Assembly (NCBI GenBank): GCA_003313425.1
Contig: NHZP01000056.1
Coordinates: 186,001-250,000, forward strand
Source: Pseudopyrenochaeta lycopersici
Taxonomy: Eukaryota; Ascomycota; Dothideomycetes; Pleosporales; Pseudopyrenochaetaceae
DNA: 64,000 nucleotides
Direction: 5' to 3'
The first letter of the stretch is position 1; each line of letters opens with the position of its first letter. Of this stretch, positions 1-64,000 are shown piece after piece. The position numbers and the translations under genes were made by a program. Under the pieces are notes generated by a model. The model was not told the origin of the DNA. It ran no database searches and saw only the letters and a program-made list of their open reading frames with translations.

Positions 1-533
1 CCTCAAGCCGACGGTCTTGGCTATAATCCTCGCTGCTTGCGTCGCGACATTAGCGTTCAGTCCTCAAATGAGACGCGCGACGAGCTAGTTTCCTCTCTCA
101 TCAAGAACAATCCCACTATTGCTGAGTTTCAGCGCGTTTACCAAGGAGATTTCACCAAAGGACACATGGGGGCTCACGCAGGCGGTCACTACACTATCGG
201 AGGGGACGCTGGTTCTGACTTTTACAGTAAGTCATCATGCAAGCTAGGGTGAGCAACCTTTAACTTTTGACCTCTTCCACGATAGATTCGCCCGCAGACC
301 CTGCATTTTTCCCACACCACGGCATGATAGATCGCGTTTGGTGGACGTGGCAAAATCTCGACCTCGCAACAAGGCAGAATGCGCTTGCCGGAGGGTCGAG
401 ATTTGGAGGCGGAGGAGCGAATGTTACCATAAATGATGCTATAACGCTGGGAGAATATGTGGGTGTGCCCAAAATCACGATAGGGGACGGGATGAATACA
501 CTTGCAGGACCATTCTGTTACATCTATGCGTAG
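1..533 (+). CDS. Tyrosinase (copper-binding polyphenol oxidase family), 3' part
   Basis: The 3' part of a tyrosinase gene that begins before the window. Two exons are visible, up to 226 and 286-533, separated by a 59-bp intron (227-285, GTAAGT...ATAG) whose removal keeps the frame and closes the motif FYNSPADPAFF. The last exon carries the second copper-site signature: histidines in GAHAGGHYT, then SPADPAFFPHHGMIDRVWW with the HH pair and the DRVWW that follow the CuB helix. The protein ends in PFCYIYA. Tyrosinases oxidise phenols to quinones, for example in pigment formation. The GDAGSDFY and GLGYNPRCLRRD segments are typical of secreted fungal members, but the N-terminus and any signal peptide lie outside. 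Nothing appears broken in the visible part. Confidence 0.88.
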
Positions 534-737
534 ATTATATGATTTCCGGCGAGCCAGGTAGATGAAAAAGTGCATACCGTTAAGCAAGGCCTACAAAGCC
601 TGAATGATGAATTGAGACTCAAATAAAGGGCTGTGCTGGGTACAATCAGACTTCTCAATAATCAATAAATAAATAAACAGGCTATGTTGCTATCTATTCA
701 TTGTTAAGCCCTAATATTGTTATTGATTATTAGCTTA

Positions 738-1184
738 TCAATAATTAATAATATAAGCCTGGGGGATGAATACCTTGTCGCAGCTACCAGAGATATCCAT
801 AATGTCGTCACCTACTGCCACATAGAGCTTCCTGATCAAGTCATTTTGCACCCAATTGCCTAGACACTCAAGCTTTTCGATAGTCTCTGCCGAGAGACGT
901 GTTCTGTCCCAAGAGATCGTACGCCTTGTCCAAGAGAACACCCGTTCCGGGTCGTCTGACATCGCCGGCACGCTCAATACTTCAATAGCCATTTGATGTA
1001 GGCGAGGATATTCGAGTCTCTGCTCTTCTCGGCACCACCATTCAAGCGGAGTTTTTGTTGTCATATGTCTTGGTGGAGCATTGACGAACTTTTCGAAATC
1101 ATCCTCGTCGCCAGGCCCATCCAAAACACTCGTTGACTGTTTGAGGCGCTCGTACGTTGATAGCTCGCGTTGCTTTTCGCCCAA
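738..1184 (-). pseudogene. hAT transposase C-terminal fragment
   Basis: A fragment of about 148 codons reading leftward. It contains the hAT C-terminal dimerisation region: TPLEWWCREEQRLEYPRL, then MAIEVLSVPAMSDDPERVFS, followed by the RRTISWDRTRLS block that closes the domain. The zinc finger and the RNase H-like catalytic core are absent, and the sequence on its right (from about 1185) reads as an unrelated gene on the other strand. This is therefore a truncated relic. A 200-bp AT-rich stretch between the tyrosinase stop and this fragment shows nothing recognisable. Confidence 0.8.
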
Positions 1185-1672
1185 TTCAGAAGGACCTGCG
1201 CGATGTCTACGTTCGGTTCAACCAGGCTACGGCATGGTATGATCATTACAGCGTCTGCCAGAACCCGAGACTACTAGCCAAGTGGCTCGAGTACCTCCAT
1301 GCCCTCAACTTAGAGCAGTTCGATTCAGACTTGTGGAAAGCCATGCTGAAGGCCAATAAAAACTAGCCTGAGCTTTCTCCAGCCGCGATTGAGCGGGACG
1401 GCGCAGTAGTGTACTGCCATCGAGGCATGAAGGATATGTTTTCCATTGATGGCATCGCCCACCCACCCCATTTCGTGACCGGGAATAAGATGCGGTTCGA
1501 GAAGGTAGCGGATCTGCTCAACTTTCTCTTTCTATGGGATGATGGACAGGTTCGGTTGGGCTGGGCTAACAGGCCTTACCGAGTAATCCTGCAGAAGAGC
1601 TTTGAGTTGATTGAACGACGGCTGGGCTATAGGAACGGTGGCTGGATGAGTTCTTTCATCTTGTTCGTTTAA
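1157..1672 (+). pseudogene. Fragment of an unrecognised fungal gene
   Basis: One reading frame runs from about 1157 to 1672, broken by a single TAG after KAMLKANKN near 1364. It then continues as PELSPAAIERDGAVVYCHRG and DLLNFLFLWDDGQVRLGWA. I do not recognise a domain. The amino-acid composition and sustained frame across the stop suggest a real former protein rather than chance. The stop is explained by CAG to TAG. Its upstream end abuts the minus-strand hAT fragment, and its downstream end is followed within 25 bp by the hAT element at 1694, so this gene has probably been cut on both sides by transposons. Confidence 0.4.
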
Positions 1673-1693
1673 CTCTTTGGGTGCTCCCATACC

Positions 1694-4600
1694 CAGTGTG
1701 GCCAATGGATGGAACTATTTGGATTGTCCATCCAATCCGCTTCGTTTTGGATTGGATTGGATTGGATGGAGGAATCCAATGAATCCAAATCGAAATTACT
1801 GCCGCCACATTGTGGTGGAGATTAGAGAACGAGGCATCATAGTGCCAATGCGTAAGCCATATTCGCTAGCTAAGCGGAATGGCTGATTCCGAGCGAATTT
1901 CTTCGCATTATCGTGAAGATAATTCTGAGTACGGGGCGACAGATACTCCGTGCATAAGCCACTGGAATCATAGCTATTTGCTTCCTTATAAAACGAGCCC
2001 AAGGTGACGAAGTCTGAGTTGCAAGGCGTTGAAGGTGTCGCACCTTTTCAAAAAAAAATCAGCTCTGGATCTAACATGCCTCATTAAGTTATTGTTCTTG
2101 TTTTGCTCTCCGCAGCAGTTATCACTACTGTTATTACTGCGTCACATGACATCACTATTACCTCTTACGGTTGACGCTTTACGGTCATTTGAGGGGGAGA
2201 AGGTTGCTCTATCTGCTCCTTCAACATGCTCTGCACTGTCTGCACCACTCTCCGCGGTAGGGCCCTGAAATAATTCTCTTGCACTTATACTAACCTTCCT
2301 CTGAATAGGATGGCCGAGCTTTCGTCGCCAATGAGTCCCATTATACCGATTCGGACCACGATTGGTCGTGGGTGCAATGGAGGTTGCTTCCCGGACATTC
2401 AATCCCTTTGTCACGTTCAATGAAGAGGATTCGAGGATGGTTCTGGGCGTTTGGCGCACCGACAGAGGAGCAGGGGACGAAGAAAAGATTCTGGCCCTGT
2501 AAGGAATGTCATCTGGCTGGGAAAGGTAGCCATTACAACACCGACAATGGTACCTCTGCCGTGAATACACATTTACGAGATATCCATCATCTGGCCTGGG
2601 ATAAAGACAACAAAGAAGTTATCGACGATACCTCAAAGAGGTGGCTCTGGACAATGAAAGGCAAGCCCGCTCCCTCTACGGCGGATGCTGCTAGCCTCGA
2701 CGCGTCTATTCCTCGAGAACAGGAAATCATGAACTATTTAGCGCGAGAATTTGATACGAATCAATTCCAGAGGCTTCTCGTTCGTTGGATTGTCTATGAC
2801 AATGTCTCCTTTCGTCAAGTTGATAGTGCAGCGTTCCGTGAGCTCATTAGATACCTCTCTTCCCGTGCGGAACCTGCAATGCCTTCCCATACCACGATTT
2901 CGGCCTGGGTAGCTCATGGTTTTGAGCTTCATAAAGCGACAGTGAAGAAGGAGTTAAAAGATGCTTCGAGTAAAGTCCACTTCGCATTTAATCTCTGGAC
3001 CTCCGGAAACCTATTATCACTCAACGGCATTGTCGCTCACTTTCTCAACAAGGACTTTAAGGCTCGATGCATCCTTCTCTCGACTCCAGAGCAACTGGGC
3101 TCACACGCAGGTATCAACATCGCCGATGGGGTTAGCAAGGTTATCGACGACTTTGAGGTCATGAACAAGATTGGATTCTTTGTGCTTGACAACGCTTCGA
3201 ACAACGATACGGCAATGGATGCTCTTGCATAGACGTATGGTTTTGATGCTATTAAACGACGCCTTCGCTGCTCTGGCCATATTATCAATCTCATTGCTCG
3301 CCATCTTCTTTTCGGCGTGGACCCAGATTTATTCGAAATGGAGGATCAGATGCCAAAAAACATCAAAGAGAGTTTGAGGCATTGGAGAAAAAACGGACCG
3401 GTCGGCAAACTTCACAACCTGGTTGTTTGGACGTATTCAAGCCCCCAACGACGAGCTAGATGGGTCGCAGGTAAGTTTACTGCCCTTCCGGCAAATTCAG
3501 TTCTTAATGTACCGTAGCACAGCAGAAATACATCGAAGAATCCGATGGTGAGGCCGATAAAGCTGACCTCAAGACTTACGAGCTCTGCCGAGACAACAAT
3601 ACACGCTGGAATAGCGTCTATAATATGCTCCGTCGTGCGAATAAACTCCGCAATGCTCTCGATTATTGGCTTGAATCAGAAGAGAGACTGATCAAACGGA
3701 ACAATGCCAAGGGTACAAAGTTGCCAGTTGAGGATGCAGCAATCTGCAAGGACATCTTCACAGATAGGTTAACGGAAAAGGACTGGGACATACTCTCCGA
3801 GTATGAAAGACTGCTCAGGCCATGTTATGAGGCGACGCTAGATCTACAGGGTCGACCAGGTGATGGTACATCCAGCGGGCTGACAAACGTCATTCAGGAT
3901 ATCGAGTATATTCTCGAAGAGCTGACTGCTGTTTATGCCTCATACGAATCTGCAGCAGAAGACATTATTCAAGGGGAATGGCATTTCAAGGCCCAAATCA
4001 AGCTTGCAATCGACAAAGCTCAACAGTATTACTAGAAGCTTGGAGACTCGCCTGTCTACCTTGCCGCCGTCGTTCTTGATCCTGCGAAGAACTGGGATTA
4101 TCTCGAAGCGTTCTGGAATAAGCAGCCGAAGTGGATCAAAGACGGGCAGAGAGCAGTTAAAAGGCTCTGGCTTGACAGCTACAAGCAACAGCCTATTTTA
4201 GATGCCCTTTCGCCCCAAAAGAAGAACCCGCGCGATGGTGAGCCCACGGGCATTCAAGCGTATCGAATGAGAGGTATCAAAGCTGCGCAGACAGCTAACC
4301 GTGAGAAGAGAAAGGATGAATATGACCGCTATTGCACTCAAGGGCAGATCGAGTGTGACGAGCCAATCGCCTGGTGGACAACGACTGGCAAAGCCCAGTA
4401 TCCGCAGCTTGCGCAGATGGCTATCGATATTCTCAGTATTCCGGCAATGAGCGACGAGCCAGAAAGAATATTTAGTAGATTGGGCATGATGATAACTGAC
4501 CGCCGCAATCATCTACAGTGTAGTACAGCACAGGCAGCACAGGCAGCACAGTGTCTGTATTCATGGGACAAGGCCGGTATTATCGACATAAGGCAAAAGC

Positions 4601-4861
4601 CGGTTGAATGAGAAAAGACGTCATATTTTGTAGCAAGATCTCTACATCATACTTTAGATTAATCCATTACAACCATTTTCTAACGAAATTATCCCCATGG
4701 GCGTTGTAGAGATTTCCATAATACACATTGATCACCCGCTCAGACCACTATGGCTAAGGCTGAATGGATTGAACTAGATTGGATTTGGATTGGACTGGAT
4801 ACCCCTGGATTTTGTGGCGTTGGATTGGATCGACGATCCGTTCCATCCATTCGCCACACTG
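1694..4861 (+). mobile_element. hAT DNA transposon 1
   Basis: A 3168-bp hAT element. The termini form an inverted repeat of 22 bp with one mismatch: CAGTGTGGCCAATGGATGG at 1694 and its reverse complement ending at 4861. Just inside each end lie short direct repeats of GGATTGGATTGG (about 1730-1790 and 4765-4830), typical subterminal transposase-binding arrays. The single gene inside (2146-4611) encodes the transposase. The 8 bp on the left (CCCATACC) and right (GTGATGCT) do not match, so I see no target-site duplication. Either the flanks have been rearranged since insertion or the true ends lie slightly elsewhere. Confidence 0.8.
2146..4611 (+). pseudogene. hAT transposase with two TAG codons
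   Basis: I model three exons: 2146-2256, 2309-3470 and 3518-4611. The introns (52 and 47 bp) have GT/AG ends, the first with TACTAAC, and all phases agree. The product would be about 788 aa. Domains in order: a BED-like zinc finger (WPCKECHLAGKG ... HLRDIHH), the hAT catalytic core with FAFNLWTSGN and FFVLDNASNNDTAMDALA, then NNTRWNSVY, and the C-terminal dimerisation block ending IDILSIPAMSDEPERIFS. Two in-frame TAG codons interrupt it, at 3230-3232 (expected Gln before TYGFDAIKRRLRC) and 4033-4035 (expected Trp before KLGDSPVYLAA). Both are explained by one C-to-T or G-to-A change, consistent with RIP. Otherwise the gene is complete. Confidence 0.82.
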
Positions 4862-5840
4862 GTGATGCTGCATCTGTCAGATCAGTGGTGTCACTGGTGA
4901 GAGACTCATCAACTGAAAGGTTTGTGAATGAGGAATTGAGTTCAGACCCCATGTCGGATAGCTGGTAAATCAATGCAGGATGATTTTTGATGTAATTCGG
5001 ATGGTTCTGTGAGATCTCGTTGGTTTGTTTGTGGCTTCAATCGGTGGCGTTCGGCATGGCAACCATTTTGTCGAGGCTCGATTCAAGGCTTGACTTGACT
5101 CGACGCTCGATTGATGGCGCTCGATTCCATTGGCTCGACAAGCTCGGGCTTGAAAATCACACTGGGTGTGGGCAGAGCCGGCATACAAGTTCATCCTTGT
5201 TCAGCGTGTCCTATCCTTGGCCATCATCCTCATGTCGACCAATCCTGCATCATCGTTCGTCCAGCCAGAACGAGGTGTAGTGAAGTATATTGAGTGCTTT
5301 CTCCAGCCTATATCATTAACCCAGCTTGATTGTACCCAGCTTGATTGTACTGCATTTCCCGTTGCTGAATAGACGATGCCTGGCGACAACACTAACCTAG
5401 ATCTACCCTTCTGCCTGACTATCTGGCCCTGACCTGACCTGACCTGATTTTTGTAAGTTGCGATATATAATTGTTGCGATATCAATTGGTCCGCACGTGG
5501 CCGGACTGTCGCTACTCAGACTATCCTGGACTAGCATGTTTCCGGACAAGTTCACATCGTCTCCTCCTGGCTGAATAGCAACTCAGCGCAGTATTCCATC
5601 GTATCTCACCAGCGGCCCCTTGCCGCAACAATAATAGTTTTGACAGGCAGTGGCTAAAAACTCATCTACGTCTCCATTAGTTTTCGTTCGGCGTGAACGA
5701 AAGCGACAACAGGTTTTTGACCAATCGCGATTGAAGGCGGGGTCATCGGCTGGGATTAAGTGTACGAAGTACGGAATACGAGATACGTAACGCTAAGATC
5801 TGGAACCTAGTTATCTAAGTATATTAGTGTTACGAGATGC
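4862..5840. other. Intergenic stretch without recognisable gene
   Basis: About 980 bp between the hAT element and the DUF6589-RecQ element. No reading frame here resembles a known family. Small-scale repeats are visible: CAGCTTGATTGTA occurs twice in tandem near 5325-5350, and CCTGA is repeated around 5430-5445. It may be host intergenic DNA or an old repeat. Confidence 0.5.
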
Positions 5841-5935
5841 TAGTCTCGTAACTACCAGACGTTCCCTATTCGGGGATAGCCCTGCGCACGCGCCAAGTCG
5901 GGACCCCTCAGGGGAACGTCTGGTGGCCGGTCCAT
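5841..5935 (+). repeat. Left inverted end of the DUF6589-RecQ element
   Basis: Complex terminal repeat. The 25-bp inverted core is 5880-5904. A palindrome with arms CCAGACGTTCCC and GGGAACGTCTGG flanks that core (about 5854-5924), and inside it lies CCCCTCAGGGG. Immediately outside, 5830-5851 is itself a near-perfect palindrome (TTACGAGA...TCTCGTAA). The partner is 14472-14566. Confidence 0.7.
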
Positions 5936-6302
5936 TATTTTTGGCAATCTGAACACGTTTTTATGGTGTAGCTACATACTTCAACCAGCAATAGCACAAC
6001 AGCCACATAATAGAAACCCTTTTTTTTTTACTGCAATCGACTCAGCGGGTTTAAGAGTACCTTATCCGCGCTCTGCGATATTTTATTTTGCTGTGGTGGT
6101 GGCTGAACCCCGTCCGGTGGAAAATGCGATCTGAACACGAGCGTGGGCCAAATGCCCCGCCCGATACGCCCCGCCCCCTCTCCCAACCGACTAGCAGTAC
6201 TGAGCGCGGCTGCGCTTCTAGTAGAGAGTTCGGATAGTCGCCCCTAGTTATATAGAAGGTCGTAGTAACGTTTCCTCAGGTCAGCCAGCCGGGTCACCTT
6301 GG

Positions 6303-8949
6303 TCGTCTCAGTCTTCAATCCCGCTCCCCTCTTCGTCGTCCTCATTGCCAGACCGATCCTCCCTGGCAGACCAAACCTCTACTCCTTCTGCTCCTGCTAA
6401 AAGGGGTCGGCCTGTTGGATCGAAAAACCGTGTTGCTAGTCCTGCAGTTCATACCAGTACACCCTTGAATCAAGCAGAGGAAGAAAGGCTGAGCACTTAC
6501 TTGGAAGTGATTAAGGGGGTAACGCATACTCAAGATGGGAGTGGGCGCTATGGCAATATAACTGATCTGGTGTATCTCCTTGGTCGGACAAGCAGCAAGC
6601 CAAAAAGTCGGGCATCTTTTATAAAGGCAGTTGAGTCGACCCCAAGTATCCTAGGACGGCTGAGGTTGGGTATTGTGCCATCCACAGGGGAAGATATATC
6701 TGGTGCTATCTTAGAAAAGGAGGTCGAGTTGCTTCAGAGCGTCAATATCTTTGGGGAGTATTCGCTGGAGACTGCTCCTACAACACCATCAAGTGTAGAG
6801 ATTTCCACGGAAAGGGAGCTATTTGAGGACGTTGAGCGTCTGGCTCCAGGTACTGTTAGTCTATTACGACGCCTGTGCACCAACGATCTATCTAGGACAC
6901 CTTATGATCAGAACAATTCTCGGATTATTTCGATCCTATCTATTATATGCTTCAGTCGACACCAGCGGAAGTGCAACTACCTTCCCGCAATACTTGGACT
7001 ATTACTCTTCTCTGCTGGTACTAAGAAACAGGTGTTTGATATTACAAACTCAATGGGTTGGACTGAATCGTATTCATCTGTATGGCGTAGTGTTGGTGGA
7101 CTACGGGATGCTGCTAAGGAAGTGGCACGTCAGTTTATCAGAGATGGGCCATGGGCAGTGGTGTACGACAATTGTGAACTGACAACTGGCGTCAGTGAGC
7201 AGGATGACACCTCCAGGAATCAGCTGCATTCAATTACCACCGCCCTTCTACTACCTGGTACTACCCTGCCATTAGGCGGTCTGTCCCAGGCTGATTTTAC
7301 CCCATATGTAGTCGGTATGGACGATCTAACAAAGGATGCGTCTGAAAGAGATGCGTGTTTCTCTAGATTTGTGACCTCTACCGTATACAGTGCACTTGAG
7401 GAGGTATATCCAACATATGTCTTGGAGCAGCTAAAGACTCCGTCAATCAAGGAGCATGCCTCGTACCCGGTGGTTGACCGAATAGCGATTCCGGACGGCT
7501 CTCGCCATGTGCCAATTCCCATTCTTCCTATTCAGACCAGTGAGAATACCACAATGGGTAATATCGACATACTGAAGGACATATTCCTTAATCAGCTTGC
7601 TTTGTCTCCTGAATACTTCGAGAACCGCCCAGCTATACTGGTTGGTGGCGACGCTAAGACCGTCAATCGTATGTGGTCGGCCATATATGGTGCTGGGGAT
7701 AACACCGACACGTATAGCCGACTACATCATGTAGTCCCTATACCTGGACTGTTCCATATGCAGATGCATGTAATACAGACCATTATTAAGAATCACTGGG
7801 GCAGTGAGCCAGCTGGAGGCGAGCGGTGCAACCACTCGTCTCTGCGGTACCTGTCTGGGAAGATGGCTCGTCGGTTTGTTGGTCCTAGGAACCTGGTTTT
7901 TGCTCATGCACGTACGTTCGTATCAGATGCGCTCCAGGGACGGATTATGGCAGAGTTTTTTCAGCAATTAATAGCGTATCCAGGCAGCGGATTGTCTCCT
8001 GAACCATTACCAGACGAATTGGATACCGCAATTAGGGTTCTGCGGCCCCGCCAACTGAAGTCACTGATTACAAAGACGACTCAGTCAATACAGACTACAC
8101 ATCAAAACAGTGGCGATCCAACTGCGCCAGTCGACCTTGAGCGACGAGAGAACCTGCTATTCGTACGGGACGCATTATATTATACTATGTTAACATACGC
8201 AATTTAAGCACGGTGACATCGGCATCCTGCGACATGTACTCAGCTTCCTCATATATATGTTTGAGGGTTCCAGGAAGCCAGTGTATACGCGGATAGCTAT
8301 CTACGTTAAGAAACTCATTGATACTGCGTATGTTACATCTGAAGAGTGTCGAAGAGCTATTGCTGGATGTCTCCTGGTTAACCCAACTGGTCGACCGGAT
8401 GGTTTCTACGCTATTGATCTGGCAAACGAATTCCACAACCGATCAGTAAAGGACATCTGGTCAAATAGGAAGACGACGTCTACTACTGTCCGTTCAGTGT
8501 CTGAATATGGTGCTATTGATGCGCTGTTTCTTCGACCATTACGACTAAGACTACAGGCTATATGGGGTAGACGTTCACTGGGAAAACACGTCCGTGCTAA
8601 CCGCGGCAGGGTTATACACTACGTTGCAATCCAATCACGGCGATCAATAATGCTGGATCCTACGCGGTCTGATCCAGATATCCACAAACTCACATGGTCA
8701 AGAGACGCTGTGTTAAAAGGGGCTAGCACAATCGAGCATACTCTGGGCTCGTTTAATGCCAAATTTATGTACGATTCTGATAGCCTACGGGTCGTTGACG
8801 ATATCCCTATATGGGATAATGATGTGCTGGAGGTATACGACTGTCTAGGGCCAGATGTATATGATGTGGATCGAGCGCTAGTTGAGGCTCTTGCCTGCCT
8901 TCCTACTCCCACCGAGGAGCTACTCGGCGAGGTGGAAATGGGCCTCTAA
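6303..8949 (+). pseudogene. DUF6589 protein, candidate transposase, one frameshift
   Basis: A protein of roughly 865 aa of the fungal DUF6589 family. Visible family landmarks: an AT-hook-like KRGRPVGSKNR near the N-terminus, GPWAVVYDNCEL in the middle, then AILVGGDAKTVNRMWS and PIPGLFHMQMHVIQTII. The C-terminal part has HGDIG and GFYAIDLANEFHNRSVKDIW. The acidic positions in YDN and GGDAKT are what one would expect of an RNase H-like nuclease core, but that is inference. Codons run open from about 6303 but no in-frame ATG precedes the conserved part, so the start is lost or lies in an upstream exon. The frame breaks at 8203-8205: one extra T in ATTTAAG separates LTYAI from KHGDIG. A 46-bp GT-AG intron (8163-8208) would also restore the frame but would delete conserved residues. 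Confidence 0.75.
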
Positions 8950-9222
8950 ACGCACCGTTTTTGGCTGCTGCCTTCGGCGTCAGCTAGGATTGACGTCAGA
9001 GCCATCAAAAGCGGCAATTTTAGTCGAAGCTGCTTCCAAAAGCTTCCAAAATTTGGCAATCTCCGGTGATGTGAAGCAATTCACCACGCGAAAACTTGCC
9101 GTATTAGCACGCCTAGAATATTTCCAGTAGCCGACTCTATTCCATCACACATATACTTAGTTCCTACTATTCTCTTTATCCTTCAAGTTCTTACGATAGA
9201 AGTTTGACCTGCCCCGTTCCTT
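8950..9222. other. Gap between the convergent genes, including the displaced 3' end of the helicase gene
   Basis: Between the DUF6589 stop and the nested hAT. Read on the minus strand from 9222, the helicase frame continues from the insertion point for about 18 codons to a TAA near 9170. This stretch therefore holds the original helicase C-terminus cut off by the hAT. The remaining roughly 200 bp show no gene. Confidence 0.55.
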
Positions 9223-9230
9223 GTATAGCG
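9223..9230 (+). repeat. Target-site duplication of the nested hAT (left copy)
   Basis: GTATAGCG, repeated exactly at 12200-12207. An 8-bp duplication is the hallmark of hAT insertion and fixes both ends of the element. Confidence 0.9.
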
Positions 9231-12199
9231 CAGGCATGTAGGTAATAATTATGTTATATTATATAGTTATATTGTTAGATAACTACATAATACATAACTG
9301 TAACTGCCTCAGGCAGTTATGTTGCCTAAGTTATATAGTTATATAACTCTACAGTATCTTTTGGTGTTGCTGGCCGCTGCATGGAGATGTGAGGTGTCAA
9401 AGTTGCCAGGTAAATCAAGGACGCTCGAGCCCATTTTACCTACAAAAGGGGCTAGTTTTAAACATATTCCGTCTGTGCGCGCGTCGCTTGGGGACTCTAT
9501 GTCCCGTACCGACCCCTGAGCCCTGCCAAAAAGGTAACATCTGCACTCTGCCATCCACATCTTTTTGGTCCCTCCCTGCATTTTCAAATACACTATGGAT
9601 AGCACCCAAAGAACAACTAGGGCTTCTCGACGAGCCCAAGAAGAAGCCAGCGAAGAACTCTCAACGATCTCCGAGCTTGATTCGCGCGACTTTGACGACT
9701 TAACGCTTGCCCGCAAGGACACGCACCACCAAGCCGGTATACCACAAAAAAGGCGCCGGAGAGCACGGGAGGCAGATGAACTTTGGAGCTTTGCATTAGA
9801 TGAGCCTCCTGAAGGCAAACCACAGCGTGGCAACTCGAATCAAGAGATCTTTTACTGCAGGCGGTGTAGAAAGGGACTTACTAGTGCAACTGCCTTCCGC
9901 CTGCATCTCCGGACAACTCACGGCCTGCATATTTTATCGAATAAGAAACCAAAGGTGGAAGAGGAGTCGAATCGCCTCGCTGCTAGCTTTAACATCCAGC
10001 AACAGCGTGCAGAGAGTACAGCGGAGGCCCTAAAGGCTCGAGTTCTTCGCCATTCGGTGAACCAAGCTGACTGGCTAAACGTACTGGTTATGATGATAGT
10101 CAACCACAACCTCCCTCACACGATAGTCGAGTGGCCTGAGTTCCACCTCCTCATGAAGATATCAAATTACACACTGGTTGAGCGCGACGGTCCGGTTAAA
10201 AAGTCTCGCTGGTCTGTTAGAAAGCTGCTAGGAAAGACATATAAAGTTCAAAAGGAAGTTATTAAGCAAAAGCTTGCTGAATCGCTCTCTAAAATACACT
10301 TTACTACGGATATTTGGACCTCACCAAACAAGAGCCACTACCAGGCGATTACGGCTCACTTTGTGGACAAGCTAGGGAGGTTGCAGAAGGCTACATTAGC
10401 TCTTCGTGAGCACAAGGATGGTCATGGTGCTGATGAACAGGAGCAAATATTCTTTAAAGTCCTGCAAGAGTACGAGATTAACGAAGAACGGTTAGGTTAT
10501 ATTACTGGTAGGCATTAAATCTAATAATAAAACCCTTCGAAGTCTATTTAATGGCTAATTGCCTATATACAGGAGACAACCACGGTTCAAATGATAAGAT
10601 TTGCCGCCTTCTCGCTCGTCGCTTCCAACACTGGGGCGCTCAGCAACACCGAATTCGATGTATGGGTCATATTCTTAACTTGGCTTGCCAAGCCTTCCTC
10701 TTTACAAGGAATAAAGATGCGGTAGAGCTAGCTATTAAGGCAGCAGAGGAGCTTCGGCAAGAGGAAGAGAGGCTTGGACTTCACTCAGAGGACGAGTATG
10801 ATCAGAATGAGACTACTCAGGAAGAGTGGAGAAAGTTTGGTCCACTAGGAAAGATCCACAACGTCGCTGTATGGCTCCGTCGCTCACCATGTCGGTATCA
10901 AAGATTTGTTGAACTAGCTGGAAGAATCCTCCCCCGGGACAATGATACGCGCTGGAATTCATGGCTAACAATGTTGGAGGCGGCAATTCAACTAGAGAAC
11001 TACGTAAGAGTCTTTATTGATAAGAACTGGGATGATATGCAGAAGAACTTTATCGATCGCGATGAGTGGGAGAGCTCGAAGGAGACGAGGGATATTTTAA
11101 AGCCCTTTCGCGACACTACCGCCATTCTCGAACGGGATAATGCGACGCTCGATCAGGTGCTAGAGTCAATGGATTACCTTATCAGCCATATTAAAACGAA
11201 GCAGAGCGAGCATACCGCCGACACAAACCTCTCTGCATCGCTTTTGTCCATGTGGTTCGCATTTGACAAGTATTACAAACTTACCGATCGAACACCTGCA
11301 TACGCTGGCGCACTGCTTCTTAATCCTACCTTCCGGAGACGATATCTTGAGGATGAGTGGAAAGCTGTTGAAGAAGTTTACCCAGGTACGATGGATCGGG
11401 CAATTGACGCCGTACGGAGATTGTGGATGAAGGAATATAAGTTTGTGGCTATTCCATGTGAAGCTTCAACGCCAATTGACCCAGAGTCCATTACCAATGC
11501 CCTTGAACGACACCGATTTGAAAGGGAGATGGCTAGGTCTACATCATCAGATGAGTATAAGCAGTTTATTGAGGTGATTCTTATAGGATCTTGCTGCCTA
11601 CAACTTTTACTAACATCTTTCTCTTATAGGGCAACCCCATACCGAGTATTGCTGGCTCTGCCCTTGATTGGTGGCTCGAACCTACCCAGCGTAAGAACTT
11701 CCCACGCCTCTCACGCATGGCGATCGATCTCCTCTCTATCCCAGCGATGTCGGCCGAAAGCGAACGCGTATTCTCCGGAGCCAGGCGTACAATAACATGG
11801 GAGCGACACCAACTTGGCGCTGAGGTTGTTGAGCAGAGTGAGTGTTTGAAGAGCTGGATTAGATTAACAGCTAGGGACGGAAGGACAATGGCAGGTGATT
11901 TGGCTAGGGAGGTGCTGGAGGAGAGTAATGCAATGAGAGATGAAGCTACGGCGGCCGTGCCGGTGCTAGAAGGCCTCCTAAGTCTCTCTACATCGGCGGA
12001 GACTTCCTAATAAAGAAGTTTATATAAATATTGGCACCTATTTTGAGCTTCATGCATTCATCTCACTTTTTCGAAGGGCTTACTAATCCAGTCTTGGCAT
12101 TTTAGGTAACTATATAACATAATATAACTGCCCTCAAGCGGTTATTATATAACTGGAACTGCCCTTCCAATTATGTTATATAAGTTACCTACTACCCTG
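9231..12199 (+). mobile_element. hAT DNA transposon 2, apparently intact, inside the helicase gene
   Basis: A 2969-bp element bounded by perfect 8-bp duplications (GTATAGCG at 9223-9230 and 12200-12207). The inverted ends are CAGGCATGTAGGTAA on the left and CAGGGTAGTAGGTAA (reverse complement of the right end), with the CAGGG start common in hAT elements. Inside each end are further AT-rich inverted stretches built from TTATATAGTTATATAACT-like words and CTGCCTCAGGCAG/CTGCCCTCAAG motifs. The transposase gene is uninterrupted. Insertion near the 3' end of the RecQ gene shows it moved after the host element had settled here. Confidence 0.92.
9595..12010 (+). CDS. hAT transposase, intact three-exon gene
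   Basis: Exons 9595-10507, 10573-11573 and 11630-12010. Introns of 65 and 56 bp have GT/AG ends (the second with TACTAAC), and all phases fit, giving about 764 aa without internal stops. Domains in order: a C2H2/BED-type finger (FYCRRCRKGLTSATAFRLHL ... HGLH, about residues 84-110), and the hAT core with IHFTTDIWTSPNKSHYQAIT. Next come ITGDNHGSNDKI spanning the first splice, DNDTRWNSWL, and the dimerisation domain (MAIDLLSIPAMSAESERVFS, RRTITWER) in the last exon. The ATG at 9595 is chosen because it precedes the first conserved block. With matching duplications around the element, this is the best candidate for a recently active transposase in the window. Confidence 0.88.
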
Positions 12200-14383
12200 G
12201 TATAGCGAAGGCGCCCCGCGGCTAGTCTTTCGTATGTCAGGGCGGGTAGTGTTTGCTCTTGTAATATCTTGTAGTACAGTCGGACCAGGAGTCCTAGAAA
12301 TAGGCGTACCCTGTGAGGAAGAGAGCGGGGGTAGCAAGGAAGCGCTGGGTGCTGTAGTTGCTGGACAGGAATCTACCTGGACCGGTAATGCAGTTACTTG
12401 CCGCACCAGCGCAGTTACTCTATCCCCATATAGCCTATCCCAAGACCAGCCCATCCGGTCACCGCCGGCCACCCGATAATATGCTTCGCTGAACTTCGTC
12501 CGCCAGGCCAGGGATAGGACGCGCTCAGTAGGATCAGGACGTGCGGCAACTAGGATAGAGCATGTAACTTCGTTACCAAGCGTAAATGCTAGCTTCTCAA
12601 GCTCTCTTTCTATAGCAATACCCACGTCCTTGTTTTCTACCCTCTCATCGGCTGGTAGATCTTCTAGAACCACAGGAGAGTCTGCGCAACGCGAGCAGTT
12701 GTTGCAGGGTGCTGGCACATTATGATCATTCTCATACAGCCTCATAATCTCTCGCCAATGGCAGGAGTCTGGTGGATGCCTCCTAAGCCCCCGTTTCCGC
12801 TTCGAGCCAGGCGCGGGACTAGTAGATAGAGACGATTGAACCGAATAAGCGGACACCACTGACATGTCCGAATCTGAGCCATCAGACCCATACAATCTCT
12901 GACTTGCCTCTCGACGCGCCTCATCAACAACAGACGCAGCAGTCCGGACAGCCAACCGTGGGTACTTGGGTTGTCTTGTCTGGGACTGCCGTTCCCCGTA
13001 TACACAGGCATCTAGAGTCCAGAAAAAGACAGCGTCGTCTTGGTGTGTCTGACGATTTGCACGTCCAAGCTTCTGGAGGGCTTCATCAGTGTTACACTGC
13101 CCCCGCTGGACGACATATCGAACCCCAGCTGGGTTAACCCCTATAGCATATGCAACCGTGGCACAAAGTATTCGTATCTTTCCACTAGAGAATTGTTGCT
13201 CTATTGCCACACGGGACGTGTCCGTTAACTCGCCATGGTAGGTCGACACTGTACAGGGGCGGATTCGACGGCGAATTCGGACCTGGAGCCATAGCATGAT
13301 ATTGTCGCGTAGAGAGACACATTGTCGGATTTCTGGCTGGAAGATAATTATCTTAGGAATACGGCTCTCGACAGAGGCATCTATTTCTCCAGCATGGCTG
13401 AGGGCGGTATATATAAGGCGTTTGATAACACTGAGCGGCTCAGCAGTCGAGAAGATATTGAGGTAAACGTCGCGGCGGTAAATGTCGGCTCGTATTACAT
13501 GAATAGGATTCCTAAACCCAGCTTGATCCCTAATTGACTCCCAATGGACAGGCTGTAAAGTAGCGGTAGTGCCAAATAATCGAGTATGACAATCGAGCTG
13601 TTCCCGGAGCTTATAAAGTTGACCCATTGCTGGCCGGAAGGAACCTCCCCAGCTCGTACTCCCGCAGAGATGTAGCTCGTCTATCGCCACAAGATGAAGA
13701 CGTCTCCGGAAACCTGGATGCCGAATAACAGACGTAAATGTCCCATGGTCAATATAGCCACTATCAAACTTCTGGGTTCGCATACGACCAATTATATGGC
13801 GCTCAGACCTAGAACTTTGGTTGCCAGATGGCCTCCCCCTTGTATCCTTCCCTTTCCCATCTCTATTCTCCTCTACCAGGCCAGCTAGCGCAATCTCAGG
13901 GGAGAGCCATATATGGGTGTACTTCCCACAAGCAATATCATGGCGGTTTGAAGCTGTATTGGAGTCGCCGTTTAACACAAAACCACGATACTTTTTGGAG
14001 AGACAGTTTAAAGTAGTACTCTGATCATTCTCAATAGCCTTTAATGGACTTAGTATTAGTGTAATTGGTTGCGCAGATGGGTCTACAAGCTCATGGAACC
14101 CCGTTATAACCAGCGTCTTCCCAAATCCAGTTGAGGCTACTAAGACTACGTCCTCTCCGTTGTATAGTTCTGTGAGCGCCTCCTGTTGTTGGGGCCTTAG
14201 AGGATGCCCAACAATCACCTCCAGCCCTCGTAGACCATCATCCAACGTCCGTCCAGAGTTTGGTATATCAGGGGGGGAGGGCGGGGTGATCGCGGGGGTG
14301 GGCTCGACGGTCAAAGGGTCGACAGGATCGCTGAATATAGTAAAAGACAATGAATTATCATAATTTGAGGGCACTGAATCCAT
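12185..14383 (-). CDS. RecQ-like SF2 helicase of the DUF6589 element, C-terminus altered by hAT
   Basis: 732 codons reading leftward from the ATG at 14383. Superfamily 2 motifs in order: Q-motif-like LRPQQQEAL, Walker A VASTGFGKTL, Walker B AIDELHLCG, LFGTTATLQP (motif III), a second RecA domain with STYHGELTD, and ILCATVAYAIGVN (motif V). Motif VI is QKLGRANRQT. A cysteine cluster (CHWREIM ... CNNCSRC) sits where RecQ enzymes carry their zinc-binding subdomain. The final residues YQGSR and the stop come from the inverted end of the nested hAT. The original frame resumes across the insertion for about 18 more codons. It lies convergent to the DUF6589 gene with little space between, suggesting the helicase assists transposition, for example by unwinding the palindromic ends. 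That role is inferred. Confidence 0.85.
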   Translation of the reverse strand: MDSVPSNYDNSLSFTIFSDPVDPLTVEPTPAITPPSPPDIPNSGRTLDDGLRGLEVIVGHPLRPQQQEALTELYNGEDVVLVASTGFGKTLVITGFHELVDPSAQPITLILSPLKAIENDQSTTLNCLSKKYRGFVLNGDSNTASNRHDIACGKYTHIWLSPEIALAGLVEENRDGKGKDTRGRPSGNQSSRSERHIIGRMRTQKFDSGYIDHGTFTSVIRHPGFRRRLHLVAIDELHLCGSTSWGGSFRPAMGQLYKLREQLDCHTRLFGTTATLQPVHWESIRDQAGFRNPIHVIRADIYRRDVYLNIFSTAEPLSVIKRLIYTALSHAGEIDASVESRIPKIIIFQPEIRQCVSLRDNIMLWLQVRIRRRIRPCTVSTYHGELTDTSRVAIEQQFSSGKIRILCATVAYAIGVNPAGVRYVVQRGQCNTDEALQKLGRANRQTHQDDAVFFWTLDACVYGERQSQTRQPKYPRLAVRTAASVVDEARREASQRLYGSDGSDSDMSVVSAYSVQSSLSTSPAPGSKRKRGLRRHPPDSCHWREIMRLYENDHNVPAPCNNCSRCADSPVVLEDLPADERVENKDVGIAIERELEKLAFTLGNEVTCSILVAARPDPTERVLSLAWRTKFSEAYYRVAGGDRMGWSWDRLYGDRVTALVRQVTALPVQVDSCPATTAPSASLLPPLSSSQGTPISRTPGPTVLQDITRANTTRPDIRKTSRGAPSLYQGSR

Positions 14384-14471
14384 TTCAGAAGAGAAAACGC
14401 GTGAATTTTTGGTGTATTAGTGATCTATCGCGGTGTTGATTTTCGCGTCGTGTATCAACGCGTATTTTTGG

Positions 14472-14566
14472 CGGACCGGCTACTAGACCCTCCGGAGAGG
14501 AGAGTCCCGACTTGGCGCGTGCGCAGGGCCACTAACCCCTTCGGAGGGCAAGTGGCAACTAGACTA
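14472..14566 (-). repeat. Right inverted end of the DUF6589-RecQ element
   Basis: Partner of 5841-5935. The 25-bp inverted core is 14504-14528, flanked by palindrome arms CCCTCCG and CGGAGGG. Outside it, to about 14620, several short hairpins (GTCCG/CGGAC, GGACT/AGTCC) occur before the LTR begins. Confidence 0.65.
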
Positions 14567-14625
14567 CTAGTCCGAGGACGGACTGGGTCAGTCCAGCGCT
14601 GTAGGACGGACTGATTGGGGTCAGG

Positions 14626-14836
14626 TGTCAGGGTTCGGCTGCGATCTGGTTCAGCAGCGATTGCTCGAGTAACGAATAGCAATAGTATTAGCTTAGCTAG
14701 GGACGAGACTAGGTACAAGACGTAGCACGAAGAAGGAGAAAAGGGTTTCACGTCCGTGATCCCTTCAGGATCACGGTTCTGCGTTGATCCGCTCCGGATC
14801 GTCGTGTCCGTGCTCGTGTCGCGTGGTCCCGTGACA
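14626..14836 (-). repeat. 3' LTR of gypsy element
   Basis: 211 bp, TGTCAGGG...CCCGTGACA, with TG/CA-type ends. Nearly identical to 20133-20342; the clearest difference is one extra T at GCGATTGCTCGAG. Confidence 0.93.
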
Positions 14837-14855
14837 CTATTCCCCCCTGAAACAA

Positions 14856-16502
14856 TTAGGAGCTCCTGCGACGCCACAATTCCGATGGTGAAGGTTTCTC
14901 TGGGTGTTGAACGTGGAACTCATAAAGAGTTGCTTCAGAGCCTGGTATCAAATCCTTTTGTGGTCTCCAGGACGAGGGGGAGCCTTTCCAACTAACAAAA
15001 TATTCCAATCGTGTACGTCCCCGTCTGTTCTTGGTGATCCTCGAGTCGAGTATCTTCTTGATCATCCATTCCTTACCATTCCTATCTCGCTCCGTAACGA
15101 CGCGCGGAGGGGATTGCTGATGTTGCCCTGGTAACGGGTCCGTCGCGGCTGCTCGGAGCAGGTTTGTATGGAAGACGTTGTGGTTTTGCATAGATCGAGG
15201 AAGCTCCAGGCGGTAGGTTGTTGGGCTGATTACCTCAATAATACGGTACGGGCCAATGTATCTCTCAGAGAGCTTCTTGCTAGGTCGTTCCATCTTCAGG
15301 TTTCTTGTGTCTAGCCAAACTTTGTCGTCTTTCTTGAAAACAGGAGCGGGTGATCGAGACTTGTCCGCATTTTCGGCGTGCTGGGCTTGAGCCAGTCTCA
15401 TTTCAGCATGGAGGTAGTCCGTAAGTTCCTGCATGCTTTCAGCAAACTTATCCGCCGCTGCCATGTCAAGTTGATGTCGCGCGGGGAGTCGACATATCGC
15501 GCCAGGTGGTTCGTGGCCCATGCGCGGATGCTGTCCGTAAGCCGCAAAGAAGGGGGTAACACCAGTGGATTCGGAACAATGGTTGTTCGCAGCAAACTCC
15601 GCCATAGGGAGCCAATTCACCCAGTCGTTTTGAAGATAGTTCACGTAAGATCGAAGATACTGTTCGAGGATCTGATTTGAGTTTTCCGATTGACCATCTG
15701 TTTCGGGGTGGAAAGCTGTAGAGAGTTTTGTGATGATGCCCAGCCTTTGGCAGATTCGTTGCCATAGTTTTGAGGTGAATTGAGTGCCCCGATCAGACAC
15801 AATGGTCTTGGGCAGTCCATGATGTTTCCAGATATGATGGAGGAACAAACGAGCAACGTATTTCGCCTCTATAGATCCACATCCAATGAAATGTCGTTGT
15901 TTCGAAAGCCAGTCAGTTACTGCCATGATGTTTCGACAGACTTAGCCTGTCGTCTCCGATCTGCTCCTTGGGAGGTCGACGATGAAATCCACCGCAATGT
16001 GTTCCCACCTTCTTGTAGGGACCTGAAGCGGTTGTAATAGTCCCTGATACTGGAAGCGGGATGTCTTTGATCTTGAGCAGGTATAACAATTGCGCACATA
16101 CTGTCGTACCGTACGGCTCATGTTTGGCCACCAGTAGTTCCGCGCCAATAGTTCATACGTCTTAGCTCTACCCGGGTGTCCCGCTGCAACGCCGTCATGA
16201 CAGTGTTGTAGGAGTCGTAGACGCAGGGGTTCGTTGTCAGGAATGAATAAGCGGTCTCGGTAGTATACACGGCCCTCTCGCTCCACGCACTCTGCTAAGG
16301 GGATCTTCAAGGGGGCGAGCGCAGAAGGGAGACGGCGATCTCCACTCTGTATTGATGCTAGGATCTGTGATGGGATTGGGTCCTGTTCATAAGCTGTCAT
16401 GATGAGCGTGTCCAAGGTGGGCTGGTTGAGTGTTTCGCTATCCACCGTGTTTTGGTTTAAGACAAGTGGTTCCATTCCTGGGGATATATTGTGTGGTTTC
16501 AA
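14856..16502 (-). pseudogene. Integrase and chromodomain part of pol, with an in-frame TAA
   Basis: Continuation of pol reading leftward. It shows the zinc-binding HHCC region (H at LLQHCHDGVAAGHPGRA, then CYTCSRSK) and VDFIVDLPRSRSETTG. An in-frame TAA follows at 15942-15944, and the same frame continues as TDWLSKQRHFIGC. Catalytic-core landmarks after the stop are TIVSDRGTQF and FHPETDGQSEN, corresponding to the second Asp and Glu of D,D-35-E. A chromodomain closes the protein: KKILDSRI, LEYFVSWKG, SSWRPQKDL. Integrase joins cDNA to the chromosome; the chromodomain probably directs insertion to marked chromatin. CAA to TAA by one C-to-T change, consistent with RIP, would account for the stop. 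Confidence 0.88.
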
Positions 16503-16570
16503 GACCGTCTGATGCTGGTGACTATGTCGCTCATCGTTCTCGTTTTGTGGGAGATCTGAAGAGCGTCGCG

Positions 16571-18640
16571 TTAGAGCGTCCGGTTTCCCACCCTGAGCTC
16601 CTGGGCGGTAAGTGAGCCTGAAGTCGAACCGAGAGAGGTACTCGCTCCATCTAGCTTGCCGTCGATGAGGCGTTTCGTCGTCATAAAGTACTGGAGGTTC
16701 TTGTGGTCGCTCAGGACCTCTACCGGAAACCCGGCTCCCTCCAGCTCAGCTCGCCATTCTTCGAATGACCGTACGATCGCCATCAGCTCCTTGTCGTAAA
16801 TGTCGTAGTTGCATTCCGTCGGGGTCAACTTCCTAGAGAAGAAGGCTACGGGACGCAGAATTCCATTCTTATCCGGTTGGGATAGGCAGCCTGCATTCAC
16901 GTAATCTGATGAGTCACACTCAATTGTGCTAGGTTTTCCCGGATCAAAGTGTTGCAGGATGGGCGCCGTTGTGAATGCCTTCTTCAGTTCCTTAAAGGTC
17001 TGGGCGCATGCTTCACTCCAGACAAAGGTAGCCGATTTCTTAGTGAGTTTCGTAAGTGGTGCCGCCTTCTTCGCAAATCCTTGAATAAACCTCCGGTAGA
17101 AGTTAGCGAATCCTAAGAAACTCTGGACATCTTTAACGTTCCGAGGAGTCGCCCAGTTAACGACCGCCGAGATCTTTTCTGGGTCCATTCGTATCCCATT
17201 GGTGCCCACGATAAGGCCTAAGTATTTCACTTCTTGGACGTGAAATTCACACTTCACGATGTCGGCTTGGAGGCCAAAATCTCGGAGGCGTTCGAGTACT
17301 TGTCGGACATGTATCTTGTGTTCCTTCAGCGTTTTGCTATAGATCAATATGTCATCGAGGTAGGCCGTGCAGAAAATATCGAGGTAGTCTCTCAAGGCGT
17401 CGTTGATGTAATGCTGGAACGACGCGGGCCCGTTAGTGAGTCCAAATGGCATCACGAGGTATTCGAATAGCCCATATCGTGTGCGGAACGCTGTCTTCCA
17501 CTCCTCTCCTTTGGCAATGCGCAGCCTGTTGAATGCGGCAATGATATCCAGTTTCGTGTAGTATTTTGCTTTACACAATCGATCCAGTGTCTCCCGTATT
17601 AGAGGTATGGGGTAGCGGTTCTTCACCGTGATCGCGTTAAGGGCTCGATAATCCACACAGAAGCGGAGCCCACCTCCTGGTTTTCGGACAAACAGAACAG
17701 GGGACGCTGCAGGGGATGATGATGCCCGTATGAAACCCTTCCCAAGGTTCTCTTCTAGTTCCTTTCGTAGAACTTGTAGTTCTTCTCTTGACATGTCATA
17801 AAGCGGTCCAAAAGACGGTTCCGTGCCTTCTTTCAATCGTATCTTGTGGTCGTAAGGACGATGAGGTGGGAGTTTGTCTGCTTCCTGTTTGGAAAATACG
17901 TCAAGAAACTCATGGTATTCTGGCGGAAGCTTTGAGCGAGGATCTATCGCTATCTTCGGTGCGAGAGCTTTCTCAACATCTCTCAACGATGCAGCAAAGA
18001 TCTGGTATCTCGCTCGAACTTTGCGTGCGTGATCGGCTAGGTAGACGAAGGGGGCCGCGCCAATCATACAGACGTCTAGGACATCCGAGTTTCTTCCTAT
18101 GGGCTCTAGTCCTTGAATCTTCGTAGGTGAGGTTATGCCGCAATTCTGTTGACAGTAGTCTGACGCAAAGGTCAGCGTGTTGTGCTTCCATGAGATTGCG
18201 GAGTCGTGGAGCTGTAGCCATGGGATCCCGAGAACTATTGGTTGTTGGCCCAGTTTAGTGACAAAACAAGGGAGGATTTCCTTGTGGCCTTGAATTTCCA
18301 TGGCGAGTAGTACGAGGTGCGTTATACGGCCCGATATCGACTGGCGGCCGTCTACTACTTCCAACCGACGGGGTATCCGTAACTGTGAGAGAGGAAGGTT
18401 GTTTTCGTGCGCAAAGGACTGGTCTATAAATGCTATTCCGTTAGCTCCGCTATCTACGAGTGCGGTAGCTCGCAACTGCCCTTTCTCGGTTTGTACCGAG
18501 CAAGAGAGGACTAGGTGGCTACCACTAAGTCTCTTCTCCTCTGTAGAGCAAGCTGATATTGTCAGCGAATTGTCGTCCTCTTCTCGTTGTCCTAGACCGC
18601 GACTTGGGCCTAGGACTGCGCATTTCCCTCTACCACTGTC
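16571..18640 (-). pseudogene. Protease, reverse transcriptase and RNase H part of pol
   Basis: Reads leftward in the -1 frame relative to gag, overlapping the gag end. An aspartic protease motif ALVDSGANGIAF is followed by reverse transcriptase with RFCVDYRALNAITVKN, LDIIAAFNRL, MPFGLTNGPASFQ and the catalytic YLDD in FCTAYLDDILIYSK. RNase H follows with TIECDSSDYVNAG and SDHKNLQYFMTTKRL. After MTTKRL the frame breaks near 16664 by a single-base deletion, and the conserved RRQARWSEYLSRFDF continues in the next frame up to the integrase. No ATG begins this frame, so production probably depends on ribosomal frameshifting at 18622-18628. Confidence 0.9.
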
Positions 18641-20100
18641 TCATCGCCATCTGAGTCAAGAGTTGCCTTGCTCACGTTGTTCTGGGGTCTCGTTGGTAAT
18701 CGAGGCATCTCCTTCATTTGCGGATTTCCGCATTCATTAATTCTGTGTCCGTGTTCGCCACATTTATAACACCGTCCATGCTGGGCTAGCAGTGCACGTT
18801 CTGTTGCGTTTGGTCGATATCCGCCCAATCTACTGTTCGTGACCGTCGTCGTGCGTGTTGCTCGGGCTGGCTCGGCAGACCGGGTAGCGTTGAAACGGCC
18901 GAGCGTTCTCTTGTCATAATCTCGTAGCTGATGGTCAATTTCTCGGTAAAAGTCAACCAGGTCGTAATACTCGAGAGGTTTCTGTAATCCAATGACCTGG
19001 CGGGCTAATTCGTTGGAGATCGCATTCTCCAGAAGAGGGGCTAAAGCATCGTCAGAGTATCCAATCTCCGCCGCGCAGCGGGCGAAGTTGGCATAGAATT
19101 CATCAAACGTCTTCTTTCCCATGCGTAGGGTACGTAGTTCGTTTATAGCGCGGTTCCGTTTGTTCTTGTCGCCATAAATCTTTTCGAGGGTGCCGAGCAC
19201 GTCTTCTGCATTCTGGAAGGGCCGTACGTGGTCTGGTTGACAACGAGCCCTAATCTGTTGGTAAGCCTCTCCCTCCGTTCGGCTCTTGATGTAAGCGATG
19301 CGATGGTAGTCGGTAGGGTATTGGACAGCACTATTGTTGAGCTTATCTTGGACTTTGTCCTTCCAACTGTCGAACGCTGCCCGGTCTCCTGAAAATACAG
19401 GTGCGTCCGGGAATTTGGAGTTGTCGTGCAGTTGTCCTGCGACAGTCGCTGACGTTAGCCGGCTCGTCTGCCGCTGAGCCGCCTCGGGCGTGGCTCGCTG
19501 TGACATTGCTCCTGTAGCTTCTTCGCGGGGCGCTTGGTGTCTAGATTCTAAGTAGGCGATGATGGCTTTGTTTTGCTTGTGTTCCTTCTGCAATGCTGCT
19601 ATTTGCGCTCGCAACGCGGTATTCTCTTCTTCCATCGTCTGCCTATATATCGCTTCGCGCTCCTTTTCGTGACGTAGTGTACGGATCTTCCCATTTAAAC
19701 TCAATATCTCCTCTTGTGCGGTCAAATCTCCTAGGGATGCTGGGGTTTGCTGAGCTCGTTTATGCATTTCTAGGAACACGTCCCACCAAAACTCAGGGTG
19801 GCTCCTGATTCGGGTCCATGATTTATGGCTGTCCAGAGTTTGGGATCTTCGAAGAGGTCGCAAGGGGTGTTCGCGGCCAACATAGTCTACTGCGTCGATA
19901 ATCGTGTTCGATGGAGTTTTGGGATTTCCGTCTGGGGCAGGGTCGAGGACTTCTTCGTTGCTTGGCTCGTAATTGTCATCGTCATCCGAGATGTTGATCT
20001 CGGGCGTTAGGTGAAGTCTAGCGGGCTTTGATATGCGTTGGCTTCCTGGTCTGTGGTCGTCGTCATAGTCATTGTTATCGTAGTTGCCTTGGCTGGCCAT
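18610..20100 (-). CDS. Gag of the gypsy element
   Basis: 496 aa from the ATG at 20100, only 32 bp downstream of the 5' LTR. A coiled-coil-like region (about residues 130-185: EEILSLNGKIRTLRHEKE and following) precedes the retrotransposon Gag region (FDSWKDKVQDKLN ... NKRNRAINELRTLRMGKKTF). Near the C-terminus is a CCHC zinc knuckle, CYKCGEHGHRINEC. Gag packages the RNA in cytoplasmic particles. The frame is intact. Its end contains the heptamer GGGAAAT in the phase required for -1 slippage. Confidence 0.9.
   Translation of the reverse strand: MASQGNYDNNDYDDDHRPGSQRISKPARLHLTPEINISDDDDNYEPSNEEVLDPAPDGNPKTPSNTIIDAVDYVGREHPLRPLRRSQTLDSHKSWTRIRSHPEFWWDVFLEMHKRAQQTPASLGDLTAQEEILSLNGKIRTLRHEKEREAIYRQTMEEENTALRAQIAALQKEHKQNKAIIAYLESRHQAPREEATGAMSQRATPEAAQRQTSRLTSATVAGQLHDNSKFPDAPVFSGDRAAFDSWKDKVQDKLNNSAVQYPTDYHRIAYIKSRTEGEAYQQIRARCQPDHVRPFQNAEDVLGTLEKIYGDKNKRNRAINELRTLRMGKKTFDEFYANFARCAAEIGYSDDALAPLLENAISNELARQVIGLQKPLEYYDLVDFYREIDHQLRDYDKRTLGRFNATRSAEPARATRTTTVTNSRLGGYRPNATERALLAQHGRCYKCGEHGHRINECGNPQMKEMPRLPTRPQNNVSKATLDSDGDETVVEGNAQS
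18622..18628 (-). promoter_or_regulatory. Putative -1 ribosomal frameshift site (GGGAAAT) joining gag to pol
   Basis: On the minus strand the codons GAG GGA AAT contain G GGA AAT, an X XXY YYZ slippery heptamer, four codons before the gag stop at 18610-18612. Slipping back one base enters the pol frame, which is open from here to the protease. Position and phase are seen directly; use in vivo is inferred. Confidence 0.6.
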
Positions 20101-20132
20101 GCCGGCAAGGTGTTTTGGTTGGTGCTACGTAA

Positions 20133-20342
20133 TGTCAGGGTTCGGCTGCGATCTGGTTCAGCAGCGATGCTCGAGTAACGAATAGCAATAGTATTAGCTT
20201 AGCTAGGGACGAGACTAGGTACAAGACGTAGCACGAAGAAGGAGAAAAGGGTTTCACGTCCGTGATCCCTTCAGGATCACGGTTCTGCGGTGATCCGCTC
20301 CGGATCGTCGTGTCCGTGCTCGTGTCGCGTGGTCCCGTGACA
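20133..20342 (-). repeat. 5' LTR of gypsy element
   Basis: 210 bp, TGTCAGGG...CCCGTGACA. Transcription would start in this copy and run leftward. Only 32 bp separate it from the gag ATG. The bases right after it on the minus strand (TTACGTAGCACCAACC) do not begin with TGG, so I see no standard tRNA primer site. Confidence 0.93.
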
Positions 20343-20520
20343 TGTAGCGACATTCAGTCATCTGCTTGGACTGGACTAACTTGGACTGGACTGGACGGAC
20401 TGGCTTTCGAACTGGACGTGGACTGGCCTTCCAGTCCAATCAGACTGGACTGGATTGATGCCCGTGGAGGTCCCGGAGCTCCAGTGGCCTTACCCGAACA
20501 GGCAGAACGTGATACACCCG
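20343..20520. repeat. hAT terminal remnant with GGACTGG repeats
   Basis: Several copies of GGACTGGACTGG and GGACTGGATT followed by GGAGCTCCAGTGGCCTTACC. The same arrangement (repeats, then GGAGCTCCAATGACTTAACC) forms the right end of the hAT at about 35590-35735. This is therefore probably the right end of another hAT copy whose body is gone or displaced by the retrotransposon. Confidence 0.45.
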
Positions 20521-20723
20521 AGGTGGGCGATTTGGTGTTCTCGTTCGGATCGCCAAATTCCTAACCAAAGCAGGCTTGGTAGTAGTAGATCTTATCCTGA
20601 TTAATTCAGACGCGTCCCTTTGTTTCGATGCAGTCGTTCATGGCCTCGTCGTCGCCCTTGTTGCCGCTGGCTGTCCCTGCATCACCCAATTAGCCATCGA
20701 ATTGCTCATTGAATCTAGCCGCT

Positions 20724-21480
20724 ATGCCACCCACGATATCAAGCTTCCTCGGAATTGATCAAACAGACGCATCTACCCGTGTTATCCTCGCTCCACCCTC
20801 TATTATTCCTGTCACCGATCGAACCCCTGCTACACGCGACGTGGACGAATTCCAACATGACGGTGCTTGGTATGTGCGATGCAGCCATCTTACCCAAAGG
20901 CCAGCATCATATAAGAGGCGAACGTCGCCCCAGTGGGCCTGGGGCGAGGATATCAAGAAGAGGGGCGATCTAACTAAGGATCGTTACTTCTGGTGTTACC
21001 TGTGTGAAAAGAAGGCCTGGAAACAAGAGTTACCCATTGTTTCCACTGGAAACAGTACCGCCCTTGATCACCTGTGTAAGAAACACAACATGGACCGTCG
21101 AACGGGTGAACTACGAAGTGCACGCCCTGCCTCTCAACCTACGTACGAGGAATACCCGGATCGGAAGGCGATCGAATTCAGGCGCATATTCAAGGATTTC
21201 AAGCAGACCTTGATTCGGTGGATCGTTTGCTGTCATATTGCTTTCTTCCAGCTCGAAAATGAATACTTCCGAGTGCTCTTGTTCTTCCTTGAGCCAAAGC
21301 TCCAAAAGCTTCTTCCAAAGGCGTGTAAGGTTATTCGGCAGTGGGTTATGGAGGAATACGAACACCAGAAGGCCTTATTGATTGAGGAGCTTGAATCGGC
21401 ACTCAGTCAGATCGCGATTTCTTTCGACCTGTGGACGTCGCCCAGCGAAAAGGCTATACTTGGTGTAACTGCCCACTTTA
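20724..21480 (+). pseudogene. hAT transposase, 5' half, cut by the MULE
   Basis: Starts at the ATG at 20724 and runs about 250 codons. It contains a BED-type finger (FWCYLCEKKAWKQEL ... HLCKKHN), then the first part of the hAT core ending ISFDLWTSPSEK and ILGVTAHF. At 21481 the MULE terminal repeat begins and the rest of the transposase is missing; nothing like its second half appears after the MULE. No internal stops occur in what remains, so truncation was probably caused by the insertion or by a later rearrangement. Confidence 0.8.
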
Positions 21481-22096
21481 TCAAGGTGGATACTCTTCGG
21501 CCACCCCCAAATCAATATTCGGCCACCCCCAGTATATAGTCAACGCGCAACAGTTTTGAGGCTACTAATCTGACCAATCAGAGGCCGCGCATCAACACAG
21601 TGGCTAGAGTCGCACTACCACAACACATCAAGAACAGCCCAAAAATATTGAGTAACAAGTGAACAATATTCTATCCCTTACCTACCTCAATTTTCTTCTT
21701 CCGATCGGCTCCATCTAAAAAAGCTCCGACGCGCCAAGCTCACCTGCATGCCAGCCCGACAATTAGCCGGCCTGGCAGAACACCAACTTTCTATTATCTG
21801 CACCTGCCGCTGCAACACCAACAGCGAATTGTCGCAATGTATCTGAGAGTCCAGAATTATTCTCCTAGGTTAGTAGTTTCTAATGAACTATTTTTCATAA
21901 CATTTGGGCGACCTTTGGCGATGTTTTTGCAGTTGTGATCAATGTGACGAAGCCTGGCGCAGGTTAGTCGGGCCGCCCGACTCGGGCGTTGCTGGTGAAC
22001 GCCCTGGCCCCCTGCCGACCTACCCAAATAGGTAACACACACAACCTCAAAATCGTAAGATTCCACCACCCGAAATTGACTTAACCGCCACCAAAA

Positions 22097-24425
22097 ATGA
22101 CTCTAGAGGGCTCGCTACACTCAGAAAACAGGGATTTCAGCCATCTCCCCGCACGGCACGATCAAGAGAACGATTCAGCAACTTGGTACCCTCGAATTTC
22201 TTATCCTCCCCGCTTCTACACTAAGGATTACAAGGTTGCCGTGAAGGATCTTAACGTATTCCTGCGCCAGGGATACTGGGGCTTCGCCGCATCTATCGAC
22301 CGACCTAAGAAGGCTAAAGTGACGAAGGATAATCCCTTCCCTGCCTATGTGAAGGTAACTCTCCGCTGCGGTTGTGGTCGAAAGTACGAGAGGAAGAGCA
22401 GGGAGAAGGAAGCTGGGGGCCGCGACTCCAGTTCAAGGATGAAAGGATGTACCTGGAAGGGAGTTCTACGGTATACCCGCAACTTGAGGGCGACTGGGGC
22501 TAGGATCTCGAGGTTCCCGATCCTTCTCACAACCACCGATCTTCTCGGAACCTGGGTCTTCCCCACTTCAGGACGATTGGCGACGCTGGAATCCTCGTAG
22601 TTGAGGACGGAGTACGCTACGATACACCTCCAGCCACAATATACTCAAAATTGATTGAGCCAGGATACCATATCACTGCCCAGGACACCCGAAACTACAT
22701 GGCGAAATGTAAGCTTCGAGAGCTTGGGGGTAGATCCAAGGCGGAGGCACTGTTTGAGGAGTTACGAAAGGACTTCAAGGACGACGATCCAGACCCTCTA
22801 TTCCCCCAGAAAGATGACGGCAAGCCTATTAAGTACTTCTTTAACGAACAAGTTGATCAGGAAGGTCGTCTTCATGCCCTGTTCTTCGCCCACCCGTACT
22901 CCATCGAGATGCTGAAGGATAACCCTGACGTACTCATGTTAGACTGTACGTACAAAACCAACAAGTTTAACATGCCCTTTCTCCACATCGTAGGAGTTAA
23001 CAACATGAACAAGACCTTTGACGTTGCCTTCGCCTTCCTTCCTAACGAGGAAGAACCCGGTTTACGATTTCGCGATTAGTTGCCTGAAAGAACTGTTCAC
23101 TGTTCTTGACCGCAGTCCAAGATGCTTTGTTACAGATCATGAAGTAGCTCTCAAGAACGCCCTTGAGAAGTACTTTCAGGAGGTCCCTCAGCGTACTTGC
23201 CTTTGGCATTTGATGAACAACTTGGAGCTGCAAGTACTCAAAATCTGGGGGGAGAACAAAGCGCCACCGGGCAAGGAGAAAGAGTATGCGGCGAAGAAGG
23301 ATGCATTCCTTCTCCGGGTGCAACAGGTGATTGATGCCCCTACAGAGGAGAGGTTCGATCAACTGTACTGCGACCTGAAGGTTAGTTACGCAGAGATCCC
23401 GGTAATCTTGACGTACATCGAAGACAACATGATGCCGAAAAAGGAGGAGTTTGCAGAGTATATCTGCAAGTACATGCCAGGCTTCGGTCAACGTACTACA
23501 TCTCGCCTTGAAAGTAGTCACGGTCGCCTCAAACGTGCCCTTCTTAATCGTTCGGGGCACCCGAATGACATTGTGAAGGACATTCACCAGCTCATCCGAA
23601 AGGATCGCAACACTGTTAAGGCCGAAATTGACGCTGCGGAGATCAGGGTTACTTCAAGTGTCAACTCACTTTGCGAAGCTCCACAACATGATTACCCCCC
23701 CTGGTTTGGCTCTCCTCAAGGGTCAACTTGACTTTGCGAAGGATCCAGCGTACGTCGACGGGACCTGCTCGAAGGCGTTCAGCTCTAAGTACGATCTCCT
23801 CTGCGAGCACGAACTGTACCGTATGTGGAAATTCGACCAGAATTTCCAGCTGACGCCTCTACAAATTGGTACCCATTGGTGGTTCTATCCCTCCCGGAAG
23901 GCTCAGGATCGACCTGCCTACCCGAAAGATCCTGCCGTTGCGAAGCCAAAGGGGAGGCCAAAGGGGGCAAAAGGGAAGGGCAAAGGTACTGCAGATGATC
24001 CCTTCAGGGTACAGGAGCGTGATCCTAACCGCCTAGAGTTTGCTCGCGCTTCCCAGAAGGTCCCTCCTTCATCTCAAAAGACTCCTCGAACCTCGCAGAA
24101 GAGAAAGATTCTCGCAGAGGAGGAACCTCCGGGGTGGTTCAAGGGGTATATGGCTGAGCAGAACAAGCGCTTCGGGAAGCTACAGAAGGAGCTGGCGTCC
24201 TATAAGAAGGGTGTTCGCTTGGCACCTATTGGGAACAATGATTCGTACGGGACCAGCGAGGACGACGACCCCGTGGAGGAAGAACAAGAGGTGGAAGAGG
24301 TAGAGGAGCTTCCCAGGAAGCGCGGGCGGGCTAAGAACCCTCCTCCTTCGTCGCTATTAGGTCCCTCTAAGCGTAAACGTACTGCAACAGCAAGGAAAGA
24401 GGCTCAGGAAAGGGGTGAATGCTGA
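22097..24425 (+). pseudogene. MULE transposase with FAR1-like N-terminus, frameshifted
   Basis: From the ATG at 22097. An N-terminal FAR1/WRKY-like region (YVKVTLRCGCGRKYERK) is followed by a DDE core: first Asp in DVLMLDCTYKTNKFNMPF, second Asp in PRCFVTDHEVALKNAL, the CLWHLMNN motif, and Glu in QRTTSRLESSHGRLKRAL. A basic Pro/Lys-rich tail ends near 24425 and includes a KPKGRPKGAKGKGKG AT-hook-like stretch. Three frame breaks are present: near 22520-22600, at about 23050 (a C-run in GAACCCGG, after FLPNEEE), and near 23650. None contains an obvious intron, so this copy is a pseudogene, although single-base sequencing errors are possible. Confidence 0.82.
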
Positions 24426-24947
24426 GGAAATCTCACCTAGATGGTACTAGATCTCAACGCAACTTGCTCGGAGGGCACCTAGGATGTAGGACGACGTCAA
24501 TTAGGACCCAGAGAGGCCGCTCACGCGCCAGGGAATGAGTATTTTAGAGTAGTTAAGGCGTTACGCAGCAGGAATTGGTTGTTGATGTTAGGACAAACAC
24601 GGAGGGTGTAGGTAGGTTTTACAGTTGACAACGCCATAACTCAACAACCACTTGCCTAAACATAACAAGATTTTTTTTTCAGGCTACCTAATGTGATGCG
24701 ATAACGAATTTTCATTTTGGTAATGTGCAGTCAAATGGTGGTAGTGTGGGTGGGTAGTGTGGGTGGGTTATTGGGTAGTTAGCTGGGCCTTGTTGAGATG
24801 GTGGGCAAATATTGAGATCAGGTAGCTGATTAATATCCTATACCTATATTGAACTAGTGTGGTGCTGTACGCGTAGCCTCAAAACTGCTGCGCGTTGACT
24901 ATATACTGGGGGTGGCCGAATATTGATTTGGGGGTGGCCGAAGAGTA

Positions 24948-27585
24948 CTCGGCCCCAATGGCTGATTCTCAGTTTCTCTTCGAGAAAGGCCGTGCTCTGC
25001 ACGGCCCTACTAGCTCAATGATCGCACACGCTCAATGATCCAAAATACTGCCTACCAACCCACTGCCATCAAAACACGCCCAACTTACATGAAATAAAAT
25101 GCCTAAAGTCACGAGGGAGGTCTCACAATACATTCGCGACACTGAGATCGTTGAAAAAGCCCTTGTGGAGCTGCGTACAGTTGCGCGGCCCAACCTCACT
25201 GCATACTGTCGAGATCGCAACATTAGCCATCTCCGCCAGCGCGTCACGCGCGCTCTTCGCGGCCTCAACAACAAGTCAACTCGCCCTGCCGCCAATAAAA
25301 AACTATCAGATGAACAAGATATTGCCCTTGAACGATTCTGTGACGCAATTGACGACGTCGGATTTGGTATCACAAAGGAGCTCGTCCGGCAGCATGCCGA
25401 CGCGCTGTTGGCCGAAGTTCATGAAGGTGATGACGACCCGCCGCGCGTAGGCGTCAACTGGGCATCTCGCTGGCTTAATTCTCATACAAAATACTATAAG
25501 ACAAAGGCAAAGCCAATTGACCTAGCTCGAAAGTTAGCGCAGTCTCCAGACGGCCTTCAGGCGTGGTTCGAGAAGTTGCAGGCATACGAGCAACGCCTCG
25601 CCATCTCCGACGCAAACAAGTACAATATGGATGAGACCGGGATCCGTATAGGTATTTCAAAGGACTGTTACGTATATACAAAACACGGGCGCCAAGTCCT
25701 TATACCTACCGCGACGAATCGAGAGCTCATTTCTATAATGGAGTGCTGCTCCGCAGATGGCCGAGTTATCGCACCTATGCTTATCATTAAGGCAAAGTCA
25801 ATACTAGAGCAATGGGCGGTCGATTTACCTGACGATTACCTTATAAATATCACCGATAGTGGCTACGCCAACGACTTTACAGCCATGGACTGGATGAACC
25901 ACTTTGACAAGATGACTGCGGAGAGCGCCCAGGGCGCGTGGAGACTCCTCCTCATTGACGGCCATGGATCTCATCTCACGTATGAGTTTGCAAAGTACGC
26001 GGAGAGTAATCGTATACAGCTTTTTGCCCTCCCTCCGCACACTACTCATCTACTCCAGCCACTTGACGTAGGCTGTTTTCAGCCTCTAAAGTGGTATCAC
26101 GCTCGGACGCTTGACTGGGCCTCTCGTACAGGCGCAACTGAAATCAGACGCTCAGATTTCTTAGCAACTCTCTCACAAATCAGAGGGCAGGCGTTTACGC
26201 CGCGTACAGTAAAGGGAGGCTGGCGCAAAACAGGCCTCTCACCCTTCTGCCCTGAGCAGGTAATCAAGCCTCTGAGAGCCCAGGAGGCTACCCGCGCTGT
26301 TCAGGAGGTAATAGCAGCCGTTGACTGCGTACAGGAGCCCTTAACTCCTACTTGGCAGTCGTCTGATGAGGAGGACGACGGCGTCTCTGCAGTACTTAGG
26401 GGCCTCTCTCCTCCTACGCACAGTCGACTACTCCGCCAGCTACTAGGCGCCATAGGTACGCCTTTGTTTACGGAGCTCTCTCAGCCTTTTGAAACACCTC
26501 GGCCCCGCCGACTGCCTGGCGATATAGGGTGGAGTACGCCGAAGACGATACGTACACTTAATTTACAAGAGAAAGCTGTTGCGTATACACTGAGAAAGTG
26601 GCTGCCGCGCGAGCAAGCGGAGGACGTGATTTCAACGCTCAAAGGCAGCTCGGCAATAGCCCGCAACGCAGCAAGGCTGGAGCAAGCTCTCCACCAAACA
26701 AAGGCTGCGGAGCACGCTCGCGCTGAGCGTCGTAGGCGTAATCAACGTGTAGTTGACGTTGGCGGAGGTCCTGTTTACGCTGGAGACTGCCGTAGGATGG
26801 CTGCGGAGAGGGTCGTCAACGAGGCCGCCAAACAAGAAGCCGCCGTCGCCGCGCGCCACCAAAAGGCGCTCGTCAAACGATTCAATACTTGGAAGAAAAT
26901 ACTATCAAACGTACGTAATTGGGGCAAAAAGTCAATTAGGCGTCACCGTGAGGGCCTACTTGTCACGCGCAGCAGGTCTTATATGACTATATTTGACGGC
27001 CCAGTCATCAAAACTTTGGCAGATGAACTAACGCGTTGGGAGTACAGAGTCAACGACCCAGCGCTGGCCGCGCGATTCCAGAATTTGTATGAGAACTCCA
27101 TACAAACATTAGAGGAGAGAGGCAAGTTTATGGCAAGGCGTTCTATCATGGAGAGCTCGATTTCAGCACTTGAAGTCGCATACGTCAACTGTGGCGGCAT
27201 GGATCCTTATACGCGGCACCTGCAAAGGAAAGGAGACGCACCTACGCTGCCATCCTTCCCTGAAGGAAAACAAGCAATAATACAAGTACAGGATAGTCAA
27301 TTTCATGTCCCTGAGACGCAGCTCGAAAATAGCCCTATTGGCAGCGACGACGAGGGCTACTCATCTCCTATTGTTGACTTTTATGACTGTATCTCGCCAG
27401 AACAGCTAGAATGGGGCTGTGAGTGATAAATCAAGTGTTTTACGATGTAATTACCATACAAATTACTATACAAAGGCATTTTACGACATTTCCATCATTG
27501 AGCGTGTGCGATCATTGAGCTAGTAGGACCGTGCGGAGCACGGCCTTTCTCGAAGAGAAACTGAGAATCAGCCATTGGGGCCGAG
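24948..27585 (+). mobile_element. pogo/Fot-type DNA transposon 1
   Basis: 2638 bp with 92-bp inverted repeats (24948-25039 and 27494-27585, two mismatches), starting CTCGGCCCCAATGG. Flanked by TA on both sides (24946-24947 and 27586-27587), the standard duplication for this group. Each repeat contains a small hairpin GGCCGTGC..GCACGGCC. The intact transposase gene suggests possible activity. Confidence 0.93.
25099..27426 (+). CDS. pogo/Fot-type DDE transposase, intact
   Basis: 775 aa from the ATG at 25099, no stops. The N-terminal helix-turn-helix region (LTAYCRDRNISHLRQRVTRA) is followed by a CENP-B-type DNA-binding region (VGVNWASRWLNSH). The DDE_1 catalytic core has Asp in YNMDETGIRIG, Asp in LLLIDGHGSHLT and the final Asp in HLLQPLDVGCFQPLK. 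The C-terminal 350 residues are an extension with a basic region (HARAERRRRNQR) of unknown role. Length is typical of the longer Fot-like proteins. Because it sits in a terminal repeat of the MULE, it arrived later than the MULE. Confidence 0.93.
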   Translation: MPKVTREVSQYIRDTEIVEKALVELRTVARPNLTAYCRDRNISHLRQRVTRALRGLNNKSTRPAANKKLSDEQDIALERFCDAIDDVGFGITKELVRQHADALLAEVHEGDDDPPRVGVNWASRWLNSHTKYYKTKAKPIDLARKLAQSPDGLQAWFEKLQAYEQRLAISDANKYNMDETGIRIGISKDCYVYTKHGRQVLIPTATNRELISIMECCSADGRVIAPMLIIKAKSILEQWAVDLPDDYLINITDSGYANDFTAMDWMNHFDKMTAESAQGAWRLLLIDGHGSHLTYEFAKYAESNRIQLFALPPHTTHLLQPLDVGCFQPLKWYHARTLDWASRTGATEIRRSDFLATLSQIRGQAFTPRTVKGGWRKTGLSPFCPEQVIKPLRAQEATRAVQEVIAAVDCVQEPLTPTWQSSDEEDDGVSAVLRGLSPPTHSRLLRQLLGAIGTPLFTELSQPFETPRPRRLPGDIGWSTPKTIRTLNLQEKAVAYTLRKWLPREQAEDVISTLKGSSAIARNAARLEQALHQTKAAEHARAERRRRNQRVVDVGGGPVYAGDCRRMAAERVVNEAAKQEAAVAARHQKALVKRFNTWKKILSNVRNWGKKSIRRHREGLLVTRSRSYMTIFDGPVIKTLADELTRWEYRVNDPALAARFQNLYENSIQTLEERGKFMARRSIMESSISALEVAYVNCGGMDPYTRHLQRKGDAPTLPSFPEGKQAIIQVQDSQFHVPETQLENSPIGSDDEGYSSPIVDFYDCISPEQLEWGCE

Positions 27586-27597
27586 TATCCACCTTGA

Positions 27598-28259
27598 AGA
27601 AGATTGCAAGGCGGCCGTGAGGCTGACAGCGAGCCTCTCAAGACGCCACAGGCCAGCACCGTCGGTTGGAACCAACATCATCTCCCCGAACCCGGAGTGC
27701 GCAGTGTGTCCTTGAGAAGCTCTGGGGTTGGTAGGATTCCATATCTGCTGTTAGGAGCATTCGTGTAACACGCATGTACGGCTCAAACAAAGGCTCTGCG
27801 GCGGGCGCTTGCGTGCCTAGTGCGCCCTTGGCGTGTACGTGACCCATCCAAGCCCACTTTCAACATGACGTCTGGCATCTGAAGAAGCTAAAATCGTCCA
27901 TCTGGGGGGTTTGAAAACATTTTACCAAACTATCAGTGCCCGCATGTGAATGTACACGATGCGCCAGCAACGGTTGCCTTGATCACTCTTGTTCTGCGCC
28001 AAGCGCCTTCGTATCTGCCCCTCTCGTGTGATCTTTGTGCCCACCACCACGCCGCTTCTGTACCACGACATCCCCCCACGTACTCGCTCGTGCAACCACA
28101 GCACTTGATTTCTACAGCCAGTTCAACTGCAGGCTTGACGTCTTTGTCTCGATCGCGCAATCAGTGAGCCCGAGAGCCGCCGCATCTCCCCCGTGCTATC
28201 CCCGAGTATGCAATCAGCGTATATTCACATACGAAGACGCCAGCCTTGCAAGAACAAGA
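27598..28259. other. Intergenic region upstream of the CUE/Smr gene
   Basis: About 660 bp between the transposon nest and the first host gene. I see no coding similarity, RNA gene or repeat. The last 200 bp are pyrimidine-rich, as in many fungal promoters, and probably hold the promoter and 5' leader of the downstream gene. Confidence 0.5.
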
Positions 28260-29943
28260 ATGGATGAAGACTTGTGCATTCCTGAGGTATGTCAGGCGCG
28301 TGCATGTTGCAGTCGCACAACCTCGCTAACTGCCGCTGGTTTGCGGCCCACAGCAGGAGTATTGCCCGCCAATAGATCCTGGCCTCATATCCGCCATATA
28401 CTTCGATTACGTCGGCCAGGACAACGCAATTGGCTCTGCCAGGCAACTGCTCGACTCGTTGAAGGCAACCGCCGCTGAAGAAGCGCTAACCGACTTCAAC
28501 CCCTCGGGCTACAGCGAAAGCCCCGGTGACGACAGTCCCGGCAAACACAGCACGGATGCTGACTCCAACGCCGATGTATGGGCCACACAAACCGTCCTTA
28601 CCGACAACTCGAACCTGTCAAACGATCTGTCTACATTGAGCGTCAGCGACCGTTCGGCAAACGAGTCAGAGGGTGGCTACTTCAAGGATACCCAACACTT
28701 CGATGCGCAGACAAAGGAGCTGCTGCTCGCAGAAACCTTTCCAAGCCTCCCTGTGGCGAAAATTGCATACACGCTGAGGAAATGCGGCGACGATTTCAGC
28801 AAGGCAACCGATGAGCTGCTAAACCAAGTCTACTTCGAGGCTGCCAGGACCAGCCCGACTGAGGAAGGATCAATCGTCAAGGGCATTGACGCTTTCTCCG
28901 AAGACCACCACATTCCGCAACGAGGAAAGAAAGGCAAATCCAAGAAGAAGCAGAGCGTGCCGTTGTACGGCACAGATACAGCCTACTCGTCCGAGTCAGA
29001 CGTAGCGACAACGTCGCCAGCAAATCGATGGGCCAATTCGAGTCGTGATGTTGATTTCATCGCATCGCGCACAAGCCTTTCTGCGCAGACAGTCTCCTCC
29101 TTATACCATGCGAATGGCGCTTCGCTGTCGGCAACCGTGCTAGCCGTAGTGCGCAGAGACATCAAGGCACATGGAAAGGACGGTGAGCCAGACGCCGCTC
29201 TAGTACAGGATGCGCTTGCTCTCAATGAAGATTTCGCAACGATTGATCTTGAACACGCACTCGCCCTAGTACGCCTCGCATCGCCGTCCACAGTAAATGC
29301 GCACAAACTAGCCAAATCACTTACAGAACAGCCTGCCAGTGAAACGGGTGGCAGGGGTGGCATTAAGCTTGATTTGCGCTATGCTCCAGTAAATCTCTCC
29401 GAACCCACCCCCGAACTATCGAAGCTTCCAACCTTGGCGCCCTCTGCACGGCCACGCGATGTCGCATCAACTGCCCGCGCTCGGAGTGAAGCGTTCCAGA
29501 ATGCCTCCGCCGCCTATCGCAAGGGTAGATCCAATCCACTCATGAAGGCAGCAGCGGGCTACTATGCCCAAGAAGGCCGCGATCTCAACGCCAACCTCAA
29601 GGCTATGAATGCAGCTGAAAGCGACCTTTTTGTTGCCGCGCAATCTGGCCCTACTTATCTCGACCTACACGGTGTTACTGTGGCAGACGCAACACGTATC
29701 GCCAAGCAGCGGACACAGGCTTGGTGGCAAGGCTTGGGTGAGCGCAAAATTCCCGAGTGGAGTGGGTCAGGGAGGCGGGGTGGGGGCGAGGCATATCGCA
29801 TTATCACAGGACTCGGAAGGCATAGTGAAGGGGGAAGGGGGAAGCTGGGGCCTGCTGTTGCCAAGGCACTCGTAAACGAAGGTTGGAAGGTCGAGATTGA
29901 GTCAGGAGAGTTACTTGTCACTGGCCTAGCGAGGCGCCAGTGA
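28260..29943 (+). CDS. CUE-DUF1771-Smr domain protein (possible Cue2-like no-go-decay nuclease)
   Basis: Exon 1 (28260-28286) encodes MDEDLCIPE; a 67-bp intron (28287-28353, GTATGT...GCTAAC...CACAG) precedes exon 2 (28354-29943), total 538 aa. Around residues 105-145 is a CUE-like ubiquitin-binding region (LAETFPSLPVAKIAYTLRKC). Then come a linker with a basic patch, DUF1771 (SAAYRKGRSNPLMKAAAGYY) and a C-terminal Smr domain with the LDLHG motif (TYLDLHGVTVADA) and the glycine-rich RIITGLGRHS. In yeast, Cue2, with the same CUE/Smr arrangement, cuts mRNA at stalled ribosomes; this product may do the same in the cytoplasm. Note the alternative acceptor three bases downstream (CAGCAG), which would drop one Gln. 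It is intact and the best anchor to core genome. Confidence 0.88.
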
Positions 29944-31311
29944 GTATTTGTTGCCATGTCCTGTTAAAATTCGCTTCTTTGATACATATTAGCGACATAT
30001 TACCTATGCAATTGGTGTGCAATACCACGCAAATGACTATTTGTACATGACAGTAGAGCATAGTATAGCAAATATCTGCAAATGCAAATATAGACACATC
30101 TTGCAATATCACGGACCAGCTTGTGGCGTCCAAATGCCATGTAGATAGCGTACGAGGCTCGAGCGACAATTGTTTCAAATGCGTGTTTCGCCGCCTTTGT
30201 AGCCGCCTTGTCGTATTCGTCCTAGCGCCTACACTAAGATTTAAGCTTCTTTCGACCATCGCATCTTCGTCGTACAACTGAAGAGCCCACAATGTCTCAA
30301 ACGACCTCTAATCTATTACAAAGTGTTTGTAATATCGTGTCTGGCATGTTCTATGCGCAAACATGGGCATTGTGTTGTTTCAAACCTCCTTCCCCCCTCA
30401 GATCGGGCTTGTGTCGGCATGCAGGTCGGCGCCATTGGTTTCATGGGAGTTGCAACGTGAACGGCAACATGAGGGCACTGCTTTCAAATATTGCCCATGT
30501 TGATTTTTCGACTTCTAGACCATCATGAATCGTTTTTCCCGGGTCAAGTGATGAGGGTGCTTCATTGCGCCATCTTAGAGACAAAGCTTGATTGCGTCCA
30601 AATGCAAGGCAAAAGAGAGGTCCATACCAATGGTGGTGTGCAAACTCAGGGATGCAAGTGCTTGAATGATACTTGTCATCTTTCGCACTCAAAGTGGAGT
30701 CAATCTGTCATTATGCTATTTCTTCAATGCCACTGTCACTAGACAGATGAACGAGCCTCAAAACTCTACAGCAAACCGCACACAGTCTCTTCGGCGGCAA
30801 GAAAACGATGTTTCTATGCGATAATGTGGAGACAGCGCCCACTGCCATTGTTTTGCGTGTCTCAAACTGTACAGTCACAGACTTGACGAGTCGCTACCAA
30901 GATTGGAATAATACTGTGCATGATAGTACCTCGACCCAATCCCGTCTAGCTCGCATTGCTACAGCCCTACAACACACATTACTCTAACAACATTGATCGG
31001 CCCGCAGTGTGTCTGCTCACTGATACAGAGCACCTTATGCACATCGGCCCGCCCCAATGGGTGTTGTACGCAAGAGTATATATGGGAAGCAATTGACCTC
31101 GAAGAAAAAATCATCCACAGTTCAATCCAGGACAGTTCATCAACAGCTTCTTCGGCCTCTCTCGTTTTGGCTCTTTACATTCTTTTCCAACCTTCACTCA
31201 TTCTTCAGCTACTAGCTAGCTTTCCATTCGCTCACACCACCAATTCAACCTTTTTATCCTGCCAGCTGGTGATTTTTTACACACTTTCACTTCAACTTTC
31301 TCGCCGCAGAT
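29944..31311. other. Intergenic region
   Basis: About 1.4 kb with no convincing gene. The short open frames on both strands lack domain-like content. The final 250 bp are rich in pyrimidines (CTTT/TTCA runs) and contain GTATATATGGG at about 31077, a plausible core promoter for the secreted-protein gene that follows. Confidence 0.5.
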
Positions 31312-32483
31312 ATGAGGTTCGGAACTCCCTTCCTCTTTGCCACTTTGGCCTTGTCCGCTGCCGCGACTCCCACTGCGTCTAAGCTCAAAGCTAAGCGCGC
31401 CGTCGATGCGAACATCAATGATCCCACAGCCATGCTCAGGGGCCCAGGAGCTACCATTGGGAGGCCTGATGAGAAAAGCCGCGGGCCCAAATTGACTGGA
31501 GATGGAAGCACCGGTCAAGAATACCGGCTCCATAACCCAACTGGAGTCCCAGGTAGTGCTGGCAATCTACAACTTGCTCCCGGTCTTATTAGATTGCCTG
31601 GACATGGAAAAGGAAACGGAAAAGGAAACGGAACCAGAATTGAGATAGGTGAAGATGAAGATGAAGATAATGTTGTCGAGGTAATTCTTTTGACTCCTCC
31701 CCAATTTGTATCGTGCATTTCTGACAAGCTACGAAGCAACCTACGACAATTGGAGAAAGTACTGAGGAGATTCCCGATGCCGAGGGCGAGGTCTCAGTTC
31801 TCAGGGGCGTCGGTGGTGGACGCGGACGGGGCCGAGGCCGAGGCAGAAAGTCAAAGCCAAAGCCAAAGCCCGTTGAGCCTGAGCCGGCTCCAGTTGCCCC
31901 AGCTCCCGTTCCTGAACAGCCTGCCCCGGTACAGCCTGCTCCGGTACAACTAGATCCTGCCACCAAACCTGCTCCGAAAGAGGGTGGCGTTGGCGACCCT
32001 TTAGTCGAAGTCATTGGCGACTTGCCTGCAGCCCTGCCTACCCCTACACCTACACCTACACCTACACCTACACCTACACCTGCAGATAACGTCGACCTAA
32101 CGAAGCGCCAGAGAAGGGTGAGGCCAGTTCCCACTAGGAGACCTACCAAGAAGCCAGCTCGCACTAAGCAACCTGCTAAGAAGCCAGCTCCCGCTAAGAG
32201 GCCTGCCAAGAAGCCTGCTCCGAAGAAGCCTAAGCATAAGCCTAGTCCAGCTCCTACTACTGCTTTGCCTACTACTTCTCCTGCTCCAAAGCCCGGCAAT
32301 CCTATTGGTGGAGTTGTCAGTGGTGTAATTAGTGCCATTCGTAACTCTACTGCTACGGCTACTCCAGCCCCGCCAGCCCCTGAAATCATCAACGAGGAAC
32401 CTGCAAACAATGCTACAGAGCCGATTGCAACACCACAGCCAGTAGCACGTGGTTTCGTTGCCAACTTGCTTGCCAGGCATTAA
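31312..32483 (+). CDS. Secreted low-complexity Pro/Thr/Lys-rich protein
   Basis: Exon 1 31312-31680, 56-bp intron 31681-31736 (GTAATT...CTGAC...GAAG), exon 2 31737-32483; 371 aa, all phases consistent. A signal peptide of about 19 residues (MRFGTPFLFATLALSAAATP) is followed by KAKR, a likely Kex2 site. The mature part has an acidic EDEDEDN segment, a GRGRGRGRGR stretch, VEPEPAPVAPAPVPEQ, an exact PT repeat (PTPTPTPTPTPTPTP), a second dibasic site LTKRQRR, and imperfect KKPAPAKRPAKKPA repeats. N-glycosylation is possible at NST and NAT. I recognise no family. It could be a cell-wall-associated or effector-like protein. Repeats such as PT and KKPA can change length by slippage. Confidence 0.75.
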
Positions 32484-33373
32484 TTTCGGCTCCCCACCGA
32501 AGAAACTGAGCGAGTTGACTAGGTTGACATCCCTGCCACCCCTTCTCCGTCTACCATCAGCCCTATCGACTACGTCAAGGAGTAGATGACTCTCCATTCA
32601 CGCGGTGGCTTGCAACTCACAAGCTCTGACCTGCAGGGCCACGCATGGAGATACTGGATCGAACGGATGAAACTTTTTTTTAGCAAAATTTGACATTTTT
32701 GAACGGTAAGACGGGGGGAAGAAGTACAATAGATAGACATGAGTATGAAATATGACACGTTCGTTCGCGAATACTTGCTCTTTTGTGCCTTTCCCATTTT
32801 CGGGAAATAACTCGCCTGACTAGATTTTAGGGTCCAGAGACGACTTATTCAATATTTTAATACTGCTTGTTGGTTTTTCAACTCGGTGGCTATTTGCATG
32901 CCATATAAGAAGGCATCTACGATACTTTTAGTAAAGCGGGTATGACGAAAGTGCTCAAGCATAGACTCACACCTATCACGTACTCGAAAGTGGTTGAGTC
33001 AAAGCCCATTTCCGCTCCCAATCGTAGATATTAGTCATTTTAATGATTCGACAGCTATGTTTCACTCGACCTATAGTGATAGAGTTCTAGAAAGGAGCAG
33101 CGTATAGAAGCTCTATTCAGAGTTGGCAACAATCAAACAGGTAGCAGGTAGTCTGACGGGTTTACTGCTAAGGGTCAGTTCAATCAGGTAAACTTTGGCC
33201 TATACAAATCTCTAGGTAAACAAGGTCTAGCCATGGAAACTGATTGAAGAACCTGACCTGATTGGTGATTTGTGGGGCGTTTTTAGATGTTTTTTGAGGC
33301 TATAAATATCATCAAATAACCTGTTAACGCACTCAGCTCATCAACTCTATCAACCACCCCTATATCTATCAGT
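32484..33373. other. Intergenic and left flank of hAT 3
   Basis: No gene. Host 3' sequence passes into the left part of the next hAT, but I could not locate its left inverted end. Short CTGATTG and CAGGTAG repeats at about 33140-33260 may be subterminal motifs. Confidence 0.4.
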
Positions 33374-35737
33374 ATGGGACCCAAAAGACGCTCTCGGGCC
33401 TCCAAATCTCAGCTGGAGACGCCGTCTGTCGTGCCCTCAGAGCCTCCCGTTGAGCCGCCCGTCCCTAGAGACTCACAGTCCTTCGAAGTAGAGCTCCAAG
33501 AGCGCGCCACTGAGCTTCGTGACGCCTATAGGACCCTAGATATCTCTATTGTCGTCGCGCCGTCTGTCGCCCTTTCTACGCCCTCCGCGCCCTCTACTAG
33601 AGCCTCTGAGGCTGACGACGATACTGAGTTTGATGGAGGTTTTGAGGATAACTTTGACGGGATTGACTGGGAGCGTCTGACGCCGTACATGAAGCCTCTG
33701 AGGACGCAGAGGAGCAAGAAGTCGCTGATTTATCAGTACTGGTATCGAGTAGCTCTGAAGGCCCGCCCAACGCGGATTTTCTTTGTCTGTCGATATTGCC
33801 ACATCCATAAAGCTTCTTCGCACTTTACAAGCAAAGGGATATACGACGTTACAAGCTCAACGTCGTCAGCTTGGGCTCACCTTGAGATTCTCCGTAAAGG
33901 ACATGCAATAGCGCGTCCAGGGAGGGAGCTAGCCTCTCTTGAGCCTGGCCAGCGTACTCTTCGTGGGTTGACAAGCGCTGGAGTAGAGGTGTCCCAAGAC
34001 GTCTCTAACGCCCTTGGAAACTTCAATATACAGCGTTTTCGACTGTCAGCCATCACCTGGCTCATTGAGCACAACCACCCATTGAGCGAGTTTGAATCGC
34101 CGTCTTTTCGAGCCTTCCTCCGCCACGCCAACCCTGAGGCTGAGCTGGCCATCTGGAGGAGCCACCATAGCGTCTCAGCGTATATTTTACGCCTCTACGA
34201 CTACCTAGCGCCCCAGGTGCGACGGGAGCTGTCTCGCGCGCACGGTAAAGTCCACTTCAGCTTTGACGGCTGGTCTGTTAAGGGTGGCAAGAAGGCGTTC
34301 TTGGGGATTGTCTGCCACTACGTCAACGCCCAAGGACGGCTCTGCGACATGCCACTTGCCCTCCCCCAGCTGGCAGGCGCCCATACAGGAAAGAGGATGG
34401 CTGAGATTGTTAAACAGACGCTAACAAAGTTTGGGATAGACGCGTCTTCTATTGGCTACTTTGTCCTTGACAACGCCAATAGCAACGATACAGCTGTCCA
34501 ATGGCTCGCCCAAGAGTACGCTTTTGTCGCGTCTGATCGCCGTCTACGCTGCGGACCTCACTCACTCAATTTGACAGGCTGGACGGTGATGTTTGGAATA
34601 GACAAGGACGCGTTTGACAACGACGACGACGACGCGCGCGCTGAGGAGGAGAGGCTCCTGCGTGAGTGGCGTCAAAAGGGTCCGCTGGGGGTGCTGGTTG
34701 ACGTCCTCCACTCAATCCGGACGCCCCAGCAGCACGACCTTTTCAATCAGCTCCAGAAGACTATTCTCCAGTCTCAACGCCCTAGTGGAGACACTACGCC
34801 TGTCAAGCTCCTTGAGCCCATTAAGCCTATTATTACAAGGTGGAACTCCTTCTGCAACACCTTTGAGAGGGCTATAACACTACACACTACTATTGACGCG
34901 TACATGGAGTGGCACATCACTAAAACGCGCTCTGACGACGCGACACAGCGAGCACGTCGGAGAGAGACGTTGCCTGAGGTTCCTGAGTGGATGAGGTCTT
35001 CAGGACTGACGTCTAATGACTGGCAGGTAGTTACCCAGTACATCCAAGTCTTACAGCCCTTGAAGGAGGCTACTAAGAGACTTGAAGGCCGTGGCTTCTC
35101 TGGACGTTTTGGGGCCATCTACGAGGTCTACCCAACGTTTGAGTACCTCCTCAGCCACTTTGAGGCTCTTGCTTTGCAATGGGAGGGCGTTGATTTTAAC
35201 GAAGACGACGCTCCTGAGGACCACTTAATAATCAACGTTAAGTCAGCCCACAAGAAGCTTTCAAAGTATTACTCAAAGCTTGACGACTCACCTGCGTATT
35301 TCGTGGCGACGTCTCTCCATCCTTATTACAAGCACTATTTTGAGAACGCTTGGGGACTTGAGAACCCAGACTGGCTCCTTAAGGAGGATTATCCCCACTT
35401 GTCAAAGCTCGCAATTGACGTTCTGTCTATCCCAGCGTCGTCTTCCTACTGTGAGAGGGTGTTCTCTGAGACGGGTGATATGATGGAGCCTAAGAAGCGT
35501 AAACAGAGCCCCCAATTAGTCTCTGCAACCCAGTGTGTAAGGTCTTGGGTAAAGGCTGGGTTTACAGACCTTAACCGTACCAGTGATGTTATTGGATTGG
35601 AGGGCATTTGGATTGGACTGGCGTGGATCGTATTTGGATGGGGTGGATCCGGTGCCTCAAATATTTGGATTGGATTGGATCGAGTCGCTGTAGGCTCCTG
35701 GAGCTCCAATGACTTAACCCAACTGGGCAAAGGCTAA
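33374..35737 (+). CDS. hAT transposase 3, uninterrupted
   Basis: 787 codons from the ATG at 33374 without introns or stops. A BED-type finger (FFVCRYCHIHKASSHF ... HLEILRKGH) is followed by the hAT core (VHFSFDGWSVKGGKKAFLG; YFVLDNANSNDTAVQWLA) and KPIITRWNSFCN. The C-terminal dimerisation domain contains LAIDVLSIPASSSYCERVFS. After the domain the frame runs on for about 55 residues through the subterminal GGATTGG repeats (WIGLAWIVF, IWIGLDRV), which are not typical protein sequence. The natural stop has probably been lost, or the extension is tolerated. The region near 35590-35735 is the right end of the element. Confidence 0.85.
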   Translation: MGPKRRSRASKSQLETPSVVPSEPPVEPPVPRDSQSFEVELQERATELRDAYRTLDISIVVAPSVALSTPSAPSTRASEADDDTEFDGGFEDNFDGIDWERLTPYMKPLRTQRSKKSLIYQYWYRVALKARPTRIFFVCRYCHIHKASSHFTSKGIYDVTSSTSSAWAHLEILRKGHAIARPGRELASLEPGQRTLRGLTSAGVEVSQDVSNALGNFNIQRFRLSAITWLIEHNHPLSEFESPSFRAFLRHANPEAELAIWRSHHSVSAYILRLYDYLAPQVRRELSRAHGKVHFSFDGWSVKGGKKAFLGIVCHYVNAQGRLCDMPLALPQLAGAHTGKRMAEIVKQTLTKFGIDASSIGYFVLDNANSNDTAVQWLAQEYAFVASDRRLRCGPHSLNLTGWTVMFGIDKDAFDNDDDDARAEEERLLREWRQKGPLGVLVDVLHSIRTPQQHDLFNQLQKTILQSQRPSGDTTPVKLLEPIKPIITRWNSFCNTFERAITLHTTIDAYMEWHITKTRSDDATQRARRRETLPEVPEWMRSSGLTSNDWQVVTQYIQVLQPLKEATKRLEGRGFSGRFGAIYEVYPTFEYLLSHFEALALQWEGVDFNEDDAPEDHLIINVKSAHKKLSKYYSKLDDSPAYFVATSLHPYYKHYFENAWGLENPDWLLKEDYPHLSKLAIDVLSIPASSSYCERVFSETGDMMEPKKRKQSPQLVSATQCVRSWVKAGFTDLNRTSDVIGLEGIWIGLAWIVFGWGGSGASNIWIGLDRVAVGSWSSNDLTQLGKG
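35590..35735. repeat. Right subterminal repeats of hAT 3
   Basis: Repeats of TTGGATTGG/GGATTGGACTGG, then GGAGCTCCAATGACTTAACC. The same layout occurs at 20343-20520, so the two belong to one hAT family. Confidence 0.55.
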
Positions 35738-35916
35738 ACTCGATTAGACAGGTAGCGACTCAAGCGAATTTGTTGTAGCAGCACCAAGCACCAATACACG
35801 CGTCTGTCATACCGCGTAATGCTACAAGGACGATGTTTCCTAATAAAATTCTTTGGGAAAACGCGTCACGCACATCTATTGAAGTACTCTCGATATGACA
35901 GACATGCCCATACATA
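35738..35916. other. Short stretch between two hAT elements
   Basis: About 180 bp without clear identity. It ends at TGCCCATA, close to a TGCCCATG on the other side of the next hAT. It may be part of the same decayed zinc-finger gene whose 3' end survives at 38684-39010. Confidence 0.3.
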
Positions 35917-38689
35917 CATGGGCATATCGTTTTATATCGTTTTTCCTGAAAGCTAAAACGTTTTAAGGGAAAACGCTCTAACTTAAAACGTTTAATCGTT
36001 AAACGATATAAACGATATAAAAACGATATAACATTAAACAGCTATATACACTTTAAACCCACTCAATTTGATCCGCAGTATCGTCGTCAATCTCCTCTAG
36101 TTTGTTCTCTGGTACTGGCCCTATGGGCATACCCATTCCATTAGCAGAAATGGGCAGGATATGACCCTCTCGTAGCCAGCTACCGATGCACTCGATTCTC
36201 TGGATGTTTAGGCATGTGAGACGAGATTGATCCTATGAACATGTCCTTCTCGTACTGGAGAAGGTACGCTCTGGTTCTGATGCCTCTGGTGGGATAGAGA
36301 GTATCGTTATTGCTATATGGCTAAGTCGGGGATAGCGTCGTCTCTGGTCCTCCTTGCACTACTATTTGAGAGGTGTGCAATTAATACGAAAGGTAGGCTG
36401 CTTAATAAAGGTCATAAAATCATCGTTAATATGAGAATCGCTCGTTATAGCCTCTATTGACCTTAAAAGCTGATCAAGGACAACACCACGGCGCTTAGAG
36501 GGAGGCGGCGTAGCGTCAGAACTAGTAGGATGATCTGAAGAGAGTCTATCCTTAAATTCTGCCTCCTAAATACTACGGGCAGCCGTAATTGCGGGCTTAT
36601 GCTATTTCTTTGGCCAGTTCTTCTGAAGATAGGCGACTCGGCAGTTAGGATTGAGGAGGAGAGCGGCCGCATACATAGGAGTTTCATCGGTTATGTTGTA
36701 GTATTTGTCTAGTACGAACCATCCCATCTCAATGGCTCGGAGCATGCGGGGGTCGTTATATTCGGGTTGAGAGTAGTGCGTCTAGCGAACTGTTAGTAAC
36801 GGACTCCAGCAGAGTGCCGAGCCTACCTTGTTTTGCTCATAATGAATAAGAAGGGAATCCATTAGGAGGAGCGACGCTGAGATAGAGGCTTTTTCGCCTT
36901 CTTTATAGAGGGTAGCTGAAGCAAACGGTTGTAAGAATGTATGTGATTTCTTAAGTATATCCTAATCGTCATTGTTAAGATAAATGTCGCCAAGCTTGTC
37001 TGCGTACTTAAGCATAAAGAGCTTGATATTGTTAACCTTCTTAAGGACTCGATCGATGACCTGATACCAAGATGACCATCTGGTTTTGTTGTCAATACCT
37101 AACTGTAGACCTACTGCATCCTCCCAGGCATTAGCGTGCAGGGTTGAGCTATATAACCAGACGCATAACCGATGGATTTTACGCAATGTAGGTATATTCT
37201 GGATACCAGAGAATTTATCGTCAACTAAGATTTGGCTGTACTAACTGCCTCTTCTCTAGGTAGGGCGTTGCATGGGCTGGTTCTGGCGTGCTTCGGATGA
37301 ATCCTGGCGCTCTTCTTGGAGCCTCCGTTGTTGAGAGTTAAGGACTTTAGAAAACTGTGCGAGCTCTTCTCTAAACGCATCAGCGGTGGCGGCGAGAGCA
37401 GCAATAAGAGCCTCCTTTGAGGACGCAAGTAAGAAGGCTTGAAGGGAGAGATTGATAATATGTGCGATGCAGCGTATACGGCGTCGTTTAGCGCTGAATT
37501 CAACCTACCTAAAGTTAGCACGGAGTTTGAGCTTAAATTAAGTCCAAATTTAAGCTTAAAAAGCTGCAAACTAACTGCATACTTATCCTACAGTAGGGAT
37601 TCGAGACACTCTAGGCAGGTGTCGTTCGAGGACGCATTGTCGCTGGTATGATAGCCGATTCGGCTCTGGATGTCAAAGGTTTCGAGAGTCTCAAGGATAA
37701 GCTGCGCCTGCTTCTCTCCAGAGTGGGAATATCGACATTCTGGCAGTGCTAAAAGAGCCTTCTGGAGGGTGTAGTCGCTGGCGACCCACTGTGCGCATAC
37801 TGCGAGGAGAGCTGATCGATGTGGCGATGTCCACAGGTCAGAGGAGATATGGATAGGCCCTCTCGCTGATAAGAGATTAGCCTTAAGCTGCTCGCGATAG
37901 AGTATGTAATTCGAAGCGATATGTCGCACTGCTGTACGCCGAGATGTAATAAGTAGGTCCTCAATCGCATGGTTGCCAGCGAGCATCATATCCTTCAGCT
38001 CACTCCATTCTACTGCAGAAAAGGGCAATCGACGTCGAGTAAGCAGTCCGATGAGAGCCTCGCGATACTTCTGCTCATTGAAACCGTTGCGGAGAGCACC
38101 ATAGGATGTCATAGACGTTGACATAGACGTTAACATAGTCGTAATCTCCGGCTGCGTTGATTGGGACGCTTGAGATGAGGCTGCCGGAGACGGGTGTCGT
38201 GAGATGACATGGTTGATGGTGTTGACCCGATGAAAACTGACCCATGCATCGCAGGATCTGCATGTGTACTGGGTCTTATACCGCTTGCGCTTCTGAGTTT
38301 CTGATGTTACGCCTTCTGTGCGTATTACCGCGTTGAAATGGGGCGGCGTTGAAGGTCTACATGTCGGGTTGGACGAACCGGTCAGAGACGAGATATCTGA
38401 TGACATATTGATGGTAGTAGGGTAAGTGGACAAAGCAACTGATGTTGTATGAGGTTAGATTTGAAAGTTCGAAGCTGTTTGAAAGAGACTTTTAGAAAAA
38501 AAACGGCGTGGGGCTCAGCTGAGGAGTGATTGGCCAGGTTCGCGCGTCTAGATGCTTGGCCTAGCTTGTATCGTTCTTATATCGTTAAAACGTTTTAACA
38601 ACACCAAAACGATATAACAATATAAACAATATAAGGATCCTTAACGCGTTAAACGTTGTAACGTTTTACGCAAACGCGTTAGGGTGCCC
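35917..38689 (-). mobile_element. Decayed hAT transposon 4
   Basis: Both ends are built from repeated AAACGATATAA, AAACGTTTAA and CGTTTTA words (35930-36045 and 38575-38680), a subterminal array in inverted arrangement. The outermost bases near 35920 (CATACATGGGCA) match the inverse of GGGTGCCCATGTATG at 38690. TGCCCATA (left) and TGCCCATG (right) could be an 8-bp duplication with one mismatch. Limits are approximate. Confidence 0.55.
36053..38406 (-). pseudogene. hAT transposase, multiply broken
   Basis: Reads leftward from the ATG at 38406. The first 270 codons are intact: finger (YTCRSCDAWVSFHRVNTINH), core (IHISSDLWTSPHRSALLAV) and YHTSDNASSNDTCLECLESL, then TAG at 37588. Later pieces survive in different frames: RIRCIAHIINLSLQAFLL near 37450, NKTRWSSWYQVIDRVLKK near 37060, the ETPMYAAALLLNPNCRVAYL block near 36650, and the dimerisation block (LSIPPEASEPERTFSSTRRT) near 36280. 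The last readable frame stops at 36053. Several stops and frame changes make it clearly inactive. Confidence 0.75.
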
Positions 38690-39010
38690 ATGTATGTTCC
38701 AGACCATGTTTCTCGAACGACACGTAGATACTCTACTCCAGATACAACCTCGTTAAGTGAGATGTCGCAACTAGAATCTACAGAGCGATCGACACTAGAT
38801 CCAGATATTAGTCAGTGCAATCGCCAAAGGTTAAAAGGCAGCAAGAGGAGGAGGGGCACAGAGAGCTTGAGCTTAAGCCCTATGTCACAGAAGATTGCCA
38901 ATATGCAGCAACAACTCGACCGCCTTCTAGAAGAGCGTGCTTCTAAGCGAAGAAGGACTAAAAAAACTAACTTAAGTACCGTGACAAAAAAACGAAAGGG
39001 AAGAGGCTAG
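38684..39010 (+). pseudogene. 3' remnant of a second zinc-finger/recombinase-like gene
   Basis: About 105 codons. The C-terminal basic coiled segment (LSPMSQKIANMQQQLDRLLE, ERASKRRRTKK) closely parallels the end of the 1025-aa protein at 39691-42833 (CSPLTRKIHIMQRQLHNLVQ, ERATSKRKR). Similarity continues past the stop: CAGTCAC followed by a run of T and TTTTTATAC occurs after both copies. This is therefore the tail of a tandem paralogue whose front part was separated by the hAT insertion at 35917-38689. Confidence 0.65.
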
Positions 39011-39690
39011 TACAGTCACATGAAAAAAGTTTCTTCCGCTAAGCGATTTTACACCAAAACTACCACTTTTTATACTAAAATTACTCGCTATCTACATATT
39101 TAATCCTTTTAAAAGTAATAATATTAATAAAACTTTACTAAAACTTTAGTTTAGTTAAGAGTAAAATTAAAAATAAAATTCTTTAATTATATAATATATC
39201 TTTAAAGATAAGAAAAATTAATTTTCCTTAAATTTGTATGTAAAAAGCGACTTTTTCTACTTTTTTTCTACCTTTTTTTATAAATAACTATACATACTAC
39301 GCTTAGAGGTATATATTCTAATATTTATAATTTTAAATAAAATAATAAGATATTATCTATGTTAGTTTTAAATTTTAATATAATTTATTAAAAACCTACA
39401 TGGCAGCGAACCGACAGGTTGATATGATGCACCGTAGTATCGCCCCCGATTCTTCCTCCTTAGGCAATCGTGGATCCTGTCTCAAAAACGCGTGCATGCA
39501 ACGCGAATTAGATGATGATTCTTTCCAGTTGTGGTCTAGTGTGATGCCACCCCCTGACTGACGTGCTTTAGGCCTAGCGTAGATCTTTTAGACTATTGTA
39601 TACTCCTGATTGCAGGATGCATGGCAAAATCACCTTCGCTGACAAGCAACATTCTTGCTTTTCGTCAATGGTTGAGCTCAGAGCGTGGAG
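39011..39690. other. AT-rich spacer
   Basis: The first 390 bp are almost entirely A and T, with no reading frame. The last 280 bp have ordinary composition and hold the 5' flank of the next gene. No RNA gene seen. Confidence 0.6.
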
Positions 39691-42600
39691 ATGGCAACAA
39701 AGTGGATCCTGTCAACGCCAGCGTCTATCACGAATCAGCTTGTACGTAATGCCCGATCACCAGGTTACGGTTATTGGTCACTGACTTCACTTTCCATATC
39801 CTACAGCAACACGAGCCGGTTGCTCCAGACTACGTCACGTTTGTTGCAAGCGAGAAAGTCATTATCTGCACCCACTGTTGCATTGCAGTACCTATCAAGG
39901 GTGTGGACGCCCACCTGCTCACTTTCCACCATGTTCCACGCAGGCTGCGGCGTATAGCGATAGCACAATTCGATAGCGTCCCTGCTGCGCAAACCTTCAA
40001 AGATTTAGTGCCTCGCGAGGATGGATCGACGCCACTCTCTTATCTTCTTCCACCCGCACCTGGATTTTGTTGTCCACGTTGTATAAAGGGAAAGACAATC
40101 AACTGGAACCAGATGCGACGGCATGCGAAAGCGGAACATAACATCAGTGCTCCCGAGTGTGTTCAAGAGCAATCTAGATATGAATGTCACCTGCAGAGCT
40201 GGACGAAGAACTGGCCAAAATACTGGGTAGTAACCCTGGACAACAGCTCTAGCCAGCAAGAGATCCATACACAACCGCAATCTACAAGGGAAAAGGAGTA
40301 CCTAACGCGAATGGATGATGATGAAGAAGAAGAACAGCGGTTTGATGGGGAGCTCGGCACGATCGCTCTAGACGCAGAGCTAGAGCACGACGAGAACACC
40401 GAGTGGCTTCGGGGCTGTGAATGGCCAACATGGTTTGCTCACAAGCCTGTTCATCTTATCGTCGCAGCTGCAGCATTGCCCTCCGCGAAAACATTAGAGG
40501 ATCTCCAACTAGGCCTTTGGAATGGTTTCGAGTGCGTAAGCCCAGCATCGACAGAGAGGATTATTTGGAAAATACTAGAGGCCAGCAAGATCGTGTTTCA
40601 GCGATGCGAGATGACACTCCAGCAGACTCCGCGTGTTTTGCGTTGCTGGCTTCGGAGCTGGACCCCTTCTTTCCTTCCCTACCCATTCGAGCTGCCTCAA
40701 CGCGAACAGACCCGACGAAGATATTACATCATCCACGAGCGGTTCCTGTGCTACATATTCCGAATCCTAGCACTGTCGCGTAGCATAAGAGAGCCCACAA
40801 GCGTAATCTCTGGGTTGCAGCTGACTACAGCTCAGCTAGCTATGATGAACCATATCTGGGACCATCTTTCTGTGGTCAGCCAGCAGGCAGACTGCGGGGT
40901 ATTGCTCCAACCATCACTAGATGGTGTCCACGAGAATCTATTCCAGCTTCTTGTCATGTTTTGGACGGACCAGTCGCACGATGGAAACATGAGCCGTAGT
41001 GCTATCATACATTTTTCTGGGGTTTTAGGAATTCATCCTATAGAACTATGTTTCCGTAAACCCTATGATTATACGCCATTCATATCAGCGCTCTTGTGGG
41101 TGGGACGTCTAATCATACTCGAGTACGCCCTCCCGCTTGCACCATATAATCATCTCAAAGTTCCTTGGCCTGAGCGCACTACCTACGCCGACCAAGCACA
41201 GCGATTGCGTGAGCACATCCGACCTAGATATCTTCAACGAGGAAGCCTTGCACCGGCCGGTTACCTCATTGAACGGCTCCAGCATGGACGAGCGATTGCT
41301 AGGCGCGAGGGCCCTCGAACGAACATATCCTGGTCTCCGGATGGCTTAACGCTACATATTGCCGACATCAAGGTTCACATGCGACAATTTCGAGAAACGA
41401 TCCACAGCGTTATAGCAGGTTTGCAGAGTCTTGCACAAGAGCTCCTTTTCGATTGGTGGCCAGACATCCAGCTCGATTCCGTGCAAGATAATCTTGCGAC
41501 TCACCGCCCTGGGTTCTCGTTTCTAACACACCCCTCCAACAAACTCCAGGGGTCTTTCCGCGCTGTGGATAGACTGGCATTCTCAGAGCAAGGCGGGTGT
41601 TCACTAGAGACAAACAGAGGAAGGCTTAAGCTGAAGCAGTACCTAAAGAAATGCGACAAGTTTGTTCGTCTACTTTACGCAGCAATGCACATGACGGATG
41701 GCATGCCAGCGCGTGGGGAAGAGTTTAGGGTGTTACGCTGGGCCGATACAGTCTCCGTGCGCCGAAATATCTTTATCTACAAAGGAAGGATAATACTTGT
41801 TTTTGCGTACAATAAAGCAAACACGAACACTAACAATTCCTTTTACATTGTGCGCTCTCCCTGTCCTTTAGTCCAAAGGATCCTTTACGTGTACCTCGTA
41901 TATATACGCCCGTTCTGCAGGCTTGTTAGCCGAAATCTAAGGCCCTGTTCTAAAAGTTCGACAAACCCTTACTTATTCAGCACGCACGAGAGCGCAACAG
42001 CATGCCTTACCTCGGATCAGGCTCACTCGAGCCTAAAAAGTTCAACAGCTGGATGTTCCACTCCCATGACTACTAGTCTATACAGGCAAATAGCGGTCAG
42101 CATCGCCAAGAAGCACCTCCCAGCTCTTGTTACACCATTTGACCCTAACACGCCTAAAGATTATAATGGCTTCCTCCAGCTTCTTTCTTTTCAAACAGGT
42201 CACAGACCAGTCACCCATGCCAGTGCATATGCGCTTGAGCATGGATTTCCGACCAAACTCCAACCAGATCTTATCGACCGATACCTCGTGAACAGTCACA
42301 TGTGGCACGAGTTTACATTAACCCGAGAAGAGGACGTTCTAGATTATAGTCTAGCAGCTGCACACTATGACCCAAGCAGTACCTCGCGAGTCAGCTATTG
42401 CCCAGACAACGTCACTCTAAGGACGCCAGAGTGTGTCACACCTGAGACGAGCGATGTAGATTCATCAGATAGAGCCTCGCCTACACGGACCCGAGATCAA
42501 AGACAAAAAAGAGGGAAGAAGCGACAAAGAGAAATTGAGAGTTGTAGTCCTCTAACAAGAAAGATTCATATTATGCAGCGACAATTGCACAATCTTGTCC

Positions 42601-42833
42601 AAGAACGCGCTACGTCAAAGAGAAAACGAGCTTCATACCAACATACCAGCCGAGATTACGGAGAGTCTAATTCAGCAACCGAGCTAGAGAACAGTGATTT
42701 GGAAGATAGAAGAGTGCTTCAGGCAGGGAGTGGAGTTCTATATGTACATAAAAAGGGTGTGAAGCGCAAAGTCTACAATTCAGAAGCGCACAGTACTCGC
42801 CCTTCAAGATCTAATAAGCGGAGGAAAGGTTAG
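39691..42833 (+). CDS. Two-zinc-finger protein with tyrosine-recombinase-like core, no helicase
   Basis: Exon 1 39691-39741, intron 39742-39806 (65 bp, GTACGT...CTGAC...CTACAG), exon 2 39807-42833; 1025 aa. Two N-terminal C2H2-like fingers (ICTHCCIAVPIKGVDAHLLT ... and FCCPRCIKGKTINWNQMRRH) resemble those at the front of fungal telomere-linked helicases (DUF3505-like). An acidic stretch (DDDEEEEQ) follows. Around residues 640-700 lies MPARGEEFRVLRW, similar to the Arg-containing box I of tyrosine recombinases, followed by a beta-rich segment. Later, near GHRPVTHASAYALEHG, a box II-like region can be proposed. The C-terminus is a basic coiled segment. It aligns end to end with the first 800 residues of the neighbouring helicase but lacks RecQ. 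Function unknown; DNA-binding and a recombinase-derived fold are inferred. Confidence 0.72.
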
Positions 42834-43162
42834 TATATAGATCCTATAACGCTACTCTGCTCTAAACCTAGTACCAAGATAAGGCCAGGGGTGAGGCCTT
42901 CCTGAGAGGATAGGGGTTTCCGTACCCGAATGGTGCCCGAATAGGCTTAAAGAATGGAATATTCAGGGGCTCTATTTTTACGGCGAAAGTTGTACACTAC
43001 AGTCACTTTTTTTTATTAAACTTTTTATACAAAAACTACTCACTAGCATCTAGAGATTCTTATTTTATAACTTGCAGCCCTAAACAGCAACGTGTATACT
43101 AAGATAGGGTTAGGGTTTACCCCTAAATATAGAGTTCTGCTGGGACGCACGGATCCCAGTCG
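42834..43162. other. Spacer with telomere-like inverted words
   Basis: 3' flank of the previous gene, then a TAGGGTTAGGG immediately followed by TTTACCCCTAAA (43105-43127): two TTAGGG-type words facing a CCCTAA-type word. The rest is AT-rich and gene-free. Confidence 0.5.
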
Positions 43163-46100
43163 CTTGATCAACAACAACATCACAGACAGAGAGCAGCGCA
43201 GAAAATCAGCCCACACGCTTATCGCAGTCAATCGAAGACTCTATATGTTTTCTTGAAGAGTATGGCGTTATTATCTGCAAGCAGCATGCGACTGCCGTAC
43301 AAAATCTTGATGTACATCTACAGAAGCATCACACTGTAGAACGCGAGACGCGCAAAGCAATCGTTGAACGCTATCAGGACAAGCAGATTAAGAGCCCGCA
43401 GGATGTCGAGTTACCGGGACCGCTGGGGCCGCCGATTCAAGAACTTGGGGAGCCGCTTGATGGCTTCCGCTGTGAAGAAGAATATTGTGGTGACATAACT
43501 ACTAATTTAAATGTACTAAAGATACATCTAAAAAAATCCACCAGCAATCATGGAAAGGCGAGACAAGTTCGCTATATGAAAAAGTAAAAGTTCAGACGTT
43601 CTTTCGCAGTGGAGGACAACAGCGATATTTTATTGTCAATGCAGGAGGTAGTACTGGCGGTTTGGTGGTGCCCCGTGAAGTGGCAGATGTGGTAGAGCAT
43701 CGGCTCGCGCAATGGAACGCAACAAAACAGATTCTCAAGGAAAGAGCGCAGGTTATGGAAGAGGAAATAGCAAAGACAGACAGGACTGGCTGGTTCAATC
43801 GGACAGGGTGGCCGGAACATTTTGCGAATCGTAATCTGGTACATCTTGCCCATCAGATCCGACTACCCGACCGAGGCGATACGAAGCTTAAGCTTGCAGC
43901 AGAGCTAGTCGAGCGACTAATAGAAAGAAGCGTAAAGGGACTATCAACACTTGCACGAGAGACAAGACGATGGCTAAAGAGCGCGCAGCGGAAAGAGCCC
44001 TACCCGCGACCGCTCGCTCGACTGCAAAACCCGGAGAGTCAGGCACGATATGCGAGCTACATGGTTAAGTTTATCTGCTACATGCTGCGTATCATCGCCG
44101 ACGAAGAGAGGGTGGTTCAGCGTGGCTATGGTATAGATAATGGCCGCGATGATGATAGTGATGGCGATAGCGTCGTGTCTGACAGTAGTGTGGATTTCAA
44201 GTCCCAGTCAGATCGAACGGGAAGCGACGCCGAAAGCGATGACAATGACCGCCCGCGCCGTAGCAAGAAGAAGAAGAAGAAGAATGGCATAGATATGATG
44301 AAGGATGCACGCGAGCTGTTCTGTTGGCACGGCGAGCAGAAGGTATTGGCGATACGGCTGTGGGACTGGCTAGACAAGGACCCCGAGGAGAATAGAGAAG
44401 CTCAGCTCGACGCACTGCTAGAGGTATTTGCATCGTTTATATTTCACAACTCAGGCGACCGGCCGCTTAGTAGTGGGTTGATTCATTTTCTAGCCGTTAT
44501 GGGTATTGACGCGGATATGGGGCGCTTACGCACTGCGAAGAACTATTCGTACATGCTGGCTGGAGTCGTATACTGCATACGCGTGCTTGGCGTAGAAAAG
44601 CTACTGCCGTCAGCACTCCGCGAAGAAAATTCAGACAGAGACCGTAAACGCTTCTTAAAGATGAGAAAGCAGTATCTTGCCGACGGCGCGTATAGCCCGA
44701 TGAGCGAGGCTATCAACATGTTGGCGTATGGGAAGTTTGTTGCGCTCGCAGCGGGCAATTCCGGCAATGCGTACTGGTCAGAGGATAAGACGATTTTTTA
44801 TCTCAACGGCCGACCGATTTATATCAGCCGCTTTCGCACTATGGCACAGAACACTGTCGCCGAGGCAGAGAGTATGCTGTGGCAAGAGCTGCTCTGGGTT
44901 GCGGGGGAGAGCGATCGATTTACTATCGCACTTGAGCGACTCGTTGACGATGTTACGTTTACTCGGCGAGGGGAGTCTTTTATTAATAATGCTGAGAATC
45001 AGCTGAATAACGGACTTAAGTGGATGCTCACACAGGCTGAGCAGAGCGGAGAGGGCCGTAGGCTTCAGTCGAGCGACGGGAAGTGGAAGGTAAAGCAGGT
45101 AAAGCGGTATCTGCGTTTGCTCAATCGCTTCTTGGAGCTACTGCTGCTGTGTGTGCATGTGACATCTGGGCAACCGGGCCGTGGATCTGAGGTAACGACA
45201 ATGCGGCATCGGAACGGGTCGCTGCAGGACCGCAATATCTTCATTATGGACGGACAGGTGATGACTGTGGTCCGCTATCACAAGTCGCAGTCACAGTGGG
45301 ACAAGCCGAAGATCGTGCCGCGCTTTCTTCCGCCGCGGTTGGGGCAAATTATGGTGGTGTACTTGGTATACTTGCAGCCGTTTCAGGAATATCTTACTGT
45401 AGAGGTGCTGGGCGGCAATATGAACGACTATGTATGGGCGGATGAGCAGGGACCGTGGGGGACGGATCGACTCACGCGTGTGCTCAAGCGAGAGACAGGT
45501 AAGAGGCTGGGCGTAGAATTGCATACGCTAGACTATCGACACACGGCAGTTGGCATCGGCAGAGTTGTTGTAGGAGAGTCGTTTAGCAGAGGGTATCAAG
45601 ACGAGGTCGGGGAAATTGAGGAGGCAGAGGTAGACGAGGCGGACGAAGACATCATCGAGCTACAGAACGCGCGGTCGACCGTAATAGGGGTAGGGAACTA
45701 CAGCGTGCCGATCGATATTATCAAGCATCTCAGCATACGCTCGATCGAGGCGTTCCGGCCGCTGAGTACGCTGTGGCATCGCTTCTTGGGGCTTAAAGGG
45801 CGGAAGGATGATCAAGAGGTATGGTCAGGCGGCACCGGTACGGTAAAAAAGCGGCTAGAGCGGAGTGACGAGGATGAAGGTCGAGACGAAAGGCTTGTTA
45901 TGCGGCCGAAAGAGACGCGAATGGAAGATGAGAGAAAAGATGCGGTCCGCAGGGCGATGCAGCAGGTGCTAGGTCGAGAAGACGTAGGGTTTCGATCTGT
46001 ACAGCAGGAGCAGGCAATACATGCTGTGCTCGATGGGCAGACACCGCTGGTAGTCGTGCTCCCGACGGGTGGGGGCAAGAGCTTGCTGTTTACTGTGCCG

Positions 46101-47609
46101 GCTTGTATAGAGAAAAATGGAGTAACGGTAGTTGTAGTACCGTATCGAGCGCTTATCACGGACTTGGTAGAACGCATACAAGCGTGCGGAATTGACTGTA
46201 TAGAGTGGAAGCACGGCGAGAGCAACCCGGCATCGATTGTAGTCGTCAGCGCAGACGTAGCAGGCGACATAACAAGCAACGGGAATTTTGTCAGCTACGC
46301 AGGGATGTTGAACAGCAAGGGAATACTGCGGCGGGTCGTTGTGGACGAGTGTCATCTTATCTTTACAGCAAGTGACTGGCGACAGAAGCTGGCGATGCTG
46401 AAGAATTTGCGGTTGTTGCCGTGCCCGCTGGTACTGCTCACAGCAACACTACCGCCGACGCGAGAGGGAGAGCTGGACAGAAGCATGATGATTCGGTGCG
46501 CGAGGTATATTCGAGCAAGCACGGTACGGCCGAATACGCGCTACTTTGTGTCATGGTGCGAGCGCGAGAAGCTGGACGAGACGGCGCTTATTATGTGCAA
46601 GCGACAACAGCGACTGCTACTGCATCGAGGGGAAAAGGGGGTGGTATACTGTCGGAGCAAACAGCAGTGTGACGATATGGCAGAGGCGCTAGGGTGTCTA
46701 AGCTATCACGCCGACGTACTTGACCGTGCAGGGCGGTTAGCAGAGTGGCTCGAGAAGGGCGGACTTATTGTAGCTACGTCGGCGCTGGGAACAGGGGTTG
46801 ATTACCCCGGGATTCTGTATATACTACACGTAGGGATGCCGTGGAGCATGGTTGACTACGCGCAAGAGAGTGGACGTGGAGGGCGAGGCGGCGAACGGGT
46901 TGACTCGGTGGTGCTGGTGGCGCAGGGTGAGGTAGAGCAGACGATGAAACAAAAGAGCGAGGACTTGGATGTGCAGGCAGTAGGCTTATTTTTAATAGGC
47001 AGCGGGTGTCGACGGGGGCTGATGAGCAGCTATCTTGACAGACAGCAGGTCAGCTGCAACGATATCGAGTCGGCTGGGTGCGATCGTTGTGGAGAGGGGC
47101 TGAGAGAGTGGCTGGATGAGCAAGAGAAGGCGAGCAGAGAGTGGCAGACGGTGCGAGAGAAGATGGATGAGCTACGGCATGGGTGTGTTATATGCTGGGT
47201 GCTTGGACAAGGGATAGAGGAACAAGAGGCTGTATGGACAGAGCACCGTACGATGCAGTGTACTGCGTACGATGGAGCAAGTGGGAGAGACGTAGATGCG
47301 TTTCGGCGGAAGATTTGGGATAAGGGAGGTATTCACAGCTGCAGGCGGTGCTGGGTAAGTCAAAAGTACTGCGCAACAGGGGAGGATGATAAGGCGAAAT
47401 GTCAATGGCCGAATGTAATTATACCGATGGTATTTGCAGCGATTGGGCTCGGCGACGGAGTAGAGGTTATACGAAAGTGTGGGTATACAGGCGATAGTAT
47501 CGAGGAGTATGCGAAGTGGCTTAGGGGGCGGTATAAAGAGCGAGTTTGGGGAGAGTTTTTTAGCAACGCGATGGTAACGGCGATACAGATTATACTACGA
47601 TTTAAGTAA
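43163..47609 (+). pseudogene. Telomere-linked RecQ helicase with recombinase-like N-terminus (5' frameshift)
   Basis: The long open frame (about 43570-47609, over 1340 codons) starts with KVQTFFRSGGQQRYF. Upstream, one frame (43163-43548) encodes two C2H2-like fingers (VIICKQHATAVQNLDVHLQK; FRCEEEYCGD ... IHLKKSTSNH). It joins the main frame only if one base is missing near 43550, and no ATG is evident, so the 5' end is damaged. Domains: fingers, then a recombinase-like region with GQPGRGSEVTTMR (box I-like), HKSQ and LHTLDYRHTAVGIGR (box II-like). The RecQ core follows: Walker A LPTGGGKSLL (about 46065), VVVDECHLI, LLTATLPP, ATSALGTGVDYPG and ESGRGGRGG, then a Cys-rich zinc region. Such genes sit near chromosome ends in many fungi. 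Confidence 0.82.
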
Positions 47610-49156
47610 GAAGAATAAGAAGAAGTAGAGAGCTAGAAATAGAAAAGTAAGGGAAATTAGAGATTCGTTTCTGTTAGGGACGGAAGTTTTATTCAAGCAA
47701 AGATAGTGATTCAAGTTGAGCGAAGGGCTTACGTGAGAGAAAAAGGGTCGGGGGTAGGCCCGTCTGGTGCAGAAAAAGAAGCAGAGCTTTGTAGAGAAGT
47801 AGAAAGAAAGAAGAGAAAGAAAAACCCGGCCGAACCGCTTAGGTTAGGGAGAAAGAGGGGAAAGAAGAGAAAGAAGAAACCGGGCCGAACCGCTTAGGTG
47901 TCACAAAGACCGGTACTAGAACTCGAGAGAGTCGCGTAAGGTTAGAAAATATTAAGTATAGAACTGTTGGTTGGGTTGTAATAGGTGTGGGTGGTGTCTA
48001 ACTAGTAGCGCGAGTTGGGGCGTAGGTCAGAACAGGATAGATTAGCGTGCAACGCGTAAGGTTAGACAAAGAGGCAAGTGCAGCAGGAAAGGAGGAGAAA
48101 AAAAGGCGCAGACCGGTTGGTGGGGCTTAAGGGAGGATGGTTGGGAGTTCCGCCCCGGGGGGGGGGGGGGGGCGGAAGTCATGTTTTTTTTTAGACCGCG
48201 CAGAAGAAAGAGATAAGTAGAGACAACTGGGCGAACCGCTTAGGTGTTATAAGGAGGGTTAGGGTGAAGGGTAGAAAGGCAGGAGAGTTGAGCAAAAGGA
48301 AAGAAAACGCGCGGAATTGCTTAGGTGTTACATGGAACGGGGGAGGAAAGGGTTAAAGTAGGGAAACCCCGGGCGATCTACTTAGGTGTCGCAAGAGAAG
48401 AAGTAGGAGAAGAAGAAAAACCCGGCCGAACCGCTTAGGTCAGGAGAAGGAAGAGAGAGCGCCCGCGAACCGCGAAATAGCAGAGAGAGGGGAGAGGATT
48501 TGGGTTCGGGCCGGATCGAAAGTCAGAAAGGCGGAAACTGACTTGCGTCCCCGTCGGAACGGAAGTCAGGGGCCGTAAGGAGTCACAAGATGAAAAACAA
48601 ACGTACGAAGACAATTGCTAGGTTTAGGAGATAGTTTAATAATTAGACAACCGCTTGAGGCTGGAAAGAGCGCGTACCCGGGTTCCCGTTATCCGTGACC
48701 CGTAACAGCGACCCGTAACAGCGACCCGTAACAGCAACCCGTAATGGCAGCCCGTAACTGCAACCCGTTTTTTAGCAGAGAGGGAGGAATAAGAGGCGGG
48801 AAAGGCGTCCGATTTAGGAGAAGAGGAGGGGTGGGTGGACTCGTTAGTGCAGAAAAGAAGCCGAGCGCAGCGGGACGAGAGGGCAAGGGTAAGGAAGAAA
48901 GGGTGGGTGGAGGGCCCGTTAGGTGTCACAAAGAGAAGAGAGGGCGGCCGTGAAGCGTAGAAGAAGGGGGAGGCAGCATAAAGTTCCGTTCGGGTCGGAA
49001 CCGAAATCAGAAAGATAACACCGACCCGGTCCGTAGAAGAAGAGAGATACGCGTAAGGTGTCACACGAAGAGGTATTGCAAGAAAGAGAGAAGTACATAG
49101 AGAACCGCTTAGGTTAGGAGATAAATGGGATGGTTAAAGGCAACCGCTTAGATTAA
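47610..49156. repeat. Purine-rich subtelomere-like block with CCGCTTAGGT repeats
   Basis: A strongly G/A-rich plus strand with no gene. About a dozen irregularly spaced copies of ACCGCTTAGGTGTCACA or shortened forms occur, at about 47833, 47889, 48234, 48316, 48377, 48430, 48915, 49050, 49103 and 49141, with degenerate GCGTAAGGT forms at 47935 and 48055. Also present are a run of 16 G (48157-48172) and a 13-bp tandem repeat. Small open frames rich in Arg/Lys are by-products of the composition. Confidence 0.6.
48697..48767 (+). repeat. 13-bp tandem repeat
   Basis: Five and a half units of GACCCGTAACAGC; the first three are identical and the later ones are diverged (AACCCGTAATGGC, AGCCCGTAACTGC). 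Confidence 0.85.
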
Positions 49157-49635
49157 AAGAAGAAGAAGAAGAGAAAGAAGAAGAATAGTAGGAAGATAAA
49201 ATTATAGAAAAAGAAAATATAGAAGAAAAGGGAAAGAGAAAGAAGTAGATAAATATAAAAGTAGAGTTATTAGTATAGTAGATTAGTAAAGTAGAATTAA
49301 AGAGAAATAAAAATAAAGAATAATAAAATAGTATGAGGGTTAGAGAAGAGGTAAAAAGGGTTAGATTGTAATAGAGAGAAAGGGATAAATAGTAGAGTAG
49401 AGATAGAGTAGGCAGAGGTAAGGGTAAGTGGGAGGAAAATAAGAATAAGGTAGATAGAGAAAGAGTTATAATGTAGTATAGGGAGTTATTAAAGGAGAAG
49501 AAGAGTAAGTAGAGAGAAATTAAATAAGGATTAGAGTTTAATAGATTAAAAGTTAGTAAAGAATGATTTTTAAGGTAGGGAGGTAGTAGAAAAAATAATA
49601 AAAGGTAATAGAGGATAATAAAGGAGAAGATAATA
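49157..49635. other. Cytosine-depleted tract, left part
   Basis: Nearly 480 bp on the plus strand with a single C (about 49422) although G is common. A, G and T only, with scattered GGGTTAG words. Continues at 51484 after the pogo element. Confidence 0.75.
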
Positions 49636-51481
49636 ACGTGAGCGGCAAGCGAAACGCCCAGGTAAGCGAAACGCCCACTCTTGCCAAGACCACACCTCCT
49701 TCTACCTTCAACTGCAATGTCTCAACAACTTAATATTGAATTACTCCCTTGTGAGGATAGAATTATCTTAGCTATCCAAGCAATGAAAAAAGACGCGATA
49801 TTAAGTGATCGACGAGCTGCAGCAGTCTACAACGTTCCTAGAAGGACTCTCCGCGACCGACGCGCTGGAAAGCTTTCACGACGCGACAGCCAACCCAACT
49901 CGTCAAAGCTTAACAGGCACGAGGAAGACGCGATTATCCAATATATAAGGAAGCTAGACGCGCGAGGATTTGCCCCTACACTGTCTTATCTCCGTGAGAT
50001 AGCGAATCAGTTGCTAGCTGCTCGTGGTAGTGGCCAGGTGGGAGAAAAATGGGCCAGAAACTTCGTCTCTCGTAAGCCTGAGATTAAATCCCAACTAAGT
50101 AGGCCACGCGACTACCAGAGAGTCCTATGCAGCGATCCAGCTGTTATTAGCCCCTGGTTTGACCTTGTACGCAACATCAAAGCCAAGTACGGCGTCCTAG
50201 ATGAAGATACCTATAACTTTGACGAGACTGGCTTTACCATGGGCGTAGGAGGGTCCGTCAAGGTGGTAACTGCGTCTGAGAGACGTACTCGACCACTGGG
50301 GATACAACCTGGCAACCGCGAGTGGGTGACGTTGATTGCTGGTATCAACGCTATGGGCTGGACAATTCCACCCTTCATTATCTTCAAAGCCAAGAACCAC
50401 GACAAGTCCTGGTTGCCTGATCTATCTAAGGGCTGGCGTATAGGCCTTAGTAAGAACGGCTGGACCAACAACGAACTTGGTCTAGCCTGGCTACAGCACT
50501 TTATCCAGCATACAGCAGCCCGGACAGTAGGCAGTCACCGGCTACTAGTAATTGATGGCCACGAGAGCCATAATTCACTTGCCTTCCAGGATCTATGTGA
50601 GGAGAACAAGATAATTACCCTCTGTATGCCTTCCTATTCATCCCATATCCTGCAGCCGCTTGATGTGGGCTGCTTTGCGCTATTGAAGCAGGCATACCGG
50701 CGAGAGATTAGGGTCTTGGCAGACAGTCACATCACCCACATTGACAAAAAAGCATTCCTAGCTTCCTTTAAGGAGGTATTCGAGACCTCGTTCTCACAGC
50801 AGAATATTCTATCTAGCTTCCAAGCAACTGGCCTAGTCCCACACAGCCCAGAGGTGGTGCTATCAAAGCTTGAGGTGAAGCCTCGCACGCCGACACCACC
50901 TCTACCAGGGCCCACCCCCTGGCACCCCAAAACACCCAGCAACGCCTGGGAGATAGAGGCTCAAACAACACTAATTATGAAGAGGATTCGTGACCATAAG
51001 AGTTCCTCTCCTGATTCTATTATTGAGATGGTGTTACAAGTTAAAAAGGGATCAACATTAAAGGTACACTCACACACGTTGCTGGAAGCTAGAGTAGCTA
51101 GTCTTGAGCAGGCAAATAGAGCTGCTTCTGAGCGGAAAAAGCGTAAGAAAAAGCGGATCCAGCAGGGAGGGACCCTATCAAAGGAGGAGGGAGAGGACTT
51201 AATGACTCAGAGGGACGTTGATGCCCAACTTGAGGTGGAGAGGCGTGCGGAGAGGGCTCAAACAGGTGCTAGTACAAGGGGTATCCGACGCTGTAAAACT
51301 TGTGGAGAGGCAGGACACAATAAGCGCACGTGTAAGAAAGATATAGTAGAAGTAGAGGATTAATTTAAGCTACTATAAGCTGTAGTAGCTTTTTGTAGGA
51401 TTAAGTTGTTAACGTGCAAAGTTGTAAAGCTTGGTGGGGTGGGCGTTTCGCTTACCTGGGCGTTTCGCTTGCCGCTCACGT
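49636..51481 (+). mobile_element. pogo/Fot-type DNA transposon 2, intact
   Basis: 1846 bp, perfect 43-bp inverted repeats (49636-49678 and 51439-51481) beginning ACGTGAGCGGCAAGCG, each containing the word AAGCGAAACGCCCA twice in tandem. TA lies at both outer edges (49634-49635, 51482-51483). It separates two halves of a cytosine-free tract, and its own base composition is ordinary, so it is a clean insertion. Perfect repeats and an open gene indicate a recent arrival. Confidence 0.95.
49717..51363 (+). CDS. pogo/Fot-type DDE transposase with C-terminal zinc knuckle
   Basis: 548 aa from the ATG at 49717, chosen because it starts the conserved MSQQLNIELLP block. The N-terminal pogo helix-turn-helix (DRRAAAVYNVPRRTLRDRRA) is followed by a CENP-B-type region (GSGQVGEKWARNFVSRKPEI) and the DDE_1 core with Asp in NFDETGFTMG, LLVIDGHESHNS and HILQPLDVGCFALLK. 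A basic segment (RKKRKKKRIQQ) and a CCHC knuckle, CKTCGEAGHNKRTC, end the protein. It cuts and pastes at TA. The same N-terminus occurs in the broken relative at 60190-60823. Confidence 0.93.
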   Translation: MSQQLNIELLPCEDRIILAIQAMKKDAILSDRRAAAVYNVPRRTLRDRRAGKLSRRDSQPNSSKLNRHEEDAIIQYIRKLDARGFAPTLSYLREIANQLLAARGSGQVGEKWARNFVSRKPEIKSQLSRPRDYQRVLCSDPAVISPWFDLVRNIKAKYGVLDEDTYNFDETGFTMGVGGSVKVVTASERRTRPLGIQPGNREWVTLIAGINAMGWTIPPFIIFKAKNHDKSWLPDLSKGWRIGLSKNGWTNNELGLAWLQHFIQHTAARTVGSHRLLVIDGHESHNSLAFQDLCEENKIITLCMPSYSSHILQPLDVGCFALLKQAYRREIRVLADSHITHIDKKAFLASFKEVFETSFSQQNILSSFQATGLVPHSPEVVLSKLEVKPRTPTPPLPGPTPWHPKTPSNAWEIEAQTTLIMKRIRDHKSSSPDSIIEMVLQVKKGSTLKVHSHTLLEARVASLEQANRAASERKKRKKKRIQQGGTLSKEEGEDLMTQRDVDAQLEVERRAERAQTGASTRGIRRCKTCGEAGHNKRTCKKDIVEVED

Positions 51482-51483
51482 TA

Positions 51484-52080
51484 TTAGAGTTTGGAAGAAG
51501 TAAGAAGTTTAAATTTAAGAGTAGAAGAAGGATAAGGGGAGTATAATGAGTGTTAAAAAAGGAAAAAGAAGAAAGTAAGATAATATAAAAAGTGTAGAAA
51601 TAAGTAGATAGGAGTTAGAATTTATAAGAAAAGTTAAAGAAGTTTAGAAAGAAAAAGGTGTAAAAAAGGAAAGTAGAGTAAGGTAAAGTTGGAAGAGAAA
51701 GTAAGAAGATAAAAGTAAAAGAGAAGTAGGATTAGGGTTTTTAAGTTATTTAGATTTAGTGTTAAAAGTGTTTAGGGTTAGGAAGGGGTAAGAGAAGTTA
51801 AGTTGTAGAAAGAAGAGTAAAAAGAGGGGGAGGAAAAGATTAGGTTTAGAGGAAGTAAAGGTAGTAAGGAAAGAGTAAAGAAGAAGGGAAAAAAGAAAGT
51901 TAGAATGTTTAGGAAAGAAAAGTAGAAGTTTAAAGGGAAGGAAAGCTGTAAGAATAGTAAAAAAAAGATAAAAGGAGAGTTTAAAAAAGAGAAAAAAGAG
52001 TAAGGAGGTAAAAGAGTAAGTTCAGTAAAAAGACAGCAAGGTAGTAAAGGGTTAAAGTTGTAGAGAGGGTAAGGATTGTG
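51484..52080. other. Cytosine-depleted tract, right part
   Basis: About 460 bp (51484-51943) contain no C on the plus strand, and only a few appear up to 52050. Words such as TTAGGGTTT and TTTAGGGTTAGG recur. No gene. Confidence 0.75.
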
Positions 52081-52123
52081 GGGTGTGAACAGGTGTATGG
52101 GGTTCGGGTTAGGGCTAGAATTT

Positions 52124-52653
52124 TTGCCCCTGGGGGTGAAACCTCTTCTAATAGTAAGTTTAACGAATAAAAATTCTTGCCCCTAGGGGTAAAACCTCTA
52201 ATAATAATAAGTTTAACGAATAAAAATTCTTGCCCCCGGGGGTAAAACCTCTTACAGCGATAAGTTTAACGAGTAGAAATTCTTGCCCCTGGGGGTAAAA
52301 CCTCTTACAGCGATAAGTTTAATGAGTAGAAATTCTTGCCCTTAGGGGTAAAACCTCTTACAGCGATAAGTTTAACGAGTAGAAATTCTTGCCCCTAGGG
52401 GTAAAACCTCTTACAGCGATAAGTTTAACAAGTAGAAATTCTTGCCCCTGGGGGTAAAACCTCTTACAGCGATAAGTTTAATAAGTAGAAATTCTTGCCC
52501 CTGGGGGTAAAACCTCTTACAGCGATAAGTTTAACAAGTAGAAATTCTTGCCCCTAGGGGTAAAACCTCTTACAGCGATAAGTTTAACGAGTAGAAATTC
52601 TTGCCCCGGGGGTTGAAACCTCTTATAACGGTAAGAAAAGTAATAGTAAGAAA
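52124..52653 (+). repeat. Ten 53-bp tandem repeats with central palindrome
   Basis: Units begin at 52124, 52177, 52230, 52283, 52336, 52389, 52442, 52495, 52548 and 52601, exactly 53 bp apart. Each starts TTGCCCCTAGGGGTAAAACC or a close variant (CCCCTGGGGG, CCCCCGGGGG, CCCTTAGGGG) and continues through CAGCGATAAGTTTAA. The first two or three and the last unit are the most diverged, as expected of unequal exchange. The palindrome CCCCTAGGGG recurs singly upstream of the next two genes. Confidence 0.95.
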
Positions 52654-52722
52654 AGGTAGGTGCATAGTCGCATTTCTACAGCCTTGCGACTTAGTGCAGC
52701 GTGTGACGGCTAAGTTCGTTTA

Positions 52723-52732
52723 CCCCTAGGGG
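52723..52732. promoter_or_regulatory. CCCCTAGGGG palindrome upstream of the DUF3723-like gene
   Basis: Same 10-bp palindrome and trailing TAAAAC word as in the 53-bp array, 127 bp before the gene's ATG. A partial copy (CCTAGGGG) lies at 52782-52789. Could be a transcription-factor site; inference. Confidence 0.5.
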
Positions 52733-52858
52733 CTAAAACTAGCCTAACCGAGATTCGTCGGGTCACGTCCAGTCCTTTGCACCTAGGGGCAAGATGCGCT
52801 ATTAGTATAAAGCCCGCTCTCCTAAATTCTATCGCCTTATCCTCTCAGAACACTAACA

Positions 52859-55281
52859 ATGAAGCGTAAATCTAACTCTTAACCTACGAAGTCAGCAAAA
52901 CAACCCCGAATCCGCGAAAATAATTCTACGCGAAGTAGGCCGCTATCTACCTTTTAAGACGTAGAATCTGCACGTATTTAAGCTGAACTATATCGTTTGG
53001 CAACTGTACAATTTCCTATTAATGCGCTTATACTAACCTGGAGCATTAGCACGAATAGACCTATAGACTACAAGCATGTCCAAACGTTATGTCGCATATT
53101 TATATAAAATGGCGGGGTTGAACGTAAATCGTGGGATAATCGTCTTCTAGTCTTATGTACACGGCAAGAGGTAGAGAGAATGATAAGCCACCTTAAAGAG
53201 AAAGAATTAGATCGAGATAGTGCGGCTGGGGCAGGCTTAGCAACACTACAATGGCCTTCATTTAACGACTAGACTTCAGTAAATGGAGGAATGGCTGAAC
53301 TTATGGCTGGTCAACATCGCGCAGATGCCTTAAGGGAATATGTACGCTGGACGGGTTCTAGTAATGAAGAATTGTAGTAGGTCTGCGATATCTATAATAA
53401 AGGTATATATCCTACCTAGCTTACTCTATTTATATAAGTAATAACATAAAGTAGACACTTTACCGTACGGCCTTAATATAAAGCTTCGAGTGAACCGACG
53501 CGACCTAACGCTACAAGATACCCATGGTCAAATATGGAGATAATTAGCCGCAATGTCTACTGTAGACGATAGCCTATTTCAAGGAACTAACTCTCAGATA
53601 GAGCGCAAGATGCTTGAGGCCCTTGGGCTTAGTGGCCCAGTCAAGTTTCCTATCCGTTAACTGGTCACGCTTTGGAAGAATGCTAATTGGAGGTCTATGA
53701 TTACACGCTGGTGTGAGACCACGCTTAGTTAAGCTACATTTACAATCTTAACGTGGGAGTGGATAGCAAGCTGTAGAATGGATGATGTGAGTCTATAAAA
53801 TAATGCGTACATATAAAATATACTAAGCAGAGAGTCTCTAGTATTAGTTTACTACCTTTAACTATGTGCTTAACGTTGTTTTACGGCTATCTAATAGTAA
53901 CCCTGAATGTGTTACTACCGCTGACTGGATTAAGCTGGCGGATCTTCCGCGAGACCGTACGATTAAAAACGTGCAGGAGCTATTCTACCTAAGTTAAGAG
54001 GGTAGCTATGATGTTAATTGCTTAGGAAGCCGGAGAGATGGCTTCTTAGCTATACTTAATAGTGAAGCTTATCACCACGCCTACGATCTTGTAGCTTTTG
54101 CCACAGATGTTTCGTTTCTAGATGTGCACACGCTCCTTAAAACTACAAAAGAGGATGGAAGAATTATGATGCAAGTCCTGTCTTATGTAGTACTGTGGCT
54201 AAACTCTGATCCTACTAAGGTTAGTGATTGTGAGAATAATAAGCCCTCTCTTTAAAAAGACTTCCTTTTAGCTTTAAAGAATTACTGGGGCGAGCGAGCA
54301 GAAAAACAATCCGTTATGCTTAAACGCAAAGTGTTAGATTTCGTAAGGGGACATATTACCTAATTTAAGGACCCTGCGACTGATGCCTATCTTAATCAAT
54401 TTCCAGCCGACAGCGGCGATTGTTACTTAAGGCGATTCACGAACGAGCCCTGGAGGAGTTTACTGAGCATCGTACAAGATGCCCTAGGTCCAAACTTCCC
54501 AAGCCAAAAATTTCTCTCCCTCAGCCCTTGCGATTGCAATAAAGCTGCCCCCAGGGCCGGATTTACCATCGCAAAGGCTATATGTGCGTTGATAGATCGC
54601 ATACCCAAAGTAGCACGGAACCCTGCTCTTAACAGCGAGCAGGCGCTTAAAGCACTACGTTCTAAGCTTGGTTTATTGGTGGAGGATTGGGCGGCTCAGT
54701 ATTCCTAAGACACGTTCAATACGCAATTGGACAGAGATACAACGCCATGGGCGGCATCTTTGGAGCGGTCGGCGCGTGGTAGGGACGAGAACCAGGCGAG
54801 TCTATCCCGATTGGCAGCAGACTTCGAGCGAGAGACCTATGAACGATTATCCTCGCCTACCGTAGCGCGCTCTACATGCCCTCCTGCTGTTTCCCCTATT
54901 GACGGAGCTACGAGTCTACATAGGGTAGTGGAAGATATAGATAGGCGTGGCCAAAATCGCGACAGCGAGTGTCGAAAAAAGACGTAAGGGCAAGAGAACA
55001 CAGGTTGCAAAGGGGCTGTAACTGACCGTAGCCGTTCCAAGCATATTAACTTTTGCGAAATCACGGCTGAAGACGTAATAGAAATGAGGAAATTACACCG
55101 CCAAAGGAAATCTAAGCCTTAACTCGTGCCCTTACGCTCGCCCCTCCTTTCTCAGCGTAAGGATAAGCTTAAAAAGCTGATAACTCTACTTATTACACCG
55201 AGCGCACAGCGAACCACTACTTACAGAGCCGGCTCCTCTTAGAGGCGTGGCCCTGCTGCTTAATCTAGCTCTGCAGCGTGA
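52859..55281 (+). pseudogene. DUF3723-like gene with about 18 TAA/TAG codons
   Basis: Three exons, 52859-53402, 53455-53786 and 53848-55281, with introns of 52 and 61 bp (GTATAT...GTAG; GTGAGT...TACTAAG...TTAG). Phases agree throughout, giving 769 codons to a TGA at 55279-55281. Recognisable parts: YKHVQTLCRIFI, AELMAGQHRADALREYV, KDTLPYGLNIKLRVNRRDL, WKNANWRSMITRWCE and a Ser/Arg-rich tail. The LCRIF and GQHR motifs resemble fungal DUF3723 proteins, which have a ParB-like look and often travel in Starship giant elements. About 18 in-frame TAA or TAG codons stand where Gln or Trp fit well (for example before NGGVERKSWD). C-to-T/G-to-A changes explain them all. No Starship captain (DUF3435) gene is visible. 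Confidence 0.6.
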
Positions 55282-55465
55282 GAATGATGGAAATAAGGCA
55301 GTTTCTAGAGTCCTATAGATTAGGCCATAATCCGCCTGCAAATAGAATAGATGAGACGGGGAACGTGTGGGCCCACGGAAAGCGTGGCGGCGTGCTTGAT
55401 CATTTCCAATCAGCTCTCCAGTCAGGGATTATGAACGCAATTTCCTACACTAACGCCTCTTTTCA

Positions 55466-55529
55466 CCCCCAGGGGTTAAAGAGCTAGTGCGCTCAGCGTG
55501 TTTAGTACGTGTAGTTTCACCCCCAGGGG
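55466..55529. promoter_or_regulatory. Two CCCCCAGGGG palindromes upstream of the next gene
   Basis: TTTCACCCCCAGGGGT occurs at about 55462 and again at about 55516, 54 bp apart, close to the 53-bp period of the array. Both lie within 150 bp of the ATG at 55611. Confidence 0.5.
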
Positions 55530-55610
55530 TAGAACGATATTAACTATTGCAATAATTGTCTTAGAGACTTAAATAAATAATCCACGCAGACCAACCTTTC
55601 TTCTATAACT

Positions 55611-58600
55611 ATGGCTGAATTATTTAACGATGTACTTGCTAACGACGAATTCAATGATTATCTCTTCAATTCCCAAGACATCAGCTGTGATGAGCTTTTC
55701 AACCTACACCAAGACGAGACGATAGCTAGCAGCGGAGGCTCGCAGCATAAAGACCCTTTCTCCCCTCCCGAAGATCAGAGCGACGTCGATTTAGATTCTG
55801 ATAATAAGGATGGACTACACGGGTATTCCGAATTAGAAGGTGCTAGTGGAGACGATGCTGCTACGGCGGGTGAGGAGTATTCATGGAGGATTGACTATTC
55901 TAGTGGTGATTATAGGTTAAAGGGTAGGCACTCTTATTCTCTATATACTGTAGAGCTAATTAGCGTTGGACGAGATATAGCCCAGCACTTCATTGCGAAC
56001 ACTGAAGCTCCCGACTTTGACGCTGCGCAAGCACTTGACATGCTGCATAGGCTCTATACTATGGACTATGGCAGCAGGAAAGCGGGCTTAAGAGCGGCTG
56101 ATGTTAGCGACGACTATCTCCCAGTCTTCTTCCTCGACTATATCAGCATCATTAGCCGGCCACTTAAACTACTTACTAGGCAGACCGACCGATTCTTCGA
56201 CAACGTCACCGTTTCATTTTAGAACTGGCGGGCGTCTTATTCCGGAAAGCACATTCATGGGCTGAATTTTGGTTTAGAACATCAAACGTTTCGGCTAGCA
56301 ACAGCGGCGACGAGGGAGGCTTAGTTCATTGTAATGCACCCTATCCACCCGACCGTTACCGAGCTCTGTTCCTCTCGACGAGGACGACAGCAGCAGGAGA
56401 AGTTATTTCAGTCTAGCGCCCTGCGAACCTACCATGCTTAAGCATTATTATCATATATTAAGGATGTGTTTCTCGTTGGCGAGCTTCTTGGCGAGGGGGT
56501 GGAGCCTTCGTGGAATCTTGATGGGTCGATCTCCCAGACGATTACCTCTAATAAATGGACTGCTTTCCAGAGACTTTTCATGGAGGGCTGGGGAGATTTT
56601 ATGGAATAATACTCTTTCGACGCCTTCTAGACTAAGAACCAGCCAGCCTTCCATGCCTATAATTACAGGGCTAATATCAAGATTGACGTCACTAGGCAGC
56701 TACATACGCTTCCGAAGGAAACCCGCCTAAGACCTCTGGATGATTCAGAATCTGATGAGGAAGGAGGAAATATGGAGGAAGAACAAGGATGGGACTCAGA
56801 ATCTCGGCTAGGCATAGGAGTAGGCTTAGTTGCAAGCACTGGGGATGATCACTAGGCTTTGTACACTGAGGGTTTTGACCAGCTACGGACTGAACTAGAG
56901 CATAAATATGAACTGGATCATATTGACTCTATTTCTTATGCCCTTGCCGTCGATATATATTGCCTTGATACCTCGTCGCCTGATTTAGAACACAAGTCCG
57001 CGCTCTGCCTTCTTACCAATCGTAATGCCGTTGCTGGCGAGTATAAGCGAAGCCGGGACTTTTCCTTCTATCTATTAGCATTCTATCCAGTGTATAGCAA
57101 TTTTACCTCTCTACGCCCGCCTTCCTTCCTATTAGATAATTTGCTTACGGTTATAAAAGATAATATAAGCTTCCAGAACTAGGGCGCTGATGTCCTTTCC
57201 TTTAGGTACTTCTAGGGGTACTCTAATATTAAGCGTTCGATTCGCCACCGTCCAGACGATCTTCTTGCCGACAAAGGGTTTACTACAGCTGCCCTCACGC
57301 TCCCTATATCTAACGTGAATGCTGCTAAGATTAAAGCTAAGCAACAGCGACTTCTTTAGCGTGTACATGGCGAGCTCTCGCCAGGCGATCCAGAATCGTC
57401 TAAGCCGTTTGCCCGTGAACGGCAGCGAATAGAAGCGGCTATTACGCAAGAGGAACTAGCTTTCTGTATAGAGCAGGTGGTGTCTATAAATATCCGCCGT
57501 CTCGTCCGCGAGCGCCGCCAATTCGACACGGTGCTGCGACCCATCTTCTAGCTTATGCAGTTCTTCTTAAAGGAGAAGCAACTGTATGTCCACATGTTGC
57601 GATGCTTCCGACCTTCTATTTTCCCTAAAGTTTTAAGCTCGTTTGCTAGAGTCTTCGGGCTTGCAATGGACAAGATGTATCAACGGTTCGAAGCGAGCGG
57701 CTGCAAGGGGCTTGATTTAGCCCTGTCTGAAGGTGTCGCAGCGCTAGACCGGCTTAGAAGCTATTACTTTACAGGGTTAGGGAAAGTTTTAATGGGTTCG
57801 GTGTTAGGCCCTCTGGGGACGTTTGATAGCATCAAGAAGGGGGCATGGCCGTATATCGCGCCGCGCATGCTAGACCTGCGCGATAGTGCGGGGGAGCTCA
57901 ACATTGCAAAATGGCCACGGACTAAGGACGGTCGGCCTATTCTGATGCACATAGCCTCTCTTTCATACTACTACAGGCCTGAAGTTACTGCTAGTCGCCA
58001 CAGTCAGCTGTGGTTCTGAGAGCTTAGGGGCAGGTCCATACGCGGGCCAAACAGCGCAGCACGGTTTCTTAAGGAGGTATTTCGTGACCTATAGATACCA
58101 GAAATGAAGGCATTTATTGGCCACCAAGTCGAGCGGTAACTCAATAAAGGTGTAAGAGCGGGTGGCATATTAAGCTAGGATTTAGCGTCTGCGCAGCGTC
58201 GGCGGACAGTTTTGCAAGACTGGATGCAGGCCGAGAATCCTTTCAGGTGGCGGTAGGTAACAATACTTACGCTCCTGTTCAGACGCTGATCGTGCTTTAG
58301 GAGCTATGAAACGCTTGTACTGCCTGCAGCTGGAGCTACAGCTCCTACACCGGAGTCTATTCCCACCAAGACGCGGAGAGATTTTGCAGAAGAGCTCTAT
58401 CAAGCCTGTATTGATGTGAAGCGGACTGCAAAGGAAGCATTGTCGTCTCTTTACTCCACGTGGATTTGGATTATCCAGGCCGTAATTAGGCACACCGACA
58501 CTAGCCATGTTACAAAGGAACAGTGGGTCGGTGGGCTCGCGGCGGCGATGCTTTCCAATTGTATTAAGTGGATTCCGGGGTCTTACCGTTCCAAGTTGAC

Positions 58601-59569
58601 GCATCGAAAAGTAATCATGCTTGTCGGAATTACGCCGTCTAGGTTGGCGTTAGCAGCTAGGCCCGGCAGCCTCAAGCGTGCTGCTATTGAGGCGGACCAG
58701 CGGCCGATTCATACAGGGAAGAAGCGCAAGATCGACTTTGGCTGTTCTATCCCATTTACTAGCGTCCCTACAATAGTAGAGAAGGGATTTACTAAACAGG
58801 TAGAGCAGTTTCAAAGGGGTAATTTAATGATCTTGGAGCACTATCAGGTGGCACGGAATTGCCTGGTGCAGTGTCTAGGGGATCCTCTTTGTAATTTAAT
58901 GTTGATGATGGTGTTAACCATCTGCGCTTCATCGGTTACACCTTGCGTGCTACCAAATACACGTAGTTTCGATAAAGGTGCTAAAAGGGATCCAGAGTTG
59001 TTAGCAGCTAACCTTGTAACTCAGATACTCTGGTTTTTTAAGCCAGACGCATTTCCGTGGAAAGAAGATGATGGAATAGTGCTTCGTATTCCGGAAATGA
59101 CGAAAAAGATTAGTAAGTTGGACGTTAGGATGCTTTAGAGTAGTAGCTAATGTGGTTTGCGATGCCAATAGAGCACAAAGGTGTCAGCAACCGATTTCTA
59201 CGGGAGTTAGGGTAGGTAGAAGTGATAGGAAGCCGGGACAGCCCTCGAAATAACGAGGTAAAGCTGCAGGCGGAGCAGGAGCTGATAGGGTTGCGGAGGG
59301 AACTTTTAGGGTTGAGGAAGGACGCAGATGGGTTCATTAGGCGGATTTTCCGTAGCCATGATTGGGCGTGGGTTGAGCGATGCTCGTCGATTATAAGAGA
59401 GATCGACTAAGGATGTTAGTATCGCCTGTTCCTTGTTGATAAGCCGTTTAAGTGAATTACTAAGACCGCCCATCTGAAATCGCGCACACTGCAGCAACTA
59501 TCTTCTATCTAGCGAGAGTAGAGGCTAATTAGACGCTGGCGGCCTCGCAGGAGGCTCAATGGATACTGA
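55611..59569 (+). pseudogene. Large unknown protein gene with about 20 in-frame stops
   Basis: One frame runs from the ATG at 55611 to 59112. A 59-bp intron (59113-59171, GTAAGT...GCTAAT...AATAG) then shifts into the frame that continues to a TGA at 59567-59569; total 1299 codons. No domain recognised. Readable segments: GELLGEGVEPSWNLDGSISQ, NKWTAFQRLFMEGWGDFME, RVFGLAMDKMYQRFEASGCK, GPLGTFDSIKKGAWPYIAPR and QWVGGLAAAMLSNCIKWIPG. Acidic N-terminus (EDQSDVDLDSDNKD). In-frame stops are mostly TAG or TAA, with TGA at three Arg-like positions (before ELRGRSIRGPN, SCFRSYETL and ITKTAH), all one transition away from Gln, Trp or Arg. The frame is otherwise undamaged over 4 kb, implying selection until recently. 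Confidence 0.55.
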
Positions 59570-60125
59570 GAGGGGTATATGTAGTTTAGGAGTGTCGCTA
59601 AATCCAGAGACAGAAAATTCAGGCGGCTAGTCTGAAGGTCAAGTGGATAGCCATGAACTAGGTCTTGCTTTCACTAGGCTAGTAGGTAAAGATATAAAAA
59701 TAGGTATTAATAGTCTTTTAGGTTCCTCTGCTACGACGCAATTACGCGAAAAAAATAGTCCTAAATTATTTTAGCATCGCAGTTCCTCAGAGTATGCAAA
59801 TGTATATAGATAGAAAGAGCTTTTACCTGTTCTCCAACGATTGGTAGCTATTATCTGCAGCTGCATTTTTAGGACGGGCTCCTAAGTGGCAAAGGCTGAG
59901 TCTAACTAGAAAGCCTTGCCAAAGTACGAGATACTATCGTTGTCCCGCTGCTAAATATAAACGTCTATAGGCAGGATATTTAGGTGTAAGCATCCGCGGC
60001 TTATAAAGTCTTTGGGTCTGGTCTTAAGCGAAGACCACACAAGGAGGATTATCCACAATATGCTTGTAAGGCTATACTGTGTAATTTAAACAGCTGCTAA
60101 CACGGCAAGAGCTGCAAAAAGCTAG
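59559..60125 (+). pseudogene. Possible third gene of the module, truncated
   Basis: From an ATG at 59559, overlapping the previous stop, a frame with readable protein-like content continues to about 60125: GLAFTRLVGKDIKIGINSLL, YRXKELLPVLQRLVAIICSC (X = stop), SLGLVLSEDHTRRIIHNMLV. It has about eight TAG/TAA codons. It then runs into the remnant of a pogo element, so its end is lost. It could instead be a further exon of the previous gene. Confidence 0.3.
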
Positions 60126-60189
60126 ACAAGAGGCGTGCTGTGTAGTAACTCGCCGTAATTCTTGTTCCCGTTCTCGTTCTCGCTGCCAA

Positions 60190-60823
60190 AGTCCACAGTA
60201 ATATTCATAGCCGGCCTCGTCGAAGTTGTAGACGTCCTGATCAAGGATGCCGTACTTAGCCTTTGTCTCCTCTACACGCTTGAACCAGCGGCTAATTAGG
60301 ATTGGATCTTCACATAGAGCTCTCTGCCTATCGTACGCTCAATTGAAACGCGTCGTAAGACTGCCTGTACGCTTGACAAAATTACATGGCTAGTGGACGC
60401 CAACCTGACCTGCGCCGCGCCCAGCCAGCAGGTGATTAGCCATATCACGTACAGCTGCGTACGTAGGGGCAAATCCATGTCGATCGAGGTCAAGTATATG
60501 TCTGATAATCACCTCCTCCTCTAGCTGGGTAAGCGTCTTTGAGTTGGGCTGGCAATCGCGTTGGGCAGGCTTGCCAGCGCGTTGGTCGCGTAGCGTCATT
60601 CGAGGGATAGTAAACGTACGAGCAGCAGCTCTCTCAGCCTTAATCTGGTGTCTATTAAGAGATGATATAGTAAGCTGTATATCAGCTTTAGATGAGTGCA
60701 ATAGAGCTTGTTGAGGTTGAGACATTGTTGATTTGAGCTTCAAAGGTGACCAAAGTTGGTGGGGTGGACGGATCGCTTGTATGGACGGCTCGCTTGTAAG
60801 GACGGCTCGCTTGTAAAACACGT
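60190..60823 (-). pseudogene. pogo element 3, 5' fragment
   Basis: Reads leftward from the ATG at 60725: helix-turn-helix (AERAAARTFTIPRMTLRDQR), then LLAGRGAGQVG followed by an early stop. The trail continues in pieces to KAKYGILDQDVYNFDEAGY near 60220, where it breaks off into unrelated sequence. Only the first half of the transposase remains. The outer end (60767-60823) has three copies of GGACGGCTCGCTTGTA (one with GGATCG), begins ACGTG like pogo 2, and is followed by TA at 60824-60825. It belongs to the same clade as the element at 49636. Confidence 0.8.
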
Positions 60824-60825
60824 TA

Positions 60826-61022
60826 TAGAGTCAGGGTGTTATTTAATAAAGCGTGTGCCGTCCGCTTCTTGCATACTAAGATCCAGGAGAGGAGTCGCAT
60901 TGCGTGCAGTTTGCCTGCTAGGAGTAGCTTGTAAAGCAGCGGGGGGAGGACATAGCAAAAGATAGAGATTGATTGGTTTTACGTTATATTAGGTACTCGA
61001 TACTAACTTTATTTTATATAAA
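60826..61022. other. Short spacer
   Basis: No gene or repeat recognised. Confidence 0.4.
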
Positions 61023-61598
61023 CTATATAGCACTAGCTAGGCATCGCGGCTCTAGAGGATCTGGCAAGAGATACTCTTCAAAGATGGTAGAAGTAGAGTA
61101 TCTTGTTTCTGTCTGAGAATACAAAGAGGGAGAATAGTAGTATTTATCTTGGGGTGTCTGTAGCTGTACCCGAAAATAGTGTGCTGATATCTGCGCTTCA
61201 TCTACTAGACGCACTGGCTGTGGCTTTATAAGAGACTGGATTGCCTGGTCTTGACAAGGGCTTGTCTAAGATGCCATTAAGTTTGCCTGGAAGTATTCAT
61301 CGTCACAGATAGGAGAACAGGGCCTTGTACATCGCGCGATAAAGTAACAGATCTAGGCACGGCTCCTATAGAGCCACCATCGGGTCTGATCTTGTAGCTG
61401 AGCTTGTTGCATATCTAGCGTACTCTTCTTCTTGTCTTTTATAGGTTTCAGTAGGTGTATAGGTTGTCTTGGCTGTCTTGGCTGTCTTGGCATATAGCTA
61501 CGATAGGCTTGTAAGAGGTAGAACGTGCTTAGTGTAACAAGAAGCCCAAGGATAATACATCCTACAACAAGGGTAGCTATAAGGAGCCCTCCGTACAT
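61023..61598 (-). pseudogene. Small single-pass membrane protein gene with two TAG codons
   Basis: One frame of 191 codons from the ATG at 61598 to TAG at 61023-61025, interrupted by TAG at 61353-61355 and again after ANLMAS. The N-terminus carries a hydrophobic segment (YGGLLIATLVVGCIILGLLV, about residues 2-28), then a basic stretch with a PRQPRQPRQP repeat and LLKPIKDKKKS. The polar C-terminus includes SPSLYSQTETRYSTSTIFEE. No family recognised. The two stops fall where Trp or Gln would fit, as in its neighbours. Confidence 0.45.
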
Positions 61599-62045
61599 TT
61601 TTAGGATTATCTGTAGAGCTAAAAGTGTCTCTAAGTTAGTCTTCTCGTTGAGAAGTCGAGGGAGGTGTTTTTGTATACTAACAGCTACTCTTAAAGAACA
61701 TATAAAAGGAGATGATGATAAAAAGACCTTAAACTATATTAATTACAATCTAGTGTCTATCAACTTCGCCATCTTATAAGTTGTGCGGCCTCTGTAACGA
61801 GACAGAGGTGTAGTAAGTCAGGCGCCGTAATACGCGCTAGGATGTGTACTAACTATAGCATGATCGATAACTACGCCGATATACTGCAGCATGCTAACAT
61901 GTGGCGTAGCCGCTGCAGAGAAATGAGATTCCTACGCCGTATAATAGTTTACTACCTATGCTTGTAAGTTGCAAGCATAAGTCTGTTCTCCCTGTGCACA
62001 TTCTAGTACAATTGCTTCGTTATATTGTAGCGGCGAGCTTTTAGC
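61599..62045. other. Spacer between two membrane-protein genes
   Basis: About 450 bp. CTACGCCG recurs (61872, 61932) and TGTAACGAGACAGAG-like words occur, but no gene. Confidence 0.4.
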
Positions 62046-63151
62046 CTAGTTGCGCAGGCGACGGATACTGAGCCAGAAGTTACAAAACTGCGGTGGGAGG
62101 TGCTGTCCTGGGTGTGTATATATAAAGAGAAGGAATACACCTAACGTTGTATTAGTAGACTCAGAGAGATATAAGAGCGTGCATTACCTAACATAGGCGC
62201 GACGTCTAGCACCTAAAAAGGCCACTCGTAAGAAGATATATAGCTGGGATGCTGGGCTGGACTACTAAACTCAATCATCCGATAAATGGCTCGTACCTAG
62301 AGACTACGTTAGCGTACTTAATGCGTGCTAGTATCTAGAAAGCATTACTGTGATTAGAGTTGTTGCTGCATTCACGACCTAAACTAGTCGCTGCCAGTTG
62401 GCGCCCGACTTACTAGAGGAGAGTACGTCTCTTTCTCTCTACTTACGGCTGACTATAAGAAAGCGGAAGCCAATTACAACAAACATAGCAAAACACACAA
62501 GTTGCAGTACAAGACCCAACTTAAGTGCAGCAAGACCTGATTTGGCCTGCTCTTCCCGCCTCTCTACTAAAAGATCCTTGTTTGTATACGCTGACCCTAA
62601 CGCGCTAGCCCCTAAGAATTGTACAAAGAAAGAGCCTAGGTTAAAGGCTACGAAGAAGAGCGCAACAAAGCGCGTAGGGCACTATAGAAGCCTAATTCGG
62701 TGACTGTTTGAGGGAGTAATCCACCAGATAATTCTACCAAACAATGTATAGCACGCAGCAGCCATGAATGAAGGGGCTAGACTAGAGAAAACACTTAGTA
62801 GAAAAAACTAACGACTTGCAATAGAATAACTTACATAAGGGACAGATAACCGACTATAAATGCATTTATATTTGTAGGGTCGTGTATAGAAAGAGCCCGA
62901 GCTAGATAACTAATACACTCTACTATTTATATGTCAGGTGCATGAAATCTCTATAATAGTAAAGACAAACCTGCAAGTCCAATATACATAGCCCAAAACA
63001 TCCAGGTGCGGTACCGTATAAGCAACCAGACATGTACGCCTACAACTACTGCAAATACTACAGCTCCAAGAAACGCTAGAGGACGGTTCAGCCGGTAAAT
63101 ATACAGGCTCTCTACTGTGGGCGGATCTATATCGCATTCTATCAGTAACAT
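62046..63151 (-). pseudogene. RTA1-like seven-helix membrane protein gene, four TAG codons
   Basis: Five exons on the minus strand: 63151-62971, 62922-62835, 62781-62349, 62296-62188 and 62140-62046. The four introns (48, 53, 52 and 47 bp) all have GT/AG ends and CTGAC, CTACTAA or GCTAAC branch sites. Every phase agrees, giving 301 codons. RTA1-family landmarks: RYRTWMFWAMYIGLAVECIS, YLARALSIHDPTNINAFIVG, LAPSFMAAACYTLFGRIIWW, KSGLAALKLGLVLQLVCF, TLITVRAIYRMIEFSSPA and APMLG ... THPGQHLPP. RTA1 proteins are fungal membrane proteins linked to lipid translocation and stress resistance. Four in-frame TAG codons (before CPTRF, RERDV, VVNAA and VLDVA) break it, while introns and frame are otherwise perfect. 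Confidence 0.8.
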
Positions 63152-64000
63152 AGCCTAAATACTATAAATATATACCTACGCCTTTGTACATCTGTAGTAT
63201 TCATTATTACTACAATTCGCTACGTATTCTTATACAAGTAAGATAGTAAGAAGTTGTAGAATGACAATACCTATCTAGCTATACAGGCATAAGCTATATA
63301 CTTAACGTAAAGTGCTATTAAACTTCTTACTCCCCTCTTTTTTGACTAGGAATAACCTATAATCAACTCTAGCTTTATTAGATTGGTTACAGCATCCCGA
63401 AGCATGATAGCGTATCGCCAAGGGGTTTGTTTTTAGCTATAAAACATCGCTTTCTAGTAGCTCTACTACGCAATATGCCTTACTGTGCCGCCATCAGTTA
63501 GCGCTGATGTAGGGGCACGGCGTAGGCGGGGCGTAGGTATCTACGCCGCCGCCGCTGTTGCCGAGAAAATCTGCGTTGTCTAAGCTAGCGTGAACTCTAG
63601 CGAATCGTGTTAGATATCTGCATATAAGGTGATAACTACCTATAGAGATAGTAAGTAGTTTATATAGTCTCTCTCTAAAACTACCTTTAGTAATTCCTAC
63701 TATTCTTTAATTTCTACAATTTTTCAAAACTCTAGTTCTTAATGTAACTATTACTATAGGGAATCTTATCTTAAAGTTAGATTATAAATATTTACTATAT
63801 ATTTATATAGTCATATATTAACTATTACTATTATATACTACAATATCTATATAATATTTGCAAAAGGGTTATATTAGCTCTATAGAGTAAATATAACGCT
63901 TATGCTTCTGTCCCTTACATTGAGTTTCCTATGCAATATTGCTATTAAGTTGCTCTAAATATTAAAGCTCTAGAATAGGTAAATATAAGATATATACTAT
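63152..64000. other. AT-rich end of window
   Basis: No gene. A GC-rich island at about 63500-63560 contains a palindrome, GGCGTAGGTATCTACGCC; beyond 63600 the sequence is mostly A and T. Confidence 0.5.

Follow-up and report, generated by a model that had tools for sequence, protein, structure and literature searches.

The stretch between positions 5841 and 14566 of the window, that is, of the 64,000 nucleotides of Pseudopyrenochaeta lycopersici DNA analysed here (G000:C56:186001-250000, from an assembly of 62.7 Mb in 188 contigs), is a real, well-delimited transposon that moves by itself as a unit. Very likely, it belongs to the AcademH type of autonomous cut-and-paste DNA transposons, with the DUF6589 protein as its DDE transposase, a class assigned by features and by comparison with published descriptions of Academ elements. 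This kind of element has already been named, and the present member adds a useful connection of DUF6589, a family of unknown function in Pfam (PF20231), with a transposase fold. DUF6589 was not named in the literature searched, where PF20231 appeared exclusively in an unrelated optics context. If these proteins are shown to be RNase H-fold transposases accompanied by a RecQ helicase, annotators could drop such pairs from fungal gene lists, and the reason for a cut-and-paste element to carry its own RecQ helicase becomes testable.

Extent of the transposon and state of the window copy

The outer coordinates 5841 and 14566 had been anticipated in the original prediction, and a second copy located on contig 25 (L016 2032-7778) indicates that they are exact: both copies are 99% identical, and their alignment begins at 5841 and ends at 14566 of the window. 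The contig 25 copy spans 5,747 bp and keeps open frames of 867 codons for the DUF6589 protein and of 749 codons for the helicase, and intact DUF6589 frames are present at other places in the genome as well. The window copy has an extra 2,969 bp (9231..12199), foreign to the original unit and overlooked in the original prediction, at a site that is uninterrupted in the contig 25 copy. This nested insert is flanked by an 8-bp target duplication (GTATAGCG, at 9223-9230 and 12200-12207) and has roughly inverted ends (CAGGCATGTAGGTAA and TTACCTACTACCCTG). Together with a coding sequence read by eye, these traits suggest a hAT element, and its ORFs (9565-12010) matched no transposase family in Pfam or NCBIfam at the cut-offs used. 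Two further ORFs of the window (3625-4035 and 4267-4611) resemble, on visual reading, C-terminal fragments of a different hAT transposase.

The DUF6589 gene lies on the forward strand (6345..8949), with PF20231 matches on two ORFs (E values of 6e-30 and 2.4e-12) into which a frame that is single in the contig 25 copy has been broken near 8205. On the reverse strand, the helicase gene (12185..14383) is interrupted at its 3′ end by the nested hAT: its own sequence stops at 12208 and the last codons are supplied by the insert. As its DUF6589 frame is broken and the hAT has taken the place of the last helicase codons, the window copy is damaged, and it is either dead or dependent on other copies. 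The two genes are thus convergent, as first proposed, but they do not fill the space between the inverted ends, part of which belongs to the hAT.

The left inverted end (5841..5935, forward strand) starts with TAGTCT and contains a 13-bp palindrome, and the right one (14472..14566) starts with TAGTCT on the reverse strand. Both share a perfect core of 26 bp (5879..5904 on the left, 14504-14529 on the right). Inverted alignment of the outer 95 bp gave 70 identities in 100 columns and a score of 32.5, compared to 1.0 or less in 500 shuffles.

Target duplications and uninterrupted sites

The transposon has a sister family in the same genome, with about 64-75% DNA identity to the window's family over the matched pieces, and copies of both families are designated here by their contigs (C25 for contig 25). 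The C25 copy is bordered by a perfect 9-bp duplication, GGTGCCGCA, at the end of its left flank and the start of its right one. In the sister family, perfect 9-bp duplications were found at C72 (CATCTCAGG) and C112 (GCTCTGGCG), and C79 retains 8 of the 9 bases. The six copies with both ends thus comprise three with perfect 9-bp duplications, one with 8 of 9 and two with none, the latter being C28 and the window copy, whose ends show no matching 9-bp duplication. As an LTR retrotransposon begins after 59 bp of the right flank, the surroundings of the window copy have been remodelled. This retrotransposon (14626-20342, reverse strand) has LTRs of about 211 bp that are 99% identical, and reverse transcriptase, integrase and chromodomain can be recognized by eye; the 5-bp sequences that border it do not match each other.

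When the flanks of C72 were joined with a single copy of the duplication, 39 of the 40 listed matches (40 of 166 candidates being scored) crossed the join without any insert, and the other one was the flank of C72 itself. For C25, 24 of 27 matches spanned the join, most of them beginning just 4-7 bases to the left of the duplication. A 22-base junction pattern (five bases before the duplication, the duplication and eight bases after it) occurs uninterrupted at 17 places in the genome, and at 4 more with one mismatch. The shorter 17-base pattern, made of the duplication and the bases after it, was found at 25 places, 21 of which also carry the preceding five bases, which indicates that the repeat starts five bases before the duplication and that the C25 element sits 14 bp inside it. 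Shared ends and uninterrupted C25 and C72 sites are what alignment of several copies had been expected to reveal. The original prediction had named empty sites pointing to a larger moving unit as the observation that would count against it; the C72-type sites listed lack the insert.

Linkage of DUF6589 and helicase genes

Above the Pfam cut-off, DUF6589 occurs in this genome in at least 25 places and at least 22 loci (the profile matches number 26, one of them under the cut-off, and the counts are lower bounds). A protein search located a helicase match within 6.1 kb in 16 of these 22 loci, with convergent genes in all 16. Besides the window's family and the sister family, the linked loci include a distant third group (C43, C55 and three loci on C5), whose helicase matches are 26-34% identical to that of the window. 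The proposed proximity of DUF6589 and RecQ genes held for these 16 loci and not for the other six (C25:833k, C25:849k, C69, C71, C68 and C140), which had no helicase match nearby. In four of the six (C69, C71, C68 and C140), the matched sequence contains 12 to 20 stops. The two loci on contig 25 lie on opposite strands and show no difference along the 4,807 bp compared; they resemble the full element C72 up to a point just before the helicase gene. We considered them as counter-examples to linkage and discarded them as such, since they represent one duplicated stretch cut short before the helicase. The 4,807-bp stretches of contig 25 (L042 and L043) match at every base and are separated by about 16 kb. 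Each has an open DUF6589 frame of the sister-family type (947 codons from stop to stop) and no helicase, and the pair either arose by a recent inverted duplication or is an artefact of the assembly.

Judged from its sequence, the helicase is RecQ-like. It carries the DEAD (PF00270) and Helicase_C (PF00271) domains, and a search of Pfam returned no RQC, HRDC or RecQ zinc-binding domain. The contig 25 helicase matched the NCBIfam model recQ_fam (TIGR00614) with an E value of 6.5e-27, below the curated cut-off of 219.8 bits, and the closest solved relatives are WRN and RecQ proteins. The stretch DELHLCGSTSWGGSFRPAM shows a likeness to RecQ motif II with its aromatic loop. The view initially put forward, of a two-component element in which DUF6589 acts as the transposase alongside RecQ, is well supported, with ends, duplications, uninterrupted sites, linkage and fold in agreement.

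DUF6589 as a predicted RNase H-fold transposase

A search of solved structures with the sequence of the DUF6589 protein gave no match at E ≤ 1, and the fold was approached through a structure model (mean pLDDT of 71.4). Foldseek alone detected nothing significant (the top match was TolC, and the best transposase match had an E value of 0.014), so that the assignment of an RNase H fold relies on a second structural aligner, for which RNase H-fold transposases were the first 22 of the 50 listed matches. The best alignments were with the DDE transposases Hermes, P element, ISCth4, RAG1 and Transib, the outcome that the original prediction had foreseen for such a comparison.

Three conserved acidic residues are candidates for the catalytic triad. 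The proposed first Asp, in the YDN motif (codon 7167..7169, forward strand), is invariant in 12 of 12 homologues and lies on the first strand of the model. The second, in the GGDAKT motif (7650..7652, forward strand), is present in 11 of the 12 homologues, with a gap in the twelfth, and follows the strand formed by residues 354-360. In the model, these two positions are the expected sites of the first two catalytic acids, in line with the suggestion that both motifs fit an RNase H-like core. The putative catalytic Glu belongs to the DLANEF motif (8428..8430, forward strand), invariant in 12 of 12 homologues and located in the helix 614-630. As D521, D548, E591 and D615 (P0001 numbering) are likewise invariant among the 12 homologues, we infer rather than observe this last choice.

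Purifying selection acts on the DUF6589 gene; closely similar pairs of copies gave dN/dS values of 0.37-0.77, with too few changes to judge. On the basis of the predicted fold, the placement of the conserved acids and this selection, DUF6589 is very probably a transposase, and its protein would be expected to cut DNA. Outside this genome, a scan of viral contigs detected no relative, and for other fungi the linkage of the two genes is taken from the literature.

Insertion at the ends of other repeats

Of all the observations made, the choice of target is the least ordinary. Insertion boundaries were read for 13 copies of the sister family, leaving out the copy on contig 37, truncated at the boundary. 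As raw counts in a repeat-rich genome, 11 of these 13 copies sit at one spot of another repeat (nine copies) or of a diverged relative of it (two copies). The nine copies in the high-copy repeat (C72, C79, C64, C57, C80, two on C70, C105 and C86) entered at bases 17-27 from its sharp end, which starts with TGTCGCAGG, and C112 and C56:58k occupy the equivalent place in the diverged relative. In the remaining two, the duplicated C25 copy of the sister family, the first three bases of the element are altered and the end of the repeat abuts them. Four elements lie in one orientation within the target repeat (C72, C79, C64 and C86) and those of C57, C80, C70 and C105 in the other, the site being shifted by 1-2 bp in C86. 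The C70 and C105 copies have shared flanks and were counted as one event. Both orientations and the small shift require several separate insertions. In a further stretch (L031 2054-2140), bases 1-27 of the target repeat run into a right end resembling that of the sister family, which diverges after about 35 bp and perhaps belongs to one more related family that uses this target position.

In the window's family, under the same raw counting, two of the four copies tested (C25 and C28) lie 5-14 bp inside repeat ends. C25 lies within an inverted-repeat element of 1.6 kb, about 14 bp from its end, and the left flank of C28 is the end of another inverted-repeat element, stopping 5 bases short. In each of the 11 further places located, the five missing bases are one letter off the start of the right flank of C28, so that 4 of 5 bases speak for continuity at this site. 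For C78 and C41, the left flanks were tested and are not repeat ends. The repeats that hold C28 and C25 share ATAATTCG at their ends, and both are found end to end, about 10 bp apart, on contig 71 (97350-97588).

We tentatively raise the possibility, about which we keep some doubt, that transposons of this helicase-carrying kind seek out the ends of other mobile elements. Palindromic or opened DNA at repeat ends may be what the transposase or the RecQ helicase recognises, or the cause of the target choice may be a sequence motif rather than a structure. In the available parts of the literature searched, no such preference was mentioned for AcademH, and the passage on target preference in one of these sources names Zisupton and not Academ (PMC6416283), while a review listed alongside it does not contain the word Academ. 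If real, the preference would offer a clean case of transposons using transposons as safe harbours, and the homing reading, if true, would make this element a parasite of other parasites, one that keeps away from host genes.

A proposed mechanism and the role of the helicase

The core of DUF6589 would adopt an RNase H fold in which the Asp of YDN, the Asp of GGDxKT and the Glu of the DLANE helix form the active site, split by an all-helical insertion. Such a transposase would bind the ends of about 95 bp, cut there and join them to the target with a 9-bp stagger. Excision would leave a gap at the donor site, and copying from the sister chromatid would restore the element. The RecQ-type helicase would disassemble the invading strand, which would allow copying to end cleanly, and through this helicase-aided repair the element would be kept at the old site while present at the new one. 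Template-directed repair of the donor gap is the role that we prefer for the helicase, by analogy and in view of one deletion copy. The analogy likens the element's own helicase to BLM, the host RecQ helicase that acts on P-element gaps in Drosophila and that, as reported, must disassemble a repair intermediate to prevent deletion-forming processing (PMC8951532). The deletion copy is C112, of the sister family, which kept both ends and its perfect duplication and lost its middle (1,967 bp compared with 5.8 kb), as could be expected of unfinished gap repair; we take it as an illustration and not as proof.

A different mechanism, compatible with an AcademH element, was part of the original prediction: the ends would act as cruciforms or hairpins, opened or stabilised by the RecQ helicase during transposition. 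RecQ helicases do act on such structures, and the left end offers some indications, with its 13-bp inverted pair, 81.3% of cells pairing in register (compared with 22-49% when slid by 1-3 columns) and single-stranded folding at a z of -2.14. However, no pair among the 13 changed on both sides in the seven left ends compared (i.e., no covariation), and 3 of the 13 are broken in 5 or 6 of the seven sequences. The folding of the right end does not surpass that of shuffled sequences (z of -0.50, with 51 of 200 as good), and two inverted binding sites would equally explain the palindrome, all of which makes the involvement of cruciforms unlikely. As a separate observation, the left flank of the window copy (5829-5852) contains GTTACGAGA, which is bases 4-12 of the element's own end (TCTCGTAAC, 5844-5852) in reverse complement, and the junction is consequently palindromic in this copy.

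Comparison with known elements

The evidence on both genes and on the ends also bears on three other readings of the region. In a KolobokH element, from another fungal lineage pairing a DDE transposase with a RecQ helicase, the gene content would be similar; KolobokH, a lineage known only from fungi, is described as carrying a RecQ helicase gene (PMC9587614), and the element described here shares with it a RecQ helicase in a fungal DNA transposon. The duplications found here are nevertheless 9 bp long and of varied sequence (GGTGCCGCA, CATCTCAGG and GCTCTGGCG), unlike TTAA, and the helicase is a separate convergent gene. Kolobok elements insert at TTAA, so that the varied 9-bp duplications disfavour this assignment, which we deem improbable.

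That both genes travel as cargo within a larger mobile element, with 5841-14566 merely a part of the moving unit, could be suspected from the absence of a duplication around the window copy and from the location of all the sister-family copies with intact boundaries in one repeat family or its relative, which a composite could mimic. Against this, the sister family sits in its target repeat in both orientations and at a shifted site, 39 of the 40 listed C72 joined-flank matches are devoid of the insert, and in the window's family the ends remain the same across five different left flanks, which leaves the larger unit as a very improbable option. Purifying selection on DUF6589 would also be expected if DUF6589 and RecQ were host genes, or a domesticated pair, lying between repeats by chance, but units present in several nearly identical copies, with common ends and with target duplications at various places, render this hardly credible. 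Helitrons, which have no inverted ends, no target duplication and a Rep-helicase protein, were also considered and are excluded by the inverted ends and the 9-bp duplications; Pfam finds nothing but DUF6589 in one protein and nothing but the SF2 helicase domains in the other.

Among DDE transposases, Hermes (hAT), the P element, ISCth4, Transib and RAG1 resemble DUF6589 in their RNase H fold, as deduced from the structural match, and differ in sequence, with 7-10% identity in the alignments listed. In all of them, an all-helical insertion precedes the last catalytic acid, and none is known to have a RecQ partner. The closest likeness is with AcademH, a lineage of the Academ superfamily reportedly named by Kojima in 2020. 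The parts of the literature available describe 9 or 10-bp duplications for AcademH and 3 or 4 for AcademX (PMC10045372), tie DEAD and Helicase_C domains to AcademH and report this lineage in Basidiomycota, Ascomycota and Mucoromycota (PMC10799480), mention a RecQ helicase in Academ (PMC3627910) and note that fungal Academ copies, which have DEAD/recQ_fam domains, frequently receive an annotation as host genes (PMC6416283). In accordance with these partial descriptions, the P. lycopersici element has a DDE-type transposase between inverted ends (by its predicted fold, with Foldseek alone non-significant), a RecQ/SF2 helicase (PF00270 and PF00271, with recQ_fam below the curated cut-off), 9-bp duplications (three perfect, one with 8 of 9 bases and two without, among six copies) and an ascomycete host.
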